Positions 1-64,000 of a stretch of 64,000 nucleotides of DNA are shown here, piece after piece; position 1 is the stretch's first letter; each line of letters begins with the position of its first letter. This stretch comes from Lophium mytilinum (Eukaryota > Ascomycota > Dothideomycetes > Mytilinidiales > Mytilinidiaceae): assembly GCA_010093605.1 (NCBI GenBank), contig MU004189.1, forward strand, positions 565,834 through 629,833, read 5' to 3'. Below the pieces are notes generated by a model. That model was not told the origin of the DNA. It did no database searches and saw nothing but the letters and a program-made list of their open reading frames with translations. A program made the position numbers and the translations under genes.

Positions 1-2
1 AT

Positions 3-476
3 GGAGGGCTGTCGCCGGTCGATTTTGAAGATGTTGAAGGGAACTTCAGGACTGTCATGAATGGTATATACGAGTTCATTTTCCAGCCTCCCTACGACAT
101 CGTCCCTGGTATGGACAACATCGCTGCCGCTATTACGAATAGCATACGGAGGAAAAGCGACGGGACAGAATTAGCAAAGGGCAGTGCTTGGGCTCCTCAG
201 ACGTTTGTTCGAATCAGATGGATATGGATCTTGCTTCCCGCCCTTCTGCTTATTTTCAGCTTTGTTTTCTTGGTAGGGACGATCGTGAAGAGCACGAGAC
301 AAAATGTTGCTGTATGGAAGACATCCGCCTTGGCGACCCTCCTTCACGGGTTATCTGGAGATGCACGTCACATGCTGGACCCAGAAACGCCGGCCAGCGA
401 AGTTGAGGCGACTGCTCAGAGGGTCTTAGTAGTTTTGTCTTCTGAGAAGGACACTTCCAAGCTGGTTTTGGTCTAA
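3..476 (+). CDS. C-terminal part of a DUF3176-type membrane protein (5' end outside window)
   Basis: The frame is open from the left edge of the window to a stop at 474-476, so this is the 3' end of a gene that starts upstream. The visible 157 residues include a segment of the type NIAAAITNSIRR, then a VRIRWIW stretch leading into one strong transmembrane helix (about residues 78-96), followed by an AVWKTSALATLLHGL motif and a short cytosolic tail. That order (TM helix, then 'VWKSSALA.LFHGL') is what I know from the C-terminus of fungal DUF3176 proteins, which are multi-pass membrane proteins of unknown function. The family call rests on this short tail only. Confidence 0.65.
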   Translation, partial: GGLSPVDFEDVEGNFRTVMNGIYEFIFQPPYDIVPGMDNIAAAITNSIRRKSDGTELAKGSAWAPQTFVRIRWIWILLPALLLIFSFVFLVGTIVKSTRQNVAVWKTSALATLLHGLSGDARHMLDPETPASEVEATAQRVLVVLSSEKDTSKLVLV

Positions 477-1637
477 GGCCTGTGGAGAGATTGTCGATTT
501 GCAGAGAGATTCATAGAAAGCGCCGTCCCTTTAAGTAAATTAAACACCTAACGCAGTATTTATAAATTGACGACTAGTTGAGTTTGAGGAAACACAAGTG
601 CTAAACGTGATTGCTGATAGTACATAGCGTCATGAAGCCGCTTGTGGCAACACTTACTGAGTATACCGCTTACACTTGACCAGTGCCAACTTGCTATTGA
701 GCAGGACGCATATCGTATTTGCCGACCGAATGAATCGGCTAAAGCTACATGATGGACTCATGGGGTTTATGCGAGCCTAGTCAAAAGACAGAATAAGATA
801 TGTTCGCTTTTGGAACTATCTCAGCCAGGTCGATGTAATGCGGACGCGGGGGCTATAAGGTTGGATATGAGGCTTCTTAATGGCGAACGCTCGAGGTTTA
901 CGAGGTACTCGGTCTACAACCCACCTTGTGAGGTTAAGCAGTATACCATACGGAGGCGTCCCGAGGTCCTGTTAGATATGGAAGGTAGTGAAAGGGAGGT
1001 GTCACGTCGCTTGGAGCGACAATTCCACTTCGGCTTTTCATCCTAGTTGAGGATAGCTGGAGGTGTCTTGGTGACGACCCTTGACCTTCACATTCTACGA
1101 GTGGCCAGTGACCATGTCGGCTCGCGAAGGCGAACGGAGGTGTCTGCAGGCGGAGACGGAAGCTCCTACAAGGCATTGTTCATGCACTTAGCCGAGACTA
1201 ACTAGGGTAGGACTAGTGTCGATGGGGCTCTGAGCTTGATGAGACATCGGGACCCCTTGAACGTTTCGCATCCACCTTCACACTTCACGATTGCACTAGA
1301 GGTGGAGAGTGTCTCAGATGTCGCATCATACCTGATGTCCCATGGCCCGGTAAAAAGAATAGTTTTACATTCATCTTTCATCAACTATGGCGCCTAAATT
1401 GAAAACAGCCAACTCCCACGCAATATTGAACCAGGAGAAAGGCCTTGCTCCGTGATGTGCGAAGGGTCGCGCTGGACGGAGATATGATCTATGTGACATG
1501 ATGTAGTCCAGAAAGGTTCGAAGAAAGAAGCATTACATCTCAGTGCCTACCACCTCCACCAATCCTCTTCAGCTCGTGATTCATCCTCTCCGGGCACAAC
1601 GCCGGTCCTAGACATCTTCTAGATGGTGAAGTAGTCT
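477..1637. other. Intergenic, no gene seen
   Basis: About 1.2 kb between the DUF3176 tail and the convergent 3' end of the secreted Gly/Asn-rich protein. The open frames here are short, lack protein-like composition and overlap each other on both strands. Nothing repeated or structured stands out. Confidence 0.6.
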
Positions 1638-2769
1638 CTACGCAATAAACTCGCGCGCTGTGAACTTCCTGGGTCGGCCAAAACGGCCGCCTTTGCCTTG
1701 ACCAAAGCGCTGGCCACCTTTGCCGGCTTGTCCCTTCCCACCAGCGGCGTTGCCGCCAGCAGCGGCCGAGGTCGTAGCGGCTGCCGCACTAGTAGCAGCT
1801 ACCGCACTGGATGCGGCTACGTTTCCTCCTGCATTTCCAGTATTGCCCGTATTTCCAGTATTGCCATTTTGTCCTTTTCCAGTATTGCCGCCCTTGCCGG
1901 CCGTAACTGTAAATCTCACACAGTCGTCCTGAGCACCACGTTGAGCCACGGGCATTAGCACAGGTTGATGATTGCTGGCCGAGGTCATAGAGCAGACACG
2001 ATAAGCTCCCGGCGGTAGGCCGCCAGACAATGTGGCACTTAGAAGACCATTCCCATTGCCATCATCGTTGACGCCCTTGAAGAAAGCAAACACTGTTGGA
2101 TCAGGAGGTGTGACGGTATTAATATCCCCTTTTAAGTCCTGAACAGTAATATGAGTGTGTCCGATTACTGCGCCGTTGGTGCCGATCTGTTGAGGTGCAG
2201 CGTAGTAGGTGTTGTCCGGGTTGGTGAAAGTACCAGCGTTGAGATTTTGGAGCTGGACGGAGAACGTGATGTTTTCGGGCGCTGCAGGAACGTTCGCTTG
2301 GTTGTTGGTCGGCGAGACAAAAGCTGCCGAGATCATCTTGTCCTTCGCGGGAATGTCACCCATTGCTAGCAGTCCATTAGTTCTCAAATGCCTTTGCATG
2401 AGGAAAAGGTTTACATACCAATAGGGTTGCAAGAGCCTGCCTGGGTCTGCAAGCCGTTGGTTATAGTCTTGCCCACACAGAAGTCAATGAAGTTGTTTTT
2501 CGAACTACGCTTGTTAGTCAAGCACTTGGTTGCACTAGAAAAGGAACGTACGTGAGGGAAGCGGCTTGGCCAGCTTCCGCATCAGCGAGACCATTGTCCG
2601 TCGTCTGAATGACGGCTGGATTCAACGTCGTGGATGTGCCGGTATTGGCGTTACCACCCTGGTTGCCGCCTTGGTTGCCCCCAGACTTTGCGTTGCTGAC
2701 TGCTGATGATTGGGCATTGACCAACCTGGCTGCTAGAGCCAATACAGGGATAACGGTAGTGAATCGCAT
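1638..2769 (-). CDS. Secreted Gly/Asn-rich fungal protein (family often mislabelled 'ribosomal protein s17')
   Basis: Three exons, 2769-2552, 2504-2419 and 2365-1638, join to exactly 343 codons plus stop, with GTACGT and GTATGT donors. The N-terminus MRFTTVIPVLALAARLVNA is a clear signal peptide. It is followed by a GGNQGGN low-complexity stretch, a core containing NGLADAEAGQAASLT, then FIDFC, CNPIAMGDIPAKDKM and IGHTHITVQDL, and a C-terminal tail of NTG/GGN and Ala/Ser repeats ending in a basic RFGQGKGGRFGRPRKF segment. I recognise the MGDIPAKDKM and GHTH core from a secreted family widespread in filamentous fungi whose database entries are often called ribosomal protein s17. Nothing here resembles a ribosomal protein. 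Function unknown; a cell-wall or matrix role is inference from the signal peptide and repeat tail. Confidence 0.85.
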
Positions 2770-4205
2770 AATGGCGTGAGGTGACGGAGAAGAGCGATGG
2801 TTGTGAAAGAATGCACAAGTAAAAGAAAGAATACCGTCTTGCGGAGATTATAGTTGAGGCAAAAACAGACACGCTCAACGTGATCTGGAAAAGAAGGTAG
2901 AGGAATGACAGAAAGGAACGTAAGGCTCAAGAAGAGGACCTCTAGATGAAAGGCAGTGAAGGCAGTGGATGGAGAGTGGATTAAGGCGGCCATGGCAGTC
3001 TTTAAGTCCTTGGCGATGTTCGAAAGCAGCCCCAAGAATAATGCTCCTCGGTGTCCATGAAACCCGATGAAGGCGGCCCTGTCTCACGAGAGGCCGCGAG
3101 GGGTACTACAGCAGCCGCAGGCGTCGACGGAGACCACCTGGGCCGCGTCCATGAGGCTGCCGGGCCAGCTTTGCGCGAGGCATTGAGGTTTTGGCGGAAA
3201 CAGTCTTGAAGCCCATCCTGAGACCGACGTGGTTTCGTTGATGACATAGAACTAAGGCACGCTTCTTGCCGCGGGGCTAAGCCTGAAGGGGAGATCCTCG
3301 ACGGCCAGGCCATCAAGCCCAATTTCCTCTGGCTTCCATCCGTCTCAAGGACGCTGCATCCCCCATTTTGAGGCGTCGTCCATGCGACAGGCGGTAACGG
3401 GCCGGGAGCTGTGGCTCAAGCAGCAATGTCGCGAAACCCTGTTAGCTGGGAGCTGGAGGAGCTCTGACCCGCCGCGCTGTAACCACCACTTCCCCTCCCC
3501 TTCAAACCGCCATCGCACCCATCGTTTCTGCCTGAGCTTATGGCCTGGATTGCTCGCTCCCTCATGATGCTACTTGACAAATTCAGTCAAGGGCGGACTC
3601 GTATCCCGAGTCTGAGGCAAACAGAGCCGCCGCCCCTCCCCCTTCCTCCTGGCAGGCCTCCTGGTCATCTCGCTGCTCCATCCAATTCGGAAACTTTGAT
3701 GAAGAATCAATTGCAATCTACAGCCGCATGCCCCTCTGTTTTGACCTTCTCGCAAGCTTAATCCTTCATCCTTTTCGCTACACCTTCGGCGCCTCCTTAC
3801 AGTTACCTCTTACCTTTGCTCTTGACGCCGTACTCTCCGTATTAGCGCCTTTGCTCCCTCCCACTTGAGCAACGGAGAATCTAGCATAAGGATCTGCGCT
3901 GGATGTGTACCACACCTTAACACGGTTTAAGGTCCAGATCTGCTGGCCCAAAAATATCCGCCAAATTCATGCACTACCGCCAAGTTTTGGAATCACATTA
4001 AAACAGCGAAGCAGAAGCGAAAGAACTCGGCTCTTGTTGACGATTGAAACTACGGCGCGCAATGGCCGTCTCAACCGAATGTTCTATCCCTGTGCCGGTC
4101 CATACACTGCAGAAGCAGATATGATATAGCAATTGGTCCCTCTGCCCCAGAGATTACCGCCTCTGATCTTGCACTTTAGGGACAGCATCTCGACCTCGAT
4201 TCCCT
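2770..4205. other. Intergenic, no gene seen
   Basis: About 1.4 kb upstream of the secreted-protein gene and downstream of the PhzF gene. Around 3490-3850 the plus strand is pyrimidine-rich, as in fungal promoters. Overlapping short frames on both strands show no family resemblance. Confidence 0.55.
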
Positions 4206-5150
4206 CTAAGCCATCACTCGACCCTCCATGACTCGCACGGCTGTTCCGATCAAGTTGATGGTATCAATGCCTTGAGATTCGGCCATGATCACCTCAATCC
4301 CGATCTCACTCCGACGACCTATTTCGACGCCTTGAGTCATCTCATACTTCAGCGTCGTACCAGGCTTTCCTTCCTTCAAGGAGAGATATCCTGCCAAAGC
4401 ACTGGCTGCGCTTCCCGTGGCAGGGTCTTCCAGCAGGCCTTCGATCATCCTCGTGCGCAACTTCACAACTCCATCTTCCGAACTGCCGAGCCGGACGTAG
4501 AAGTACCAGCCTACGAACGTCTCGTTCCAACCCTCGTCAAGGTCTGTGAACTCGATGGACGAGTTGGTTGTCGACACTGCTCCCAATGCTTTCTCATCGG
4601 CCAGCTCTACCAGGACGAAGGTCATTCCCTTGACGATGGACACGACAGGAGAACTCTCTTTCAGGCTAATCTTGCTAGACTCCTCTGCTGCCTTAAGGTT
4701 CGGTTGGAACTGACGGAGAGATTCTCGACTGCATGTTCGCTGATGAATGTTGACATTGTGCGGTATAGAGGCTTTAGTGGTCTCATCCCGGATGTTGTAT
4801 TGAAGGTCAATCTTGCCGGCTTTTACATTGAAGATGGCCTTGATGGTTTCGTCGCTCGCATGTGCTCCCGATTCGGCAATCTCTGAGAGCACGTGACAAG
4901 CCGTACCAATTGTTGGATGTCCCGCGAACGGGATCTCTCCGTTGGTAAGAAATATATCAACCGTCCACTCATACGCCTCGGTGCTGCGCTCATGCAAGAA
5001 GGTCGATTCCGACAGATTAAACTCCTTTGCAATAGCTTGCTTCTGATCTTGAGTCACCGATGCCGATTTCGGGATTTTGATGATCGCCAAAGGGTTCCCT
5101 TCGTATCGGGTCTTGGTGAAGACGTCCACGGTCACGAATTCGTACGCCAT
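4206..5150 (-). CDS. PhzF-family isomerase/epimerase-like protein
   Basis: Intronless, 314 residues from the ATG at 5150. The frame is open to 5189, but MAYEFVTVDVF is where PhzF proteins normally begin. Family signatures are in order: EGNPLAII near residue 17, FNLSESTFL near 44 with the expected catalytic Glu at about residue 48, TNGEIPFAGHPTIGTA near 75, and DPATGSAASALAGYL near the C-terminus. PhzF proteins have two similar diaminopimelate-epimerase-like halves. The founding member isomerises a phenazine precursor, but most fungal homologues have no known substrate and there are no phenazine genes nearby, so a phenazine role should not be inferred. Length fits the family. Confidence 0.9.
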   Translation of the reverse strand: MAYEFVTVDVFTKTRYEGNPLAIIKIPKSASVTQDQKQAIAKEFNLSESTFLHERSTEAYEWTVDIFLTNGEIPFAGHPTIGTACHVLSEIAESGAHASDETIKAIFNVKAGKIDLQYNIRDETTKASIPHNVNIHQRTCSRESLRQFQPNLKAAEESSKISLKESSPVVSIVKGMTFVLVELADEKALGAVSTTNSSIEFTDLDEGWNETFVGWYFYVRLGSSEDGVVKLRTRMIEGLLEDPATGSAASALAGYLSLKEGKPGTTLKYEMTQGVEIGRRSEIGIEVIMAESQGIDTINLIGTAVRVMEGRVMA

Positions 5151-5189
5151 CGCGCTTGTATTTTCAGGAGTTATGGCGCAAGATGACAA

Positions 5190-7889
5190 TCCTCTAACTC
5201 TGGAACAAATATGATGGTCTCTGGCGGCGTTGTTGCGCTGTTTTGCAGGCTGGAAAAGTTGTGCGTCTCTGGAAGGCTAACCCAAGTTTGTAAGCGTAGA
5301 TTAATAAACTTCCCATTCTTTGCATCCTGCGCCTCTTACTTTTTTTTTCCATCCGCATCACGACACGCCATCACAATCAAGTCCCGCCTCCACGTTTGCG
5401 GACTCAAATAGGGGCCGAAAGACAGGTTTGCGTGTCTCCGAGATTTCGTCACTTCTACCGATTGTCACTCGTGAATATTAGTCTTTTCGGAACATTTAAC
5501 AGCCCCTTTAAGTAGAATCTATGGACCCTTGGGATGGGACAGGAACTGGCCAATGGCGGGACATTTTTCGGGGCTGAGGCTGGTGTTGACGGAGAAAAGC
5601 AGAAGGAGGCTTATTGGATGTGGTGTCACTGTGGTGAACGCCACGGTGACGATCCACGCGGAAGCCTTCGCTGTCGGGCAGAACAATGGTGGCACCCGGA
5701 CGGGAGGATATCGTTTGAGCCACCAAAGACGCGAATTTCGAGGAGGTCGTAAATATAGGAGTCTTGATGGCTGGGTTATGTATTGTTGTGAGGTTAACTG
5801 CCGGAGTTGATCCTCTGGTAAGACGAATGACAATCCATCCAGCCTCCGGCCTCACCCATTGCTCGACTCAACGGGCTCGATTCCGGTCCCCATCTCTTCT
5901 CACGCGTCAAGGCCTCAGAGTTCAACGCGTTTGTTGTTCTCCGAGCGTTTCGGCGTGCTGGCTGTGTCCCAGCACCACCCATGCGATGGTGTCCCGTATT
6001 CATCCCACGCGTCTGGGAGGGCACTCCCAGCGATGCCAACATCAGTTGATTTGGCTTCTCTCCACACTGGCATGGCTGACACGGGCGTCCTGGCTCGATA
6101 GCCGACCGCTCCGTCTGGGCCGCGGGTAGGCCTCCGGATAAGATACAGTTCGCAGCGACTCAGCATGCTGACACTCCAGCACCTCGCCCTGGTCTTTCAC
6201 AAAGCGTGAGCGGCGATCACCAACCATCGCCTCGACTTGCACGTGTCTGCCGGCTTGCGGAGAGAGGGCCGGGGAACACGACACGAACAGGTCGCTAGCC
6301 CGCAGCGCGATACACAACAGCCCTGCCAGGCGGTGCTAGGCCGTGGGAGATGAGCAAGACGTCGCCGTGGCTTCTCCGTTTAATGATGGCGTTGGGCCAC
6401 CGTCCGAATGGGCCGCGAGTGGTGGCTGAAACCCATCGTCGTGGGAGCAGTGCGGCGGTCTGGCCGAATTGACGAGAAAAGGCGCCGATAAAGATGACGA
6501 GGCGGCGCGCTGATTGGGCCGGCGGGGTTGCATTTGAATTTTTCCAACGCTGTGCATTTTCACGTTTGAAGCCAGGGAGGCACGGCATCATGCGCTCGAT
6601 TCACGCAGCGCAACTGCGTCAGGTCGCACATGGATTGGGCGCTGCCTGGATAGGGGCATTTGTCACTTTTGCACGTGGGAGAGAAACAGGCACACGAGGT
6701 GGCCGGTGTGGATTTCGGGCGTGTTGCACTGTGCACAGTGGGCTTTTTAGCTGAGGGAAAAACGATATATATTGTGGCTTTTGACGGTGGAAGTGACGGA
6801 CGCCGGCTCCCACGACGACTTCATGGGACACCGCTGCTGGTGCCTCCCGCACCGCAGCTGAAGCCGAGAGCGCAGAGAGGGATGCCCTTGACAGCGAAAA
6901 AAGGCACAGCATCCTGGCAGCCCTCGCCGGCGGCCTGTTGCCAGGCCTGAAGGAGGGCCGGCCGACTCGCGGGCTGCGGGCTCTCTGCACGGCGCCCTTT
7001 GCAGGAGTCGTTCACACTGCTTGGAGCCACTCTGGCGGGCCCGGAGGAACGAGAAGGGCAAGGAGCGCGGCCATGGTCGAGAGGATTCTGAAGCTAAGGT
7101 TGGTGGTGCCGCCACAAGAGGACTGGGAGCGTGGGACTAGCATCCGTGTTATCCTCTTCCCCGGGAATGCCATCCCTGTCACTATCCATGTCATAACGTG
7201 CATGAGGCCTTGGCACATCTGTAAACGGCTTGAGCGCCCCTGGTGGTAGTTCCGACCGATTGACACCCCAAAAATCCTCTCCTCCTCCCTCTACTCAACA
7301 CCATCCCTCGCGCGCCCTCTGCTCTCTCTGCGTATACCTAACTCCTCCCTCCTTTGTGCCGCTCGCCCCGTGCTGCTGTCCGTCTTTCGCTTGGTGCCCC
7401 GCACGCACGTCGCCGTCGACTCGGTCGCCTCCCATTCTTTCGACGCGCACCACTGCTCTCTGCTGTTTGCTACCACACCCGTCGCCTGCGTGCAGCTTCC
7501 TCGACGCGCCATCGCATATCGACTCCGCCTCGAGGGTTATGCCAGGGCGTCTAGACTCTTCCGCCTCCCTTGCGTGCAGACTCGGCCACCCCGCCTTTTA
7601 AGCCTTCTGCACCCCACCACCCCACATTCACTTGTCCAGCAAGCCAGTCTCGTGTCTGCGACCTTTCCATTCTGTTCGAGTGTATGCACTCGCCGTCAGC
7701 TTCCATCTCCCGTTTCGGATCCGCCGCTTGATTCCAGGCCGCAGCCTGAGTTTGATTGTTGCCGAGACAGCAGCAGCCAAAACATAAACACCACCCACCA
7801 TCTTCACCCACACACATTTCCACATCCACCACCGAGCGCCTAGCTACCAGAACAACGAGCTAGGACCATCTCCACTCGTTCGAGTCACC
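5190..7889. other. Long gene-poor interval with pyrimidine-rich leader
   Basis: About 2.7 kb between the divergent PhzF gene and the conserved hypothetical gene starting at 7890. From about 7270 to 7880 the plus strand is strongly C/T-rich, which fits the core promoter and 5' leader of the downstream gene. Frames between 5500 and 7250 overlap in several registers and none shows a family motif. It may hold a long 5' UTR or a noncoding transcript; the sequence alone does not show one. Confidence 0.5.
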
Positions 7890-9366
7890 ATGGCCTCGCA
7901 AATTCACTCTCGCAATGGTTCAGGAGAGAGCAACGCCTCCGGCTCTTCGTACCAGGACGCCCTGGAGCACCTGCTGCAGTACCCTGGCAACTATGAGATC
8001 CCTCTCCGCACGATGTACACCATCAATTCCGGGGCTCGTAACGGGACCCGTTCCCGTCAAGCTGCTGTAAGATCTCGTGCACAGACCCCTAACACGTCCA
8101 AGGGAGAGGATTCTCCTCTTTCCGAGAGTGAATACCCTGCTCACGAATTCACCGCCTCTCTCATGAACCAGATTTCCAAGCTACCGTCCCAACCGTGTTC
8201 GTTGCCTCCAACCTTCATCGTCGCTTTCGTCTCGAAGTGCTTCCCACTCCACCTGGATGATACCGACTTTACACAATCTCTCGCGGTTCTCGACTACATC
8301 CGCGATCTGGACACACGGAGGCGCAAGGAGTACGCAGCAGCGCTTCGTCGTCTGACGGTGCTGCCTAACACTGTGGGCACCGAGGCCGACGATTTCTCGG
8401 AGCGCTTGCCGGGCGTGGGAACCTGGGTCGCCAACTCCGAGGCGAAGAACAGCAAGGCAGATATATACTACTCCCAGCTTTGGATCGGCCTTCGTCGATG
8501 GGTATGTGCTTGGCACTTGCTCCACCTTCAAATCAATTCAGTCACTGACAATTTAGATCATGATTCATGAGATGAGCGCGGTCCCGTACAACAAGCACAA
8601 CTGTGTGGCTATGCTCAACACCCTATATCCGCCTCCTCATCCTGGTTTCGACACACAGCTCGTCAAGGGGCTGACAGCTGATGCTTACAAGCAGCAGCGC
8701 GACGGTTTCTTCAAATACATAACCGCTGTCGGGAAGCGTGGTCCAGCTTCGCTCGAGAATCTAAGGATGCAGGGCGCGTTAGAGGGGCAGCAGGACGGCT
8801 GGCGTCAGACTGCGCTTAGTCTGGAAAAATTCCTCAGTGTTGCGAAGCAGATCATCGACGACTGCAGCAATATCTATAGCATCGAGCAGTTGGAGCCAGT
8901 GCAAGAGGCACCCATTCGAAAGGGGAAGAAGACAGATTCGGGAGTGAGCTTTAGCTCGAGCAGACGACCCAGTACCAGTGCCGGAAAGGAGGTTCCACTA
9001 CCGAAATTCTCGGCGCCAACTCCACACAAACCTTCGCAAAAGGGTCTCAGCACTCTCGAAAAGATCTCTCGCGAGTTCAAGAGGATGCGAGTCAAGACGA
9101 GGCCTGATGTTGAAGAGATCGTGAAGCCTGAAAAGGTTTCGCCCCTCTTCGATATCACGGGCAACGACAATCGGAAGGCCAACCCGAAGATCAAGAAGAT
9201 GAAATCGATGGGATCTCTGCAGACCCTCAAGAAAAATAACCTGAGCGCAACTTCGCTAATTGGAATGGGAAGGAGGAAGGCCAGTGCTACCGAGGATTTC
9301 GATGCTGAAGAAATGAGACGAGCTCGCATGCAATACAACGCCAGAAGCAAGACCCTAAGGGGCTGA
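7890..9366 (+). CDS. Conserved filamentous-fungal hypothetical protein
   Basis: Two exons, 7890-8501 and 8557-9366, split by a 55-bp intron (donor GTATGT, acceptor TTTAG), give 473 codons plus stop. The N-terminus has a Ser/Asn-rich leader and then YQDALEHLLQYPGNYEIPL. The middle (about residues 85-290) looks helical and carries DYIRDLDTRRRKEYAAALRR and HNCVAMLNTLYPP. The C-terminal third is basic and low-complexity, with ISREFKRMRVK and a repeated Lys-Met-Lys-Ser type segment. I recall similar proteins, unnamed, from other Pezizomycotina genomes, but I cannot assign a domain. No signal peptide or membrane helix is visible, so it is probably cytosolic or nuclear. Confidence 0.8.
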
Positions 9367-10591
9367 TGAGGTCTTGAGGACCTAGGAGATACGTTGTGAT
9401 GTCCCATGACTTTACTTGAAAGATCTTGGGAACGGCAATGAGGAGGATCATGATTTTCACGGCATTCAGGTACGGTAAACGATCTCTTTTCTTGGTGTTC
9501 TGTGCGAGCAACCTGCCCAAACACCCCCCCAAAATTACGGAGCGGCATTGAAGCGATGGATCATGTTCCGATGCACCTTTTCTGCCCTGGTCTCTCAACT
9601 GGGACGAGCTCATGTTCATGTTCATGCTTTATTTTGCGACGGTATGACTTTCCTTGAATCTTTGGATTCGACCCTTGATATTCAGGCGTACCAGAGGCGA
9701 CTCTCACGAGCTGGAAAAACCCCTTTCTCTTCTTCGCTGTACTCTTCTTGTTCGCATAGGTAGGCGGTCCTCTGGGGCTGCACACCCTTTCTTTTTTTCG
9801 TCTGCATGGTTTCGGCGGGGTTCTTTGCGGATCTTGGCGCTACGGCCTGGATGAGCATAATCATGGGCGTACTAGCTTCTCGGGCTTTCCACCATCAGTG
9901 TGGGGGCAAATAAAGGAGCATGATTGTATACTTTGGGATGGGGGCTGAGATTGGAATGAGCAATATGTCTGACCCCACGGGTTGGTGGGAGTGGGCTCGC
10001 TGCGAGCCATCATATGCGCCATGCGCGCCACGATTCTGTAGGAATCGAATTAAGACTATTCACCGGTACTCACGTTTCATGCTTGCTTTGGTGAATGGTG
10101 ATCCTGGGCACTGCGGCGAGTAAATTTCATGACTGTCGAAGTCTCGTGATACCGCACCGGCTTCCCGCCGTCGGGTTTAAGATACACGACGCGGCGGCAC
10201 CCCACCTTCAATTCCTTTCAGACGGTCAACACCACCACATCCATCGACTGGGGACCACCACCAGAGTCCGACTTCCCTCTTCTGTAGCTATTATCTTGTT
10301 CCAGGTCTCAACCACAAAGTGCGCCACATCCACTCCGATCGTCGTGCTCGGATCGCCACCGCAGAGGCGCTAGGACCTGGATAACGGTCGTCAACGCAGG
10401 ACCCTGCGTGAGGATCTGCGGGGGGGCTTTGTTTGCTTTTTTTCGGGTACACGTTCTCTTATGAACTTTCATATCTCGATCTGGACGTTTGCTGTGCGGA
10501 CAGTAGCACCTTCTTAGTATTGAGTGCCTACCTGAACGAACAGCAATACGGGGTGCGTATATCGCCAGTTGATCAGTCTAATGGCTGCTAA
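9367..10591. other. Intergenic, no gene seen
   Basis: About 1.2 kb of spacer. Short frames only. A plausible small intron at 10553-10614 (GTGCGT donor, GCTAAT branch-like site, TCTAG acceptor) may belong to a 5' exon of the BRCT gene, but the frame before it closes at 10533-10535, so I could not fix an upstream exon. Confidence 0.5.
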
Positions 10592-10606
10592 TGGACCTCC
10601 AAAGTC

Positions 10607-12040
10607 TTGTCTAGATTCTGTTCGAAGCGAGGAATTTATCTTGATACAGAGCTTTCGAGCGGGTCGATTGTTCGGGACTTGGGAACGGGTCGTACGAGGA
10701 GCTGGGTCCAGCTGGGAGAAAGGGAGGAGTTCGTGTTCATGAGGGGCCAGGGTGGGGAAGATAATCGTGTTGTTGATGCTGCTTTGAAGCGGAAACGTGT
10801 CCAGGGGCCAGAAACGGCTGGGACTCGAGGAGAAGGGACGAAGAGGATGAGGGTGAGGGATGTTGGCGTGAGCGTGGAGGGGCACGATGAGCATATGATC
10901 ACGGCGAAAGAGAAGGCAGACACGCGTAGGAATTGGGATGCAGAAGAGGATTCGAGGTTCGACCCACCGCCTTCTGGACAAGAGCTGAGTGATTCGAAAA
11001 ACGAGAGGGCTGTGTTGGATAGACGAAGGGACCGGAGCAATAGCAAAACCACTGCTTTTGGGAGAACAACCTCTTCTTCGACCCATACAGCCACAACGCT
11101 TCCGCCCAATGATGGCCCGAATATCTCGACTAGATCCAGGCCAATTCCTACACCCACAAGCTCCAAATCGACCTCGGTATTCACCTCCGCGCCCACAAAC
11201 ACAAACATATCCACGACCTTCACGACTCCCATGGACACCACCCAACCCGTCACCCGCGCCGCCCTCCCCACCCGCAAGATATTCGACGCCTGGAACTCCT
11301 CCTCCACCGGCCACCAACGCGCCGAAAACCGCCTCGGCGGCAGCACCGATTGGCGGCACTCACGCCAAAAGAAACTCAGCGCGCAATTCACCAGCGGCAT
11401 GCACGGCGGCCGCCGCATCGCCGACACCGTGGGCGCCGGAAGCTTCACCTTCGGCAAAGACGGGCGGAAAGCAAACGGCGGGTGGGAAGCCGGCGCCAGC
11501 GGGCTCAGGGGCGCCGGGCAATCAGACGTGAAAAGCTGGCTCACTCAGGAGCGGAAGAGGGACACTAAGAGCGTTGTGCTTCTCGACAAACAAACAGATG
11601 ATGGCAATAGGGGGACGAGAGAGGAGGACCCAAACACCAACACCATTCCCGACCCTCAGCTCCCCCAGATCTTCACGTCGCTGACGTTCTACATTAATGG
11701 CTCCACCGCCCCTCTCGTCTCCGACCACAAACTCAAGCGCCTCCTCGCCTCCCACGGCGCGGCCCTCGCCCAGGGCCTCGCGCGCCGCTCCGTCACACAC
11801 GTCGTGCTGGGGACTGAGAACGCGCGGGGTGGGGTAGGCGGCGGGCTTGCGGGGACGAAGATCCAGAAGGAGGTCGCGCGGACGGGGGGCAAGGCGGTGC
11901 GCTTCGTGGGCGTGGAGTGGGTGCTGGAGAGCATCAAGGCCGGGAGGCGGTTGCCGGAGTCGCGGTTCGAAGGGTTGAAGCTGGCGCCGGAAGGGCAGGG
12001 GAGTGTGTTGGAGGCTTTTAGGGTGAGAGAAGGTGGGTGA
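10607..12040 (+). CDS. BRCT-domain protein, Rev1-like BRCT at the C-terminus (5' end uncertain)
   Basis: The frame is open from 10592 to the stop at 12038-12040. The first in-frame ATG is at 10739; 10607 is a TTG codon, so the true start is either 10739 or an ATG in an upstream exon (see the possible intron ending at 10614). The first ~220 residues are low-complexity and charged. A central block with FDAWNSSSTGHQRAENRLGG and TDWRHSRQKKLSAQF follows. The last ~110 residues form a BRCT domain: LTFYINGSTAP, LLASHGAALAQGL, SVTHVVLG, then VRFVGVEWVLESIKAGRRLP, which includes the conserved Trp. The spacing resembles the Rev1 BRCT more than the tandem BRCTs of checkpoint proteins, but no polymerase domain is present. 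A role in DNA repair or chromatin is inference. Confidence 0.75.
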   Translation: MSRFCSKRGIYLDTELSSGSIVRDLGTGRTRSWVQLGEREEFVFMRGQGGEDNRVVDAALKRKRVQGPETAGTRGEGTKRMRVRDVGVSVEGHDEHMITAKEKADTRRNWDAEEDSRFDPPPSGQELSDSKNERAVLDRRRDRSNSKTTAFGRTTSSSTHTATTLPPNDGPNISTRSRPIPTPTSSKSTSVFTSAPTNTNISTTFTTPMDTTQPVTRAALPTRKIFDAWNSSSTGHQRAENRLGGSTDWRHSRQKKLSAQFTSGMHGGRRIADTVGAGSFTFGKDGRKANGGWEAGASGLRGAGQSDVKSWLTQERKRDTKSVVLLDKQTDDGNRGTREEDPNTNTIPDPQLPQIFTSLTFYINGSTAPLVSDHKLKRLLASHGAALAQGLARRSVTHVVLGTENARGGVGGGLAGTKIQKEVARTGGKAVRFVGVEWVLESIKAGRRLPESRFEGLKLAPEGQGSVLEAFRVREGG

Positions 12041-12523
12041 GTTTTGCAGGTTGGACGAGGTTATAAGGTATGAGTGATGATTATGGCACGGTTTGGTGGG
12101 TTTGTTGGATAGAGAGGGCTTACGAAGACGACGTCGATATGAACGAGATGTATAATGACGAGGTAGAAAGGAGTGCGACATATCCTTTTTGCATCTTTCG
12201 ATGTGTTATTGCTACTACCTCGATATTCTATACGACTCAGACGCTGACTGTCTCACTAATCAACGAGTCGGCGATATAAGAGGCGATAAGGTTCCATGAC
12301 CTCAGGGAGGCTATCTAGAAGCCCATCGAGTAATAGGGTACACGTGATGTTGCCGGGTAGGTTGAACTTTCAAGAATGAGAGTTGATTATTGAGATGTAC
12401 CTCACGAAGCCTCCCCCGACTTTTACGCACCAAAGTGATCAAAAAGACAGACGCAGAACTCCAAGCTAAACTTGAAAGTCAAAAACGGTGTCCAGCGACA
12501 AAGTAGAGACAGAAGGAACCACT
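12041..12523. other. Intergenic between convergent genes
   Basis: About 480 bp between the 3' ends of the BRCT gene and the antizyme gene. Nothing recognised beyond likely 3' UTRs. Confidence 0.5.
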
Positions 12524-13537
12524 CTAGACATCCATGCCCATGAAAATCCAGGAATCACTCGTAATCTCGTCTCCATTGGTCCATTCGTCGAGTGTCGTCA
12601 GGCTGAAACCAACCCAGCCAAGGTCCCTCGAAAGAGTGCTCATGGCGTGGGACTCGGTGTGTCGGTCCAGGCAGACGACGAGTTGGGAGCATTCGAACGA
12701 AGGAATGTCGCAAAGTTCGAGGAGGGCCATCAAGCTGCAGTCAGAATTAAATTCGATGATCCCAATATGTTACACGAGGGTCATGCACTTACCCAGGCTT
12801 GAGATCATTTCCAACGACCTGATTGTCAAAGAAAACGAACATAGCTCTCTCCCCATCCTTCTCCGCCACAAACCCTCTAAATCGAGTGCCCCCAACATAG
12901 TCGAACATTTCCATCCAGTCAGTCACCAGCCCTCCACTCTCGACAAAGCCATCCATTTCAGGTGACGGTAAACCACGCGTGCTGTGCGCATAGCGAGCGT
13001 GGGCGTTGATGTCGGAGCCAAAGGCGCTAGTAGTAATGTTGTAGTTTTGCACACCCGCCACAAGCGAGTCCTGATCGGCCGAGTTCCCCTCACCCAGGAA
13101 AACAGCCCTCAGTGTCCCGCAGAAGAGTCTCTCACACTCCTCCGTGATGGTGTATGCAGCCCCCCCTCTACGCGCCCTGCCACTGCGGCTCCCGTTGTCC
13201 GAAGCGGGGCGCTTGGTGGCGTGACTGTTGTAGGCGGCGAGGGGGGGACTCTGCGGTGGCGATGGCATTCCCTGGTGGAAGAGTCAGTTTTAACGTCTTT
13301 GTTGCGTGTCATAGCTTTGGGATTTGGGGAGTACTCACCGAGCTCACCTCAGGAACGCCAATCGACCCCGCCAGCCCCCGTAGTGGAGTAGTGGTATCCT
13401 TGGAGCGCGGTAGTGGCGGCGTCGACGACGTAGCAGCTGGCGCGGATGTTGGAGTGGGTGTCTTCGTAATTCATGGCGGCGGCGTGAGAATTACTACTAC
13501 TAGTACTAGAGTAGGGTTTGGAAGTAGGTTTCGCCAT
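12524..13537 (-). CDS. Ornithine decarboxylase antizyme, expressed by +1 ribosomal frameshifting
   Basis: Exons are 13537-13339, 13271-12793 and 12734-12524. Frame 0 runs 62 codons from the ATG at 13537 and stops at TGA 13351-13349, directly after TCC. Skipping the T of TGA puts the ribosome in the +1 frame (GAG GTG AGC TCG), which continues through both splice junctions to the stop; the total is then exactly 295 codons plus stop. The +1 product has the antizyme core: AVFLGEGNSADQDSLV, WMEMFDYVGGTRFRGFV, AMFVFFDNQVV, then LMALLELCDIP, FECSQLVVCLDR and LGWVGFSL. Antizyme binds ornithine decarboxylase monomers, targets them to the proteasome without ubiquitin and inhibits polyamine uptake. High polyamines raise frameshifting, which closes the feedback loop. 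An automated caller would probably break this gene at the in-frame TGA. The frame is open without ATG to 13720, so the initiator at 13537 is well supported. Confidence 0.93.
13339..13354 (-). promoter_or_regulatory. Programmed +1 frameshift site (TCC TGA) of antizyme mRNA
   Basis: On the minus strand the mRNA reads TGG CGT TCC TGA GGT GAG CTC G. The shift codon TCC (13354-13352) and the TGA (13351-13349) match the classic antizyme slippery context. A GTGAGT splice donor starts at 13338, only 10 nt after the stop, so any 3' stimulatory sequence in mature mRNA lies mainly in exon 2. Confidence 0.9.
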
Positions 13538-14203
13538 TGGTAAGGTTTGCCACGGTTGCGCTTGAAGGGGACTTCTGGGGTATCCGGTGTGTCTGTTGAC
13601 GGTGACTATGGAAGCCAAACGGTAGCGAGTTGAGATTGAGGATGTTGTGAAGCGTTGGTGGTGTTCAAGAGGAGCGGTGTCGTGGTGGTTGGGTTGGAGA
13701 TCCTGGGAAAGAAGGTGAGGTTAAAGTGGAGTCAAGTGCGCTCGGCTTTCTTTCGGTCCGCTCCTTTCGCCACTAGTTTACCAATCACGTCAATTCACCG
13801 TTCCTGACTACACCCTTCGATTTTCAGCTTCTTTTAGATACTGAAGTCTCAATTTCGTGCCAATTGTAGGTTTGTCTCAGAGCTCTAGAATGGGCAACAT
13901 GGTAGGAGTCAGAGAATCAAGGATTCCAGCAGCATACCTTTGTAGAGTCTTATTTATGTAGGCTGACGGGGGGCCCAGGCAAAGACGAGTCAAGGCATCC
14001 TACCCCTCAACAGATCTCCCCTGCAGAGGCATAGAGTCAGCGTCAACGTCAATCCCTTCTGTAAAACCATCATTAGTATATGAGAATCAAAGTTATTGAT
14101 AACTTATACCTACGGTCAAGCACAAAGCCGTGTCCGATTTCCCACTGCATCATCTATTCAAATTTCTTCTTTTTCCATTACATCTGTCCCCATCTCATCT
14201 AAT

Positions 14204-16093
14204 ATGGCAACCTCTCTGCTCATATCCCTCTTCTTGATACCATGCACATTCCTCGCCTGGAACATCTACACCTTCTCTATCAACTACTCCCGCGCCCGTA
14301 AAATTGGCCTCCCCATCATCATCCGGCCCTTCGACCAATTGAATCCACTGTGGATCCTAGTCGGCCGCTTTCTCCTCCCCATCTTCGAGCGTGTCCCCTT
14401 CGGCTCTGGAAACTTCACACGGTTCTGCCGCCACGGCTTTGAAATTCGTGACACCTACCACTGGGTCGACGAGTTCGGCGACGCATTCGTCACAGTATCG
14501 CCAGCTAAGATCTGGCTTTGTATCGCCGATCCAGACACCATATCTGAGATTATCGCGCGCAGCCGGAAAGAATTCGATCGGCCAATGGAGACCATGGAGA
14601 TGCTGAATGTGCTTGGGAAGAATGTTAGTTCGGTGCAGGGCGCGGAGTGGCAGCGGCAGCGCAAGATTGTGAACATTCCGTTCAATGAACAGAACAATCG
14701 CATCGTCTTTGATGAGGCGTTGAGACAGGGTGCTGGGATGATTAAGTATTGGACGTCGCGGCCTGGAAATGTTATGGACGATGTGCTGGAGGACTCGAAG
14801 ACTTTTACGTTGAATGTGCTCTCTGGTGCTGGGTTTGGCAGATCGGCGCCTTTTGCTGGTTTTGATGAGCAGCAGAGAAGTACGGACAGTGGCTTTGCGA
14901 GGAAGAATAGGGAGAACTTGTCCACGATACTGGATTACATTCTCTTAATCTTGGTGGTTGGTCCTAGGTTGCTGACTGCCCCGTTTATGCCTAAAGCCGT
15001 TAGTAGGATCGGACAAGCAGTCTCAGATTTCAAGGAGTATGTAAGCAACATCGTATCTGAAGAGAAGAGTTTGATACGACAGGGAAAATCATCTGCTTCA
15101 AGCCTTGTTGCTTCCCTCATTCGAGCTTCTGAGCAAGCTAGCGACAAAGAAGGCGCCAAAGCAGCACTGTCCGAGAGTGAGATATTCGGGAACATATTTA
15201 TCTTTCACTTTGCGGGATACGACACAACCGCATTGTCACTATCGACGGCATTCGTGTTTCTTGCGGCGTGTCCTGATGTCCAGGATTGGATATCAGATGA
15301 GATCCGCTGTGTCTTGCCGAACGACGATCAATCGACTTGGAACTATGCAGAAGCCTTTCCAAGATTCAAGCGCTGTGTAGCCGTGTTGGTATGAAGTTAT
15401 TCCATTTGATTTCGAAGCATGGCAGTATTTTATGAGCATTCTTCCTACCTGTACTTGTTACCAAATTTTTGCACATCTCATTCATTCAAGTCTCTTCCGA
15501 CTTCCTCCCTTTTCTTTCGCCTAAACATTTCTCTTGCCTCCAAGCTAACCAAACACCACCAGTACGAAACACTCCGCCTCTACAACCCAACCCTCGGCTT
15601 CCTCAGAATGTCCATGCTCTCCACCCCAACCACCCTCACAATCAACAACCAGCCCTACACGCTTCCGCCAAAAACGATCTTCAATGTCAACTCTATGGCT
15701 TTAGCAACGCACCCACGCTACTGGGGCGCCGACTCTCTCGCGTGGAATCCGAAACGCTGGACCACTGCCACGAATACCACGTCTAGCTCGTCCGCTTCCA
15801 CCACCACTGCCACCATCAATGCCGAAACCCTGCTCGCACCCCCAAAAGCCACCTTCCTCCCCTGGGCCGACGGTCCGCGCGTGTGTCCCGGGAAGAAGTT
15901 CGCGCAAGTCGAGTTCGTGGGACTGATGTGTGCGCTGTTTCGGGATCACAGGGTAGAGCCGGTTCTAAAGGCTGGAGAGAGCATGTCCGAAGCGCGGGAG
16001 CGGACGTTGGCAGTCGCGAGAGACCAGGAGATGTATTTGCTTATGGAGATGCGGAGGCCAGGGGATGCGAAGTTGAAATGGTTGAGGCGGTAA
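14204..16093 (+). CDS. Cytochrome P450 monooxygenase
   Basis: Two exons, 14204-15388 and 15563-16093, give 571 codons plus stop. I chose the ATG at 14204 because MATSLLISLFLIPCTFLAW is the usual N-terminal membrane anchor; the frame upstream has no ATG with a better context. Family motifs: WQRQRKIV (C-helix), FHFAGYDTTA (I-helix oxygen-activation motif), YETLRLYNP (K-helix ExxR, beginning exactly at exon 2), WNPKRW, and the haem loop WADGPRVCPGKKFAQVEF with the axial Cys. The first aromatic of the haem signature is Trp rather than Phe, which I also know from other fungal P450s. A Ser/Thr-rich insert of about 25 residues separates WNPKRW from the haem loop. Substrate unknown; no biosynthetic partner genes are adjacent. 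It shares a 666-bp divergent upstream region with the antizyme gene. Confidence 0.92.
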
Positions 16094-16630
16094 GTTGGGA
16101 TGTTGCCGGTGCTTGATGTCATCTCCTTTCTATCCGCCGGTGTATCCCTCTACAATCCTTCAGGTCCTCACTCTATAGGGCTATTACAGTCGATTCGAGA
16201 ACACGGTCGTCCGCTGTCTTCTAGTGTAGTGTTGGATCGGAAAGTACTATAGGCACCCCTGTATAAGTGGATCCGTCCCTGTATTAGTGGATCCGTCGAA
16301 TTTCCGATGTGAAGGATCTCTCGAGCTAAATTTCCGCTGGCTCTAGCTGGGGAAACGATCTCGCTCCCGGTAGCTGTTGGTCACAAAGGACAAGATCGCG
16401 TTCATCCTTGGAGGCAGTTTCCCAGGGCCGCCCAGAAGAAAATTCCAAAAGTCGATTTCTCAATCTCCAATATCACTGCGACGGCCACATCTGAAGACCC
16501 TCAGGAGGCCTCGGCCAATCGCGATCCCCGCACTGGCCAAAATATTCGCACGCACACTGTTGCGGAGGAGGACAACTATATCGAATCAGCACAACCCTCG
16601 TCCACACACATCTGCAAAATCTGAACCAAC
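16094..16630. other. Intergenic between convergent genes, with a short duplicated motif
   Basis: About 540 bp between the P450 and DUF3431 3' ends. It contains a direct duplication of a GTGGATCCGTC core at about 16260-16300, listed separately. No ORF of interest. Confidence 0.5.
16255..16302. repeat. Direct duplication of TGTATNAGTGGATCCGTC
   Basis: Two near-identical copies of TGTATAAGTGGATCCGTC and TGTATTAGTGGATCCGTC sit about 22 bp apart. Terminal sequences of the 'tataagtgg' type are known from fungal Tc1/mariner-Pogo elements, so this may be a lone transposon end; no matching inverted end or transposase is visible nearby. Confidence 0.4.
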
Positions 16631-17685
16631 TTACTGCACAGCATCGCCCGTCATTATGAACGCCCACAACTTCTCCAACACCCTTCCACTAACATCATCA
16701 ATCAAAGTCGTATTCAAAATCCACTCTCTCATCCCTTCATACGCCTTCTTTTCTCTCTTTTGAATCGCCTCTCTTGTTACCGCAAACTGCGCACAGCACT
16801 GCGATGCGATTGTCTCCGGCACCGCCACCCCGGGAAACAGTGTCTCCCATGCATCGGAGATTCCACGCTCGGCGTCTTCCCGATGCACGCCGGGACCCCA
16901 TTGCACGGCGTCGTGGGTCACGGGGCGGATCTCAGCGGGACAGGATGGGTACCAGTCGCAGCGCAAGGGAACGTATCCGGCGGATTCGAGAGCGGGGAGG
17001 CGGAGGGAGCGGACAAGGGCGACGATATCACCTTCTTGGTGCCAGCTGCTACGGTGGCCATGCACGAAGATTACGCGCCGGGGGAGCTGAGCCCAGTTGT
17101 TGATGATGAAGGTCAGGTAGACCATGGCTTCGTGGCCTTTGTTTTGGGGGACACTGAGTTCGGGGGGTGGGGAGGGGTTGTTCACAACGTAGGGATACAG
17201 AGTCCAGCTGGGTGATGTTAGTGCGTGGACGGAATTGGGGTAAGGCGGCGTTCGTACTTGTCTGCTAACTCGTGCATCCAGGAAATGTCGGTTGTGTCCA
17301 TTGCAGCAGCGACAATCGCACCGAGAGGCTCCTTGACATTGTTTTCTGCTTGCTGAGTTGGACTGGAAGATGCAGATGCTGTTGCTGCTATAGCGGTCTT
17401 CAATGCCGTTGAAGTCTTGAAGGTGGATAAGGACGGTTCCCGGAATATGGGGGTTGATGAGACAGCGGTAGCAGACGTCGCAACACTAGATGCTAACGAT
17501 TCGATAGAAGCAGACGTCGAATGAGCTATACTCGCAGTCACGGCGATAGGCGCATCATGACGAACAAACGGAAGCTTCCTGTAGTCTGAAAACTGATACA
17601 AACTGATGAGGAGGAGGACACAACTAGCGGCAACGGCGAGAATCCTCAGCCTTCCACTCAAAGACAGCCCGGTAAAAGTTATCAT
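16631..17685 (-). CDS. DUF3431 type II membrane protein
   Basis: Two exons, 17685-17258 and 17207-16631, with a 50-bp intron, give 334 codons plus stop. The ATG at 17685 precedes MITFTGLSLSGRLRILAVAA and one transmembrane helix (about residues 12-32). A Ser/Ala/Thr-rich stem follows, then the DUF3431 domain: YPYVVNNP, NKGHEAMVYLTFIINNW, VIFVHGHRSSWHQ, GYVPLRCDWYPSCPAEI, FPGVAVPETIASQCCAQFAV and a C-terminal REWILNTTLIDDVSGRVLEKLW block. DUF3431 proteins resemble Golgi glycosyltransferases in topology, but no activity has been established. An upstream in-frame extension to 17784 is hydrophobic, but MITFTG gives the more typical start. Confidence 0.9.
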
Positions 17686-19443
17686 GACAGCGGATATTTG
17701 AGAAACGAAACAAGGACGATTTGAAAGAGCCAAGAGTAAGAACACATGTACAAAAGAAAGTCGGAAGCAAGGGAGCAACCACAAGTAGTGTGGGGTGCAG
17801 ACGCGCGGAAGGACTTGGAAGGATTTGGCATGAAACGGCTGCGGCAGACGTGCAATAGATTGGCATCGCTGTTCCCGACAGGGCTGGAACCTGCGGTGCG
17901 CCCATTGCGGCGTTGGAAAAAACCGTGCCGCACGCCTTCATACCCAGGTTGTCGATTATTGGCGAGATGCTCGTGATGGCTGAAGAACCCTAGCGCGTGT
18001 TGGCGTTCAACTTTCTGTGATTGGTTAGCGGCTGTACCCCTGGAAGACGCTGCAGAAACGGAAAAAGATGACTGATCAATCTATACGAGCAGCATTATCG
18101 CTTTATGTTGGCGCAAGAGCACGGAGTACCACATCTTCTCACAAAGTACCTCTCCTCCTTGCTCAGCATCTTAAAAGTGATGAGATGCTGGGCTCCATCT
18201 CGATAATCGATTCAGCTCCACAGAATATTCAAGCTTTTCCAAACTGAGTACCATCGCCTAGACAGTTTACTAGCACCGTGTCCGTCCATATCAAGCCTTT
18301 AAGCGCGCGCCATGGCCTGCGGGCGATCATAAGCCTGGTAACGACCTCCAACAACTCATGCAGGTGCCTGGCGGACCAATTCTGCCTTCTTTATTGCTGC
18401 GTTAATGTCGAGACATATATGCTAGCATCGGTTGGTCCCTAGACGCATCTTAAAATTATCTCCCTAGCGTACCAAGTGGTTACTGTGTTACAATGGCTTT
18501 TTCATCTTTGCTTGAAATTGATAATCTCAATCTTGTGGAGCTCCCGTGCTATATCTTATAGAAAGCCACCTGCAGGCTATCCACGGGAGGCGCCTAGGGG
18601 CTATACATACGCTCGTCTTACTCTAACCAATAACTTCGTGGACAGAACAATAAAAATGGTGAATAGATATCTAGTCTTCCATAATAACAATGTCCTACCT
18701 ACAAGAGCTGTAGCATGCGCCCTTCTGTTACATTTCTAAGCGCTAGACCTTGTTACGTATCGCCAGTCTTACTGCTTTACAAGCCGAAGCATAGCGGTCT
18801 CAGCCTCGTTGCTGTGCTGCAACCTAACGGCAGAGTAGATTACCTAGCCTCCTGCGCACGACATGCCTGCCACCACTTAGCACCCTACGCCCGACGGTAG
18901 CAGTAAAGGCAGCACCAACGCGACCAACAGGCTGCGAGTGATGCATCGTACCTCCACCACATCTGAAGAAACAGGGTGTGATACCTTTGTAGTCGAGTAA
19001 TCAGCTATTTCGGGGTCGTGGCACAATCCGTGCCTGCTTCGCCGGACCCACTAATGAAACGTGCCGCTCGCGTCTCCTACTCTCGCTATCCCACAGCAGC
19101 CCATAGACGCAGCAGCAAGGGTAAAAATTCGGCACTAGAAGCCGAGAAGAGAAATTATACAGGCTAGAATAGCCTTTTGCAGGTCCATAGAGCCTTTTGT
19201 TACGCAGCATTTGCGAAATACACCGACCATAGCATACTTCAAGGGGCTGTTCCTGCTAGGTAGAGCTGCATGCTCGGGGTTTGATATTCCCTGCAGACGC
19301 TGTGCCTCACCCCGACAATTTCAACCCCAGCATGTTGGGACACTGATGAGCTCTGCCGCAGAGGCAACGTTGCCGAAAGTTTAAGATTCCTAGATGTTTC
19401 CGTCTTCTCATGTACCTGCTGCTCGATATCACTATCGGCGGCA
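17686..19443. other. Gene-poor stretch, probably degraded repeat DNA
   Basis: About 1.75 kb without a convincing gene. From about 18420 to 19210 the sequence is rich in stop codons in all frames, with a few protein-like fragments that do not connect. This is what old, mutated repetitive DNA often looks like in filamentous fungi, but I recognise no family or terminal repeats. Confidence 0.4.
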
Positions 19444-20418
19444 ATGGTGTTGAATTCTGGTGCTGCGTTTGCCCTTTTCCTTGTACTGCAACATCTCATC
19501 ACCGCTTGCAGCGCCGCCTCGTGCTTTGCCTTCGACGGCCTCGAATATGGACCCGATAACCAGGTCTGTCCAGGCTCATCGGCGTGCTGCGGGTATAACG
19601 CGACCTGCCTCCCTAATCGCCTCTGCCACAACAACGGAGATCTCGAGACGACGCTGGTTCGAGGACCATGCGCTGTGGATCCGTGGAATGACAACGTGTG
19701 CGCTCAGATTTGCCTGTATAGTGAGTTAGACAGAGACTCTCTTGAGAGCCTCGCGAATGCTGACAGTAAAGACGAGTCCGACAACGGAGGCCTCTTCCCC
19801 CGCGTCTTCGTGTGCCAAAATGGAAGTCTTTGCTGCGACAACGACCGGCAGTGCTGTCAGAGCAATCGTGGAGTATTCCTCGATGAGCATGGAAATATCC
19901 TTACTGCGAATCCCACGAGTTCTACGAGCACAGTGAAGTCGACTACGTCTTCCAGCATTACGTCGTCATTAACTGCCTCGACGTCAACTCAACAGGCTTC
20001 CACAACATCTTCCTTGTCCCCAACATCCCAGACTCCAACGAGTTCCTCGAGCCTAGGGTCGAGTTCCTCAAGCTCAGGGTCGAGTTCCTCAAGCCCAGGA
20101 TCGCAAGGACTGTCCACCGAGTCCATGGTCGGCCTTGGAGTCGGCGTTCCATTCGGCATCGCGGTTCTCATAGGACTAGGAGCCATAGCCTACTTTCTAC
20201 GACGACGGGATCAAGCGAGATCTCTCTCCGATCGTGTTGAGCTAGTATCATCTGCACGGCCCTATGGAACTGACCAGCACGCATCGCAGGCAGTGTATGC
20301 GGGCGCCGCTCTGCCTCATAAACCTTGGGCCGGGTACGAAGACAGACATGAAATTGTACGGTACGAGATGACGGCTGAATCTCTTTCGCCCAGGGAATTA
20401 CCATCCCCCTATAAGTAA
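19444..20418 (+). CDS. Single-pass membrane protein with Cys-rich ectodomain and Ser/Thr stalk
   Basis: Intronless, 324 residues. Predicted order: signal peptide MVLNSGAAFALFLVLQHLI; Cys-rich ectodomain (about residues 25-145, roughly sixteen Cys, with CPGSSACCGYNATCLPNRLC and CQNGSLCCDNDRQCC); a Ser/Thr-rich stalk (about 155-225) suited to O-mannosylation; one transmembrane helix (about 230-252, GLGVGVPFGIAVLIGLGAIA); a FLRRRDQ stop-transfer; and a cytosolic tail of about 70 residues. The CxxxxxCCG spacing with later CC pairs is common in fungal plasma-membrane proteins of unknown function that look like wall sensors. A sensing role is inference. It is an orphan between repeat-like DNA and the 84-bp-phased repeats. 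Confidence 0.85.
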   Translation: MVLNSGAAFALFLVLQHLITACSAASCFAFDGLEYGPDNQVCPGSSACCGYNATCLPNRLCHNNGDLETTLVRGPCAVDPWNDNVCAQICLYSELDRDSLESLANADSKDESDNGGLFPRVFVCQNGSLCCDNDRQCCQSNRGVFLDEHGNILTANPTSSTSTVKSTTSSSITSSLTASTSTQQASTTSSLSPTSQTPTSSSSLGSSSSSSGSSSSSPGSQGLSTESMVGLGVGVPFGIAVLIGLGAIAYFLRRRDQARSLSDRVELVSSARPYGTDQHASQAVYAGAALPHKPWAGYEDRHEIVRYEMTAESLSPRELPSPYK

Positions 20419-21193
20419 CACAGCGAGTGACAGGGTTGCTGTAGAAAGAAGTTGTATTTGAAACGCGTAGAGATGTATGCTGGGAAGTAGAAGGGATAGA
20501 AATACCATGGTGTAATCACAAACCTAAAACCAACCAATTAATTCGACAAAGCGACGACTTCTACGTGCAACAAGCCTCAGCTAACGTATCTTCATGCTGA
20601 TGCGTCATCCTCAAAAAGCCAAGTCCTCGAATACGACTACTGGCGTAGCGTCGGTCTCGCGCTCAGTCCGAAGTCCGACCCGAGCGTCATGGATGGCATC
20701 AACACCAATTCCCTCTTTCAGACGCCGCACGTCCTTTTATTACTGTTCCTGTAAAGGCTTCAAAACCAGCGTCCAGAAAGCTTGGAACCCTAACCAAGCC
20801 CGCAGGCAGCGCACGTCCTTAAATTACTGCCTATAGAAGGTGTTGCATCACCGCCCTTTCAAGCCTTACAAATAGTCGAAACGGCGAAAGAGATGCACGT
20901 CCTTAAATTACTGTGTCTGTAAAGGCGCCGGAGCAGAGGAGATAGAGCCTTATGAATCAGCGACCGAGACGCCGAAGGGAGATGTGGCTTCATAACGAGG
21001 CCATGAAGGTTGAGAATGGGCTGAGGTATATATAAGGCCAAGCTTTGGACGGTGAAAAACATCAACCACAAAGTTCTCCTGTCTTATCAACAACGCAAAC
21101 TCTATACTCTCATATATCTCTTATCAATACTCATCGATCTCGATCACAGTTCCCAGCTTCTCAGTAAACATAATCCCCCCTCAAGCCTTCACA
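20419..21193. other. Promoter region of the alpha/beta-hydrolase gene, with phased repeats
   Basis: About 775 bp. It contains three copies of a 32-bp core spaced exactly 84 bp (listed separately), a TATATAA-like stretch near 21029-21036 and a C/A-rich leader before the hydrolase ATG at 21194. Confidence 0.6.
20727..20927 (+). repeat. Three 32-bp cores at exact 84-bp spacing
   Basis: Copies start at 20727, 20811 and 20895. They share GCACGTCCTT, then a TATTACTG/AAATTACTG block; the outer two also share CTGTAAAGGC. Sequence between the cores is not conserved. 84 bp is both 28 codons and about eight turns of B-DNA. In one frame the cores read like RxTSxxYCxCKG, but the middle and later copies contain stops. 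Confidence 0.8.
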
Positions 21194-22129
21194 ATGGTAT
21201 CTCCCAGCCCTGAAACCCGTTTCATCGACTTCACCCGCCACACCATCCCCTACAAAACCATCAACAACCAACCCATCGTCGCCGAGATCCTCATCCCCAA
21301 AAATATCACGCCAGGCGCGCACCCCATCCTCGCCCAATTTCATGGCGGTGGCCTCTTCACGGGTAAAGCTCTGTACCCCGACTGGTTCCCCCCCTACCTC
21401 GTCTCCTTCGCCCTCGCCAACTCCGCCATCATCGTCGCCCCCAACCACCGCCTCCTCCCCGAGCACTCGGGCGCCGACATCCTCGACGACCTCGCCGACT
21501 TCTGGACCTGGCTCCAGGGCCCGTTTCCGGCGCTGCTGGGCTCCAAGGCCGCGGGCGTCACCGCTGACCTCGACCACATCCTCGTGTCGGGCGAGAGCGC
21601 GGGCGGCTGGATGGCGCTGCAGTCCGTGTACTTGCTCCCCGAGGGGACGATCAAGGCGATGCACCTCCCGTACCCGATGACGCAGCCGCTTCCCCCGAGC
21701 GGGAAGACTGAGTTGTTTGGGGTGCCGCTGCCCGACGCTGCGGCAGTTGACGCGTGGCTCGCGGGGATGGAACCGGGGGTTGTGATGAGCGGTGCGAATC
21801 CCCCCGAGCGGTTGCTGGAAGGGATGGCATTGATGCAGCAGCCGGGGCGGCGGCTGCAGTTCTTGGGCGATGGGAAGCGGTTCAATCCGTACGAGCGGTT
21901 GGATGATGCGACGTGGTTGCCGAGGACGTGGGTGATTCATGGCGCGGAGGATTCGGTTGTGAGCGTGGACTTTTCTGTGAAGTTTGAGGAGAAGGCGGAG
22001 AGGCTGTTCCCCGGGAAAACGAGGTTGACGGTGAAGCCGGGGAATCATGGCTTCGATGGGGAACTCGATCCAGAGAAGGACGAGTGGCTGAAGGAGGGAT
22101 TGGAATGGGTGAGGGAGGCGTGGTTGTAA
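21194..22129 (+). CDS. Alpha/beta-hydrolase fold-3 (HSL-type) esterase/lipase-like protein
   Basis: Intronless, 311 residues from a well-placed ATG at 21194. Oxyanion-hole motif HGGG (residues 50-53), nucleophile elbow GESAGG with Ser at about 135, acidic residue in WVIHGAEDSVV (about 257-267) and the catalytic His in GNHGFDGEL near the C-terminus are all present, so the triad looks complete. Spacing and length match the hormone-sensitive-lipase-like group. There is no signal peptide, so a cytosolic role on small esters is more likely than secretion. The gene is markedly GC-rich in third positions compared with its 5' flank. Confidence 0.9.
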   Translation: MVSPSPETRFIDFTRHTIPYKTINNQPIVAEILIPKNITPGAHPILAQFHGGGLFTGKALYPDWFPPYLVSFALANSAIIVAPNHRLLPEHSGADILDDLADFWTWLQGPFPALLGSKAAGVTADLDHILVSGESAGGWMALQSVYLLPEGTIKAMHLPYPMTQPLPPSGKTELFGVPLPDAAAVDAWLAGMEPGVVMSGANPPERLLEGMALMQQPGRRLQFLGDGKRFNPYERLDDATWLPRTWVIHGAEDSVVSVDFSVKFEEKAERLFPGKTRLTVKPGNHGFDGELDPEKDEWLKEGLEWVREAWL

Positions 22130-22340
22130 GGGTGCAGCAAGCTGAAGCTCGAAGTGAAATACTTCGTAGTTACATTATGCTATTTAAGCTGATTGATATT
22201 TGTACCTATGGGTGTAATCAACGGATTATTCGGGAGATTGGATACTGTAATAATGCTTGCCTTCAAATCCCCCATTATCCACCTCAAGATATTCAGGTAC
22301 TCTCAAATATTCCTTTCCGCGCTCATGTAGACCATTGCCC

Positions 22341-25287
22341 TCACAGCCCACCCGTCGCATCACCTGCACCCCCAGGATACATCGGCACAGTCAGCCTTTG
22401 CATGAAGCCTCTCCTCCTCGGGTCCTCCTCTCCTGCACTCGCATCGCTCTTTTCATCCTCGCTTAGCCCCCTTTCATCGACCATGACCCCGCTTGCTCCT
22501 CCTCCACTGGCTGGCCTGCCAAAACTCGCTGGCCTTCCGCTTCCGCTACCGCCCCCGCTTCCATATCCAATTCCATCATCACTTCGAGTGGGGCTAAGAC
22601 TCCTGAGCCTCCTCAACGGAATGCTCCGCCCAATGCGAGTCGCAGCCGCGGGATCCACCTCCGCCAATGCTACCGGCGTCGCAAGAGATAGTAGCTCGCC
22701 CACAGCCCCCAGATCCGCATCGAACGCTGCACTCTCCAAGTCAGGAGCGCTGGCCGATCCACCTTTCGCCGGCATGACCTGTATGTGGCCCAGCCATCGA
22801 CGAACCAGGAAGCGCTTGACGCGACTCCAAACTCCAAGTTCCTCGCTGGCGGCATCATAGCCCTTAGCCGCGATAGTGCGCTCGGGTGCGAACCAGGATG
22901 TGACAAGGCGCCACTGGATGCCAGAGAGCCAGCCAACCGGGACAAGGTCGGTGCGAGGACCGCGACGGGACCAGAGGGATGGGTGGTTGGCGCTCAATTC
23001 GTGGAAGAGGGTTTCATAGACGCCACGGCGAAGGGGGTCCTGGCGTTGGGAGGCGAGGGTATGTTTGATCCCGTACCAGCCGATGAGGACGGTGATCATC
23101 AGTGGGAAGGCGCTGATGAAGAACCATTTGATTGAGGGATCGTTGCTGAAAGTGTCAACGTTCATACCAAAGAAGCCGACCACAAACGTGAGAGGGAGAA
23201 ATATGAACGTGATCCAAGAGAGACGCCACATGGAGGTTCCAAGCTGGAGACTGTGGCGAGCGTCGCGGATGCCAACTGATTTGTACATTAGGTCGCTGAG
23301 ATTAGTAGTTGGCTTTACGATGCCCTCCTCTATCAGGTTGGACAGTTTGTCGAATTCGTCTGCTGTGTTTTCCAACCACGCTTCTTGTTGTGGCGGGTCT
23401 TCATCGGCGAGTTCCTTGAGGTGATTTTTCATCTCCTTAATGATATTGACGTGGATGTACATGAGGCGTTCCACTTTCAACCAAAGACTAGAATTAGTCC
23501 ACAGTTCAGGTGCTCTAGACTCGTCTGCCGGGTTCTCGTAGATTTTGTCTTCCTACTTTACATTAATTAATGTGTCTCACGGTTGTGGGACCAGGCCCAC
23601 TTACTAAGATACCGACATGCGTCTCGCAAATGTTGAGATACTTCTCCCACGAGAATGCTAGCGCTTTGAATATATCTCGTAAGATGAAATCCATGCACTC
23701 GAGGGCTAAGCGCTCGTCGTTTGATATTTCTTCGCGCGGTAGGTAGAAAGTCAGCCGCCGCCATCTGCTTTCGATTTCTTGCCGGGCTCCAATCAAGGTG
23801 TCCTCTACACACCCGGACTGAGAATGCTCGAAAATTATGATGGTGCTGCCTGTGATCTACAAGTCAGAAAATGCTGCATTCACTTCAAAAGGAAGGGAAG
23901 TGTAAATAAAAGTAGGTCAGCCGAGTAAGGAACATCATACCATTATCAAGCGATTGTAGCTTTGGGATATAGTTCTCGTGCCCATTCGCGCCTTTGTCAT
24001 TGCTATACTGCCTCCGCAATCTTTGATACTCCCTTACTTCGTTCTCGTTGTATGGGTTTCGGATGTCCGGATCCATAGGAAGTGCTGCCTCTCCTTCGCT
24101 TCGCTGTATGTACACGCTCAGTCGCTGCACAAAGGAGTCGTAACCATAGGTTGGGGTGTCAAACGCGTCAAAGTGATTAAGTTCTTGGAACTTCATGAGA
24201 GCGGCATTCTTGTTAAAGCGCCCTTTATCGTAATGACGCAGGTAGTCGAGGCCGAAGGCTGCGCGTGAGATGCCACGCCACGGGTCACGCTGAGTGCGAA
24301 AGGTTTTCCCATTGAGAACAGGTTTTCCTCCACGGCGCTGGGGCCGTTCATACTTCGCCCAGCGACCGAATGTGGTGCCCACTAGGTCGTCGTGATGGTC
24401 AATGTTGAATTTGCGGAGGAGAAAGCGTGTGGCCCACGAAGCATTTTGGACGTGTCTTGAGGCATATTAGAGTCAGAATTACTAGCATTAGGAACCGAGG
24501 AAGCACGGAGTAATGGAACATGACCTACATGACCCTCAGCGCAGCTTGGTGAGATAGATCTTGCTACTCCGATGTTAATGCGGCCCTTTCAGCTCAAAGA
24601 ATGCACTCAACATACATTCGCATAGAACCTCCTCAGTCCGTCCACATCTCCAAATTCCTGCGCGACAATCTTTCGCCGTCCGTTTTGTGTATGTTCTGCC
24701 TGACCTTAGCTCATGTACCATTTCCTGCCCTGGTCGACCTTCCACATTTTCACCATTCACGCTTCCCAACCACTTGAGACAAGAACGCACCTCTAGCCAC
24801 ATAATCAATCAACAGCACACGTCCGTTCTTCCAACTATCCTTTGTCCACTTCTCCTTCCACTCTATACCAGGACTGTGTCTCCGTCTATGCCAGGTCGAA
24901 GTGCGTCGCGCACGCAGACTCGCCGGGTCAGGGTCTTGAGGGTTTTGCGCCTCGTTTGGTGGGAATTGGAAGTTGCTTCGGAACCCAGTGGTGGAGGCGG
25001 AAGCTGAGGCAGTAGTAGTCGAAGGACCGGAGTCTGCAAGGAAGAATGAATCAGTAAGGTGTCTCTTCGTAAAGCTTGAAGCTTGAAGCTTGAGCACGCG
25101 TAGCGTGTCGTTCTAGCTGTTGGAACAACCCACCTTCAGGCTTCACACTCTCCCTCCTCGGCACTGCCCCCGTAGTGGTGTCTTCAATGGTAATCGGCGG
25201 GGGATCCGATTTGGAGCGTTTCGAGCTCGATGGTAGAGCCGGTTGAAGTGGAGGCGTAGACTTCGGAGGCGGCCTCGAGCTCGCCAT
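22341..25287 (-). CDS. CorA-like Mg2+/metal-ion transporter family protein
   Basis: Seven exons: 25287-25134, 25033-24791, 24704-24616, 24563-24529, 24455-23941, 23849-23605 and 23552-22341. They join to exactly 830 codons plus stop; exon 4 is only 35 nt. Landmarks: RVLLIDYVARG, DVDGLRRFYAN, ALRVIHVQNASWATRFLLRK (spanning exons 4-5), DPWRGISRAAFGLDYLRHYD, LTFYLPREE, then two C-terminal transmembrane helices with the pore motif GMN (about residues 556-558, in VVGFFGMNVDTF). The long cytosolic N-terminal domain followed by two helices is the CorA plan. After the helices comes an unusually long (~250 residues) disordered tail rich in Gly/Ser/Arg. Fungal members of this branch are mostly uncharacterised; Mg2+ is the default substrate by family. 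Intron 1 carries a GCTTGAA triplication. Confidence 0.9.
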
Positions 25288-26475
25288 GCTTCATTAATTG
25301 AGAACAGTACAGTTAAACAAACACAAGCTATCTCAGCTAGCAAGCGTCGCCAATCAGTGGACGAGCGCAATGAGTAGCGCGAGAGAATAAATAGAAAAGT
25401 CACCGCAAAGGTCGCACGCGTCGTGAAGTAGTGAATTGCGCGCCAGCATGCTGACAGCAAGGCTGCGTGTATAAGGCTACGTATATACGGTAGTAGCAGG
25501 AGAAGTATCGATCTAGGCAGCGTAGCGGGCTGCGGTTTCCTTTACGTGCGCGAAATGCAGCGTTCCGCTCCCGCTGCCGTGGTATTTGGGGGCCGATGAA
25601 CACCGGTGGTCAGCCTTGGAGGCTGATCCCTTGTGGTCATCTGCCATCTTGATCGCCGCTTTGGGAGTTCACGGTGTGGCAGACGATCCTTCGATGCAGC
25701 CATGGCGGAGGTGGGTAAGAAAGAGCAAGGTTAGATGTACGCCTGATGGTGAAGGATCATCGAGTAAGATTCTATCAATATCTTCGTGTCTTTGACCTGA
25801 GGAGGTCCTTGATTGGCCCAACCTCGAAAGAGTAGATAGTACGTTTGAACAACCAATACATCTTGCACTATCCTATAGCCATGATAGGATGTCTATACTC
25901 AGTTACTCATCCTGTAATTAAGGAATAACATGATGGCAAAGGTAATATATGTCACGTGATGACGAACTCGAACTCCCCTCCGCAGGAAATGGCAGTCTCC
26001 CTCCTATATTCCCGGGCCACAAGAACCAGAGCCTATCACCATTACCCATCACCCAATACAATACAATCAGACTGTACTAATGATACAGCGTCGTCCGAAA
26101 TATATACCTCACTCAATCAGATACTCGAGCATACCTGATCTAGATAAGACGTAAAAACGGCCATCGAAGGTACTAGTTCCAGACGGTATACCTAATTACG
26201 TTAGTGAATATTGATGCTACTCCGAGTCCTACTCCGGAGTCTTTGATTCCTTTCCGTGATACACCTCAGTGCATTACTTACTCTAAGGTTAGCCATCTAT
26301 CCACTTGTTATTCAAAGGGCGTGTGTAAGGTAGTCTTGGCTAACATCGTCAGTTTGTGTTCATATCCGGGATATAAGACCCTTTTCATATGCCTTACATA
26401 TGAATCTCTGTGACAGTCCCCCTTAAACAACTATACTACTCTATCTACTCAAACTACCGTAAATTCCTATTTATC
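25288..26475. other. Intergenic, no gene seen
   Basis: About 1.2 kb between divergent genes. The part from about 25800 to 26410 is AT-rich with many stops. Nothing recognised. Confidence 0.5.
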
Positions 26476-27830
26476 ATGTACTTCAACTCCTCCGCCGCTA
26501 TATACCAAACCAACACCACCCTCAACCCCGCAGTCTTCCCCTTTCACCGCCGCCTCCCAGGCTACAACACTACCCGCCTCGTCCCCCTCCCCGACGTCGC
26601 CAAAGAACTGGGCCTCGGACATGTCCTCCTTAAAGATGAATCCGACCGCTTCAGACTACCCGCGTTTAAGATCCTAGGCGCATCGTGGGCAATCCACCGC
26701 GCCATAGCCACTCAGTCAGCTCTCGACCTCTCTTCCTCAATTGAGGCCGTCAGCACAGCGGCGAAAGATGCGGGAATCAAACTCGTGACGTGCTCAGAGG
26801 GGAACTGGGGACGGGCTGTTGCGCGGATGGCAAAATATTTAGGCATCCCCGCAACAATTTTCGTGCCGAAGTTCATGGATCTGGCCACGCAAGGGCGGAT
26901 TGGGAGTGAAGGGGCGACGGTGGAGGTTGTGCAAGGAAATTACGATGATTCTATTGTGGCGGCAAGAGAAGAGGCGAAGAAGCCGGGGCGGTTGTTGGTG
27001 ATGGATACGAGTTGGGACGGATATGAGACAATCCCGCAGGTAAAGATGCAATTCACTTTCCGTCAACTTATTACTCCCATTACTCCCTTTACTCCCATTA
27101 TTACCTTTACTTACATTACTCCCTTTACTCTCTTTACTTACATTACTCTCATTACTTACATTACGCTCTTTACTCACATTACTCCCTTTACTCACATTAC
27201 TCCCATTACTCCCATTACTCACATTACTCACATTACTCACATTACTCACATTACTCACATTACTCACATTACTCCCATAACTTACTGATGTTTATCTATC
27301 CATAGTGGGTTGTCGAAGGCTACTCCACCATGCTCACAGAAACGGATGCACAAGTCCAAGAACTCACGGGCAAGACAGCCACCTTTGCCATCGCCTCTGT
27401 CGGCGTCGGCTCATGGGCGCAGTCAGTCGTCATGCACTACAAAACTCATTCCGCTCGAGCAACGGTCGTTACAGTGGAGCCAGATACGGCGGCCTGTCTG
27501 CAGGCGTCGCTCCAGGCAGGTAAGATCACTACGGTGGATACTGCTGAAAGCATCATGTGCGGGATGAACTGCGGCACTGTTTCTACGACAGCGTGGCCTG
27601 TGCTCCGCGCTGGCGTGGGGATCAGTGTTGCTATCACGGACGTTGAAGCGCATGAATCTGTGCAGTATTTGCATGCGAGGGGAGTCATGGTAGGGCCATG
27701 TGGTGCAGCGACTTTGGGAGCGCTGAGGAGGCTTTGTAAGGAGGAGAAGGGAAGGTTAGGGCTGGGGAAGGAGTCTGTGGTGGTTTTGTTTAGTACGGAG
27801 GGGGCGAGGGAGTATGTGGCTCCGAAGTAA
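26476..27830 (+). CDS. Diaminopropionate ammonia-lyase-like PLP enzyme
   Basis: Two exons, 26476-27039 and 27306-27830, give 362 codons plus stop. The start MYFNSSAAIYQ was chosen over an upstream non-ATG extension. Fold-type II PLP features: LLKDESDRFRLPAFKILGAS with the likely Schiff-base Lys at residue 65, SEGNWGRAVARMAKYLG (a SxGNxG substrate loop), and SVGVGSWAQSV as the phosphate-binding glycine loop. The exon junction joins ETIPQ to WVVEGYSTM, as expected for the family. The bacterial enzyme (YgeX type) splits 2,3-diaminopropionate to pyruvate and ammonia; fungal homologues are annotated likewise but rarely tested. The 266-bp intron is long for this genome and is filled by a minisatellite (see separate entry). 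Confidence 0.88.
27056..27285 (+). repeat. Intronic 9-bp minisatellite (CATTACTCM)n
   Basis: Inside the ammonia-lyase intron, units of the type CATTACTCA, CATTACTCC and TTTACTC recur, most regular at about 27200-27275. The repeat is in frame with exon 1, reading Ile-Thr-His/Pro, and closes with TGA just before the acceptor. Confidence 0.9.
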
Positions 27831-27874
27831 CCAGACAAGGGTGGGGATCTCGATAGACAATTTAAGATGAATGT

Positions 27875-28332
27875 TTAGGCTAAAGGGAACTCACAGATGA
27901 AGGATGAGCACGATATTGCCAGAAAATTGGATACTGGTTGCTCGAAAGACACGATGTGTTTCCGTTCTTCATGACACTCAAAAGAAGACGTGATTGATGA
28001 TATGGTTTCAGCTGCACATCTCCACAACTCTGGTCCCAACGGCAAAACTCGCGAGCTGCGGCTTATATCCTCACTCACTTGTTCAAGAACCGCAGACGTG
28101 GCAGCAATGTAAGACATGCTAATCGGTTCGCAGAGATCGAAGGGCTGATTCCGAGGGTAGGAATACGTAAGTAGGCCTCGACAGCACAACTCAGGGTTGC
28201 TCGTCATGAGCTTCCAGGTGTCAGAGGTCACGCGGTAGTGGGTGCTGTTGGTTTCGCCGCCCCATCTGTGGTGGATGCTTATGGGACGGGTTTGGTGGTG
28301 GAATACTAGACACGTCAGTAGAGTAACATCGG
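27875..28332 (-). CDS. Unrecognised protein-like ORF, 5' end unresolved
   Basis: The minus-strand frame reads FHHQTRPISIHHRWGG, NSTHYRVTSDTWKLMTSNPEL, CEPISMSYIAATSAVLEQV and LPLGPELWRCAAETISSI, with a composition that looks like real protein. A plausible short intron precedes it (donor GTAGAA, CTGAC branch, acceptor TCTAG just before TATTCCACC), and its removal keeps the frame, but no initiator ATG is found before the frame closes upstream. A GTGAGT near the 3' end could be a donor to another exon. It may be a gene with a missed first exon or a decaying copy. I do not recognise the family. It converges on the ammonia-lyase gene. Confidence 0.4.
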
Positions 28333-28884
28333 AGTGGAATGAGGTTCTACCGACGACTAAGACGCACTGCTGTTGAGTTTGTGGCAAGCTACCATGGTAA
28401 TGTGTGTGGGAGTTTTGGTCGCGACATCTCCATGAAATGTACCTTAAAGAAGCAGCATCATAGAACTATGCGGTTAAGAGCAACTTCAGGAATGATCATA
28501 AGGCGATGATGTCGAGTGATTATATAATATTCTTTTGAGGAGAGATTTGAACGCTATTAATGTATGTACATCGTGAAAATGGTATCGTGATTGAGGAGGC
28601 CAGGAACTCCTCATAATGCCGGAAATTCATGCAAACTTTCTGCGCTTGAATTCAAAAAAGAGACTTCTATGCATAAACACGTGCGTCTCACCACATATGC
28701 AGCCTCCATGGCGCATTAACAACGCGAAATGGTTCGACCATCTACCTGGGCTCAGGACAAAGGCGAGAGCTGCCTCTTTGAATGGCCTAAGAGAGTGGTA
28801 CTCCAGCGTTTTGCGAGGCGGCGCGGAGCTCTATGCAGGCGGACAGCTCGTTCTCGATCGTCTGAAAAAGACCTTTCCATCCTC

Positions 28885-30401
28885 TTAGATGATAGCCTTA
28901 ATTTTCCATCCAGTCTTCGCAATTCTTGCTGCTACCAGTGTTAGTCCTCCACAGATCAAACAAGTGCCAGCGAACATCTGGGCATGTAGGTAGTTGCCGT
29001 GGTTAGACTGGATGAGTGCGCCAGCAAGAGGCGGTCCTGTGAGACAAGCTACCGAGACGATGGAAAAACCCATGCCCATACGTACTCCAGCTTTGCTGAG
29101 GTCCGTCGTCAAGCTCGACAGCGTCGCCGGAAACATACTTTGCATGGCAGCGGCAAAGAGACCATATATGACTGAAAAGGCGTAGAGACCGCCAGTAGAG
29201 GTTACGCCAGCCCATGAGTATATCAATATTCCAGAGAGGAAGGCGAAAGGAATGATCATGTTCAAGGGGCCAACACGATCGGCGAAGAAGTTTGGTACAA
29301 TGCGGCCGACGTATCCGACTCCGTTCATGATCATCAATAGGTATATGGAGTCCTTGTTGCTCATACCAATGATATCTCTTCCGTATGCCCCAACCTGTGG
29401 ATTCTATCAGCATTGGGCTCGTTGCAGTATTGCTACCGCGATATACGTACGTAATAGAAAGCGAAGTAAAGCGCCCAGAAATTGAGAAACATTCCAACGC
29501 AGTAGAGCACATAAGTAGGCTCTTTCAGAGCAGCCCATTCAACTAGCGGGCCTGCTTTCCGCGGAGGTAATCGTGGTTTCAAAAACGCACAGGCAACAGA
29601 AGCTTGAGCAATAGTGACAAACCCTATAACTCGCATTGTCCAACCAAATCCGATTTGATCTAGTAGTTGGGTCGCAATGGCTGGATAGATCTAAAAATAC
29701 TTAGTATTAGGGGCGAGAGAGGCAAACGCAAAACTGACTAGTCCGCCTGTAGCTGAGCCAGCAGCTGCTAAGCCTATGGCTAACGACTTGTTCTTGCTGA
29801 AATATGTGGAAAGCAAAGACATCGTGGGACAGAATTGAAGCCCATTTCCAATTCCTGTGCAGACACCTTGTGCTAGGAACAGCTGCCAGTATTTTGTCGA
29901 AAGCGATGTCATGAAGATACCGAGGACTTGGAAGAATACTCCCAGCATGAATACTGGGCGGAAGAGACCCGCATCAGTTGCTCTACCTGAGAATGTGCCG
30001 ATGAAGAATAGGAGGAAGATCTGGCAAGATCCGACCCATGATATATCGGATGGTGGATGGCCGAGTGTGCCCGAGTAGTAGCTTTGAAATACGCCGTAAG
30101 AGCTGATTTGTCCCCAGGTTTCACATATTACAAGATGGGCCACGGCGACCTGGATCCATGCTTTTCCTCCATCTGGGGGTGGTCCAGGATCTTTGTGCAA
30201 GGAGACGTTGGACCTAAGACGATCAAGTACACCGCCATTGCTCGTTTCTATCGCCTTGGGTTCCACTGGTTGAAATGACTGAGAGGGCTCCCCTACAGAC
30301 TGTTCGCGGTCCACGGTCATATCGTCTCTGTCTGACCAGTCACGTTCTTTTTCTTCAAGCTCTGGAGTCAGTACCCCGCTCTGGCGTTGCTTCTCAGTCA
30401 T
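28885..30401 (-). CDS. MFS transporter, monocarboxylate-transporter (MCT) type
   Basis: Exons 30401-29739, 29690-29451 and 29394-28885 give 470 codons plus stop. Introns are phase 0 with donors GTCAGT and GTACGT. A hydrophilic N-terminus of about 75 residues is followed by PPDGGKAWIQVAVAHL, the MCT-family entry into helix 1, and about twelve hydrophobic segments. SYGVFQSYY, ISWVGSCQIFLLF, GIGNGLQFCP and IGFGWTMRVIGFV are typical of the fungal MCT/riboflavin-transporter-like group. The start was moved from an upstream TTG to the ATG at 30401. Substrate cannot be deduced; fungal members carry monocarboxylates, riboflavin or siderophore-like compounds, and many have no known substrate. Confidence 0.9.
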
Positions 30402-31027
30402 AATGTTGGGAATTGTGGGCAACGAATGAAGTGATTTCGCGCATTGAAGTATGCATACAATGAGGAAATGAAGGCAGAGAAAGTGTATATTATATTATCA
30501 TAGGATGGTGATAGCAGGTATGACACATCCTCACCGGCCTTTACTTTGTAGTAGTCCGATGGCGGAGAACCATGGCAATTAATTTTTGGAGATCAAGGCG
30601 CTGTCACCAAAGGGCGTAAGCCTAGTCGATCTGTGGGTCCTGTCCGCGGCCGATGCTGGGTGCTGTACATCGGGAATAAGGCCGCTGCCGTATTTGCCGT
30701 TCGGGAGGGCCGCCGAGATGTAGAGGTCTTATCCAATCCAACTGTGTTGATGATTCTACTCTGATATGTTGAGATATTCTTCACGGGAAGGCGCCTTTTT
30801 CCCCACGAGTCTGAACGAGAGGTATAGCTATGGTAAAGAATGGTAAAGAAAGAAGCACTGCGCGGCCCTGAGGCCTTTGATGAGAATACAAGACCCGAGG
30901 AGATGTTGTAGAAACCCTCACGTAACTGCAAAGCACTGACCGGTAAATGGTCAAAGCGCCAGGTGGTCATCACCTCAAGGCACAACTTCACGAGCATTCT
31001 ACGGCAGCATCCGCGTGCGCGTACATC
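30402..31027. other. Divergent intergenic region
   Basis: About 625 bp between the MFS gene and the RRT8-like gene. A short direct duplication (ATGGTAAAGA, near 30829-30848) is the only visible feature. Confidence 0.5.
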
Positions 31028-32044
31028 ATGGCACCATCCTCAGGACTAGCACGGACAGTCTTCATAAATCCGGCCAGAATCGTTGTCACAGCATCCTGGC
31101 TCTATCCCCTGAAGGTATGCGCACATGTTTATGAATCATTAACCAGTCTGACTCAAACAGGGCATTGTATATTTCGCAGGCCATTCATTCCTATGGCCCC
31201 TACTGCGAGCGCGTCTCCTCCCTGCCTTCCTCCTCAGTATCTTTGTGCTGTTCAACCTCTTTTTCTGGACCTACCTACCTCAAGTCGCTTTCCTCGCCAT
31301 CTTCCACCATGCGGGCGCATGGGTGAATGGAACGTTTCTAGTCCTCGGGGAGGGTGCAGCGATCGTAGCACTACTCTTTGAAGCGTTTTTCGTGGTATGA
31401 CCATACAAGGTGGACCTGCGCCAACTAGCCAACGCTGACAAGCTGTAGGATGAATCACAGCTTGATACCTTCGACTCGATATTGGTCAATAAAGGCTGGG
31501 ATGACTTGGTAGCTACTAGGCGGCCGGTTTCGATTGAGGGTGAGAACCCGTTGAAAAGACTAGGGAAGCCAACTCGGTCTTCGGTGTATGGACCTTTCTC
31601 GCTGCGGCAGATTGTGGAGTTCATCGTCCTGCTACCCCTCAACTTCATACCGTTTGTGGGAGTACCTCTATTCTTGATCCTTACTGGATACCGGGCGGGG
31701 CCGTTGCAGCATTGGCGATACTTCCAGCTGCATGACTTGGACAAGAAGCAGAGGAGAGCGTTCGTCAGAGGACGGCAATGGCAGTACACCTGGTAAGTGA
31801 AACAGGAGGCCCCCTTCTAGCAGGTGTTATGTAGACTGACATGCATAGGTTTGGAACGGTGGCATTGTTACTCCAGCTTATTCCAGTTCTTTCAATGTTC
31901 TTCCTGATGACGACAGCTGCAGGGTCGGCCCTGTGGGCTGCTGATCTCGAAACCCAGTTGCAGAGAGAAGAAGCACAGAGCACGGTGGTGGGACCGAGTT
32001 ATACAGATGACTCCCAACACGGAGTTGAAGACAATCCTGTTTGA
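31028..32044 (+). CDS. RRT8/EI24-like multi-pass membrane protein
   Basis: Four exons, 31028-31114, 31161-31394, 31449-31792 and 31849-32044, give 286 codons plus stop. Features are SWLYPLKGIVYFAGHSFLWP, LPAFLLSIFVLFNLFFWTYL, LGEGAAIVALLFEAFFV, SLRQIVEFIVLLPLNFIPFV, GVPLFLILTGYRAGPLQHWR and a last helix in FGTVALLLQLIPVLSMFFL. These match the fungal group annotated as outer spore wall protein RRT8, which belongs to the EI24/LDS superfamily. In yeast, Rrt8 and its paralogues associate with lipid droplets and spore-wall assembly. In filamentous fungi the role is unknown; lipid-droplet or ER localisation is a reasonable inference. Confidence 0.88.
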
Positions 32045-32538
32045 TCAATACAGATGCTCTTAGAGGCCTTGTGTGTATGAATCTGTAAACTACCATCACT
32101 GTTCTTTTCGGTTAGGACGAACGTGATATTGCATTCTCGATTTAACTGCTTTTCTTCTACTACTCTTTTACAGAGCCGACCTTTCGCTTTTCATCTTGAA
32201 CTCAGACAAGCACCGTTGAAATGACAGGGACGTTATGAGATCAGTACTTGGTGGTGTTCTCGAGTACTTATATACCATACTTTTAGCACAGATGACTCTC
32301 TAAAGCTCTACTGAGCTAGCTACTGAAAACCTACAATAAGAAGTAATCTGCTAGTAGGACAACCTTGGGAGGGTCTGTGGGGTGCTTCTGGAGACGCAGC
32401 AGATTGAAATGATACATCACGTGACTGCGCCGGATGAATGTCGGTAATCTTTGGCGCCCTCTCATCAACAAGTCCCAGCCACACCAACGCGTTCTTCTCC
32501 TTCATCAACACCACCTCATCCACACCACCCACCCCACC
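32045..32538. other. Intergenic, 3' UTR and RAD21 promoter
   Basis: About 490 bp between tandem genes. The last ~80 bp are CA-rich, as expected for a fungal 5' leader. Nothing else seen. Confidence 0.5.
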
Positions 32539-34367
32539 ATGTTCTACTCCGAGACCCTGCTGTCCAGAGAGGGGCCGCTGGCCCGTGTCTGGCTGGCTGC
32601 CAACATGGAGCGTAAGCTCTCGAAGAACATGATCGTGAGCTCAAACATAACGCAGAACGTTAATACCATCGTCGGGAAGGACCAGGCGGACCAGGCGCCG
32701 ATCGCCCTGCGACTCAGTGGCCAGCTGCTGCTCGGCGTGGTGCGCATCTACAGCCGGAAGGCGCGCTATCTGTTGGAAGACTGCAATGAAGCACTCCTGA
32801 AGCTTAAGATGGTCAGTCGCGTCATTTTGCGACTTTGCGCAATTCGCATTTTCTAACAATTGGATAGGCTTTTAGGTCTAGCAATGATGTCGATATCCCC
32901 GCGAACCAGACCCACGCCGCGAATCCGAAGTCTCTGTTGCTTGTTGATCAGGTTACTGATATGGACCTCTTTTTGGCGCCGCCGGATCCCTTTATGCTTC
33001 AAACTCAATCACAGCTACGGGGTGACCTAGGGGCTGCGCAAGATCCGAACTACTTGATATACAGCCAGCAGGTTCTATCTACAAGCATTGAGGAGCCTAC
33101 GGAGGATACTGTTGAAGCTCTGGACAATGACATCGACCTTAATTTTGACGATGACCTTCTGGATGGAACGAGCATGGGAATCGAAATGGCCAGAGATGCC
33201 CCGCTTGAGCGAAACGCGTCGGAGGAGTTTGGCGATAGCGCGAAGCCACTAGACGACGATGTGCAGCTGAATTTTGGAGATGATGACCTCATTGTAGAGG
33301 ATACCTCCCTGTTCCAGGGAGCCTTGGATCACAATGACCCGGACACGCCTAATACACCTCACTTTCCTGACCTGGGTGACGTGGGTGCAGACCGCCGGCA
33401 ACGGGACACACTATCGCCGCTATCTTCCATTCGTTCCAGCGTGGAACGAGAGCTGGAACAGACGGTCAATGGGGGACAAAATACGACTCTTTTCGAACCT
33501 CAGGACGAGGAAGATGAGACCCTGCACCAACAGGCCCACAAGGCTAAGCGGCGCAAACTCTTGCATGCTGATGCGGACACCGAAATCCACTCTAACCAGA
33601 TCAGGGCGCAGCAGAACGATCGATCGAAGATCCTGAAAGCCGCTTCCTTCTTACCGCGGGATCCCATGCTCCTCGCGCTCATGACCATGCAAAAGACAGG
33701 AGGGTTTGTCTCGAGTATCTTGGGTGAAGGTCGCAACATTGGTTGGGCACCGGAACTCAGGGATCTCTTGTCACTGGAAGTCGTAAAGCGTTCGGGGGAG
33801 CTGAAGCGGAAACGAAAGACCGAGGAAGACGACGCTCCTGTGGATATCAATCTCGACGACAATGACGAGACGATTCTAGCCAACGACGACACCCTCACCG
33901 GCATTCAGGATGATATCATTGAGCTCCCCGAAGATGCGCCAGCACCACCCCCACTCGAATTGGATGAGGAGGAAGCATTATCCCCCATTCCCGATAATTT
34001 CGACGACACAACAGCTCCTTTCTTGCACCCGGCCGACAGCGGCCCTATCTCACTAGGCACGAAGAATGCCGTTCATCTACTCCGCGAGAGGTTCGGACCA
34101 GCTGCTGCGGAGAGCGAATCTGAGAGGCTGAAGACCAGCGTGCTGTTCCAAGATATGTTGCCGGAGGAGAAGACGACTAAGGCCGATGCGACACGGATGT
34201 TCTTTGAGATGTTAGTGCTGGCTACTAAGTCTGCTATCAAGGTAGAACAGCCAGTCGACCAACTTGGTGGACCTCTTCGGTTCAGAGCCCAGCGAGGGCT
34301 TTGGGGAGATTGGGCTGAGGCGGAGGCTGGCGGAGAGATTGCAGCGGCTGTCGAGGCTGCAGCGTAA
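32539..34367 (+). CDS. rad21: Cohesin alpha-kleisin subunit Rad21/Scc1/Mcd1
   Basis: Two exons, 32539-32811 and 32868-34367, give 590 codons plus stop. The N-terminal Rad21/Rec8 domain (residues 1-105) reads MFYSETLLSREGPLARVWLA, VNTIVGKDQADQAPIALRLS, LLGVVRIYSRKARYLLEDCN and, across the splice junction, LLKLKMAFRSSNDVD. It binds the Smc3 head. An acidic, disordered middle with repeated DDV.LNFGDD-like and LNFDDD segments follows. The C-terminal winged helix (about 535-585), ATRMFFEMLVLATKSAIKVE with PLRFRAQRG, binds Smc1. Kleisin closes the cohesin ring and is cut by separase at anaphase. Arg-rich SxxR segments exist in the middle, but I could not single out a separase site. Confidence 0.95.
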
Positions 34368-35040
34368 ATAGGCTTTGAAGGATTGGACGTTGGACTGGAC
34401 GAGTTTGAAGTCTTATTATGAGGGATTGGGGGTTGGAGTTGGCGGATTCTGGCCTGATTTGGGCTATATCATATGGGAGTTGCGGTTGGAGGTTTTCCTA
34501 AGCAGGTGGGCGTTTTGATGCGGAGGGCCTGGACTTTACTTCCTATCATTGTTTTCAATACGTATTGTTGAATAAGCTCTGGACTAGTTCTCTCGTATTA
34601 GGTAGATACCAGCTCTAATGCAGTCAAGATTTGGATGCACGGTTTAAAGTTTGCTCGTAGTTCTAGCACTGCGACCTAAGTCTGCATGCACTCGAGTGTC
34701 TTTGTTCAAGGTCCCACGATGCATTTCGAGTATTTAGTATGAACGAAATTTAATTGACTAAGCATAGATGGCCGGCGAAACCATCCAAGCTACCTTACGC
34801 GTTATTATCACATAGTGCTCACATTACATACTAGGTCAAGTGAATCTGTATGGGCCATTCATAACTTTGCTGGTGAGAGGTTTCCATCACGTGGGGCCTG
34901 AATACGGTTAGCGTCTCGCTTCATTGCCAAGACATTTCTGCCCTCCCACGAAACTTTGGAATTCATCGAACCTCGCCGTCGCCAGCCATCGCCAACTTAT
35001 TCCACCTCTCCAATCGACAATCCACCCACCTCCACTCACA
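34368..35040. other. Intergenic, RAD21 3' region and eL30 promoter
   Basis: About 670 bp. The last ~110 bp before the eL30 ATG are C-rich, typical of ribosomal-protein leaders. No other feature. Confidence 0.5.
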
Positions 35041-35990
35041 ATGGCCCCCAAGAAGAACAAGAAGACCGCTGACTCGTAAGCCTGCCTTGTCACGAAAGGT
35101 CGTTCAGCTCCATCCCAATCTAACTCGTAAAAAGGATCAACTCGCGCCTTGCGCTTGTGATGAAGTCTGGAAAGTAAGAAAAGCGCCTCTCAATTACACA
35201 AATCCCGGCCGTACAGTGGCTAACACAACTTCTTAGGGTTACTTTGGGCTACAAGTCGACACTCAAGTCGTACGTCTTAACCCCATTCCTGCTGATGCCG
35301 CAATACCCCATTCCCTACCCCTCCAGTACCAAACCATATCTACGACATACGACCCCTTCCCCCGTCTGAATACACGAAAAATCCCGCCCTCTCACTCCGC
35401 TACACGAACTCCGGAGACTCGTTATGTTCGTCCAGCACGCAGATCTCTAACACCCGTCCAGGCTTCGATCCGGAAAGGCTAAGCTTGTCATCATCGCCGG
35501 CAACAGCCCCCCACTGAGGAAGAGCGAGCTCGAATGTACGTTTTACTTCCAATTGCCCTCATGAGCGACTTTTATATCCCTTTAGTATCTCCCCGTGGCG
35601 AATCGAAATAGCTCATACAGTTACTAACTTTTTCCAGACTACAGCATGCTCTCCAAGACCTCCGTGCATCATTTCTCCGGCAACAACGTACGTCTACAAC
35701 CCTAATCCTGCCTCACGGCCTAACGACGGGGCCACTATCATGGTCGGTCCCCGAGGGCAAGCCCTGAGAAGATGTCTCTCCCCGCAGAGACTTCGGAGGG
35801 CTATGCATCATACTAACGCGCTGGATTATAAAGATCGAATTGGGCACTGCCTGCGGTAAACTCTTCCGCTGCTCGACCATGGCTATCTTGGATGCTGGTA
35901 AGTTGCAGAATATCTCTCGGTTTTAAGGATTCCGATTAGTACTAACACGGCCTAGGTGACTCCGACATCCTGAGCACGAGCACCGCATAA
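35041..35990 (+). CDS. rpl30: 60S ribosomal protein eL30 (L30)
   Basis: Seven exons: 35041-35075, 35135-35173, 35237-35269, 35462-35535, 35638-35687, 35834-35897 and 35956-35990. They sum to 330 nt, 109 codons plus stop, with all phases consistent. The product begins MAPKKNKKTADSINSRLALV and continues MKSGKVTLGYKSTLKSLRSG, KAKLVIIAGNSPPLRKSELE, YYSMLSKTSVHHFSGNNIEL and GTACGKLFRCSTMAILDAGD, the complete eL30 fold. Exons of 33-74 nt with six introns make this the most intron-dense gene in the window, in line with the known richness of introns in fungal ribosomal-protein genes. In yeast, L30 binds its own transcript to block splicing; whether that operates here cannot be judged by eye. No ORF caller would see this gene from long frames. 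Confidence 0.96.
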
Positions 35991-36388
35991 ACGTGAGACG
36001 AGGGATGAGTGGGACCGGTTCTAGAAAACTTTTATGGCTCAATTGGAATGGTCAGCGGTGTTCGAGGCGCCGGCTTAAGTGCGGACGGCGTGATACCCGC
36101 CCTGCGGCATCAAGTTAGCGCTCATGAATCAAAAAGATCAGTAGTGCTCAGCACACAATTCACATCTTGTCGTGCTGCCTGCCACAATATCTTCCCAGGC
36201 AGTCGAAGTGAAACATTTCAGACTCAGCGCCGCAGTAACCACACTTCGGTTCGAGGACATCCAACTCGAAGCCCGTTAGGCGATCCATAGTCGCAAAGAA
36301 TACGGCCGATAGCAGCTCCCAAATGCCATCTCCAAGGGGCAAGCAGCAAAATAACCTTCCCCGAAGCACCCTTCACTACCCCCCATTC
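35991..36388. other. Intergenic between convergent genes
   Basis: About 400 bp between eL30 and the convergent hypothetical gene. No feature recognised. Confidence 0.5.
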
Positions 36389-37264
36389 CTACCACGCGAC
36401 GCTGCTCATCCTCTCCCTCCGCCCCAACCTGCCCCCTTCCCTCCAATTCTCCTCCTGTGGTGGTGGCACAAACTTGACCCGCCCCTCGGCGGTATTCCCC
36501 TCACTAACCCTCCTCTCCCCCCTAACCCGCGGCACCTCCTCCCTCACCTCCTGAACCGGCCCTACACGACTCTCAAACCGTGGCGGCAAGTATAGCGGCG
36601 ACAAGCGCGCGGCGTCCACTGGCACAAATGTGGGCGACAGGCGGGTTATGTCCAGGAACTCGTGCGCTGTGAGCAGGTCGTTGTCCGAGTCGACGGTGGT
36701 GGCGGAGATGCGGCGGATCTCGGGGATTATGTAGTGCGTCGGGGGGAAGAGCGGGCGGGTCGTTGAGGAGCGGCGGCGGGTGGGGGTCGGAGAGTGGATG
36801 ATGTGCGGACTGGGTGGCGGAGAGGCGAAGAAGGGGTTTGTTGAGCTGCGTCTGGGCGGTGGGGAGTAGAGTGGAGCGTTGTGCATGGTGGCGAGGGTGC
36901 CGGGGTGGGGGAGGATGGGGCGGGGAGGGGTGGGCGCTTTGGGGGGCGTAGTTGGCGTTCGTGTCGATGTCGGGGATGACGACGTTCGGTTCGTTGAAAG
37001 GGAGGTCGAGGTGCGGATGCCGGGGAGTAGCTGCGGAGGAGTGGTGGCCCTGTCGGCTTGAGGTTGCAGGTGATATCGAGATGTCGATGATGATGCAGTT
37101 GGGCTTGCTTTGTATGGGTGCGGGCTGGTCGTCTTGTTTTTCGAGGGCGCAAAGCCGCAAAGCGCAAAACAGCCGTCGTCGTGGTTGGATGAGGTGGAAG
37201 GGGTTAGGGACGTTTTCCTTCGCCGGACGGGCAGCGCGCGCGATACGGCCGGGCCGTCTAGCAT
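36389..37264 (-). CDS. Pro/Ser/Thr-rich hypothetical protein
   Basis: Intronless, 291 residues from the ATG at 37264. Most of it is predicted to be disordered: Ser/Thr/Pro-rich runs with PPPRRSS, SPPPSPHIIHSPTP and RRRSSTTRP. The more structured-looking part (about 175-235) contains YIIPEIRRISATTVDSDNDL, LDITRLSPTFVPVDAARLSP and LYLPPRFESRVG, which probably gives the family its identity. Repeated RRxSS motifs look like basophilic kinase sites. I do not recognise it. It is one of three open frames over this GC-rich stretch, chosen because it has an ATG, the longest continuous frame and no Arg/His/Pro shadow composition. Confidence 0.6.
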   Translation of the reverse strand: MLDGPAVSRALPVRRRKTSLTPSTSSNHDDGCFALCGFAPSKNKTTSPHPYKASPTASSSTSRYHLQPQADRATTPPQLLPGIRTSTSLSTNRTSSSPTSTRTPTTPPKAPTPPRPILPHPGTLATMHNAPLYSPPPRRSSTNPFFASPPPSPHIIHSPTPTRRRSSTTRPLFPPTHYIIPEIRRISATTVDSDNDLLTAHEFLDITRLSPTFVPVDAARLSPLYLPPRFESRVGPVQEVREEVPRVRGERRVSEGNTAEGRVKFVPPPQEENWREGGRLGRRERMSSVAW

Positions 37265-37750
37265 GAAGAGATCGGGGAGTGAAGTTCCTCCTGGGTGTGT
37301 ACGCTGGTGTCGATATTCATATAGGACTTTTAGAGATTCGCCATAGGACTTGTAGATGGCAAAGCAGATGTGTAGGGGAGGGTGCTGGATCAGGTGGCAC
37401 TTGTGATTCAGGAAAGAGCAGCTGGAGTCAAATCAGCTTGAGCAGAGTGAGACTCTTGTTGACCGCATGGTGAGTGGTAATGCTCCTTCCGGTATAACTG
37501 AGACACGACCGAAGCTTCTTTCACCATCGCGATGAGTAGATGGTAGTGTTACAGAAGAAGAGACAGCTTAAGGGTGGGTCGGCCGAACCCATAATGGAAG
37601 ATAACTATTGACTATAAGAATAAGAGACAAATCCTTGTTGCTCGTATCCACCTAGTGTCAAAGACGACGGACGTAAAAGCGTAACGAAATCTTCCTTTTC
37701 CACCAGATCAGCGATCGCGTCACCCTATTGAGATTATGCAGATGCAACAC
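37265..37750. other. Intergenic, no gene seen
   Basis: About 490 bp between the 3' end of the HNH nuclease gene and the 5' end of the hypothetical gene, both on the minus strand. Nothing recognised. Confidence 0.5.
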
Positions 37751-38543
37751 TCAGCACGTGTTCAACATGCTCGTCAACGCGGACTTCTCCGCCGACGTGA
37801 TAGTCAGATCGTAGACGTACTTGACCTTTACCCACATCTTTGCGTAGGTGCAATAGTACGAGGCTGAAAAATATGCTGTTAGCTTGGAATGCTCGCCTAT
37901 GGGTTCGTGAACAAAAGGACTTACTCAGAGGAGGCTTCCAGTCCTCAGGTCCACTGTCACTCTTGGCTTCGTTGACGTTATCTGTTACAGCAAGCAGTTG
38001 AGGGTTAGTCAGGTCGTTGGCGAATGCCTGACGTTGCGCGGTAGTCCATGAAGCGGCACCAGACTGGAGACAGTTATAACTTTATGTTTCTTAACTGAAT
38101 GCTGGGAAGGACTAAGCTCACCTTCCAAGCGTTCGAGAGGGGGACGAGATGGTCGATGTCCAAGTCACTAGCCGCTGTCCACGTAGCTCCATCGTAGGGA
38201 GAGTACCATGAGCCACTTGTAGAAGCACAGGCAGAGTTCGTGACGACACTAGTGCCGTCGCGCTTGAGGACAGTTTCTCGTGTGTTGCAGGTACTGTATT
38301 GTTAGACGATTTGATGAAAATAGGGAATTGAATGCATTACCCGCTTATGGTGATCCAGTGAGGGAACAGGTCTCGAGAGTATCCGTCCTGCGAGCCCTGA
38401 GCCGCAACGGTCAGGGCAGCCAAATTGCTCTTAGCAGTCGCCTTGGTAGGGACGCCAGGTGGTGAAGGAGCTGGAGCAGGTGCAGGCAGCGCGTGGACTA
38501 CGGACGAGCCCGCAAGAAGACCAATGGCAAGAAGCATCTTCAT
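37751..38543 (-). CDS. Secreted HNH nuclease-like protein (DUF1524/GmrSD C-terminal type)
   Basis: Exons 38543-38341, 38293-38122, 38063-37925 and 37863-37751 give 208 codons plus stop. A signal peptide (MKMLLAIGLLAGSSVVHAL) is followed by a Pro/Ala linker and then the domain: ISGTCNTRETVLKRDG, GSWYSPYDGATWT, DLDIDHLVPLSNAWKSGA, RQAFANDLTNPQLLAVTDNV, NEAKSDSGPEDWKPP and a Cys-containing YYCTYAKMWVKVKYVYDLT. DxDHxVPL and the NxxKxD..P.xW block are the HNH catalytic motifs of DUF1524. Paired Cys residues (TCNT, SAC, YYC, NTC at the end) suggest disulfides, as expected outside the cell. Close relatives occur in actinobacteria as well as fungi. A role in extracellular DNA digestion is inference. 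Confidence 0.9.
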
Positions 38544-39398
38544 GTTTGCGGGGGAATTTCTGACAATCGAGGCCCAACCTTGAAATCAGATGCTGATCTT
38601 GGCTGGCTGGAGAAAAGTGATACCACGATCTTCGCCACCTTTAAATAATACTTCACTGTCGGAAGCTCCCGCGATTCTGGAATGAATATTAGTAGTTGCA
38701 GGCTAACGATAGCAACGCATCCGAGCGTATCCTGAAATACAGGCTCCATTATAGCGACGACGAGATCAAAGTGGAAGGTCCAGGGAGATGCCAAGAGTGA
38801 TATGCAAGGCGCGTAGAGACTGTGTTCCTGAGTAGTGAATGGAGCTGCTCCATTTGGTGTCCGGGACCGCCCTTTATGCAAGGACAGCGTGCTTGGCGAG
38901 ATCGTTGGAGGGGTTCAGAGGCGGGATATTGGAGTGGAGGGCGCGGTAGGCGACACGATGGGCGGGGATCTCTTATCATTCGTTCTGGGGTGCAGATCGC
39001 CTTCGGGTGTTATTTCATGGTCCCTGCCCGAAACACAAGCTTCGTGATGCGCACTAGAACATTTATGCCCTGTCTGCCGTCGGGCCGATGCCGTGATCTG
39101 TAGGAGAGTGCCAGGTAAGGTCAATATGATTGCAGCCATGTGCCAGTCGAATAAGGCTCAATCCTCCGATTCGACGGCCGTTGTTTATTCCACCCCATAC
39201 CGTGGACTGATGCCGCATTTTTCTTTCTCCACAGATTTGATATTGAACTTGGCATGACTAAAAGCATCTCGTGGACGGGGTATAGGTACCTAGTAATCCT
39301 ACAAAATTCTGCCCGGATATTTCTCTAATGCGCCAGGTGCTCCAGATAGCGCCTCTGATTGATTGAACCACGCGTGTTGTCCTTGCCAGGGCTTGCCA
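38544..39398. other. Intergenic, no gene seen
   Basis: About 850 bp between two minus-strand genes, holding the HNH nuclease promoter and the CwfJ 3' region. Only short overlapping frames. Confidence 0.5.
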
Positions 39399-41144
39399 CT
39401 ACTCGTCGCTTAGAGTGAAATCGAAGTCCTTGAACGCCGACTTGAACGCCGCAACATCCGCTTCCTCCTGCACATGCGTCTGTCCACAATCGTGCCAGTC
39501 GATACGCTGCTCCAACCCCAGAAGCTTGGCCAAAACTCTTCGTCCGAACTGTAGGTCGAACCTGAATGATGCATCCAGGGGAAGCACGAGGCTTGTTTCC
39601 TTGCCCTCGCTAGCATCACCTTCCGAACTAGACCAGATGACGACTCTGAAGAAGTCATTGGATTCCTCGAAGCCGTCGCCAACATCCCTGGCTTCGAACT
39701 TCGGGTATTTCTGATTCTCAGCTTCCACCTTGAAGGCGGCCTCTACTAAGCCCCGGCGAACAAGATCTGCTGATACCGGAAGAAATTGCCAATGAGTGTG
39801 GACGCCGCCTGATCTACTGACTTCCCAAGTGACTGACCCCAGCTCTGATCCGGTCAGGGAGATGAGCATGTTGTGGATGGCGTTGCGATATTTGTTCATC
39901 TCTTTGTAAGTTCCATGGCGAGACTCTTCTTCGATAGACGCCAAGGTAGCTTCGTGGGTTAGTGGAATGATAAGTATGTGACATGGGAACGCCAATTTGG
40001 GAAATGTTTGTCCGGTGCTAAGTGGTCCTTTAGCCGTCGTTAGATACGCGTTGTCGCCGATTGAGGTTATAAGGTGAGTTGCCAGATTGGGATTCGAAAG
40101 ACAGAAAAAACATTCGCCAGCTGTAGGAGGTGCCCGACGACGCTTGTTTCCTCGGCCGTGGCCGCTGTCAGCAAAGCGAAAAGACGACGCCTGACTCGGC
40201 TGCGCAGGCCGCTTTTTACCCGCCATAGATAGCGGCGAAGCAGTTGCCCCAGCGGGTACGGCTACAGGCGAAGCGGCAGTTGGATCTAGTGAGAAGGCGT
40301 ATATCCACTTCTGCTTCTTTGGGTTTCCGAATGGAGCCATGCTGAAGAAGCGAGTGATTGGGAACGTGTCCGGTGATTCCTCGGTTGGTGTGTGGAAGAA
40401 CGGCTCCCGCTCGAAGAAAGTGTCCATAGAAATGGAGAAATGATAGCGCGGCTTTAGTGTCGAACTTAGATCGGCAATGCATTGTTGAGATGGTGGCTCT
40501 CCTAGGTCAGACTGGAACTCGAGCTTCGACCCCGTCCTGATGCCTGCTGGCCATTCGCTAGTCACTAGGATATCGGCTGTATTGGCTCCACGCAATGCTC
40601 GCGCATCCCCCTCGCCATAGAACGGTGGGTATTTGTCTTTCGACGCACCACCAATGATGTTAGGGTCTAGGTTCCCACCAAGGGCCACAATGCGGATGCC
40701 CTCAGAGGTCTTGATGGTAGTTCGCTTGCCGAGGAAATAGAGATTAGAACACAATTCACCAGCAGAGCTTTCCAACTTCTCAATGACGTTTTCGGGGAGA
40801 CCTTGTTTGCCAAGAGCAAAGTAAACTGGGAGGGGGATATCAATGTTTCCTTGGATGAGGGACTGCGCGTTATCCCGATCTTGCGATGTAGCTGTTACGG
40901 GGTCCGCAAAGAGGTCCCCTACGATTATTGCAAGTGAGAAGGCGTTTTTAGCATGCAGGGCTGATATTTTGCTGAAAACGGCTGGAAATTGGCCGTAAAC
41001 ACCACCAACCACGAGACTGTATTTGTTAGAAAGCTCACTGTAAGACTATACGCAGGAACGAAACAAAAGAAGAATGACAAGAAAATGATGTATATTAAAA
41101 GAGGGATCAACAAGGCATAATTGCACTCACATCTTCGAGGCCAT
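39399..41144 (-). CDS. CwfJ-family protein (Drn1/CWF19L1-like)
   Basis: Two exons, 41144-41131 (14 nt, MASK plus two bases) and 41016-39399, give 543 codons plus stop; the tiny first exon restores the family start MASKILVVGGVYGQF. The N-terminal half is a metallophosphatase-like fold (ALHAKNAFSLAIIVGDLF, VALGGNLDP). The CwfJ_C_1 domain follows with GECFFCLSNPNLATHLI, AYLTTAKGPL and FPCHILIIPLTHEATL (HIT-like), and CwfJ_C_2 ends the protein with the conserved WR/W-rich block around HVQEEADVAAFKSAFKDFDF. Drn1 in yeast associates with the late spliceosome and aids debranching of intron lariats by Dbr1. A basic linker HGRGNKRRRAPP lies between the halves and could be a nuclear signal. Confidence 0.93.
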
Positions 41145-41400
41145 ACTGAATCTTTACTTAAGGTCACCGAGTGAGGCTTAGAGGCTGGTCAATCGCTCAT
41201 CTGTGATACATTGTAATGGTGAGAGATGGCTAGGCGGATGTCTAAGTTCAAGTATTGTGGTGAATCAACGTCAAGTTTTCTGGTGGTGGTCGTAGCGCGC
41301 TTGCAGGGATCCTCGATCAGGGATGGCGCGAAATCTTGGCATCCATCTTTTTTTTGGACTTGACGCCGCGGGCATGAATCTTGACAGCCAAACCGCAAAG

Positions 41401-44400
41401 ATGGCCATAATGTCGCGAGGCCGGCCAGAAAAGCCCTTCCGGCCGAAGAATACGAAAGGCGGAACCCCTTCCTCTCGAAAACATCACTTCGAATCCTTCT
41501 CTCAGCGCATTGCAAAGCTCAACATCGACCCAGTCCGCCGAGTCCGCCGCCCCACCGACGACGACGGAGACGTTACTGCGAACTTCTCATACTTCAAGAC
41601 CTCCTTGGACGACTGGAGGGACCGCAACATCTCCGAAGGCTTTACCAAATTCTCCCGAGAAGTCAACTCTCTCTCCGAAAGCCTCCCGCAAATCCTACAC
41701 CATGGGGACCGCATCCTGGATATATTGCTGGAATACATTGAGAAGGGGGATATCTGGAGTTTGGAACCGCTCTTGAGCCTTGTGGGCCACTTTGCGCATG
41801 ATCTGGGTGTTCGATTCGAGAAACACTTTGCGCGGACAGTGTCGACTGTTTCCCAGCTTGCTGCCGCCCGACAAGAACCTGAGATTATCGAATGGAGCTT
41901 TACATGCCTGGCATGGCTCTTCAAGTATCTTTCGCGGCTTCTCGTACCTGATTTGCGACCCCTTTTCGATCTCATGGCACCGTTGCTCGGAAAACGACAA
42001 CAGAAATATTTCGTGATGAGGTTCGCCGCCGAATCTCTAAGCTTTCTATTCCGGAAAGCAGCAGCATCATATCACAGGGATAAAGCCCCACTGGAAAATA
42101 TCTTCGAACATATCGTCAAAGATTTGCAGAGCTTTTCGGACCAAAAGAACATCGATCAGTATAAGCAAGGCCTGATGGTGCTCATCACGGAGTCCGTAAA
42201 AGGTGTACAGAACGGAGTACATTCAGGTGGTCAAGTCATCGTGCAGGAACTGATGAGTCAAAGCTACGCTTCGCTCAAATCTAGCGAGTATCAAGAGTTG
42301 TCTTCATCTATTGAGGATGTTCTGAAAGGCGTGGTGACTGCGCTGATTCATCACACCAACTCCACTACCTTCAAACCTCTTCTTACTGCAGTTCTCGGGC
42401 AGATCAGGCTTCATGACTCTCCGGAAAGAGAGGACTGCATCCGACTCTCCGCTCAGCTGATCTTCTTGGTCTCTGGAGTGCGGAAAGGTAATCGTGTTGA
42501 GGATTGGAAAGACGTTCTAGAGACCCTAGATTCTATCACCGCTGGAATTGAAGAAAATCGGTATAAAACAGCCTCCGCCGACGTGCTAAGTGCGTATGCG
42601 GTTGTCTTTCAGAGCTGCCCTCTAGAATCATCAATATCCCACCTCGGAGTTCTTGAACGCTTCACAACTGAACCTTGGGAGTCTCATTTTTTGCCATTTT
42701 GCATGTTCTTTGCGAAATTGGGCCCCGAGCGATTTGGGACCTTGGTGTTGCCGCATTTTAGAAGGTATGCATTAACGTATCTGAACACGAGCATGAACTA
42801 ACGCGAGACTAGATTCATTGCTTCAAAGTGGCAGACCTATGGTGATGAACTGTGTGTTATATTGCCTCGCCTAGCACAAAGCTCGGCCGTCCCATCTCAA
42901 AGCTTGAAGTGCCCCCTTGATTGGCAAGAACATGCGGTCACCCTATTAAACACAGTTGCCGAGACCACCCATATACACGAGGATGTGCTTGTCTATAAAT
43001 TTAATGGCTTCATTTCCGCAAGTCAGACTCTGGTAATAAGTTCTTCTCACAAGGAGAATATCTTAAAATTTCTGTCGAGTCTTTTCAACCGAGTGTTACA
43101 TTCGCCCCAATCTAGCACCGAATCGCCGAGAAACATATTCGCTCTCGGCACCGGCTTCTCGTACCTGATTGAAAACGGTCACGATTTTGAATCACTCCAG
43201 GGTCAATGGCAACCGCTATGTTCCTCGTCCGCAAGCTATGAGAATCATGTGCATTATTGGCAAGCACTTCTCTCGCTGATAACCAAGGCACCAAAGGCCT
43301 TGGACTTCAAAGGCCCGCATATGGACATCTTGAAAGCTGCCTTGTTGCCATGTCTTGGATCACCCTCTCACGCTTTACGGCTGGCAGCATTGGAAGTACT
43401 TAGTGTTATTGTTTCAACTCTGCAAGACGAAATATCCGAGATACTATCCACGGCTATTCTGATCGAAGAAAGTCCTATCGGTATAGAAACATCACGCTCA
43501 CTATCTATGAATATGAGAAAGCTAGCCACCACTTACAAATCCGTGGCTTCGGACCCTTGGCTTTCAACAGCGATCCCACATTTCTGCTTTGGGCTTCTGC
43601 ATGTTAAGTTCACCCAACTCTGGGATGATTCATGCTCAGCCTTGAAAGAAATGTGCGCGACTAGCGAAGGAGAAGCGGCAGTCTCACAAATTGCGTTTGC
43701 CTGGCTGGAAAGCATTCCCGACCACCCGGAAGTCCAAACTCCGAAAGACGATGAGGCCAAGTCTACAGCGCGCATGTCTGAGTTTGAATGCAGCAATGTC
43801 AATCATCTAAGCATTGTCATCGAGGATTCGCAGAAAATCCATGACGAAGCTTCTTCGCAGCTAAAAGACCTCTTCGATACCCAGCACCAACCGGTTCATT
43901 TGATTTCTCCTGCAAATAGAACTCAAGCACTTCGCGTTCTTAATGCAATTCCACAGGTCGCTGAGAAACGATCAAGACTCTTAGTCCCTGTACTTCTCGA
44001 CTGGGTATCACATACGGATCCGCATGCTCACTTAGAAAGCCCCGAGGATGATGCCGTGGGCGTCGAAGATGCGCAGCCACTTCGATGGGCTCGAAAAGAA
44101 CAAAAAGCTATGCTTTTGCTGTTCGCGCAATTCGTTAATCCCAAGGTCTTGTACAAGTCGAACGAAGTCTACTCAACGCTCCTTTCTCTTCTCGAAAATG
44201 GAGACGTTGAAATCCAAAAGTCCGCTCTCAAGGCTATTCTGACGTGGAAAAACGCTGCAGTCAACCGTTACGAGGAGAATCTTTTCAATCTCCTGGACGA
44301 GGCCCGATTCCGGGAGCAGATCTCTGTATTTCTAGATATTGGCAACGATGAAGATAATATCCAAGAAGACCACCGTGAAGCGCTTCTTCCCATCATACTA

Positions 44401-47400
44401 CGACTGCTCTTTGGCAGAGTCGTTAGTCGATCTGGGTCAGCAAGCGGAAAACGAGGCCAAGAATCCCGACGAAAGGCCGTTTTCATAGCCTTGACAAGAT
44501 TAGGAGAGGGCTCCACCGCTCAGTTTTTGGATATTGCTCTTAGCCATCTCAAGGACATTTCAATTGCCCAGAACGAAGTTCTCAGCGAAGAGATTATCAG
44601 ACAAGACATCCTGGAACCCAGGAAGCATTTTGGGCTCCTAAACATGTTCGAAGACTTCATCAGCACTCTTCAAGCTACGGTTCTGCCATATGTCCCAAGA
44701 ATAGTGGATCCTCTACTATACTGCTTGATTCGGGCTAGCCGTGGTATCAGTGAACACGACGTCGGAGTTTCTCTTCCTCAGCATTCTCCATTGTCACTGC
44801 TCAAATCTATTAGACAAGTAGGATTCCACTCTCTGAATATGCTTTTCGAAAGCTGTTCAGATTTCGCTTGGAAACCCTATGTGCCTGTTATAATCCAGGA
44901 GCTAGTCGAACCAAGGCTAGAACGACTACCCAACGAGACAGCCCACTCCATTTCTGGGCTTCTCAGACTATTCTCGGTCTGGGCCAAGTCACTCTCGACC
45001 GCATTGTTTCTCGTCAATAACAATCCCGATGTCTTAACTAAGATTCTGGAATGCCTTGAGGTTCCTTCCGCGAAAGACGAGGTCAAGCTATTCGTGCTGA
45101 ATGATATCTTGCGCAGTATTGTTAAGCTTGTCGACATCGGTAACGAGGTATCCACTGCCAATGCGGACGACTTGAGGGATGAAGTCCGAGTTCGAATCCT
45201 CGAGCCATATTCCAACACGTTCTTGACTCAGATTGGAAATCTACTCCGAAAAAGCCCCAGTAAAGATCTTTTGGAGACTGCTGTTGGCTGTGTCGCCGAT
45301 CTGGCACCATTCGTCGTCGGTTCCTCCGAGTCACAAAACTTGATTGAGATAGCAACTTTCCTTCTACGTCAACCTACCAAGCGTGTCAACCCACAAACCA
45401 AAGGAACTCTGCTGAAGATCCTCCACGAGTTCATTCCTCGGTGTGATCTTGCGGCCACAGGTATATTTGACGACATATTTAGTGTTACAAGCTCGCTGTT
45501 CGCCTTCTTTAAGGATCGGCCAAACAGACAAGTCCTTTGCGCTATAATGAAAGATTTATCCGGAAGCCATTTCGATCTGCAGGAGGTTGCGGATATCTGT
45601 ACGGGACTTAATTCTTTCTCCATTGATAGACTCGATGAACCCGACTTTGAACGACGATCTCGAGCCTTCGGCGTAGTTAACGAAGAACATTATTCCTCCT
45701 ATACAGTCAGGCAATGGCGCCCACTGGTCTTCAACATGCTGTACTACATCAAAGACAGCGAAGAATTGAGTATTCGGGTTAATGCGTCATACTCCCTTCG
45801 ACGTTTCATCGAAGCTGCTTCCACAGACAGCAATAGTAGCTCTATTGATGACTTCAAAGGTCTGATATCGGAAACTATCCTCCCAGGGCTCCAACAAGGC
45901 TTTCGTGAGCATTCTGAGCTGGTCAGATCGGAGTACCTCTCGGTTCTTGCGCAGCTAGTACGGCGCTTCCCAACTTGGTCTCCTGTTTCTGATCTCCACA
46001 TTCTTCTAGCAGGAGATGATGACGAAGCTTCTTTCTTTACGAATGTGCTACATATTCAGCAGCACCGACGATCTAGGGCACTTCGAAGGCTCGCAACTGA
46101 GGCTCAAACCGGCCAAATTGGTAGTGGCAACTTAGCGCACCTCTTCATACCGCTCATCGAGCATTTCATCTTCGATAAGTCGGATGATGAAAGTGCCCAC
46201 AATCTTGCAGGAGAGGCGATACGAACCATCAGTTCGCTTGCCCAATATCTTGAATGGCCGCAGTACAGAGCTCTTCTTGTCCGATTTTCGAGCTATATCA
46301 AGAGCAAAGAGGACATGGAGAAGACCGTCATAAGACTCGTTGGAGGTATCATGGATGCGCTCAGTCATGCTGGGATTTCCAAGGGATACATCGAGCCTCG
46401 ATCAACACCTGAAGCCAAAGAAGTAGATCCTCCGATTACCACAGATGCGGACCCGGCCAATGGTATTGATGCAGAGATTGCTATTACACTCAGTCTACCG
46501 CAAACTAAACTAGCAATGACTCTTCCAGCCCAGGGAAAGCTTTCGCATGACCTTCTCTCAAACATTCTTCCATCCCTGATGGACTTTCTGAACAAGAAAG
46601 ACGAGTCCACTGTTAGCCTTCGTGTTCCGATCGCTGTTGCGGTAACTAAGGTTCTCCGCGTATTGCCTCCCGATCAGTTTGCGGAAAAGCTGCCTTCCGT
46701 TCTTTTGGACGTTTGCCACATCTTGAAAAGTAAATCGCAAGACGCCCGAGACATGACAAGAAACACTTTAGGCGAGATTGCGACTCTGATTGGACCCACT
46801 TACTTTGGTTTTATCCTCAAAGCCTTGCGAGGTGCTCTTCAACGGGGTTATCAGCTGCATGTTCTCTCCTTCACAATGCATACACTTTTGAACAAGATTT
46901 CAACTCCTACTGATGACCTTGCTTATCAACTGGCTCCTGGAGATCTCGACTACTGCCTACGAGACATTGTAGCGATCATCATGGACGATATCTTTGGTGT
47001 TACTGGACAAGAGAAGGATGCAGAGGAATATATCAGTAAGATGCGAGAAGTGAAAAGTAGCAAGAGTTTCGACTCTATGGAGCTCATCGCGAAGGGGACA
47101 ACGCTGAATCATCTCGTTGACCTGGTCCGGCCAATCATGGCGCTGCTTCTGGAGAAGCTGAACATCAAGATGGCTCGAAAGATTGACGAGCTACTCCGCC
47201 GAATAGGCTTGGGTATACAGCTGAACGCCGCCGTCAAGAACCGAGATATCCTAGTGTTCTGCTACCAGCTGATCCAAGAAGTCAACGATATGCAGCACCA
47301 ATCTAGTACACCGGACGATGATGAGCGGACGAAAAGGTATCTCATAACTATGAAGTCGTCCCGTGGTTCAGGAAAGGGCGCAAGGGCCTCTCATTTCTAC

Positions 47401-49428
47401 AAGATGATACGATTCTCCATGGACATTCTTCAATCCGTTCTTCGCAAACAGGACTCACTTCAAACACCACAGAATGTCGCAGGTTTCATACCGATCATCA
47501 GCAACTTCCTCATTCAAGGACAAGAAGAAGTTCAAGTCTCAGCCATGCGCCTCCTCACAACCATCATCAAGGTGCCCCTTCCCCTAATCGACAAGAATGC
47601 TCCACTCTACGTCGCCGAAGCTGTTCAAAGTATCAAGAACTCACCGTCAAGCAACACGGAATTGGCGCAGGCAGCCTTGAAGCTGATCTCTGCAATCCTT
47701 CGTGAGAGGCGAGATGTCAAGGTTAAGGAAAAGGACATTGCCTATCTTCTCAAGCAACTCAAGCCTGATCTCGACGAGCCAGACCGTCAAGGTGTAACTT
47801 TCAATTTCCTGAGAGCAGTGATGGCACGCAAAATAGCAATACCGGAGGTTTACGAGGTAATCGATGTGGTTGCTGCCATGATGGTCACCAATCAGACGCG
47901 AGGCTCGAGAGATGCAGCGCGGAGTGTGTATTTCCAGTTCTTTATGGAATATCCCCAGGCTGAGAAGAGATTCGAGAAGCAACTCGAGTTCTTGATAAAG
48001 AACTTGAGCTACAAGTATGTTGAGGGAAGACAATCTGTGATGGAAGTCGTCAATCTTTTGGTCACCAAGGTCGGCGACAAAAAGATCCAGGAAATCCTCA
48101 AGTTGGTCTTCATACCGCTTGCGGTTCAGATGTTCAACGATGAGTCTAAGGAATGTCGGGAGATGGCGAGTGCTCTCTTGAAGAAGGTTTTTGAACGCGC
48201 GGATGGCGAGGAGACGAAACGGATCATTGAGCAGCTCAAGAGGTGGATGGAGCAGGACAACAAAGGTCTCAAGCGACTGTCGATGCAGAGCTTCGGACTG
48301 TTCGTTGAAGTTACAGAGGGCCAGTCGAAGGAAGTCGGGTACGTACTCGATCACATCGAGCAAAACATCGCAGACCACGCCGACCTAGACGAGGATGGAT
48401 CATGGGAGCTCGTCTTCTATTCCCTGAACACTTTTTCAAAACTTTGCAAATACGCTCCCAGCAAAACATTCGCTGTAGGTATGGAAGGTCTATGGGCTTC
48501 AGTCCGCAGATGCATATCCTTCCCACACGTATGGGTCAAAGTCACAGCTGCCCGACTAATCCAGCGATACTTCGGCGACTTCGCCTCCAAAAACGCTGAG
48601 ACCGGACTGGACTCGCTTCCTCTCATCGGCTCCGGCGGTCTGGAGCTCAATGGCGGAGAAATGCTCGACATCATGAACGGCACCATAAAGGTCCTCCGTG
48701 TCCCCAAATCCAGCGACGAACTCTCACGCGTATCCGAGGAACTCTGCGCCGACAGCATCCGCAACCTCGCCTTCCTCGCACGCTGCTTCGCCGCCAACGG
48801 GCTCAAATACAACCGTCGCAAAGTCACAGCCGACGAGAATGAGGATGAGGAAGAGGAAGAAGGCCCTGCCCAGGACTCCGACCCGGACGACTTCAACGGC
48901 TTCTCCCCCGAGCCCGAGACGCTCCCAACAGCCCTCCACACCCTCCTATCCCGCCTCGCGCACCTCCTCCGATCTGAAACCAAAATAATGCGCCTTGAAG
49001 CGCTGTTTCCCAAAACCGCGACCCTGGCTTTGCTCTTCTCTCTTTGCTCATCCCTACCTACTGAATCTCTGAAACCCTCTTTACCACTCCTCCTCTCCCC
49101 GCTGCTCACGCTTATCGACCCCGCCACCACGGTGCCGCGGTCTACTGATCCCGCATTCAACGACGCGTACAAAGCACTCACGGAAAAAGCGCAAGAGATT
49201 TTGGCAACACTGCAAAAGAGACTAGGGACGACGGCGTACGTGGCCGTGGTAGGAGAAGTGCAGCGAGGGATCCGTGAGAGGCGGGACGGGAGGAGGGCGA
49301 AGAGGCGGGTTGAGGCTGTGTCGAAGCCAGAGGAGTTTGGGAGGGAGAAGAGGCGGCGGCAGGATGTCAAGAGGGTTAAACGCAAGGAGAAGGGGAGTGA
49401 GGCTAGGGGTGCGAGGAGGGGGTGGTGA
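41401..49428 (+). CDS. utp20: U3 snoRNP component Utp20 (DRIM family)
   Basis: Two exons, 41401-42764 and 42813-49428, join in phase 2 to 2659 codons plus stop, close to the size of known Utp20 proteins. The start at 41401 (good context AAAGATGG) or 41410 is preferred over 41323, because homologues begin shortly before SSRKHHFESFSQRIAKLNID. Landmarks: SLLGHFAHDLGVRFE-like segment SLVGHFAHDLGVRFEKHF, EIIEWSFTCLAWLFKYLSRL, LVPDLRPLFDLMAPLLGK, and helical HEAT-type repeats throughout. An acidic run (NEDEEEEEGPAQ, about residue 2460) and a strongly basic C-terminus (REKRRRQDVKRVKRK) close the protein. Utp20 is part of the 90S small-subunit processome needed for 18S rRNA maturation. It shares a 256-bp promoter with the divergent CwfJ gene. 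Confidence 0.95.
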
Positions 49429-49799
49429 GAGAGAGCGATGGAAGGTGGGATGGAGTTGTGTGGATGTGGAGTTTGGGATATCGGTAAATCATGAGGCCTT
49501 CAGGAGCCTCCGGAAAATGGCATCTTCCATATGATAGGTTAGCATGTTAATGAAAGCATTCCTGCGTTTATTCAACCCCATTCTAAGCATGTGTGTTCGA
49601 GGATTTTTGCACGCTCAATCACAGCAGGTCCTGCCTATCGAAGTATTGTGATAATAGAGTACATTCGCGTCCTATGCAATAGTGTTACCTTGCCTTGTAT
49701 ATCAATACCCAAGCCCATGATATCTCAGAGATCCCTATGCTGTGACCAAAACGCCCCTCTCATGCTTAAGACCCAAGAAAACGAGAATACCAACCCCCT
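49429..49799. other. Intergenic between convergent UTP20 and ATG9
   Basis: About 370 bp holding both 3' UTRs. No other feature. Confidence 0.5.
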
Positions 49800-52683
49800 T
49801 CAGATCCCTACCCCCGCTCCCCTTCCCTGGGTATGCGCGCCCCCAAACTGCGCCAAAATTCCCAAGACACCGCCCTGCCCCCCCTTCCTCGCCTCCTCCT
49901 GCGCCTCCGCCTCCGCCTCGTCCTCCGCCTGTGCGAGCTTCGTCGTCTTCCACGAGTCCCCAAAGCTGCTGTCCTCCTCCATGATGCGGCTCGAGTTTCG
50001 CGTGGGGAGGTCAGCTTCATCGAGCTCGTCGGGGTCCTCAATGCCGGTGAGGGGGTTGCGATATTTCGCTTGCGCCTTTTGGAGCGGGGAGTTGCGGGGC
50101 TGGTGGTGCGGGTCTAGGAGAATGGAGTTCATGGGGGATGCGCGGCCGGGAGCGGGCATGTTTCGTGAGGTGCGGCGCTGGGCGGACTGGCGGCCAGAGG
50201 TGCCTCTGCTCGTGGAGCGGGCGGCTGCCATTTCAGACGGCAGGGCTTGTGTAGAAGCGCCAGCAAGAGCGCTGGGGAAGACCGGGGGAGGGTAGTGTGG
50301 TCGTTGGTTTTGTATGTGTCCGGCGTTGTGGCCACGATTGGTTGGTCCATAGTTGTCTAGGAATCCGTAGTATGACGCGAGCATCTTATTGTCTTTGGTC
50401 GTGTAGTAGTCTTCTCGTAGCCCAGAGTCTTCGCGGTCATTTGCATGATTGTTCTCTCCGCCGCGCTTAAAGTCAAAAACGGCAAAGGAGCAGACAGAGC
50501 CTAGGCCATCTACGTGGAGGGTAAATTCGCGGAAAAAGTCGACGATGCGCTCGGTGCTATTCGTCAATTTGAAGGCGAGAATGTAAGGCGTGATGAGTAT
50601 GCTCAAGAGCTCTTCAATGAAGATGACGATTTTGAGTTGATAAAGGGAAGAGAACTCATTGCGAACTTCGTCGGTGTTCAGTCGATCTTTCCAAGAAGCG
50701 GGCTCGTAGCGAGTGCACGCGATAACCTGCTTTATTGCGAACTCGGCGTCGGCGACCTGTTCATCTTTCCTGCTGCTGCTCCGTGCTATCCCGTAGATGA
50801 CTCCGAAGATGCCGAGATAGAAGATAACGCTTCTTCCAGCCGTGATCTCGAACCCGAGGAACAGCTCGGAATCCCACAGCGTGATAATGCCGAGAACGGC
50901 GGCGAATGCGCCAGCAACGAACGCCACGAAGCCAGCAAGCTGCTCCGTCTTGTCCTTGGGAAACGTCGCAAGGTATCGGTCGGCGAAGGGATATGCCATC
51001 TTCTCCCGCCGTTCGAACTGGTGCGGCAACTCATTGAATTCACGGAACTTCCACTGCGCCAAGGGCGTGAACATTCGGGTGTTCAGTTGTGAGGGGTCCT
51101 TGTGGTACTCCTGCCCGTACATGTGAGTTTTGTATTCTTTAGAGCGCTCTCACGCAAACTTACTGTGAAGTATTTGAATAGTAATGACGTTACGAAGAAC
51201 AGAACAGCGACCGGCGCACAGACTACGCTTATTATAGCGGTATTCCGAAACCTTGCATTCAGTTTGTCAACCAGCTCTCGTCGGTTGGACTCCTTAAGGA
51301 ATTTGGGATCTATCTCGTTGTTCTGACCAAATGCAAAGTCGATCACAGAAAGTCCCACATGCCATTCCGTAGTTCGGGAGAAGAAATTGCGTGTTCCTAA
51401 GAAAGGTATTTGAACGCCAAGATCCATGACCTCCTTGTTGAATATTGCGATAAGGTAGTTTTCGCGTCGCATGACGCGGTTGGCAATGTCGTGAGCATCC
51501 ATCCGTTGTCGCGACTTGTCTTGCAGAATCCTGCGGGCTCGAGGTGATATATTCTGTGCTGTCGAATAATTAGAATCCCTAAGCGCCATCAAGCGACTGA
51601 CAATCAACTGCCAGCTAGCAGACTGAATATTTCGATCCGGTATGTCCAGCAGGTAGTGATAGAAATTGTACATGTTCCACAGAGCAGGGATTTCCCTCAA
51701 GAGGCCGGCGAGCTGAACGAACCAAGTGACGATGAATATGTATATGAAGAGTTTCCAAAATCCGTGAATCCTGATAAATAATTAGCCACAAGCACTCCAT
51801 ATTGAGAAGTCATCGCTTACTGCTGAGTACATTTCGGCACCAGGACTTCCTCCATCGTTTTGCTACTTGATAGCTTCCAGAAGTTGACGCAAAATAAAAG
51901 GAACGTCAGGAAGCCTGTAAGAAATGCAGATTGCCTAAGCTTTGTCAGTAGAGACACATAAATGCGGACAACAGTAAGCTCTTACAGGAGAGCCAAAACT
52001 CTAGACAGTAGGATGGACCAAATTCCATGACCGTGATAGTATTGGCAGACTTTTCGGAGAAAATCATCAAGATCCTGGACGTTGACCCACATCCACATTG
52101 CCCTCTCTTTGGGATCGTTTGAAAGCTGGCCCGCACCAGCTGGAAGAGGCCTCCTGGCAGTGCGTGGTAAGTTTCGATCATCGTTATGAAGCCGTTGTTG
52201 GGCTTGGGCAGTCTCCCACTGAGTTCTCGTCTGGCGACTAGCAAATCCTGGCACAGGAGGAGGTAGAGAGGGATCAGGTCGGCGGTTCGCTGGAGTGCTT
52301 TGGCGCCGAGGCTCATCTGCCCCTTCAAGAAGCAGGGACTCCGGAACATCGTCGTCGTCATCGGAGTGCGCTCCTCTCCGCGTAGCAGAGGTTCCCCGTC
52401 CATGTTTTGCCCTGGATCCTGTGTGTGGTCCGCTCGTCCTTCGTTCTTTGTGGAGAAAGGCAGTGCTCTCAGTTGTGATATGACTGCTCGTTGCGTCGGC
52501 CAACAGATGGTCTAAGTCCTGTTCCTGAAAGCGTTCTCCAAGATTCTCCTCGTCTATGTCCATACCAAGTCCATCCTCAATATCGGAGGGGTCGGAGGGG
52601 CTGCGCCGGTGTCGAGGGTCGTAATTAGGGTGTTCGTCGGAGGCAGAAGGCAGGAGCCTCGAGAGGATGTTGGAGGCCATCAT
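49800..52683 (-). CDS. atg9: Autophagy protein Atg9 (lipid scramblase)
   Basis: Exons 52683-51986, 51934-51821, 51770-51164 and 51110-49800 give 909 codons plus stop. The N-terminal ~190 residues are hydrophilic and disordered. Then come ERAMWMWVNVQDLDDFLRKV, YYHGHGIWSILLSRVLALL, GFLTFLLFCVNFWKL, EVLVPKC, LREIPALWNMYNFYHYLLDI, RVMRRENYLIAIFNKEVMDL, TEWHVGLSVIDFAF, SLLFKYFTEYHKDPSQLNTR, LAQWKFREFNELPHQFERR, and the C-terminal core GAFAAVLGIITLWDSELFLG to FFREFTLHVDGLGSVCSFAVF. This is the complete Atg9 core of four membrane-spanning and two re-entrant segments. It supplies membrane for the phagophore and scrambles lipids together with Atg2. The C-terminal tail from residue ~690 is Pro/Ser-rich, variable in fungi. 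The gene is divergent from COG6. Confidence 0.96.
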
Positions 52684-53160
52684 AGTGGAGGAGCAGTTGG
52701 GGGTGGTGCAGAAGCCTGCGGCCGCTGCGGGAGGTGTGGGGAGCTGTTGCAGGCGCGGAGGGCGGAGGTGAAGAGGGGATCAGTGAGAGATCCACGCATG
52801 TCCAGGCTCGCATCCATGGGTCCTGGGTCATTAGTGCATGGCTCAGCAATCGCCGTGATTAAGTGTCAGGAAGGGCGTTTGAGGTCAGGTGGAAGGGTGT
52901 CGAATCGTGGTCGCCTGGCGAGTTGACTCTAGCTGTAGTCCCGTCTCTAGGCGTGCCCAACGTGTGATGCAACTGGTCATCGCCCCGTCGTTTGCGGGCA
53001 TGTGGCATGGCCGCTGCAGGCACCTGAAACTTGATATAAAGTAGTAGCTTCCAACTACCACTTACTCGCCTTGCCATCTCCCTCGGATCGGAAAAACCCG
53101 CACCCGTCGCCAGCCTGTCATCAAATTCAATGCACCAGACCTGTGATATGATACTCGGAA
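52684..53160. promoter_or_regulatory. Shared ATG9/COG6 divergent promoter region
   Basis: 477 bp between the two start codons. No ORF of note; a CCTTGCCATCTCC pyrimidine stretch lies about 90 bp before the COG6 ATG. Both genes act in membrane trafficking, so co-regulation is possible but not shown. Confidence 0.5.
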
Positions 53161-55299
53161 ATGGCGAGCAGTTACTTCCAGGAGAGGTCCGCGCCCGCGT
53201 CGCCAGACCTCCTGTCGCCGGCCACGCCCTCTCTCGGCGTCTCGTCCCGAAGCTCCAATGCTCTGTCAGGCAGGATCACAAGCGTCCTGTCGGCGTCATA
53301 TGCTGATCTCGATATCCGAGACGCTTTAGAGACCCTCAATGGCAGGGGCATTCGCAATACTGCAGAGACAAGGCGGCAGTTGAGGCTAGATGTCCAGAAA
53401 GAGGTTATCCAATGCAATGGGGACATTGTGAAGGATTTTGGTCAAGTTGCAGAGGTCAGTCATTCATATCATCACTCGTGCCGGTTTTGACTCGAGACGA
53501 AGCAACTAAAACGAATTGGCACGGCAATTTCGAACCTGAACCAGAGCTGTGCGGACTTGCGTGGACACATTTCTGCGGCAACCCACGAAACTGGCCCCGT
53601 CTTGGAGGAGGCAACCAGCCTTATGAATCAGAAAAAGCAAGTTGAGACGAAACAGCATGTGCTAGATGCGTTTAGTTCACACTTTGTCATATCCGATGAG
53701 GAAGCCACCGTATTGACATCCACCGCCGAGCCTGTGAACGAGGAGTTTTTCCAGACACTCACCAGGGCAAAGAAGATTCATCATGACTGCGAAGTACTCC
53801 TAGGGACTGAGGATCAGCGACTTGGCCTTGAGATTCTCGAGCAAAGTTCTAAGCAGCTGAATTCAGCCTTTCAAAAGTTGTACCGCTGGATTCAGCGTGA
53901 GTTCAAGACGCTGGACCTAGAGAATCCTCAGATCAATGCCTCCATACGGAGGTCTCTGCGAGTGCTGGCAGAGCGACCAACGCTATTCCAAAGCTGCTTG
54001 GACTTTTTCGCGGAAGCACGGGAAAACATACTCTCGGATTCCTTCTACACTGCCCTGACCGGATCCGCTTCGGATTTGCAGAGCATGTCTACCATGAAGC
54101 CGATCGAATTCCATGCCCATGACCCCCTCCGATACGTGGGCGACATGCTCGCCTGGGCCCATTCGGCTACCGTTTCGGAGAGAGAGGCACTCGAAGTCTT
54201 ATTCATTTCGGAGGGCGACGAGATTGCCCGCGGAATCCAAGCAGGTCTCGAGAGTGAACCTTGGTCGCGTCCAGATGGGGACGAGGAGATTTTCGATGGT
54301 CGAAAGGCACTGAATCAACTCGTCAGTCGCGACCTTACAGGAGTTGCGCGGCTGTTGCGGCAGCGAACCGAACAAGTCATACAGAGTCACGAAGATGCAA
54401 CGCTTGCGTACAAAATTGCGAATCTCATTGCTTTTTATAAGAACACCTTCTCCAGGCTACTCGGCAATGACTCCGAGGTGCTCGATGTCTTTACTGGGCT
54501 GGAGGAATCGGCAATGAGGCAATTCCGTGCAAATATGAGAGACCAGGTTGCTGCTGTCCAGAGCGAGCTTGCAGTTGCTCCGGAAGACTTGTCACCACCA
54601 GACTTCCTTGAAGATGCACTTCAAATGCTCAAGGCTTTAGCTAAGAGCTACGACACATCTATTGCCGCAACCGACGAAGGAGACAACGGATTCCAAGTCG
54701 TCCTGTCGGAAGCCCTTGACCCTTTTTTGAGCGGATGTGAAAACTTATACAAGAGACTCGCTGATCCCAAGAACGACATATTTGCCGTCAACTGTTTATT
54801 AGAGGCTAAGAACATTCTCACGCCTTACTCATTCGCGAGTGATCGCATTAGTGAGATGGAAGATACTAATGGCGAGCACTCCGCTAAGCTGGTGGAGTCT
54901 CAGCATCGATACTTGACATACGAATCTGGCATTGACGTCTTGCTGGAAGCGGTCAGCGGAATGTCCGACTCTGCGGAAGACATCGCAACGCTTGCTTCGC
55001 TGGAGCCCTTCAAGCCAGAGAACTTGATTGCCACAAGCCAGCAGCTAGACGACTTCCTCCCTTCAGCACTTATGGACGCGGCAGAGAATATCAAAAGATT
55101 GAGAAACTCAAGAATGGTTCAGAAAATCACGGAGGAAGCAGCAGGCAAGTTCTGCGAGGATTTCGAGTTCCTTGAGAGCAAAATCATAGCAGCGGATGAG
55201 TTGCTGGACGACGAAAGCGAATCGGAAGAGCAGCCAGTGGTGAGGCTGAGGGATATTTTCCCTCGCACAAGCGGTGAGATTCGGGTTCTTCTAAGCTAG
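53161..55299 (+). CDS. cog6: Conserved oligomeric Golgi complex subunit 6 (Cog6)
   Basis: Two exons, 53161-53454 and 53503-55299, give 696 codons plus stop. The intron (donor GTCAGT, acceptor GAAG) falls between KDFGQVAE and [16 protein letters not shown]. Landmarks: [129 protein letters not shown] and EREALEVLF, all in Cog6 order; the N-terminal region is coiled-coil. Cog6 is in lobe B of the COG tether, which captures retrograde intra-Golgi vesicles. The acidic EDDESESEE-like run near the C-terminus is a variable feature. Confidence 0.95.
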
Positions 55300-55469
55300 A
55301 AGGAATACGCTAGAGGGCGCTTCTTGTTGAAGCCATCGCCCGTGGCTTGTAGGGTAGAAATGCAGCCTAGTTTGGTTCATAACTCAAGTCGACCCTGGGG
55401 AAAGCAAGTCCGGATAGCCAAATGACACCTCATGTCTGCTGAGTAATTCAAACCGTGTCCGCAAAACGC

Positions 55470-55943
55470 TCAAGCCTGCGGCTTCTTCTTTTCCCACTCC
55501 TCGGGCGTATGACACTTGGGCGACCATGCATGTATCGCAGCGATCTCCTCCTTCAATGCGGCATTCACAAGTCGGTGTCTTGCCAGCGTTGTCTTCTTCG
55601 TGAACTGAGGCGATACAATGATAGCTTCAATCATTTGCCCACATCCATCTAGATTGGCATTTGCGGTTAGCGGCTGAACAATTTGCGAGGACCCATAGAA
55701 AATCTTGATAGAAAGTTTGATCAAGGAACGAAATAACCACCCTCATCGTCCACAACTAGATAGAATACCTTTATCGTCGATTTCCACATGGGTAGCCTCT
55801 AGTTTCTCAATCAATTTGCTCTTTAGCACCTCGGGTGTTATGCGCTGCGTCTCAGCAAGCTCGCCAGACGTGGAAGCCATAGTTGCGGGAGTTGACTCGT
55901 TGATGTGGAGGTTGCTGAGGGTTTGGGGCAAGCGCGGGTCCAT
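55470..55943 (-). CDS. BolA-like protein (Bol2/Fra2 type)
   Basis: Two exons, 55943-55769 and 55648-55470, separated by a 120-bp intron, give 117 codons plus stop. I start at [11 protein letters not shown] (55943), the first Met after which the frame resembles the family; the open frame upstream has no fungal BolA features. The domain reads [40 protein letters not shown], then [20 protein letters not shown] and [18 protein letters not shown]. The DGCG, RHRLVN and the conserved His of the IHA segment fit BolA2. BolA2 proteins pair with monothiol glutaredoxins to bind a [2Fe-2S] cluster and signal cytosolic iron status. It is divergent from the NIF3 gene across 239 bp. Confidence 0.9.
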
Positions 55944-56182
55944 GGCTGATATTATGAATTTTATCAATCTAATCTGATGTTGCGGTTCCTTCACGCCGAA
56001 TCTCGGATGATGACGTGCTGGGGTGTGCTCGGGCCAATTTGGCATTTGATCGTTCGACGCACGTGATGTGGGGTTTAGCGTGTTTCTTCCCAGTTCGTTG
56101 ATCGGCGTTGCTTTTTTCATACAACACATTTTGGATACTCTGGAGCAGCTTCATGTTCAGAACGGTTGCAAGGGCGTTCACG

Positions 56183-57580
56183 ATGACTTCTCCTACCGCT
56201 TCGGCACCTTTCTCGAAGGCGGTGGTTCATGCTATGCGGAAGCTGTACGTTTTACCAGCGCGTGCTGCGAAGCTCTGACTGACGAATATAGCTATCCAGA
56301 AGCGTTGGCAGACAAGAGCTGGGACAATACTGGGTGTATGACCACCCCCACAGCTCAATGCTGCAACAAGAGGGCTGACAGCGTGTCCAGTGCTCCTCGA
56401 ATCTCCCTTTGACCCTCTACGGCGGCAGATGAACTCAGTACTACTCACCGTCGACCTCACAAAGGCAGTTGCAGACGAAGCAATTGAACGAAACGACTCT
56501 GTAATAGTAGCCTACCGTGCGTCTCAGCCTCCTCTCACGACATCCCAATCCCTGACAAAGCTCCAAGCATAGACCCGATCATCTTCAGAGGCCTCAAATC
56601 CATCACCCTCGCCAACAGCCAGCAGCAATCGCTACTACGATTAGCTGCTGAAGGGATAAGCGTACGGAATTATAGAACCATACATATGACTTTCACTAAC
56701 AATGGTCAGGTATACAGCCCTCACACAGCCATCGACGCCGCCCCCGGAGGTCTAGGAGATTGGCTCGCGGACATCATCACGGGCGAGCCAGCCACAGCAC
56801 CAACAGATGGCGCCGTAATACCAGATGAGACGTCCTCAAAGTCCTCGAAGCCCTCAACACCCCAACCGCCCGAGGACGATCCGTTCCTAGAACCAAAGCG
56901 TCCAACATACCTGCTGCAACACCACCCCTCCACCGCAAACCTCCAAGATGGCGATCTGAAACTGTACGCACTCCCCTACCCCCCCCTGTAGCCGTCCAAG
57001 CTGATTGCATATGTGATACAGCGCCTCAACAGCCCACACCCGCCACCCCATCCGCCCCCTCGACCTGCCCGCCCACCCCGGCGCCGGCATGGGTCGCATC
57101 GTGCGCTTCTCCAAACCCCAATCCCTCCCGTCCCTCATCGAGCGCATCGGCCGCGGGCTCGGCAACCCAAAAGGCTTCCCGATTGCCATCCCGCAGGGCA
57201 AACAAATCCCCGACATGTCCATCTCCTCCGTCGGCATCTGCGCGGGGTCCGGCGGCGAGCTGCTCTCCGGCTTAGACGTCGATCTACTGTTCACGGGCGA
57301 GATGTCGCATCACGAGGCTTTGGCAGCAATCGAGAAGGGGCAGTGCGTTGTTACGCTGTTTCATAGTAATAGCGAGAGGGGGTTCTTGCATAGTGTGTTG
57401 AGGCAGCAGTTGCTGGAGGCTGTTAAGGCGGAGTGGGAGGTTGTGCGGAAGCAGGAGAGGGAAAGGGAAGGCGTAGAAGAAGAGGTGCTGGAAGCGTTGG
57501 AGGATGAGTACGTGGGGGTGGAGGTTAGTGAGAGGGATAGGGATCCGTATGGGATTGTTGTGTCGAAGGTTTATGATTAG
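56183..57580 (+). CDS. NIF3 (NGG1-interacting factor 3)-like metal-binding protein
   Basis: Six exons: 56183-56244, 56292-56335, 56391-56516, 56573-56661, 56710-56963 and 57022-57580, joining to 377 codons plus stop. Reading across junctions gives MTSPTASAPFSKAVVHAMRK, LYPEALADKSWDNTGLLLES, VDLTKAVADEAIERNDSVIV, AYHPIIFRGLKSITLANSQQ, ISVYSPHTAIDAAPGGLGDW and, in the second half, GMGRIVRFSKPQSLPSLIER, SVGICAGSGGELLSGLDVDL, TGEMSHHEALAAIEKG and HSNSERGF. The AYHP, HTAID, GEMSHHE and SNSERG motifs are the metal-ligand signatures of the family. Between the halves is a fungal-type insert of about 50 residues rich in Pro/Ser. The biochemical role of NIF3 proteins is unsettled. The small exons mean the gene is invisible as a single ORF. 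Confidence 0.93.
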
Positions 57581-58633
57581 GGGTGGGTGTGCGTGTGATA
57601 CCATGGGTTGGAGTGTCATCAGGTAATTTGACCTTTGTGTTGTATATTTTGCTAATAATGGATACAAAACTGCCTAGGCACATTATACGAGTCTACCAAG
57701 AAGTCCAATCAGGCAAAGGAACTAGATTGTTACTGAGCTGTGTAAACGGGAGATAGTTCGGATTCCAGCTCTCCTGATAGACCCGGCTCTAAATACTCTA
57801 ATTCCGTCTCCTTTTTGATGTCGAGTGCGAAAGGGTCTGAATCAGACCGCTGGAAAAGCTAACAATCTGCATACTGTCGGGATGTATAAACGGGAGCCAG
57901 TCCGCAACTTGGCGTATGTGAAAATCTAGAGCTTTAGAGGGTCTGATCTCGAATGCGTTTCGCAGTGTAAACCCCGCAAGCCTTTGAAATAGACCCATGA
58001 ATATGTATCCAGTTACATAATGTTGAGATGTATAAACGGGAGCCAGTCTGCAACTTGGCACCCTTAACAACTTCGAAGCTTTAACAGGTTTGATTTCAAG
58101 TGCTCTTTGCAATATGAATCTCGCAAGTCTTCAAGTCAGACTGTTGGAAAGGCTAACAGTTTGCAGTGTCGAGATATATGTACGGGAGCCAGCCCGCCAT
58201 CAGAACCACTCCTCGGTGTCATAATTTACACATCGCGAATCACATAGCACTCAACAGCAGGTACCGAGCATTCTCAATCCACGTCCGAGTTCCATCATCA
58301 GCAACCTTAAATCAAACGACCTCCTTCTCAGTCCCCACCCATCACCTTCCCTCAAATACCAATCCGTGTTATCCCACTCCATCCCAAACGTATCTGCCGG
58401 ACGCCACGCTGTCGATGCAAGAACAGCCGTCGGCCCTTCAAACACCATGCAATTAGACTCATCATCCGCGATCTCCCCAACAGCCCCTTTCTTAGCTTCG
58501 CAACTCTGTAAATGGACCAGTCTCATGTCCGTTCGGTCGTCAGCCCCAGTGTTACCACTCAACCCACTAACCAGCCCAAAACTCACCCATTGACAAGCGA
58601 CAAGAAGTACAATTCTATAGTCTTGCCGGTCTA
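57581..58633. other. Intergenic with tandem repeat
   Basis: About 1.05 kb between the convergent 3' ends of the NIF3 and MFS genes. Roughly 57700-58200 is a degenerate tandem repeat (separate entry). The rest shows nothing recognisable. Confidence 0.6.
57700..58200 (+). repeat. Degenerate ~146-bp tandem repeat, about 3.5 copies
   Basis: A landmark ACGGGAG recurs with its CGGG at 57747, 57891, 58037 and 58183 (spacings 144, 146, 146). Three copies begin GATGTATAAACGGGAGCCAG or close variants, and alternate units share GCTGGAAAAGCTAACA / GTTGGAAAGGCTAACA. Differences between units are mostly transitions (C/T, G/A). Confidence 0.85.
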
Positions 58634-60381
58634 CTACAGGATGTACCTAAACCCCTTGTTATCGATTTCCGTAACATCATGCATCCCCAGCTCAATCGCC
58701 TCCCTCTCCTGCTCCTCCGTCAACGCAATCCCATGCGCACCCTCCCTATCGCGCTTCTTATTGTCCGAATACATGTAAATATACAGCACAACCACCATCG
58801 CAAGCTTGATACAGTACCCTACCAGCATAGCAATGTACGCCGAATGGTACCCGGGCTTCTCGCTATCCTTGAACGTCTGCGGGCCGATGATATTGCCGAC
58901 GCAGTAACCCGTGAACAGCGCCGCGCCCGTCAGCTGCTTCTTAGTGTAGCCCGCGACATTCGACGACACCATTGTCAGGCTCATGCTGAAGCCCAGGCCC
59001 TGGAAGTAGCAGAGCCACAGCGCGACGAGCCGGCCCCATTTGTTGTGGCGGGGCAAGCCGACCAGCAGTCCGGCGCCGAGGATGCACATGGTGTTTGCGA
59101 AGATCATGGTGATGCAGCGGCTGTTGTTGGGGAACTTAGTGCAGATGATGCCACCAGCCATCAGGGAGAGGAATTGCACGGCGCCGCCGGGGATTTGCAT
59201 GTATTGGGTTCCGAGAGTGTCGAAGCCGAATGAACTGATTACTATGGAACCAAACTGGAAAGGGGGTTATTAGCTTGGATGATTATGAATTCGAGAGGCA
59301 GAACTTACGCTTGTCAAAGCGGAATTTGGAATCTGTGCACCGGTGGCCATGACAAACAATATCCAGGTTTTTGGATCCTTCACGGTCTGCCACGCTTGGT
59401 ACTTCTTGAAGTGGCGGTTCTTCACGCCCTGTCTATTGGCGGCTACGCGATCAACAGCGATTGCCCTCTCGTGTTCGGTCAGGAACTTGGCAGTGGATGG
59501 CAGGTCAGGTAGAACGAGCAGCGACACGATGCCCCATGCAATGCTGAGCGAGCCAAAGATGATGAAAACATACATCCAGCGCGCAATTCCCGTCTTAATA
59601 TGACCGACAGCGTATCCGATGAGTCTGCGTAAGGAGAGTGCGATATTAGCACGTGATCTGGAACGCTTTTGTGGGAAGAATGACGCCTACCCTCCAAACA
59701 TGGTCGCAATTCCGTTCGTGCAGTAGTACGTTTCCAGTCTCAGAGGCTGCTCAGCAGACGTATACCACATGCTCATGATCAGAACGAATCCCGGATTGAC
59801 GGTAGCTTCCATTGCACCGAGAAGGAAGCGGTTCGCGGCAATTCCTGCAAAATTTACGCAGGCGGGAGTCGTTATGAGGATGATACCCCATCCTTCCGAG
59901 TGTTAGTAAGGTTTATTCAATAGCTTCGTCTGAATTTTACACACCCAGGGTTGCAAATCCAAGAAATTTGGCGATGGGCAGCCGCTGCATGGCGTATCCT
60001 GCAGGATACTGAGCGAATAGGTACCCGAAATAGAATATGGAGCCTGTAAATGTGTGAGTATTTGCTCTACAAGATAACTTCAATGAACCAACCGAGCCAT
60101 GAGTAATCATCGCCTGTCAAGTGTGTGCCTTTCTGCAAGCCATAGACGCTAGCATAGTTGATGCCATTTTTGTCGAGGTATTGGAGCAGGTAAGTAATAA
60201 AAAGAACGGGGACAATTCGCAGGTCAATTTTTCTAAGAACTCGCTTCGCTTCGACAGGATCTATCTCAATGCCTTGGGCCTTTCTGAAGGTTTCGTAGCT
60301 ATCATCGAGCTCCGAGGAGCCGGCTGTGGATGGTGGGGAGGCATGGTTAATCTCCAGGTCTTTTTCGATAGACGTAGCCAT
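58634..60381 (-). CDS. MFS transporter, anion:cation symporter (Dal5/Thi73) type
   Basis: Exons 60381-60093, 60043-59945, 59892-59691, 59624-59309 and 59254-58634 give 508 codons plus stop. Helix 1 reads IDLRIVPVLFITYLLQYLDK followed by NGINYASVYGLQ, the hallmark of the Dal5-like anion:cation symporter family. Further motifs include SWLGSIFYFGYLFAQYPAGY, ATVNPGFVLIMSMWYTSAEQ, YYCTNGIATMFGGLIGYAVG and a long central loop with HERAIAVDRVAANRQGVKN. Twelve hydrophobic segments fit. Family members carry allantoate, ureidosuccinate, nicotinate, pantothenate or thiamine-related compounds; sequence by eye cannot separate them. The broken amidohydrolase gene lies about 1.5 kb away; a past substrate link is speculation. 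Confidence 0.92.
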
Positions 60382-61827
60382 GGACTGCTAATTAAGGAGG
60401 CTTGAAAGCTTCACACCGCAGCAAGATAGAGATAGTCAGGGACCAGCGTAATATACCCTCAGGCCCATGGCCACGCTATCTTTCTGCTCACCACAGCGAA
60501 GGGAGCTCGCATCCTATTCAAGACGGTCGCCGATCGGTAAGGACTTTCTCTCCTCTTGGCTCCATCATCAACGCGGGCCAAGCGTCTTTTGGTAGTAGTG
60601 TTTCCGGCGTACGGGACGGCGGTTTCGTGGCGGGCAGTGCGGAGCTGTCCTACTTTCGACGGCACCCACGTAACGTGGACAGGGCAGCGCGCATGAACGA
60701 GCCGGTGAGCCGGGTCTTCCAGAGAATACCCGTAGAAGATATCCCCAAATGAGTGGTGATAGACAAGCCGGAGTTCTAGCAGCAGAGTGTGGTTGGTGGT
60801 TGGCAGCAGGACGAGGGCCGAACCGACCTCGCGACATTCGCTCAGATCTGACGTGCTTCATGATCGGCACCCTAAAACACAAACCCCACTACTCCATGTT
60901 GTGTTTCTCTACTAACGTAACCTTAAAGTAATAATGATAAGGTTGTGCTCGCCGTAAAAACGCACGTTGAGAAGTGCCTCATCCGGCCAGCGCTCTGGAT
61001 GATGTATTTCTGAAGTTGTATCCGTATCTTCCGCTGAAGCTCCTCTGCCAATTTCAAGTAACAAAAGCTCCCGACATGAAGGTTGGAAAGCCAACAGTGT
61101 AAGTGGTATGCAGCGAGTCTTGATCCGCACATCCCGCACTAGATCGTATGTTCCTAGATCAGTGTGTCGAAGCTTGTCAAGTTTCGAAGTCGATTGCAAG
61201 ATATGTTCGCACGGTCTAGGTCCTAATGCGTAGGGAGGTCAAGAAAAGCAAGGGTAATGATACTAAAAGGCATTGGGCACACTCCGGTTGGGGTTGTCAC
61301 AATGAGTTTCACCTTTTAGCATTGTTATAAAGTCGTGTGGTCTGTGGAGAAAGGTCAGGAAGTTTGTGATTAGAATACTTATGCGTTCCTACATCTGCGC
61401 ACGTTCTGAGCAATACTAACAGGAGAGGGGGAAGCCGAGTGCCTGACTTCTCGGTCTACCCCGTATACCGACTAGCATACAGGATAAAGCCATTAAGCAA
61501 CCTTTTGTCTGAGGCTATCTGGAGTTCGGAGGGCCGCTATTCCAATAGGTACTTCCTCCGAATAATTTTTCGGCAACATATGCGACTAACGGAACTTCAC
61601 ACACTCTGACCTCTATCGCTCTCTGTCTATTCGTTACAACAGTGCTACTTAAGACTCGTCCCTCTCAGGTAGTAGGTGCTTCGAAATTTGCTTTTGTAGT
61701 GTTTGTCTATCCACATCTACTTTTATACTTCTTGTACTTGAGCTACACTTAATGATACCAAGTCTTTCAACATTTATAAATTTTTCTTTATGCCGTCACC
61801 TTCCCCTATGTCCAGCTCAGAAGGAGA
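60382..61827. other. Intergenic, no gene seen
   Basis: About 1.4 kb with only short overlapping frames. The part from about 61550 on is AT-rich with a TTTATAAATTTTTC stretch near 61774, which may be the relic promoter of the amidohydrolase pseudogene. Confidence 0.5.
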
Positions 61828-62345
61828 ATGAAGAATTGCCATCACCAAAGTCCGCGTACTCGACGGCCAAAAGCTCTGCAACCCCTCCACCGGCATCATC
61901 AAAGGGAATATCATCGATTACGATAGCTCTACTGAGGACGTGAAAGTCATCGACGGAAAGAATGGCGTGCTCCTACCCGGCCTCATCGACACCCACATCC
62001 ATCTCCATGGCGAGCTCAACCTCCACCAACTAACCAGCTACGGCGTCACGACAGCTTTCGATATGGCGGCCATGGACCTCACTTTACTCAAGACTCTCCG
62101 CGAAAAGGCAGGCCTGTCCGATATCAGAAGTGCTGGTAAACCCGCCACCAGTCCCGGAAGCCGCCACAGCTCCATGCCTGGCTATCCTGCCTCAGGCTTG
62201 TATCAAAGCCCATCAAAGGAGAGCAGTTCGCCGCGAAAAGGGCGGCCGAGGGCTCCGACTACATCAAAATTATGTCCGATGTCCCCGGGCTCGACCAAAC
62301 CACCGTGAACGCCCTCGCCGCAGCTGCACGCAAGCACGGCTCAAG
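61828..62345 (+). pseudogene. Truncated amidohydrolase (imidazolonepropionase-like) pseudogene
   Basis: The homologous reading starts ATG AAG at 61828 and then continues one base out of frame as IAITKVRVLDGQKLCNPSTG, IIKGNIIDYD, VLLPGLIDTHIHLHGELN (the HxH metal motif), LTSYGVTTAFDMAAMD and LREKAGLSDIRSAG. After SGL near 62200 the frame changes again, and EQFAAKRAAEGSDYIKIMSD then VNALAAAARKHG follow in another register. Beyond about 62340, homology ends although family members continue for another ~230 residues with the remaining metal ligands. At least two frame disruptions and a 3' truncation mean no functional enzyme is made. Intact relatives are cytosolic or secreted metal-dependent hydrolases of fungi and bacteria. 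Confidence 0.85.
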
Positions 62346-62470
62346 AAGCGTGCGTCCATAGCATCACCCTGCTCCACATGCAAAGCGCTGTCTAGGGCAG
62401 ATTTCATTTTCCCCGTGAGTCGGTGAGTGGCTCCTGAAATATTCTCATTTTGATCGAAAAAGATGTGAAA

Positions 62471-62519
62471 AGAATACGCCCCGAGATTCGAACCCAAGTC
62501 CCCTGGCCTAGGGGTCGAA
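62471..62519 (-). other. tRNA-like (B-box) fragment
   Basis: Read on the minus strand: a hairpin CCCCTAGGCCAGGGG, a five-base spacer, then GGGTTCGAATCTC, which matches the tRNA T-arm/B-box, and CTTTT shortly after, a possible Pol III terminator. I found no matching D-arm or acceptor stem at normal distance, so this is a tRNA-derived piece (decayed tRNA gene or SINE-like) rather than a working tRNA. Confidence 0.5.
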
Positions 62520-62538
62520 AAAATCAAAAATTATCAAT

Positions 62539-62666
62539 ACCGACAGATACAGACAGATACCGACAGTGTTACCAGCGCTCTGCCGATTTATAGAGGGCTT
62601 AGTGTTCACCACTGCACCACTGCACCACTCCGGCATGTCTGTCACCCCGCATCCCGCATCCCGCAC
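62539..62666. repeat. Cluster of short simple repeats
   Basis: Three small arrays close together: (GACAGATAC)-type units at about 62539-62567, (CACCACTG) units at about 62607-62632 and CCCGCAT units at about 62648-62666. Confidence 0.75.
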
Positions 62667-64000
62667 AGATAATTGGAAGACTGCCAAAATATTTCGAAAT
62701 ATATACCCTTAAAATTGCAGCCACCTTTACTTTGTCACACACATCGGCACGTGCCCGCTGGAATTATTATCCGGCACCCCCCTTAATTTTTTTACATCAC
62801 CGGTCATTGACTATGTAGTCGGGCGCACCCCAAGGATTCGCCTGCACTTTCATAGGGAGAAGGACGAATAGACCATATTGGAGCGTGGTAATAGGAAGGA
62901 CTCAAAGGATCACGAAATTGAAAGAGTGGTTGAGGTAGTTGAGATATATAATGAACCCGCAGTCTGCAGTGACATATTTACTCACTATGCTGTCCGGTCT
63001 CGCTGAAGTTGCTAATTGGAGAAAGTTTTACCAGCAGGATGCGTATCCTCTGCGCGCGCTTGTCCTCGTTCGAGGGTGGATTCCATCATCATAATTCTAT
63101 TTCAGCCTTGTTGCGGCACCACGACGCTGTGCTATACCGTTTCACCAATTTGAGTACATAAGGGCTGAAGATCACCCGAGTTGTAGGAGCCTGGCTGTGT
63201 CCGTAGCGTACGGCTGTATTCTGTATAGCATGGCGGAGGTAGTGACGCTTCGCATGCCACGCAATCGGAACCTCAGTCCCTAGAAAGGACGAGCTGGAGA
63301 AAACAAGCTTTCATGCTTACTCTGAAGCGTTAGAGTCCACTTTTATAGCCCCAGTATGGATTCTCCCTGCCCAACGTGTCCACAGATCTCCAGATGCTTG
63401 CCACAAGGAATCAGGGGAGTTGTAGTCAAATAAAGGCATTTAGCGTCTATTTGTGAAGCGAGAAAGCACATACATCAGATCTTGATATGTAATATAGAGG
63501 GACAGTGATGAAGGACTTAGCAAGTGGGAGTGGACGTTAGGTTTTTCGAAGGGGACGTCAGGAACGAGCTGCCCCTGAATATTCTACTCCACCCAATCAG
63601 ATGAATGCGCTAGCATCCCTCCACAACAACGATCAGCTGAAACTTAGTGCGACGGTTCTGCCTACAAACTCTATATGTACCCTTGTAAGATCCATGCCGC
63701 AAAGGCTTCTGAAAAGGTGAGGAAAGAAAGGTCAAGACTTACAAAACTCGCTTTCCATCAAATCATCCCAGAGACCATCTCTCCGTAAATCTCTAGGTAC
63801 CGTGTCTTAAAATCATCTACCAGATTATCATAAGAAACCCCCGAACTAAATATGACTGACCATTCTATACCTCCTGCTGATGCAACTATCGAATTTACTG
63901 CTGTGTAATTACTCCAGTTTGTCTCCTCTCCTTGTCGACCACTGATTAGCCTCCCTGTAGACTACAGACACCTTCACCTTACACCATGGTCATCCTCCTA

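Follow-up and report, generated by a model that had tools for sequence, protein, structure and literature searches.

A filamentous-fungus antizyme gene with a putative +1 recoding site at UCC-UGA and a predicted hairpin around it

The minus-strand gene at positions 12524..13537 of the window (the whole stretch of 64,000 nt that was analysed) is an ordinary antizyme gene, of a kind already known. With a probability of roughly 0.94, it codes for the ornithine decarboxylase (ODC) antizyme of a filamentous fungus, a protein whose synthesis would require ribosomes to slip by +1 at UCC-UGA. On the level of sequence, we observed the anatomy of the gene, the match to the antizyme domain, a single antizyme locus found in the genome, an ODC-type gene, and a +1 register between the two ORFs; the shift itself, the response to polyamines and the binding and degradation of ODC we infer from what is known of the family.

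The preliminary description of this DNA identified the locus as an antizyme gene and called it a clear case of programmed frameshifting. The identification was borne out by a match to the antizyme family PF02100 across all 114 of its 114 profile positions (148.4 bits). As for the frameshifting, it is supported by the domain, the motif and the register, though these are all features of the sequence; programmed +1 frameshifting is very likely the right reading here, but it does not make a new kind of system. The gene is one more example of an antizyme, useful mainly for annotation. As of 2008, standard pipelines were described as unable to recognise programmed frameshift sites, and antizyme CDSs as in need of expert inspection (excerpt of PMC2375905).

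Gene anatomy and putative frame transition

The genome has 43.2 Mb, and the antizyme gene lies on the minus strand of the window. Its features are given below; all splice sites are sequence predictions.

13339..13537, minus strand: exon 1, with ORF1 (62 codons from AUG 13537) and the initial bases of ORF2, up to the stronger donor
13472..13474, minus strand: second in-frame AUG of ORF1, preceded by GCCGCC; the UGA is 41 codons on
13349..13360, minus strand: putative recoding site UGG-CGU-UCC-UGA, with shift codon UCC at 13354-13352 and the ORF1 stop UGA at 13351-13349
13342..13347, minus strand: candidate alternative splice donor GTGAGC (preceded by GAG), 9 nt upstream of the stronger donor, frame-preserving
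13272..13338, minus strand: predicted intron 1, 67 nt, GTGAGT...CACCAG, with a branch-like CTGAC close to its 3′ end
12793..13271, minus strand: exon 2, the bulk of ORF2, in which the ODC_AZ domain begins
13266..13268, minus strand: first AUG in ORF2's own frame; in the mRNA that uses the donor at 13338 it is 16 nt past the U of the UGA
12735..12792, minus strand: predicted intron 2, 58 nt, GTAAGT...CTGCAG
12524..12734, minus strand: exon 3, the C-terminal part of the ODC_AZ domain, terminating in TAG

ORF1 ends with GAT TGG CGT TCC, followed by TGA at 13351-13349, 62 codons from ATG 13537; a UGG stands two codons ahead of the shift codon UCC (TGG CGT TCC TGA, 13360-13349). Translated without a shift, the spliced message stops at this UGA. 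With the T of TGA skipped, the protein continues as W-R-S-E-V-S-S-G, the reading is open as far as the TAG at 12524, and exons 1, 2 and 3 together make 295 codons and a stop (coding length 889 nt, the skipped base counted). What had been said earlier of this transition holds: frame 0 of exon 1 does end in TGG CGT TCC TGA after 62 codons, only a +1 shift joins ORF1 to the antizyme core, and the total length closes under the +1 reading. The earlier description gave no strand for the exon, and mentioned neither the intron that follows nor the second in-frame AUG.

The window contains the 12-nt recoding motif TGGYGNTCCTGA once, against an expectation of 0.07. Genome-wide (43.2 Mb) there are 37 occurrences, versus 45 for a reversed control pattern; being not enriched in the genome, the motif was rejected as evidence when taken by itself. 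What gives TGGYGNTCCTGA weight is its position: it lies where the exon preceding the antizyme ORF ends, in the register that connects the two.

The donor of intron 1 (GTGAGT, preceded by TCG) is located 10 nt after the UGA. Should splicing occur at 13347 instead of 13338, the frame would be kept and the product would have 292 residues, three fewer. The candidate donors 13347 and 13338 thus stand in tandem on the minus strand, 9 nt apart and directly past the putative recoding stop, with three residues gained or lost.

Considering translation starts, position -3 is C at the first AUG (13537), while GCCGCC stands in front of the second one (13474). Of the two, 13474 is in the better context, and a shorter antizyme form may start there, by analogy with mammalian antizyme 1, which has two start codons. 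Among the AUGs located from 500 nt before ATG1 to 200 nt after it, only 13537 and 13474 are in frame 0; the remaining ones, at 13900 or above, start ORFs of at most 10 codons. We also note that frame 0 is open for 61 codons further upstream of AUG 13537, and that AUG 13474 overlaps, as AUGA (13471-13474, minus strand), with the upstream stop of the ORF2 frame, TGA 13473.

The match to PF02100 (ODC_AZ) was obtained with the joined exons 2 and 3 (E 9.1e-44, profile positions 1-114 of 114; the curated cut-off of the family is 24.2 bits), and it occupies residues 182-295 of 295. The same region appeared in an intron-blind genome search as two pieces, with 80 and 55.5 bits. For the ORF1 peptide, no Pfam family was matched up to E = 10. 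Since the PF02100 match is wholly within ORF2, the domain match alone does not prove that ORF1 and ORF2 are joined. The genome profile search, in which family counts are lower bounds for large families, yielded one antizyme locus (two exon matches) and one ODC-type gene (PF02784, E 7.2e-78).

Searches of other collections added little. The exon 2 product had 4 pattern matches in viral contigs and 17 in prokaryotic/genome contigs, with no relatives in either, and the exon 3 product had 5 pattern matches and no relatives in viral contigs; these collections consist of viral and prokaryotic DNA, and the zero counts are uninformative on fungi. A phmmer search of the joined protein against 177635 sequences of solved structures gave two weak matches, to cordon-bleu (E 0.059 and 0.26, residues 18-84), which we judged to be chance. 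Mammalian antizymes, whose structures have been solved, did not come up in this search with a single sequence.

Possible routes to translation of ORF2, with and without a shift

ORF2 could in principle be translated with no shift at all, either from the AUG at 13268, reached by re-initiation or leaky scanning, or from a near-cognate codon upstream of the site. AUG 13268 shares the frame of ORF2 and has G at -3. Further upstream this frame is closed by TGA 13473, and between that TGA and the shift site it contains no AUG; it does contain the near-cognate codons CTG 13374 and ACG 13422, 13431 and 13467. It also speaks for such routes that the Pfam domain begins as far downstream as residue 182 of 295. 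On the other hand, two frame-0 AUGs come before 13268, and efficient re-initiation so soon after an ORF of 62 codons is unusual, which speaks against the route via AUG 13268. Neither re-initiation nor near-cognate initiation has any need of an exact antizyme recoding motif, and one is present at the site. We consider it very improbable that ORF2 is made in this way, although minor products could be contributed by these routes.

A conventional intron that removed the UGA would also make the frameshift unnecessary. We enumerated introns of 40-450 nt whose donor falls after ATG1 and before the UGA, with acceptors down to about 13050, scoring donors by a simple count of consensus positions rather than by a trained splice model. 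As many as 118 GT/GC...AG combinations would excise the UGA yet leave the frame open. However, a donor with 5 of 6 consensus positions occurs in just one of them (GTAATT; a 329-nt intron with the unpromising acceptor GTAGAG), all others scoring at most 4, whereas the two good donors, GTGAGT (6/6, at 13338) and GTGAGC (5/6, at 13347), are situated just after the UGA and both need the +1 shift. An intron of this type is even less probable than translation of ORF2 from its own start.

The least probable alternative, close to negligible, is that a one-base error of assembly or sequencing created an apparent frameshift: the error would need to fall exactly at TGG-CGT-TCC-TGA, and the chance that an arbitrary 200-nt segment carries TGGYGNTCCTGA on the correct strand, estimated from the genome count and before any requirement on frame, is ~9e-5.

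Under the preferred reading, a +1 slip at UCC-UGA, ribosomes would read 62 codons, until UCC is reached and the UGA occupies the A site. Termination would follow in many cases, releasing a short ORF1 peptide; some ribosomes would slip by +1, read GAG and carry on through exons 2 and 3, producing the antizyme of 295 residues. The slipping fraction would rise when polyamines are high; the antizyme would bind ODC monomers and deliver ODC to the proteasome, and polyamine synthesis would fall, which would make a negative feedback loop. Unshifted termination might subject the message to nonsense-mediated decay, because the UGA is 489 nt (480 nt with the donor at 13347) ahead of the exon 2-exon 3 junction.

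Predicted RNA structure around and 3′ of the site

In the message spliced at 13338 (form B, as opposed to form A, which uses the donor at 13347), a 60-nt stretch around the site has a predicted folding energy of -37.7 kcal/mol. Within a span of 71 nt, a hairpin of 25 pairs is predicted, 21 of which link exon 1 to exon 2. Its arms are as follows.

13348..13375, minus strand: predicted 5′ arm of the hairpin, which encloses the shift site and the stop codon
13248..13271, minus strand: predicted 3′ arm in exon 2, forming 21 of the 25 pairs; the other 4 are with 13339-13342 in exon 1

The inner stem runs for 13 bp without interruption; the longest such stem among 1066 non-overlapping 60-mers from the window's plus strand has 12. 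It persists when folded in a context of 320 nt, and there the CGU-to-UGA stretch is paired with a probability of 1.0 (to two decimals). The unspliced 60-mer folds with -15.9 kcal/mol; in a longer fold of the pre-mRNA, the same exon ends are paired across intron 1.

We compared the hairpin of form B with several kinds of controls. Dinucleotide shuffles were as stable in 0 of 5000 and in 5 of 32000 cases, synonymous sequences (20000 per set) in 3 cases with all codons free and in 179 with the recoding site fixed, and none of the 12788 60-mers of the window was as stable. When sequences of the window preceded by YAG were used as the tail, 2 of 3471 were as stable, namely its own tail and a trivial antisense copy, and 0 of the other 3469. 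The hairpin of form A is weaker: as stable were 77 of 5000 and 517 of 32000 shuffles, 1027 (site fixed) and 700 (all codons free) of 20000 synonymous sequences, 12 of the 12788 window 60-mers and 16 of the 3471 tails, its own included. Since the hairpin was found by scanning 55 + 56 windows in the two splice forms, along with seven spans per form, the shuffle result should be discounted about a hundredfold. The predicted hairpin is extreme in most controls; in the strictest one, with the recoding site fixed, it ranks only at about 1%.

One could speculate that the recoding site in this lineage is controlled by a long hairpin that becomes complete only after removal of intron 1, since most of the pairing (21 of 25 pairs) is between the end of exon 1 and the beginning of exon 2; we regard this as doubtful rather than probable. 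If it were true, splicing would license a polyamine-sensitive recoding structure, unlike the pseudoknots and nascent peptides of which the reviews consulted speak. In a weaker version, the pairing may act in the pre-mRNA, where it would bridge intron 1.

Once a ribosome has UCC in its P site, ribosome geometry requires that the 5′ arm is already melted and the stop codon covered; therefore, when the shift takes place, the predicted hairpin could not serve as a usual downstream roadblock. An earlier action is conceivable, with the ribosome pausing on its way to the site. A similar puzzle has been raised for the mammalian pseudoknot located 3 nt from the site (excerpt of PMC5009743). In the passages of open literature that were searched, the surveys by Ivanov and colleagues (2000, 2007) excepted, no site-enclosing hairpin is described in an ascomycete antizyme. 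Conservation of the hairpin, if it could be shown, would make it a novel type of antizyme recoding element and raise the question of how a structure already melted by the ribosome on the site influences the shift.

Beyond the site, the 60 nt starting at +3 after the UGA contain no unusually stable structure by pseudoknot-free folding (z +0.5 for one splice form, +1.0 for the other), therefore nothing in these predictions is positioned like the vertebrate pseudoknot. Of the seven 3′ spans folded per form, those with ends within 90 nt have z between -1.0 and +2.1, and those reaching 120-300 nt between -2.0 and -0.3. One stem-loop is common to the longer folds:

13156..13254, minus strand: second predicted stem-loop, confined to exon 2; depending on the donor, it starts 18 or 27 nt past the UGA

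Taken alone, with ends chosen to fit, this stem-loop has -50.3 kcal/mol, and 44 of 5000 shuffles are as stable (z -2.8); so are 6 of 12782 window 99-mers, its own overlaps included. We consider it a weak candidate for a 3′ stimulator.

Comparison with known antizymes, and adjacent genes

Fungi have a single antizyme, according to an excerpt of PMC3982577. The closest counterparts by description are those of Botryotinia fuckeliana and Emericella nidulans, likewise filamentous ascomycetes; +1 frameshifting is general to the family. The part of PMC3432380 that deals with these two species reports, citing Ivanov et al. 2000, antizyme genes identified without experiments there. The UCC_UGA found here is the majority antizyme shift site, and a UGG two codons before the shift codon is described as strongly conserved (excerpt of PMC5009743).

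The SPA gene of Schizosaccharomyces pombe, likened here from a review table, also codes for a frameshifting antizyme. Just upstream of its site it has P-A-G-G-A, versus G-A-G-G-V here, a comparison in which the columns are uncertain (Table 2 of PMC5009743, in excerpt). Around codons -8 to -5, where antizymes are expected to encode Gly/Pro residues, our gene has G-A-G-G, with a placement in the columns of the same excerpted table that is not exact.

Mammalian antizyme 1 shares with the present gene the +1 shift at the last codon of ORF1 (putative here), two in-frame start codons and the upstream UGG (excerpt of PMC5009743). There, however, a 3′ pseudoknot starts 3 nt after the site, whereas here the predicted hairpin encloses the site.

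The antizymes of Agaricomycetes (Coprinopsis, Ganoderma) are similarly built of two ORFs with a +1 shift (excerpts of PMC4505036 and PMC9604110). For Ganoderma, an ORF1 of 66 aa and a full length of 333 aa are given in the excerpt of PMC9604110, compared with 62 and 295 here. According to the excerpt of PMC4505036, the 3′ structure of Agaricomycetes starts 19 nt downstream, compared with 18 or 27 nt for our predicted stem-loop; the shift codon, in contrast to UCC here, is UUU, accompanied by a nascent-peptide stimulator. Saccharomyces cerevisiae OAZ1 is a +1 antizyme as well, with the site GCG_UGA_C and very high intrinsic shifting that is repressed, not stimulated (excerpt of PMC5009743).

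Eight ORFs of the window were scanned with Pfam, one of them giving no match; UTP20 was scanned in part (1666 of 2188 aa). An ORF with a BRCT domain (PF16589, E 9.5e-07) is located at 10607-12040 on the plus strand, convergent with the antizyme gene. Divergent from it is a cytochrome P450 gene at 14201-16093 (plus strand), with an apparent intron between two long ORFs; the match to PF00067 (E 2.4e-22) comes from the scanned part, 14201-15391. The region 32937-55299 contains conserved eukaryotic genes, by Pfam Rad21/Rec8-like, CwfJ-like, UTP20, ATG9 and COG6.

The 600-nt flank of the ODC-type gene is AT-rich (GC 0.39), with TpA/ApT of 1.56 and (CpA+TpG)/(ApC+GpT) of 0.56; the respective ratios for the window overall are 0.69 and 1.23. 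By common thresholds, the dinucleotide pattern of this flank resembles that of repeat-induced point mutation.
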